Both the position numbers and the translations under genes were made by a program. Of a stretch of 9,874 nt of DNA, positions 1 to 9,874 are shown piece after piece. The notes under the pieces were generated by a model, which ran no database searches, was not told where the DNA came from, and worked only from the letters and a program-made list of their open reading frames with translations. Positions within the stretch are counted from its first letter, which is position 1. Every line of letters starts with the position of its first letter. Location: assembly GCA_017616675.1 (NCBI GenBank), contig JAFZXR010000077.1, positions 1 to 9,874 of the forward strand, written 5' to 3'. This stretch comes from Bacteroidales bacterium (GTDB lineage: Bacteria; Bacteroidota; Bacteroidia; Bacteroidales; F082).

Positions 1-697
1 CACCGAGATGGAATGGTTCAAGAAATGGAAGGAAGAACGTCTGAATTGGCACCTCTCACTGGGTATTCCAGCAGAAAACTATCGTTTCCACGACCACGAG
101 AAACTCGCTCACTACGCCAACGCCGCAACCGATATAGAGTTCAACTTCCCATTCGGTTTCAAAGAGTTGGAAGGCGTTCACAGCCGTACCGACTACGACC
201 TCAGCCGTCACGCCGAGTTCTCAGGCAAGAAACTGCAATATTTCGACCCAGAGACCAACGAAAGCTATACTCCATACGTCATCGAGACCTCAATTGGTTT
301 GGATCGTATGTTCCTCGCGATGTTCAGCTATGCTTATACAGAGGAAAAACTCGAAGACGGCAGCGAGCGTGTCGTGATGAAGCTGCCTCCAATCCTCGCA
401 CCTTACAAAGTGGCTATTTTGCCATTGGTGAAGAAAGACGGACTCCCGGAAAAGGCCCGCGAAATCATGGACAGCCTGCAGTACGACTTCATGTGCCAGT
501 ACGAGGAGAAAGACTCCATCGGAAAACGTTATCGCCGTCAGGATGCCATCGGTACTCCTCTCTGCGTAACCGTTGATAATCAGACACTTGAAGACAACAC
601 AGTGACCGTCCGCGACCGCGACACCATGGAGCAGATCCGCGTGAATGTGGCCGAACTCCACGAAATCATCAGAAAGAAAATTTCTCCAAAGAAATAA
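1..697 (+). CDS. glyS: Glycyl-tRNA synthetase, C-terminal part (5' end outside window)
   Basis: This enzyme charges tRNA-Gly with glycine in the cytoplasm. The reading frame is open from the window edge, and the ATG at 8 is internal, because the preceding codons (Thr-Glu) continue the usual 'TEMEWF' stretch of the family. About 231 residues are visible, perhaps the last 45% of a protein normally near 500 residues. Seen in order: the end of the class II catalytic core with 'SRTDYDLSRH', motif 3 in the form 'ETSIGLDRMFLAMF', then the anticodon-binding domain ('PPILAPYKVAILPLVKK' and 'IGTPLCVTVDNQTLEDNTVTVRDRD'). This is the single-chain dimeric type, not the separate alpha and beta chains of many other bacteria. 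Its codons are more GC-ending than those of the downstream genes, as expected for a highly expressed gene. The next gene starts 2 nt after the stop, so the two are probably cotranscribed. Confidence 0.96.
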   Translation, partial: TEMEWFKKWKEERLNWHLSLGIPAENYRFHDHEKLAHYANAATDIEFNFPFGFKELEGVHSRTDYDLSRHAEFSGKKLQYFDPETNESYTPYVIETSIGLDRMFLAMFSYAYTEEKLEDGSERVVMKLPPILAPYKVAILPLVKKDGLPEKAREIMDSLQYDFMCQYEEKDSIGKRYRRQDAIGTPLCVTVDNQTLEDNTVTVRDRDTMEQIRVNVAELHEIIRKKISPKK

Positions 698-699
698 AT

Positions 700-1875
700 A
701 TGGAAATAAGCGCTTTTCTCAATCCGGTAAAGGAAGAAGTCATCGAAAACTGCCATCTGACGCATAAAAAACAGCTTGGCAACACCATTACAATCTTCAA
801 AAACGAGGAGGATTTTCCGAATCTGGAAGGTTTTCAGGTGGCAATCCTTGGAGTTGAAGAAGAACGCTATGCCGTTGATAATGAAGGATGTAAGGATGGT
901 CCGGATGTTATCCGCCATGCCTTATATCCTTTGTTTAACCACTGGCCGGAGCTGAAGATTGTCGACCTCGGCAACGTGAAGCTCGGCTTGAGGACCGAAG
1001 ACACCTATTACGCGTTGAGCGAGGTGTTTCTGATGCTTTTGAAATATCACATCGTGCCGATAATTCTTGGCGGAAGTCAGGATTTGACATATCCGATTTA
1101 TCAGGTTTATGAAAATACCGGTAAGTTGGTGAATATCACCGCGATAGATCCGCGTTTCGACCTTGGCGAAGAAGGCGAAGGTATCAATTCGGAGTCATAT
1201 CTGAGTCATATCATCCTGCATCAGCCGAATTATCTTTTCAACTATACTAACATCGGTTATCAGACTTATTACATTGATAATGAGAATATTAACCTGATGA
1301 AGCAACTGCTGTTCGACATCTACCGTCTGGGAACGATCAAGAACCGCGCTGAGTTGTCGGAGCCATTGCTTCGTAATGCCGATATCATCACTATCGATGC
1401 GGCTGCTTTCTGCGCTGCCGACATGCCTGGTGTGAAACGCAGCTCGCCGAACGGTTTCAGCAGCGAGGACGGCTGCAAGATGACGAGATACGCAGGTTTA
1501 AATCCGAAGTTGACTTCAATAGGATTCTTCAATTATAATCCGAAATTTGATGTTAACTATCAGAGTGCCAATAACTTAGCTGAGATGATTTGGTATTTTT
1601 TAGAGGGTTTCTCGCTTCGCCAGAACGACTTCCCGACAGCCGACAATCGTGACGAATTCACGAGATATACCGTCAGACTTGAGGATTACGACGACATAAT
1701 TTTCATGTGTCACAAAACGACTGGGAAATGGTGGCTCGACCTCTCATTCCGCAGCAAAAACAAGGAAAAATACGAGCGCCATCACTTCATTCCGTGCTCG
1801 AAAGACGACTACGACATGGCGATGCGAAATGAATTACCCGATCGCTGGTGGCAGTTTTATCAAAAATTGATGTAA
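700..1875 (+). CDS. Arginase/formimidoylglutamase-fold protein, probably catalytically dead
   Basis: This 391-residue protein has the ureohydrolase fold, but the metal site is degenerate. Recognisable blocks are 'GGSQD' (124-128) where active enzymes have GG-x-H, 'DPRFD' (150-154) where they have DAHxD, and 'TIDAAAF' (231-237) where they have SxDxD. 'NPKFDVNYQSANNLAEMIW' (about 280-300) matches the conserved 'NPxFD...TAxLAA' helix of formimidoylglutamases. Compared with arginase, D150, D154 and D233 are kept, while the two metal-binding histidines (now Q127 and R152) and one aspartate (now A235) are missing. A C-terminal extension of about 80 aromatic-rich residues ('KWWLDLSF', 'DRWWQFYQKL') is unlike classical ureohydrolases. 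From memory, related Bacteroidetes proteins carry the same GGSQD and RFD signatures, so this looks like an established subfamily and not fresh decay. Its role is unknown. It is probably translated from the glyS transcript. Its stop codon directly abuts that of the convergent glycosyltransferase gene. Confidence 0.85.
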   Translation: MEISAFLNPVKEEVIENCHLTHKKQLGNTITIFKNEEDFPNLEGFQVAILGVEEERYAVDNEGCKDGPDVIRHALYPLFNHWPELKIVDLGNVKLGLRTEDTYYALSEVFLMLLKYHIVPIILGGSQDLTYPIYQVYENTGKLVNITAIDPRFDLGEEGEGINSESYLSHIILHQPNYLFNYTNIGYQTYYIDNENINLMKQLLFDIYRLGTIKNRAELSEPLLRNADIITIDAAAFCAADMPGVKRSSPNGFSSEDGCKMTRYAGLNPKLTSIGFFNYNPKFDVNYQSANNLAEMIWYFLEGFSLRQNDFPTADNRDEFTRYTVRLEDYDDIIFMCHKTTGKWWLDLSFRSKNKEKYERHHFIPCSKDDYDMAMRNELPDRWWQFYQKLM

Positions 1876-3000
1876 TTATTTCCACTTTACATTAGTAAAC
1901 AAGCCGGCAAACGCTGTAAACACTACGTAAAACGGATAGATGAATTCAAGCGGGAACATCCAGAAAAGGAGTTTCTGCTGTTTCATGAAATGTGTTATCC
2001 GACGTAAAATCGGGAAGTCGACGAGCGTTTTCATGATGACGTAAAGTACGAAGAAAACCCAGAAAACTCTCATGAAAAAGCCCGCTCCGAAGAAGAAAAC
2101 GATGCTAAGGTTGAACAGCAAGACGATGAGCGCCGTGGCGATGATCTTCCAGTTGGTGTAGGCCTTCGTTTTCGATGCCCAGCGCTTTCTCTGGCGGAAA
2201 AAAGACCGCAGGTTCGGCATAGTCTCCGTCTTCACAATCGCTTCATTATCAAGGAGAAAGCGTACTGATTTGCTTCCGTAATGTTTAACAAACTGCTCCA
2301 TAAGAAACATGTCGTCGCCCGATGCGATTTTCATGTCGGTGCGGTATTTTTCAACGTCGAGAGCTGCCTGGCGATCGTACATCATATTAGCTCCGTTGCA
2401 CATCACCGGCATCCCGATGGCTGCGGAACCAGCTGTACTCGCGATAAGACTAAGATGCTCAAGCACTTGCAGTTTTTCAAACAAGGTGTTTGCAGGCGAC
2501 AAAAGTACTGGTCCAAGCAGCATTTTCATGTCGTGGTTTATGAAATAATTGACCATCACCTCAATCCAACGCTCCAGCAATTCACAGTCGGCGTCTGTGA
2601 CCATAACCAATTCATTTTCAGCGGCATGCAAAGCTTGAGAAATGGCTTGTTTCTTGCCCGAACCTGTGGCTTTTAATAGTTTCAAGTTCATTTCAGGATG
2701 AGATGCTCGGAAATTCTCAGCAATCTTAAATGTCTCATCAACTGAATGGTCGTCAACGATAATTATTTCAAATTTTTCTTTGTTAAATGTTTGATTATAA
2801 AGCGATTGAAGTAATTTTTCAATATTTTTTCCTTCGTTACGGGCGGCAATGAGAATGGAAACCTCTTTATCTCTTTTATCTTTTATCTTATTGTCTTTTA
2901 ACTCATATAATCCATACGTAAACGCAGCGATACAGATGAGGTACAACGCGGCAAATACCATGATGACATTCAGGATTATATGGATTGTCTCAAGACTCAT
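1876..3000 (-). CDS. Membrane-anchored family 2 glycosyltransferase
   Basis: This 374-residue processive-type GT-A glycosyltransferase probably transfers sugar from a nucleotide sugar to a lipid or glycan acceptor at the inner face of the cytoplasmic membrane. It has an N-terminal membrane helix (about 6-32) and a GT2 domain beginning 'VSILIAARNEG' (47-57). The nucleotide- and metal-binding aspartates are D83-D84 ('IIIVDDHS') and the DxD-like 'TDAD' (135-138). The catalytic 'SGDD' is at 227-230 and the acceptor/processivity motif 'QRKRW' at 270-274. Two or three C-terminal helices follow (about 285-370). All key motifs are intact. The ATG at 3000 lies inside the end of the upstream flippase-like gene (11-nt overlap), so the two are translationally coupled and likely act in one pathway. 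The acceptor and sugar cannot be told from sequence. Convergence with the arginase-like gene is exact, leaving no room for a private terminator. Confidence 0.92.
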   Translation of the reverse strand: MSLETIHIILNVIMVFAALYLICIAAFTYGLYELKDNKIKDKRDKEVSILIAARNEGKNIEKLLQSLYNQTFNKEKFEIIIVDDHSVDETFKIAENFRASHPEMNLKLLKATGSGKKQAISQALHAAENELVMVTDADCELLERWIEVMVNYFINHDMKMLLGPVLLSPANTLFEKLQVLEHLSLIASTAGSAAIGMPVMCNGANMMYDRQAALDVEKYRTDMKIASGDDMFLMEQFVKHYGSKSVRFLLDNEAIVKTETMPNLRSFFRQRKRWASKTKAYTNWKIIATALIVLLFNLSIVFFFGAGFFMRVFWVFFVLYVIMKTLVDFPILRRITHFMKQQKLLFWMFPLEFIYPFYVVFTAFAGLFTNVKWK

Positions 3001-3994
3001 AACTGCTTCTGATAAATTTTAATTTTCTGATGAAAAACAGTCCGAAAATCGCCGGAATAGCCAGGTTATACAGCCAAAGCATGGTGCTTGCCGAGAACAC
3101 CATCATTGTGAACGAAGTGTTGATGCCAAGCATGGCTAGCCAGATTTCGAAAACCCCGATACACACAGCTCCACGTACTGCAATTTCAGTGATTGTGATA
3201 AATGGAATCACCGTCATCAGCAGGTATGTCAGCATAATCGGAATCAGCGCCTTGAAATAGTTGAGTGGCACGTCGAAAGCCCATATCAGCAGTACAAATT
3301 GGAACGAATAAACCGCATATTTCGCGATCGCAAGAAGCAAAATCATGGCCAAATCTTTTTTCGAATAGCTGCTGAAAATCTCCATATATTTCTCGGTTCT
3401 CGGGCGCCATTTTTTAGGAATCAGCCGCTGGATGTGCCTCAAAATGTGAATGTTGAAATAAATCAAAAATCCTAAAACAATGATTATCAATGATATAATT
3501 AAGATGTACCAATAATGTTTTTCTTGTCCGAAGAAAATCCATGCGATGCAGCCAAGACTCACTGTGACGAGCATCTGCGCGATATTTCCCACGAAAGTAA
3601 GCATTGCCGCCTTGATTCTGTTACCTTTTTCGAGTATGAAAATACGTCCGAGGAAGTCGCCAGTGCGGTTCGGAAACATCATTCCCGCTGTGATTCCGGT
3701 GAAAATCGCCGTGTAAGCCTTCTTGAAAGGCACCTTTTCGACTGGCAAAATCGATTTCTGCCATTTGCGAGTCTCCAATGCCATATTGAGTGGCATCAGG
3801 ATGAATGCGAGGACCATCAGGAGCACATTTTTTGGTGATGAGAACGACGTTTTCACCGACATCCACATCTCCGTAAGGTCTTGATTCTTAATGATTTTCA
3901 CATAAAGAACCCAGCAGCCGGCTAGGACAATAAGAATTTTTATCGCCATCTCAGCGATTTTTCTTATTTTTGCATTATGTGAATTCGCACTCAT
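2990..3994 (-). CDS. Flippase-like membrane protein (LPG synthase transmembrane domain family)
   Basis: This 334-residue integral membrane protein has roughly eight hydrophobic segments. It matches the family annotated as lysylphosphatidylglycerol synthase TM region (UPF0104, related to the MprF flippase domain). Features seen are the N-terminal helix (about 17-34), 'ALETRKWQ' after the second helix, and the hallmark loop 'MMFPNRTGDFLGR' (about 105-117), the counterpart of the 'P-R-G-E-R' signature. A later segment 'VIPFITITEIAVRGAVC' also fits. There is no soluble aminoacyl-transferase domain, so it should move or bind a lipid and not aminoacylate it. Coupling to the downstream glycosyltransferase by an 11-nt overlap suggests a glycolipid export pair, which is inference. 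The start at 3994 lies only a few bases after the expected transcription start for the -7 box at 4003-4010. The Met at residue 16 (codon at 3949-3947) is an alternative start just before the first membrane helix. Confidence 0.85.
   Translation of the reverse strand: MSANSHNAKIRKIAEMAIKILIVLAGCWVLYVKIIKNQDLTEMWMSVKTSFSSPKNVLLMVLAFILMPLNMALETRKWQKSILPVEKVPFKKAYTAIFTGITAGMMFPNRTGDFLGRIFILEKGNRIKAAMLTFVGNIAQMLVTVSLGCIAWIFFGQEKHYWYILIISLIIIVLGFLIYFNIHILRHIQRLIPKKWRPRTEKYMEIFSSYSKKDLAMILLLAIAKYAVYSFQFVLLIWAFDVPLNYFKALIPIMLTYLLMTVIPFITITEIAVRGAVCIGVFEIWLAMLGINTSFTMMVFSASTMLWLYNLAIPAIFGLFFIRKLKFIRSSYES
3965..3972 (+). promoter_or_regulatory. -7 box for ruvC, inside the flippase coding sequence
   Basis: The sequence TATTTTTG matches TAnnTTTG exactly and lies about 45 bp before the ruvC start, within the first codons of the divergent flippase gene. 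The -33 position is poor (TCG instead of TTG at 3943-3945). The predicted start of transcription near 3977 gives a leader of about 40 nt. Confidence 0.5.
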
Positions 3995-4002
3995 TTCGAC
4001 TG

Positions 4003-4010
4003 CAAAGATA
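4003..4010 (-). promoter_or_regulatory. -7 box for the flippase-glycosyltransferase operon
   Basis: On the minus strand this reads TATCTTTG, an exact match to the Bacteroidetes sigma-ABfr -7 consensus TAnnTTTG. No good -33 TTTG is visible 19 nt upstream. Transcription would begin about 3996-3999, leaving only 2-5 nt before the ATG at 3994. Confidence 0.55.
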
Positions 4011-4017
4011 AGAAATT

Positions 4018-4611
4018 TTGAAAACTGATAAAATAATATTAGGAATCGACCCGGGAACGATGGTCATGGGTTACGGTCTCATCCTTCAGAGAGGTAAGGA
4101 GCTAAGCATGATTCGTATGGGGGTTTTGAAGCTGAGTAAGCTTGAAAATCAAGCACTTAAGCTTCGAAAAATTTTTGAACGTGTGCTCGAGATCATCGAT
4201 GAATATCATCCTGATGAGCTCGCCATCGAGGCTCCATTCTTCGGAAAAAATGTGCAGTCGATGTTGAAACTCGGTCGCGCTCAAGGTGTTGCGATGGCGG
4301 CCGCTTTGTATCGTGACATCCCTATTTTTGAGTATTCGCCACGTAAAATCAAGCAGTCGATAACAGGAAACGGTGCCGCATCGAAGGAGCAGGTCGCCGC
4401 TATGGTTCAGAAACTCTGCAACTTCACCGAACATCCCGACTATCTTGACGCCACCGACGCCATGGCAGCGGCTGTTTGTCACAGCTTCCAAAACCAACTC
4501 AACATCGTTGGAGGCACTGGCGAATCTAAGCTTCCGAAAATCCCAAAAGGAAAGAAATCGTTCAACAGCTGGGAGGCGTTTTTACAGCAAAATCCAGAAA
4601 AAAAAGTTTAG
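4018..4611 (+). CDS. ruvC: Crossover junction endodeoxyribonuclease RuvC, TTG start
   Basis: RuvC is the Holliday junction resolvase that cuts junctions bound by RuvAB during recombinational repair. The 197-residue protein opens 'KIILGIDPGTMVMGYG', and all four catalytic acids can be placed by family alignment: D11, E71 ('LAIEAPFFGKN'), D144 and D147 ('LDATDAMAAAVCH'). It is somewhat longer than the roughly 173-residue E. coli protein because of a basic tail after about residue 160, which Bacteroidetes homologues commonly have. The start is TTG at 4018: an in-frame TAA at 4009-4011 prevents a start further upstream, and the first internal ATG would remove D11. ruvA and ruvB are not in the window. 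It diverges from the flippase gene with 23 bp between start codons, and the two predicted promoters lie so close that their transcripts overlap at the 5' ends. Confidence 0.96.
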   Translation: MKTDKIILGIDPGTMVMGYGLILQRGKELSMIRMGVLKLSKLENQALKLRKIFERVLEIIDEYHPDELAIEAPFFGKNVQSMLKLGRAQGVAMAAALYRDIPIFEYSPRKIKQSITGNGAASKEQVAAMVQKLCNFTEHPDYLDATDAMAAAVCHSFQNQLNIVGGTGESKLPKIPKGKKSFNSWEAFLQQNPEKKV

Positions 4612-4811
4612 TAGGGTGTAAAAAAACAAAAATTTGTCAAAAATTGTATATTTGCAATGATTTAAAACAAAGTATTATGTAGAAAAACGACATATTGACA
4701 TATAAATAGCGGTTCGAAGCTATTCAGGCAAGATTTACTTCCACGCCTTTTTTATGTTTTTGGAATATGACAATATGATTAACAAATAAATGTTTAACTA
4801 AATTTAAAAAA
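4612..4811 (+). other. 200-bp intergenic/leader region with two possible hairpins
   Basis: No gene is seen here. The region is AT-rich. After the -7 box it holds a perfect 6-bp stem (AATAGC at 4705-4710 with GCTATT at 4719-4724, loop GGTTCGAA). A second, weaker structure follows: AGGC at 4726-4729 with GCCT at 4745-4748, plus an inner AAG/CTT, followed by six T residues (4748-4753). The second could be the ruvC terminator or an attenuator in the leader of the next gene. An A-rich stretch replaces a Shine-Dalgarno sequence just before the ATG at 4812, which is normal for Bacteroidetes. I do not recognise a known riboswitch family. Confidence 0.45.
4647..4654 (+). promoter_or_regulatory. -7 box for the secreted SUMF1/FISUMP protein gene
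   Basis: The sequence TATATTTG matches TAnnTTTG exactly. A TTTG lies upstream at 4633-4636, but the gap of 10 nt is too short for a normal -33 element. Transcription would start near 4660, giving a leader of about 150 nt before the ATG at 4812. Confidence 0.45.
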
Positions 4812-7049
4812 ATGAAAAAACTATTTATTGCCGTGTTAGTCCTAATCTTTGGGGCTAATATCATGATGTCGCAGGAAAACAAGACTTTTACTGTTGGCGA
4901 CGTCACATTTGAGATGGTATATGTTCAAGGTGGTACATTCACCATGGGTTGTGCCGACGAGAGTTCTGGAGAATGTCGTTCTAACGAAATGCCAGCTCAT
5001 GAAGTTACTGTGAGTGACTTTTATATTGGAAAATATGAAGTGACTCAAAAATTATGGGTAGCTTTAATGGGGTATAATCCTTGCTACGACCAGGGAGACA
5101 ATAGGTGTGTGGCAAGAATAGATTGGAAAAAATGTCAGGAATTCATCACAAAGCTAAATAATCTTACAGGTGAGACATTCCGTTTGCCGACAGAAGCGGA
5201 GTGGGAATATGCGGCAAAAGGCGGCAATAAAAGTAAAGGCTACAAATATAGCGGTAGCAATAACATTAACGAAGTGGGATGGATAGTTAATACTGGCCCT
5301 ATTCATAATGTTGGACTTAAGGCTCCTAATGAGTTGGGAATTTATGATATGAGTGGTAATGTTTGGGAATGGTGCCAGGATTGGTATGCTGCTTATGGTA
5401 TGGTAAGTGAAACGGATCCGACGGGACCAGAGAATGGCACTTATCGTATTATGCGTGGAGGTAGTTGGGAAAGCCAAGCAACCCAATGCCGTGTAACGTT
5501 TAGAGGGGGAAATTATCCTATAGAACACGAAAATATGAATACCGGTTTCCGTTTGGCTCTTGTGCCTAAAACAACAGGCAATGTAGAGGAGTCTTCACTG
5601 GAAGTTCCGGAAGGCGCCGTCAAAGGCATCTTCTCTATAAGCGCAGATAAAAAGGTCTTTTTATCAAAAGGCAATCTTCAATACCAACCGTCGACTGAGA
5701 CATGGCGTTTCTCAGATAACCCATGGGATATGATTGGCAATCCGAATATGAATGTTTCTAATACCTATGAAGGCTGGATTGACATGATGGCGTGGGGCAC
5801 AGGTAGATATCCTGCTGTTAAGCCTTCCAGATATTGTAAAGAAATAAAAGTAATCGATTGGGGTAAAAACGATATTTCGAATAGTGATGTAACCAGTTGG
5901 CGTACATTGTTAAAAGATGAGTGGGAATATCTGTTTAACGCGAGAAACACAACCTCCGGCATAAGATATGCAAGAGCGACTGTTCATAATGTGAACGGTG
6001 TGATACTTCTGCCTGATGACTGGAATCCGAATTTATATGAATTGAAAGACAAAAATATTATTTCTGATACTGACTGGACAGATATCTTTGAGGCTAATGG
6101 AGTAGCCTTTTTACCAGCCGCCGGCTTTAGAGATTTCAATAGTTTCAATGGCTTTAACAGTGAAGGTTATTACTGGACCATGTCGAATGATGACACTTAT
6201 TGGGCATATAGTATGATGTTTTCTGATTACAGTTTTACTTCAAATAACATGTCGGCTGCTGCAACTGGTTGCGCTGTGCGTCTTGTATGTCCGACAGATG
6301 CAGTAAAATACAAGAATCAAGAACAGAATAAACCTACTCAAAATAAGAGCAACGGAAAGTTCTCGGTGAGTGACGAGAAACAGGTCTGCTTTTCAAAAGG
6401 AAACTTGCAATACAATCCTTCAAAAGGAATATGGCGTTTTGCAAGAAGACCGTGGTACGTGTTAAGTCGTGAATATGGAAATCAATGGTCATATGATGGA
6501 AGTTGGATTGATTTGTTCGGATGGGGCACAGGTGACAATCCATCGGTGCAATCTGATAATAATGGTGATTATGTAACATTCCATGAATGGGGAGAAAACA
6601 AGATTGCTAATGGTGAAGGTAAAGAATGGTTCACTCTTTCTAATGAGGAATGGAATTATCTGTTCAATACCAGAACCACGACTTCAGGAATGAGATATGT
6701 CAGGGCGTCGATTGACTGCGTGCCTGGCGTGATTTTGTTCCCTGACGATTGGAACGCTAATGTTTACAAGTTTAAAAATGTCAATTATCCTACAGGATAT
6801 AATGTTGTGTCGGATTATGACTGGGATATGGTTTTAGAGCCTAATGGTGCTATATTCCTGCCATGTTCTGGACAAAGAGTTGGCGGCAGTGTCAGATATG
6901 ACGATGAGGGATTTTACTGGTCAGCAACGAGTCCTGATGACGCCAACGCTGTTTTGATATATATAACAAAAGGAGGAATTGATTTCTCACGTGTTATGGG
7001 GCGTAGCTTGGGAGCTGGCGTACGTCTCGTATGCCTTCCTGAAGAGTAA
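4812..7049 (+). CDS. Secreted three-module protein: SUMF1/FGE-fold domain plus two FISUMP-like repeats
   Basis: This 745-residue exported protein starts with a signal peptide (about 1-21, 'MKKLFIAVLVLIFGANIMM') and has no lipobox cysteine. Module 1 (about 28-252) is a formylglycine-generating-enzyme-like (SUMF1) domain, with 'VQGGTFTMG', 'YEVTQKLW', 'FRLPTEAEWEYA', 'MSGNVWEWCQDWY' (180-192), 'MRGGSW' (214-219) and 'GFRLAL' (245-250). Only one cysteine (C226) lies in the stretch where true FGEs carry the catalytic Cys pair, so enzymatic activity is unlikely. Modules 2 (about 272-494) and 3 (about 515-743) are clearly homologous to each other. Each runs 'F(L)SKGNLQY.PS..WRF', 'WID...WGTG', 'W.TL..EWEYLFN.R.TTSG.RY', 'GVIL.PDDWN' and 'VRLVC', which resembles the FISUMP-type paralogous domains of Fibrobacteres and Bacteroidetes. 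A polar Gln/Asn/Lys linker (about 495-514) separates them. No type IX sorting domain is seen at the C-terminus. The likely role is a periplasmic or extracellular binding or structural protein; the ligand is unknown. Confidence 0.85.
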   Translation: MKKLFIAVLVLIFGANIMMSQENKTFTVGDVTFEMVYVQGGTFTMGCADESSGECRSNEMPAHEVTVSDFYIGKYEVTQKLWVALMGYNPCYDQGDNRCVARIDWKKCQEFITKLNNLTGETFRLPTEAEWEYAAKGGNKSKGYKYSGSNNINEVGWIVNTGPIHNVGLKAPNELGIYDMSGNVWEWCQDWYAAYGMVSETDPTGPENGTYRIMRGGSWESQATQCRVTFRGGNYPIEHENMNTGFRLALVPKTTGNVEESSLEVPEGAVKGIFSISADKKVFLSKGNLQYQPSTETWRFSDNPWDMIGNPNMNVSNTYEGWIDMMAWGTGRYPAVKPSRYCKEIKVIDWGKNDISNSDVTSWRTLLKDEWEYLFNARNTTSGIRYARATVHNVNGVILLPDDWNPNLYELKDKNIISDTDWTDIFEANGVAFLPAAGFRDFNSFNGFNSEGYYWTMSNDDTYWAYSMMFSDYSFTSNNMSAAATGCAVRLVCPTDAVKYKNQEQNKPTQNKSNGKFSVSDEKQVCFSKGNLQYNPSKGIWRFARRPWYVLSREYGNQWSYDGSWIDLFGWGTGDNPSVQSDNNGDYVTFHEWGENKIANGEGKEWFTLSNEEWNYLFNTRTTTSGMRYVRASIDCVPGVILFPDDWNANVYKFKNVNYPTGYNVVSDYDWDMVLEPNGAIFLPCSGQRVGGSVRYDDEGFYWSATSPDDANAVLIYITKGGIDFSRVMGRSLGAGVRLVCLPEE

Positions 7050-7067
7050 GTGTTGTACAATTAAAAT

Positions 7068-7095
7068 TAACCGGTCGCAAATTTGCGACCGGTTA
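7068..7095. terminator. Bidirectional terminator hairpin; palindrome copy 1
   Basis: A perfect 28-bp palindrome with two 14-nt arms centred between 7081 and 7082, core GGTCGCAAATTTGCGACC. It sits between the convergent SUMF1-protein and ORF6N genes. A T-rich run follows on the plus strand (7096-7106), and TTAATTTTAA-type sequence follows on the minus strand, so it can end both transcripts. It carries the same core as the four other palindromes in this locus, but with an even AAATTT centre instead of an odd one. Confidence 0.75.
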
Positions 7096-7105
7096 TTTCT
7101 TTTTA

Positions 7106-7681
7106 TTAGGAAATTCTTTCTAAAATCATTTTCACCATCCACTCTTCATTAATCAGCGTTACGGCAAAACATCTCTTTCCGGCATCTTTTACCGAAGAGC
7201 CTATAGAGTAGGCGATGGTGGAGTTAATGATGATGCTGGTTTGAACTGCGGTTTCGCTTTTAAGTACTGAGGCTAACATGGAAACGCCTTGCTCGGTAAA
7301 GGCATAAGAATTATATTTCGAATGCTTGCCTCGCAAACTTGAAGTCGCAATTTGCGACTTCAAGTTGTTCAAGGTCACAAATTGTGACCTTGAAAGCTCT
7401 TTGTCGTTCTTTAAGGTCGCAATTTGCGACCTTAAAGAATTGTAATATTGTTGCTCATCGTTAGTGAGCTGAAACATATAATGTGCAGGAAAGCGTTCGA
7501 TATTACGCCTAACCTGTTCGTTCAAACGTTTCGTTTTCACTTCATAAATATCCGCTAAGTCCCTGTCAATCATGACTTGAACGCCACGTATTATGAAGAT
7601 TTTATCTTCAATTTCTTGAAGTGTATCTAATTTATAGCTGTTTGTCGCCACAACGGCGCTTGAAATATTTAAAGATTTCAT
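7106..7681 (-). CDS. ORF6N-domain protein, short form with internal deletion and triplicated SQxxT peptide
   Basis: A 191-residue cytoplasmic protein with an N-terminal ORF6N (KilA-N-like, phage antirepressor-type) putative DNA-binding domain at about 27-75: 'IIRGVQVMIDRDLADIYEV', 'TKRLNEQVRRNIERFP' and 'FQLT'. The usual 'YAFTEQGVSMLASVLKSE' block follows at 126-143. Between them the peptide (R/K)SQ(I/F)(A/V)T occurs three times (84-89, 98-103, 108-113), each encoded by a DNA palindrome; as I recall, family members normally have one such segment. After 'SETAVQTS' the protein jumps to 'IAYSIGSSVKDAGKRCFAV' (157-174), which resembles the tail of longer ORF6N proteins that carry a coiled coil and a phospholipase-D-like domain. 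That middle part is absent here, so this is probably an internally deleted form. The frame is open and it has its own promoter with an exact -33/-7 spacing. Its function is unknown. A promoter or repeat-binding regulator is plausible but unproven. Confidence 0.82.
   Translation of the reverse strand: MKSLNISSAVVATNSYKLDTLQEIEDKIFIIRGVQVMIDRDLADIYEVKTKRLNEQVRRNIERFPAHYMFQLTNDEQQYYNSLRSQIATLKNDKELSRSQFVTLNNLKSQIATSSLRGKHSKYNSYAFTEQGVSMLASVLKSETAVQTSIIINSTIAYSIGSSVKDAGKRCFAVTLINEEWMVKMILERIS
7336..7366. repeat. Intragenic palindrome copy 2
   Basis: A perfect 31-bp odd palindrome with 15-nt arms centred on 7351. It has the shared core GTCGCAA-T-TTGCGAC and outer arms AACTTGAA / TTCAAGTT that are specific to this copy. 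Read on the minus strand it encodes residues LKSQIAT(SS) of the ORF6N protein (about 107-115). Confidence 0.9.
7368..7394. repeat. Intragenic palindrome copy 3 (variant core)
   Basis: A perfect 27-bp odd palindrome with 13-nt arms centred on 7381, separated from copy 2 by one base. The core is changed on both arms at once: GTCACAA / TTGTGAC instead of GTCGCAA / TTGCGAC. Symmetry is therefore kept while the peptide changes from SQIAT to SQFVT (residues 99-103). Confidence 0.9.
7407..7439. repeat. Intragenic palindrome copy 4
   Basis: A perfect 33-bp odd palindrome with 16-nt arms centred on 7423, core GGTCGCAA-T-TTGCGACC, outer arms TTCTTTAA / TTAAAGAA. On the minus strand it encodes SLRSQIATLKN (about 82-92). 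Its centre is 42 nt from that of copy 3, and copy 3 is 30 nt from copy 2. Both distances are multiples of three. No T-run follows on either strand, so it is unlikely to be a terminator. Confidence 0.9.
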
Positions 7682-7709
7682 AACAAATAGTTTTTAGAAT
7701 TCGACAATG

Positions 7710-7739
7710 CAAAGATACAAAAAAACTTTGAAGTCGCAA
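7710..7739 (-). promoter_or_regulatory. ORF6N gene promoter (-33 TTG and -7 TATCTTTG)
   Basis: On the minus strand TATCTTTG (7717-7710) matches the Bacteroidetes -7 box exactly. TTG (7739-7737) lies exactly 19 nt upstream, the canonical spacing for the -33 element. The TTG is part of the centre of palindrome copy 5, so any protein binding that palindrome would cover the promoter. Transcription should start near 7704, about 23 nt before the ATG at 7681. Confidence 0.6.
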
Positions 7740-7760
7740 TTTGCGACCTCAAAGTTTTTT
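7720..7760 (-). terminator. Terminator hairpin of the cvpA-elbB-osmC operon; palindrome copy 5
   Basis: A 41-bp inverted repeat with 20-nt arms centred on 7740. It has one imperfect pair (7732/7748), which becomes a G-U wobble in minus-strand RNA. The A-run at 7719-7725 and the T-run at 7754-7760 flank the shared GTCGCAA-T-TTGCGAC core. It begins 18 nt past the osmC stop and would produce a U-tract in the minus direction, so it fits a factor-independent terminator. It overlaps the -33 region of the ORF6N promoter. Confidence 0.75.
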
Positions 7761-7778
7761 AATAAAATCTTGACAAGA

Positions 7779-8183
7779 TTAAAACTTCATCTCCAGATTT
7801 ACTTTCACGTCGGGATGCAGTGATTTTCCAACAGGGCAGGTGTCGGCAGCTCGTTTTAGCATCGCCTTCTGTGCGTCGGTGTAATCGTGTTTCGGGAAGG
7901 TAATAACGATGTCGATTTGTCCAATACGGCGCGGGTCGGCAGCCATCGTCTTTGTGATTTCGTAGGTGGCACCGTCGATGTCGAACCCCTTCGTCTGTGC
8001 TGTGATTCCCATGATTGTCATCATGCAGCCAGCCAATGCGGCACAAGCCAAATCGGTTGGAGAAAAAGCCTCGCCCTTGCCGTGATTATCTGTCGGAGCA
8101 TCAGTCAAAATTGTGGTTCCCGACTGCAAATGCGTCATCTCATTGCGCAAATTGCCTTTGTAAGTTCCTTTTATTGTTGCCAT
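7779..8183 (-). CDS. OsmC/Ohr family peroxiredoxin-like protein
   Basis: A 134-residue OsmC-family protein. Members form dimers and reduce organic hydroperoxides with two cysteines, or have related thiol chemistry. Both cysteines are present: C53 in 'ALAGCMMTIM' on the central helix and C116 in 'ADTCPVGKSLHP'. The N-terminal 'SPTDLACAALAGC' is typical of the family, and the length is normal for the YhfA-like/OsmC subgroup. I cannot separate OsmC from Ohr or YhfA reliably, so no symbol is given. It is the last gene of the cvpA-elbB-osmC operon, 12 nt after elbB, and is followed by the hairpin at 7720-7760. Pairing with ElbB suggests a shared role in oxidative or carbonyl stress, which is inference from context. 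Confidence 0.9.
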   Translation of the reverse strand: MATIKGTYKGNLRNEMTHLQSGTTILTDAPTDNHGKGEAFSPTDLACAALAGCMMTIMGITAQTKGFDIDGATYEITKTMAADPRRIGQIDIVITFPKHDYTDAQKAMLKRAADTCPVGKSLHPDVKVNLEMKF

Positions 8184-8195
8184 AATTCAAATATT

Positions 8196-8843
8196 TTATT
8201 CATAAATCATTGCCTCAACCAAATTCCAAGCGCCTTGATAGATGTCCTTTAAAGTAGCATTCAGCATGTAGCATGGCGTTGAGAAGACCTTGTTTTCCTT
8301 ATCGATGGCGACTTCGCCAGTGGTGGTCTCGGTGTGCGTGCAGCCAATCATCGCAAGTTCCTTGGCTTGACGGCACTGGCCACTTCCCATGGTGACGTTG
8401 ACATTTCCAAGCACCTTGGCGACCATCAATGGCGCAATGCACATCGCCCCGATAGGCTTGCCTTGGGCGTGAATGACGCGAATAGCTTTTTCAACCTCTT
8501 TGTTGACCTTAAAATTGATACCGTCGTAGGCGTAAGAGAAGATATTTTTCGCCGCTCCACTGCCGCCAGGGAAAAACAAAGCATCATAATCGTCGGCACG
8601 GAATTTACTCATTGGCAAAATGTTGCCACGGACAATGCGGGCCGCTTCAACCAACATATTCCGGCGCTCGTTGGCATGCTTTCCAATGGCGTGATTGTAA
8701 ACCTCTGCCTGAAAAGCGTCAGGTGCAAATGCTTGATACTCAATATTATGCTGATCCAAAGCCAGCAATAAAGTAACAGTCTCGTTGATTTCCGAACCAT
8801 CAGCAGAGCCGCATCCGGCAAGCACTACAGCTACCTTTTTCAT
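8196..8843 (-). CDS. elbB: ElbB-type DJ-1/PfpI superfamily protein (isoprenoid biosynthesis glyoxalase)
   Basis: A 215-residue protein of the DJ-1/PfpI (class I glutamine amidotransferase-like) fold, close to E. coli ElbB, also called GlxIII-like or 'enhancing lycopene biosynthesis protein 2'. Diagnostic stretches are 'LAGCGSADGSEINE' (8-21), 'ERRNMLVEAARIVRG' (about 59-73), the oxyanion-type 'FFPGGSGAAKN' (about 90-100) and the nucleophile elbow 'IGAMCIAP' with C135. E. coli ElbB is reported to have weak glyoxalase activity; its physiological role is uncertain. The ATG overlaps the cvpA stop by 4 nt (ATGA), and osmC follows after 12 nt, so the three genes form one operon. Confidence 0.9.
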   Translation of the reverse strand: MKKVAVVLAGCGSADGSEINETVTLLLALDQHNIEYQAFAPDAFQAEVYNHAIGKHANERRNMLVEAARIVRGNILPMSKFRADDYDALFFPGGSGAAKNIFSYAYDGINFKVNKEVEKAIRVIHAQGKPIGAMCIAPLMVAKVLGNVNVTMGSGQCRQAKELAMIGCTHTETTTGEVAIDKENKVFSTPCYMLNATLKDIYQGAWNLVEAMIYE

Positions 8844-9376
8844 AAAACATCCTCCACTTTTTCTTCAACTTTTTTGTATTGTTCATTAATCTTCTCGATC
8901 CAGCCGTCCTTGTTTTCGTAAATCCAAGTCGCCACCTTCTCGGAACTCTTGTAAAGCTTGGAACTTTCACAGGTTTCTTTGTTCAAAATATCTTTTATTC
9001 CAAAGAAATCGAGAAGCAAAATTATAATTCCTACAAGTAAAAACCCTTTCGCGATGCCAAAGATCACGCCGCCGAGTTTATCGATAAAACCAAGACTTAC
9101 CGACTCGATTATTCCAGCGATAACATTTCCCAACCAATTGATAATCAAAGCTAAAGCAATAAAAACTACAATAAAAGAAATCACCGACATAAGGTCGTCA
9201 TTGACATTGATGAGCTTTCCGAGCCATTGTCCGACCATGTCGCAAAGCTTGATGGCTCCATAGATGCCGCCGATGAAGGCCGCCAGCGAAAATGCCTCGC
9301 GGATGATGCCGTTTTTCAATCCGCCTAAAGCGAAGATTATCAATATGATACCGATGATTATGTCTAAATAATTCAT
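8840..9376 (-). CDS. cvpA: CvpA family inner-membrane protein
   Basis: A 178-residue membrane protein of the colicin V production family. There are about four membrane helices (roughly 3-20, 27-46, 62-88, 104-126) with typical glycines in the first ('IIIGIILIIFALGGLKNG') and 'LGFIDKLGGVIFGIAKG' before the fourth. A charged, probably coiled C-terminal tail (about 130-178, rich in Lys/Glu) faces the cytoplasm in the likely topology. CvpA proteins are linked to envelope homeostasis, but the molecular activity is not settled. It is the first gene of the operon with elbB and osmC, with a 4-nt stop/start overlap at 8840-8843. Its promoter is shared back-to-back with glnS. Confidence 0.9.
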   Translation of the reverse strand: MNYLDIIIGIILIIFALGGLKNGIIREAFSLAAFIGGIYGAIKLCDMVGQWLGKLINVNDDLMSVISFIVVFIALALIINWLGNVIAGIIESVSLGFIDKLGGVIFGIAKGFLLVGIIILLLDFFGIKDILNKETCESSKLYKSSEKVATWIYENKDGWIEKINEQYKKVEEKVEDVL

Positions 9377-9448
9377 GATTTTTTGTTTTAAAAGTGTTTT
9401 TCAGGGTGTAAAATTACAAATTTTCGAAAAAATTGAACCGTTTTTTTA

Positions 9449-9466
9449 CAAAAATAATTATTTTTG
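9449..9466. promoter_or_regulatory. Symmetric divergent -7 boxes for cvpA and glnS
   Basis: A perfect 18-bp palindrome in which TATTTTTG on the plus strand (9459-9466, towards glnS) and TATTTTTG on the minus strand (9456-9449, towards cvpA) sit back-to-back 2 bp apart. Both match TAnnTTTG. Good -33 elements are not visible at 19 nt on either side. A TTG at 9433-9435 is 23 nt from the glnS box. Confidence 0.5.
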
Positions 9467-9484
9467 CAGTTTAAATATACCATT

Positions 9485-9874
9485 ATGAATCTCGAAGAAG
9501 CTGAAAAAGAAGAAAAGAAATCGCTGAATTTCATTGAAGCGAAAGTTGAGGAAGATTTACGAAACGGCAAGAACGGCAAGCGAATCCAGACGCGTTTCCC
9601 TCCGGAGCCTAACGGCTACCTCCACATCGGTCACGCCAAGGCTATTTGCCTGGATTTCGGCATCGCCAAGAACTACGGCGGCGTTTGCAACCTGCGTTTC
9701 GACGACACTAACCCTACAAAAGAGAACATGGAGTATGTGGATGCCATCAAGGAAGACATCCAATGGCTTGGCTATCAATGGGGTAACGAATATTATGCTT
9801 CCGATTATTTCCAGCAGCTTTGGGATTTTGCTATCGAACTGATTAAACGCGGCAAGGCATATATCGACGAGCAG
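9485..9874 (+). CDS. glnS: Glutaminyl-tRNA synthetase, N-terminal part (3' end outside window)
   Basis: This class I enzyme attaches glutamine to tRNA-Gln in the cytoplasm. The first 130 residues are visible and the frame is open to the window end. '[21 protein letters not shown]' contains the HIGH ATP-binding motif (47-50), and '[11 protein letters not shown]' is the conserved GlnRS/GluRS block that contacts the amino acid and the adenylate. The '[14 protein letters not shown]' form separates GlnRS from bacterial GluRS, which usually has 'PSPTG'. The chosen ATG at 9485 gives the usual short N-terminal tail ('[14 protein letters not shown]'). A glnS gene implies direct charging instead of the Gat amidotransferase route for Gln-tRNA. 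Transcription probably starts from the -7 box at 9459-9466. Confidence 0.95.

Follow-up and report, generated by a model that had tools for sequence, protein, structure and literature searches.

Why should a single short palindrome lie on each side of a small ORF6N gene and also be repeated three times within its coding region? The question is raised by the window, the whole 9,874-nucleotide stretch of Bacteroidales DNA analyzed here, for which a preliminary description had offered three readings: that the ORF6N protein recognizes the sequence, that a ~700-bp unit spreads as a palindrome-bearing cassette, or that a conserved LRSQ-VT segment of the protein is naturally palindromic and was copied.

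Results

The pattern GTCGCAA-N{0,20}-TTGCGAC was found four times in the window (7074-7089, 7344-7358, 7416-7430, and 7733-7747), as compared with a mean of 0.01 in 200 dinucleotide shuffles, none of which reached four. A fifth palindrome, at 7374-7388 with its centre at 7381, has the variant core GTCACAA-A-TTGTGAC. The five centres reported in the preliminary description (7081/7082, 7351, 7381, 7423, and 7740) were all correct on recount, and its assertion that there are none elsewhere held in a scan of the whole window, which yielded no further centre with at least 11 of 13 pairs; a lone half-site GTCGCAA also occurs at 9239. Its common core is shared by four of the copies but not by the one at 7381, and its placing of three copies inside the gene was right, although only one copy, rather than two, lies outside on each side. 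On the minus strand, the internal copies span 7407-7439 (16 perfect pairs; core at 7416-7430; encoding SLRSQIATLKN), 7368-7394 (13 perfect pairs; variant core at 7374-7388; encoding SRSQFVTL), and 7336-7366 (15 perfect pairs; core at 7344-7358; encoding NLKSQIATSS), their central translations being LRSQIATL, SRSQFVTL, and LKSQIATS, respectively. The copy upstream of the gene (7720-7760, core 7733-7747) has 19 of 20 pairs, and the downstream copy (7065-7098, core 7074-7089) has 14 pairs, one mismatch, and two more pairs. Both outer copies have the stem and T run of an intrinsic terminator, the downstream one on both strands (7068-7095) and the upstream one on the minus strand (7760-7720), after osmC. 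Together with a plus-strand match at 7368-7394, this makes four terminator-like matches in the window palindromes against 0.8 expected, and the other two internal copies received no score in the same scan. As DNA hairpins, the five copies have predicted energies of −11.9 to −17.6 kcal/mol, and for each of them none of 200 shuffles folded as well. By eye, a promoter-like sequence for the ORF6N gene was recognized at 7710-7739 on the minus strand, with TTG (7739-7737) lying in the palindrome arm, a 19-nt spacer, and TATCTTTG (7717-7710); we take this to be the Bacteroidetes −33/−7 type of promoter motif.

The gene itself (7106-7681, minus strand) encodes 191 residues and was assigned to ORF6N (Pfam PF10543, E 6.7e-31; 106.9 bits against a cut-off of 27.8), its sole Pfam match, and to PADLOC family PDC-S05 (E 2.6e-50). 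We scored 7,998 candidate protein relatives, of which 7,974 were kept and 120 listed. Many of the 120 have one to several units resembling [LS][RK]SQ[IFN][AV]T[LS] between FQLTKEE and YAFTEQG. The window protein lacks, in frame, the middle of its ~325-residue relatives while its last ~40 residues align with theirs; among the matches listed, other short relatives have different internal gaps. Full-length relatives (~310-330 residues) have a C-terminal part weakly resembling the VPA1262 N-terminal domain (38.5 bits, below the cut-off of 80), in which an HDRFLIID...GSS motif is, we presume, PLD/HKD-like. The closest PHROGs to the window protein are annotated as anti-repressors, its sequence found no relative of solved structure (best E 0.14), and blastn of the ORF6N region against a phage collection gave no match. 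Relatives were also seen on 71 plasmid records (42 from Bacteroides, 19 predicted to be conjugative; plasmid hits H1-H15) and in eight unannotated faecal phage records. PDC-S05 was counted 3,275 times in one rumen survey, and the accessible portions of the literature on this family contain trees and counts, with neither a palindrome nor a mechanism. PDC-S05, like PDC-S13 (see below), is a candidate phage-defence family by database assignment only, and its role in defence is putative.

A related unit is present at a different place in the 2.4-Mb genome of Bacteroidales bacterium UBA1173 (G001, locus L023). In blastn, the window and L023 share two blocks (window 7060-7216 and 7450-7759) with unrelated flanks, the stretch between the blocks being absent from L023, and their homology stops at the two outer palindromes; this delimits a palindrome-bounded ORF6N unit at 7060-7760 (minus strand). 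In L023 (2974-3640), the unit keeps both outer palindromes, and its gene is interrupted and without internal ones; by eye, the upstream palindrome overlaps a promoter-like sequence there as it does in the window. The osmC gene of UBA1173 (84% identical) has no ORF6N neighbour and carries a lone palindrome right after its stop codon. The loose core was found three times in this genome, at both ends of the ORF6N unit and at the osmC site, against a background of one match to the reversed pattern. The ~700-bp cassette of the preliminary description thus gains from the homology ending at the outer palindromes and from the lone copy at osmC; its movement as a palindrome-bounded cassette is likely but not proven, since gain and loss are indistinguishable and the alignment would cover the same stretch for any gene accompanied by its control elements. 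Three small hypothetical proteins of UBA1173, two beside the ORF6N unit (L023 3698-4426) and one at the osmC palindrome (L299 913-1314), look alike (L023:4034-4426 and L299:913-1314); none has a Pfam family, and they are possibly a partner family.

Two further features of the window were noted. The intergenic stretch 4647-4757 matches L023 4896-5136 (100% over 34 bp and 87.5% over 80 bp), where its two parts lie ~130 bp further apart, so that the window appears to contain an internally gapped form of a non-coding element; Rfam had no match for the window or for L023 4850-5180. The 745-residue protein encoded at 4812-7049 has an FGE-sulfatase domain (E 1.8e-42), behind which lie two stretches that resemble each other (direct repeats D3 and D11).

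A palindrome at a fixed coding place proved to be a trait of the ORF6N family. We assembled 204 ORF6N genes, no two with the same variable segment, from contigs of many phyla, viral contigs, and mostly Bacteroidota genomes; the set consists largely of Bacteroidota and best-ranked matches, some of its source contigs are titled archaeal assemblies, and it requires the pattern RFP...F[TSCL]E[QHNAE][GA], so ORF6N genes outside this pattern (e.g., some G001 copies) were dropped. At least 10 of 12 pairs were found at the same coding place in 190 of the 204 genes, whereas equal-length stretches before and after the segment in the same genes reached this level in 2 of 204 and 2 of 204 cases, respectively (because the genes are related, these counts are not independent trials); 14 genes fell short. 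The trait was found in 105 of 113 genes from whole genomes, 16 of 18 from viral sequences, and 68 of 72 from contigs, with the window gene counted apart. Perfect arms of at least 8 occurred in 96 of 204 segments as compared with none in either set of control stretches, and in the main class (160 genes) the longest arm averaged 9.5 as against 3.5 under synonymous resampling. The element is ~27 bp long, a dyad of 13+1+13 with the common core TCRCAA-W-TTGYGA and with arms that vary but are complementary; many ORF6N genes carry variant cores, and one alignment with its pair count, being drawn from 20 hand-picked and nearly perfect sites, is uninformative on frequency. This control comparison, the codon tests at protein-chosen sites, and the Bro-N control segments described below involved no preselection for pairing.

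The ORF6N element is maintained as DNA, whatever the reading frame. Two frames pass over the one place in DNA, giving LRSQIVTL and LVANCDRF. At 171 sites in 138 genes, picked by the protein motif SQx[VA][TIS] alone, Ser was encoded by TCA where Val followed (91 sites) and by TCG where Ala followed (76 sites), with only three TCA-Ala and one TCG-Val as exceptions. At 167 of 171 sites, the choice between synonymous Ser codons therefore predicts which residue stands three codons further on. No Ser codon besides these two was used at the 171 sites, although together they make up 1,041 of the 2,938 Ser codons of these genes. On a tree of the 138 genes built without the segment, there were at least 15 codon changes and at least 16 residue changes, and independent codon-residue pairs numbered 15 on all branches and four on well-supported ones; the four agree in direction in nearly all random pairings and are too few for significance. 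A corresponding test at Leu, likewise at sites chosen by protein sequence, gave TTG with C 43 times, TTA with T 30 times, TTG with T once, and TTA with C never. The near absence of TTG-T indicates that G.U does not serve as a pair, which makes an mRNA stem unlikely, and mismatches in non-coding copies (preselected for at least 10 of 12 pairs) displayed, position by position, no bias of G.T over A.C.

The extent of pairing was the same with and without translation. After pair 13, it dropped from 134 to 76 of 169 coding sites (shuffled mean of 48 at pair 14) and from 39 to 16 of 52 non-coding copies; preselection of the coding sites for at least 8 of 12 pairs raises the per-position values within the selected pairs, and pairs 13 and beyond are free of selection in both counts. 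The identical drop thus defines an element of ~27 bp, translated or not. Copies inside one gene differ in both arms without losing their pairing, as in 40 of 66 differing comparisons at k = 4, 57 of 71 at k = 10, and 53 of 66 at k = 11; the sites compared were preselected for at least 8 of 11 pairs and include some spurious second sites. A single site for a dimer of fixed specificity was rejected on these grounds, as within-gene copies differ in both half-sites and are still paired.

In the genomes sampled, the exact element hardly occurs away from ORF6N genes. Among 12 genomes picked for ORF6N, GGTCRCAANTTGYGACC had 13 sites in seven genomes, all in or at most ~400 bp from a PF10543 match, and among 148 evenly drawn Bacteroidota genomes it had 20 sites in 13 genomes, of which 18 lay in or at most 350 bp from such a match (14 of 16 when G003 and G007, known beforehand, are omitted); these distances were read by eye. 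The reversed pattern had no site in the 148 genomes. Copy number of the exact element was 0-3 per genome in both sets. ORF6N is present in 39 of the 148 genomes, 27 of which lack the exact 17-mer, and in 199 Bacillota genomes the single exact site is inside the ORF6N gene of the centre genome. The enrichment near ORF6N genes anticipated by the preliminary description was therefore borne out, and the random scatter it had named as counting against a link was not what we observed. The two exact sites away from ORF6N (G153:C26:221453 and G110:C74:9242) are both intergenic. Two more lone copies in G089 were found by the loose pattern GTCRCAN{1,5}TGYGAC, which has a background (43 forward against 24 reversed matches in 19 genomes; 3 against 1 in G001). 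A 21-bp version, AAGGTCGCAANTTGCGACCTT, was found on 14 viral contigs, all 14 without an ORF6N gene in the DNA examined, and 11 of the 14 sites are intergenic. These phage-contig palindromes (L003-L016) often adjoin structural-looking genes and are probably terminators.

Outside the coding region, an upstream copy within 400 bp of the start was found in 34 of the 204 ORF6N genes (41 copies, mostly 26-85 bp from the start) and was lacking within that distance in the other 170; copies after the stop were found in 9 of 204 (18 copies), and a few of the copies outside genes have a weak core. In Flavobacterium, tandem arrays of two to four palindromes with differing arm types lie 3' of the ORF6N gene (L178, L102, L101, L206, and L074). 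Where ORF6N faces the same convergent neighbour, the copy number in the intervening spacer, read by eye from the Flavobacterium rows of an all-against-all boundary comparison, was four in L178, three in L102 and L101, two in L074 and L206, about one in L098, and none in L200 and L186. Filled and empty sites, which the preliminary description had proposed to compare, are thus both represented among non-coding copies at the same place.

Bro-N genes, chosen as a control (loci L311-L365), turned out to share the coding palindrome. Of 32 distinct segments from the PADLOC PDC-S13 group, 28 reached 10 of 12 pairs or more, as against 0 of 32 control segments; this count dropped Bro-N genes without a SIPSPKAE-like motif, and PDC-S04 loci entered it with the filter keeping PDC-S13-like segments. 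The arms vary widely (GTCGACAA, GTTACAA, GTGACAA, GGGGACAA, and GTCCCAA), and pairs 3-8 were Watson-Crick in 151 of 156 cells at sites taken by best centre. The palindrome lies at the corresponding place, ahead of the stretch that runs into xADGKMRLTDVADTEQ. No site with at least 10 of 12 pairs was seen in ten further Bro-N genes (L318, L319, L324-L326, L329, L330, L332, L333, and L335), which lack the SIPSPKAE-like motif and are presumably DinD-like. Among five PF09669 (Phage_pRha) loci, one is the ORF6N gene of G006, and of the other four one had at least 10 of 12 pairs and none had a perfect arm of at least 8.

Discussion

The reading that we favour, to which we give about an even chance, is that each gene encodes the protein that recognizes its element, with the internal copy acting as a portable control and with copies recombining among themselves. 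A KilA-N/Bro-type DNA-binding product would recognize the element of its own gene as symmetric or extruded (hairpin or cruciform) DNA. The internal copy would be a control site that is carried along, the product binding inside the gene wherever it lands, and the bound product would hold down transcription of its own gene, copies over the promoter adding to the effect. A mobile ORF6N gene could not leave such a control site behind, and recombination between copies may account for arrays and solo sites as well as for the in-frame expansions and the palindrome-bounded cassette. That symmetry is constant while arms change, even among the copies of a single gene, suggests that a hairpin or cruciform shape matters in addition to the core. 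Copies upstream of starts and the kinship with anti-repressors fit self-recognition. Counting against it are the differing half-sites within a gene, which a dimer of fixed specificity would not need, as well as the 27 of 39 ORF6N genomes without the 17-mer, the solo copies, the 170 of 204 genes without an upstream copy, the 14 of 204 below 10 of 12 pairs, and the occurrence of the 21-bp version on 14 of 14 viral contigs away from any ORF6N gene in the DNA examined.

Alternatively, the element may be a short mobile or recombining palindrome, REP- or MITE-like, that has specialized on ORF6N-type genes, in which case the protein would be carried along, its binding would not be needed for control, and the window unit would be a palindrome-ended cassette. 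Homology that stops at palindromes, a lone copy at the osmC site of a relative, 0 to 4 copies at one Flavobacterium spacer, solo intergenic copies, and the addition of internal copies in 3-base steps (30 of 32 spacings, sites taken by best centre) are all in keeping with this. However, occupation of a single codon position that is near-universal is atypical of the spread of an inserting element, insertion duplications were not demonstrated, and scarcely any copies lie elsewhere in the genomes, and we regard this alternative as rather unlikely. Near-palindromes can also be perfected by intrastrand template switching (quasi-palindrome correction), and an ancient near-palindrome repeatedly re-perfected in this manner would be symmetric without having a function. 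Such mutational upkeep would produce the joint change of both arms, even within one gene, and would readily tolerate an exchange as mild as that of Ala and Val. It does not predict that symmetry ends at the 13th pair whether a copy is coding or non-coding, that perfect arms of at least 8 are missing from both sets of 204 control stretches, that copies precede the starts of the same genes, or that a second family carries the element at the corresponding place; we consider it unlikely.

The two remaining alternatives, which place the symmetry in RNA or in protein, fare worse. A hairpin formed by the coding part of the mRNA and governing how the ORF6N message is translated or degraded would account for stable stems and strong covariation, but synonymous G.U pairs that would keep such a stem are nearly absent (TTG-T at 1 of 74 sites and TCG-Val at 1 of 171), non-coding mismatches do not favour G.T over A.C, and the upstream copy in the window precedes the likely promoter, making this explanation very improbable. 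Still less credible is that a family-conserved LRSQ-VT peptide is naturally palindromic in its coding sequence and was then duplicated, the simpler alternative of the preliminary description. Internal copies do encode the LRSQ-VT segment, and it is repeated in relatives; nevertheless, a second frame is read at the same place (LVANCDRF), non-coding copies share the geometry, arms exceed those of synonymous resampling, and synonymous codons are bound to the symmetry through their coupling to residues.

The element has several points in common with known systems. It resembles the Rickettsia palindromic elements (RPEs), which are likewise palindromic DNA read in frame as part of proteins. According to a MITE review (PMC10969869), RPEs measure ~150 bp and lie in many unrelated genes, whereas the ORF6N element is ~27 bp and found at one place in one gene family; in-frame insertion into unrelated genes was not seen, as 18 of the 20 exact sites are at ORF6N and the other two are intergenic. 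REP/RAYT systems likewise have short palindromes (20-40 bp, some intragenic) and a gene flanked by them. According to a REP survey (PMC3733652), REPs are high-copy, tagged with GTAG or CGTC, and mobilized, if at all, by tyrosine transposases; here, copies are few (0-3 exact ones per genome), ORF6N is not a transposase family, and no GTAG or CGTC tag was seen by eye in the aligned copies. The REP/RAYT and Rickettsia parallels drawn in the preliminary description are thus resemblances only, and a dispersed REP or RPE family was rejected since exact sites are nearly confined to ORF6N genes. PARCEL elements, too, are palindromic repeats in coding DNA that spread horizontally, but they are 25-residue tandem DUF285-type repeats with imperfect dyads, with ORF6N and KilA unmentioned in the accessible part of the report (PMC2996958); no 25-residue amphipathic repeat of DUF285 type was found here, the units lying 9-17 residues apart. 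The autoregulatory operators of phage regulators and toxin-antitoxin systems are comparable in that a palindrome lies near the gene for a DNA-binding protein, but the main ORF6N site is inside the coding sequence in nearly all members, with arms that vary and stay symmetric. In open PMC text, outside of which most subscription papers lie, we found no description of the ORF6N element, and no mention of PDC-S13 was found in open PMC text. We rate the ~27-bp element as new as a kind of sequence feature, and its mechanism is what we infer.

The carriers of the element fall into the candidate families PDC-S05 (ORF6N) and PDC-S13 (Bro-N), and for the two together we tentatively propose, as a possibility that the sequence comparisons leave short of probable, that a symmetry-selected ~27-bp site within the part encoding the DNA-binding domain is the target of the gene's own product, travels with it across phyla, and provides copies that serve as recombination ends. 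With the specificity region and the target being one piece of DNA, the control site would travel and change with the gene. The symmetry of the DNA dictates the choice of residue, placing a coding sequence under a second code, and this is near-universal in the sampled members of a family that spans many bacterial phyla and some archaeal assemblies. Should the product indeed target the site in its own gene, this would explain how single-gene elements remain under control when they pass from one phylum to another, and it would offer a first handle on PDC-S05 and PDC-S13, both common and uncharacterized candidates.
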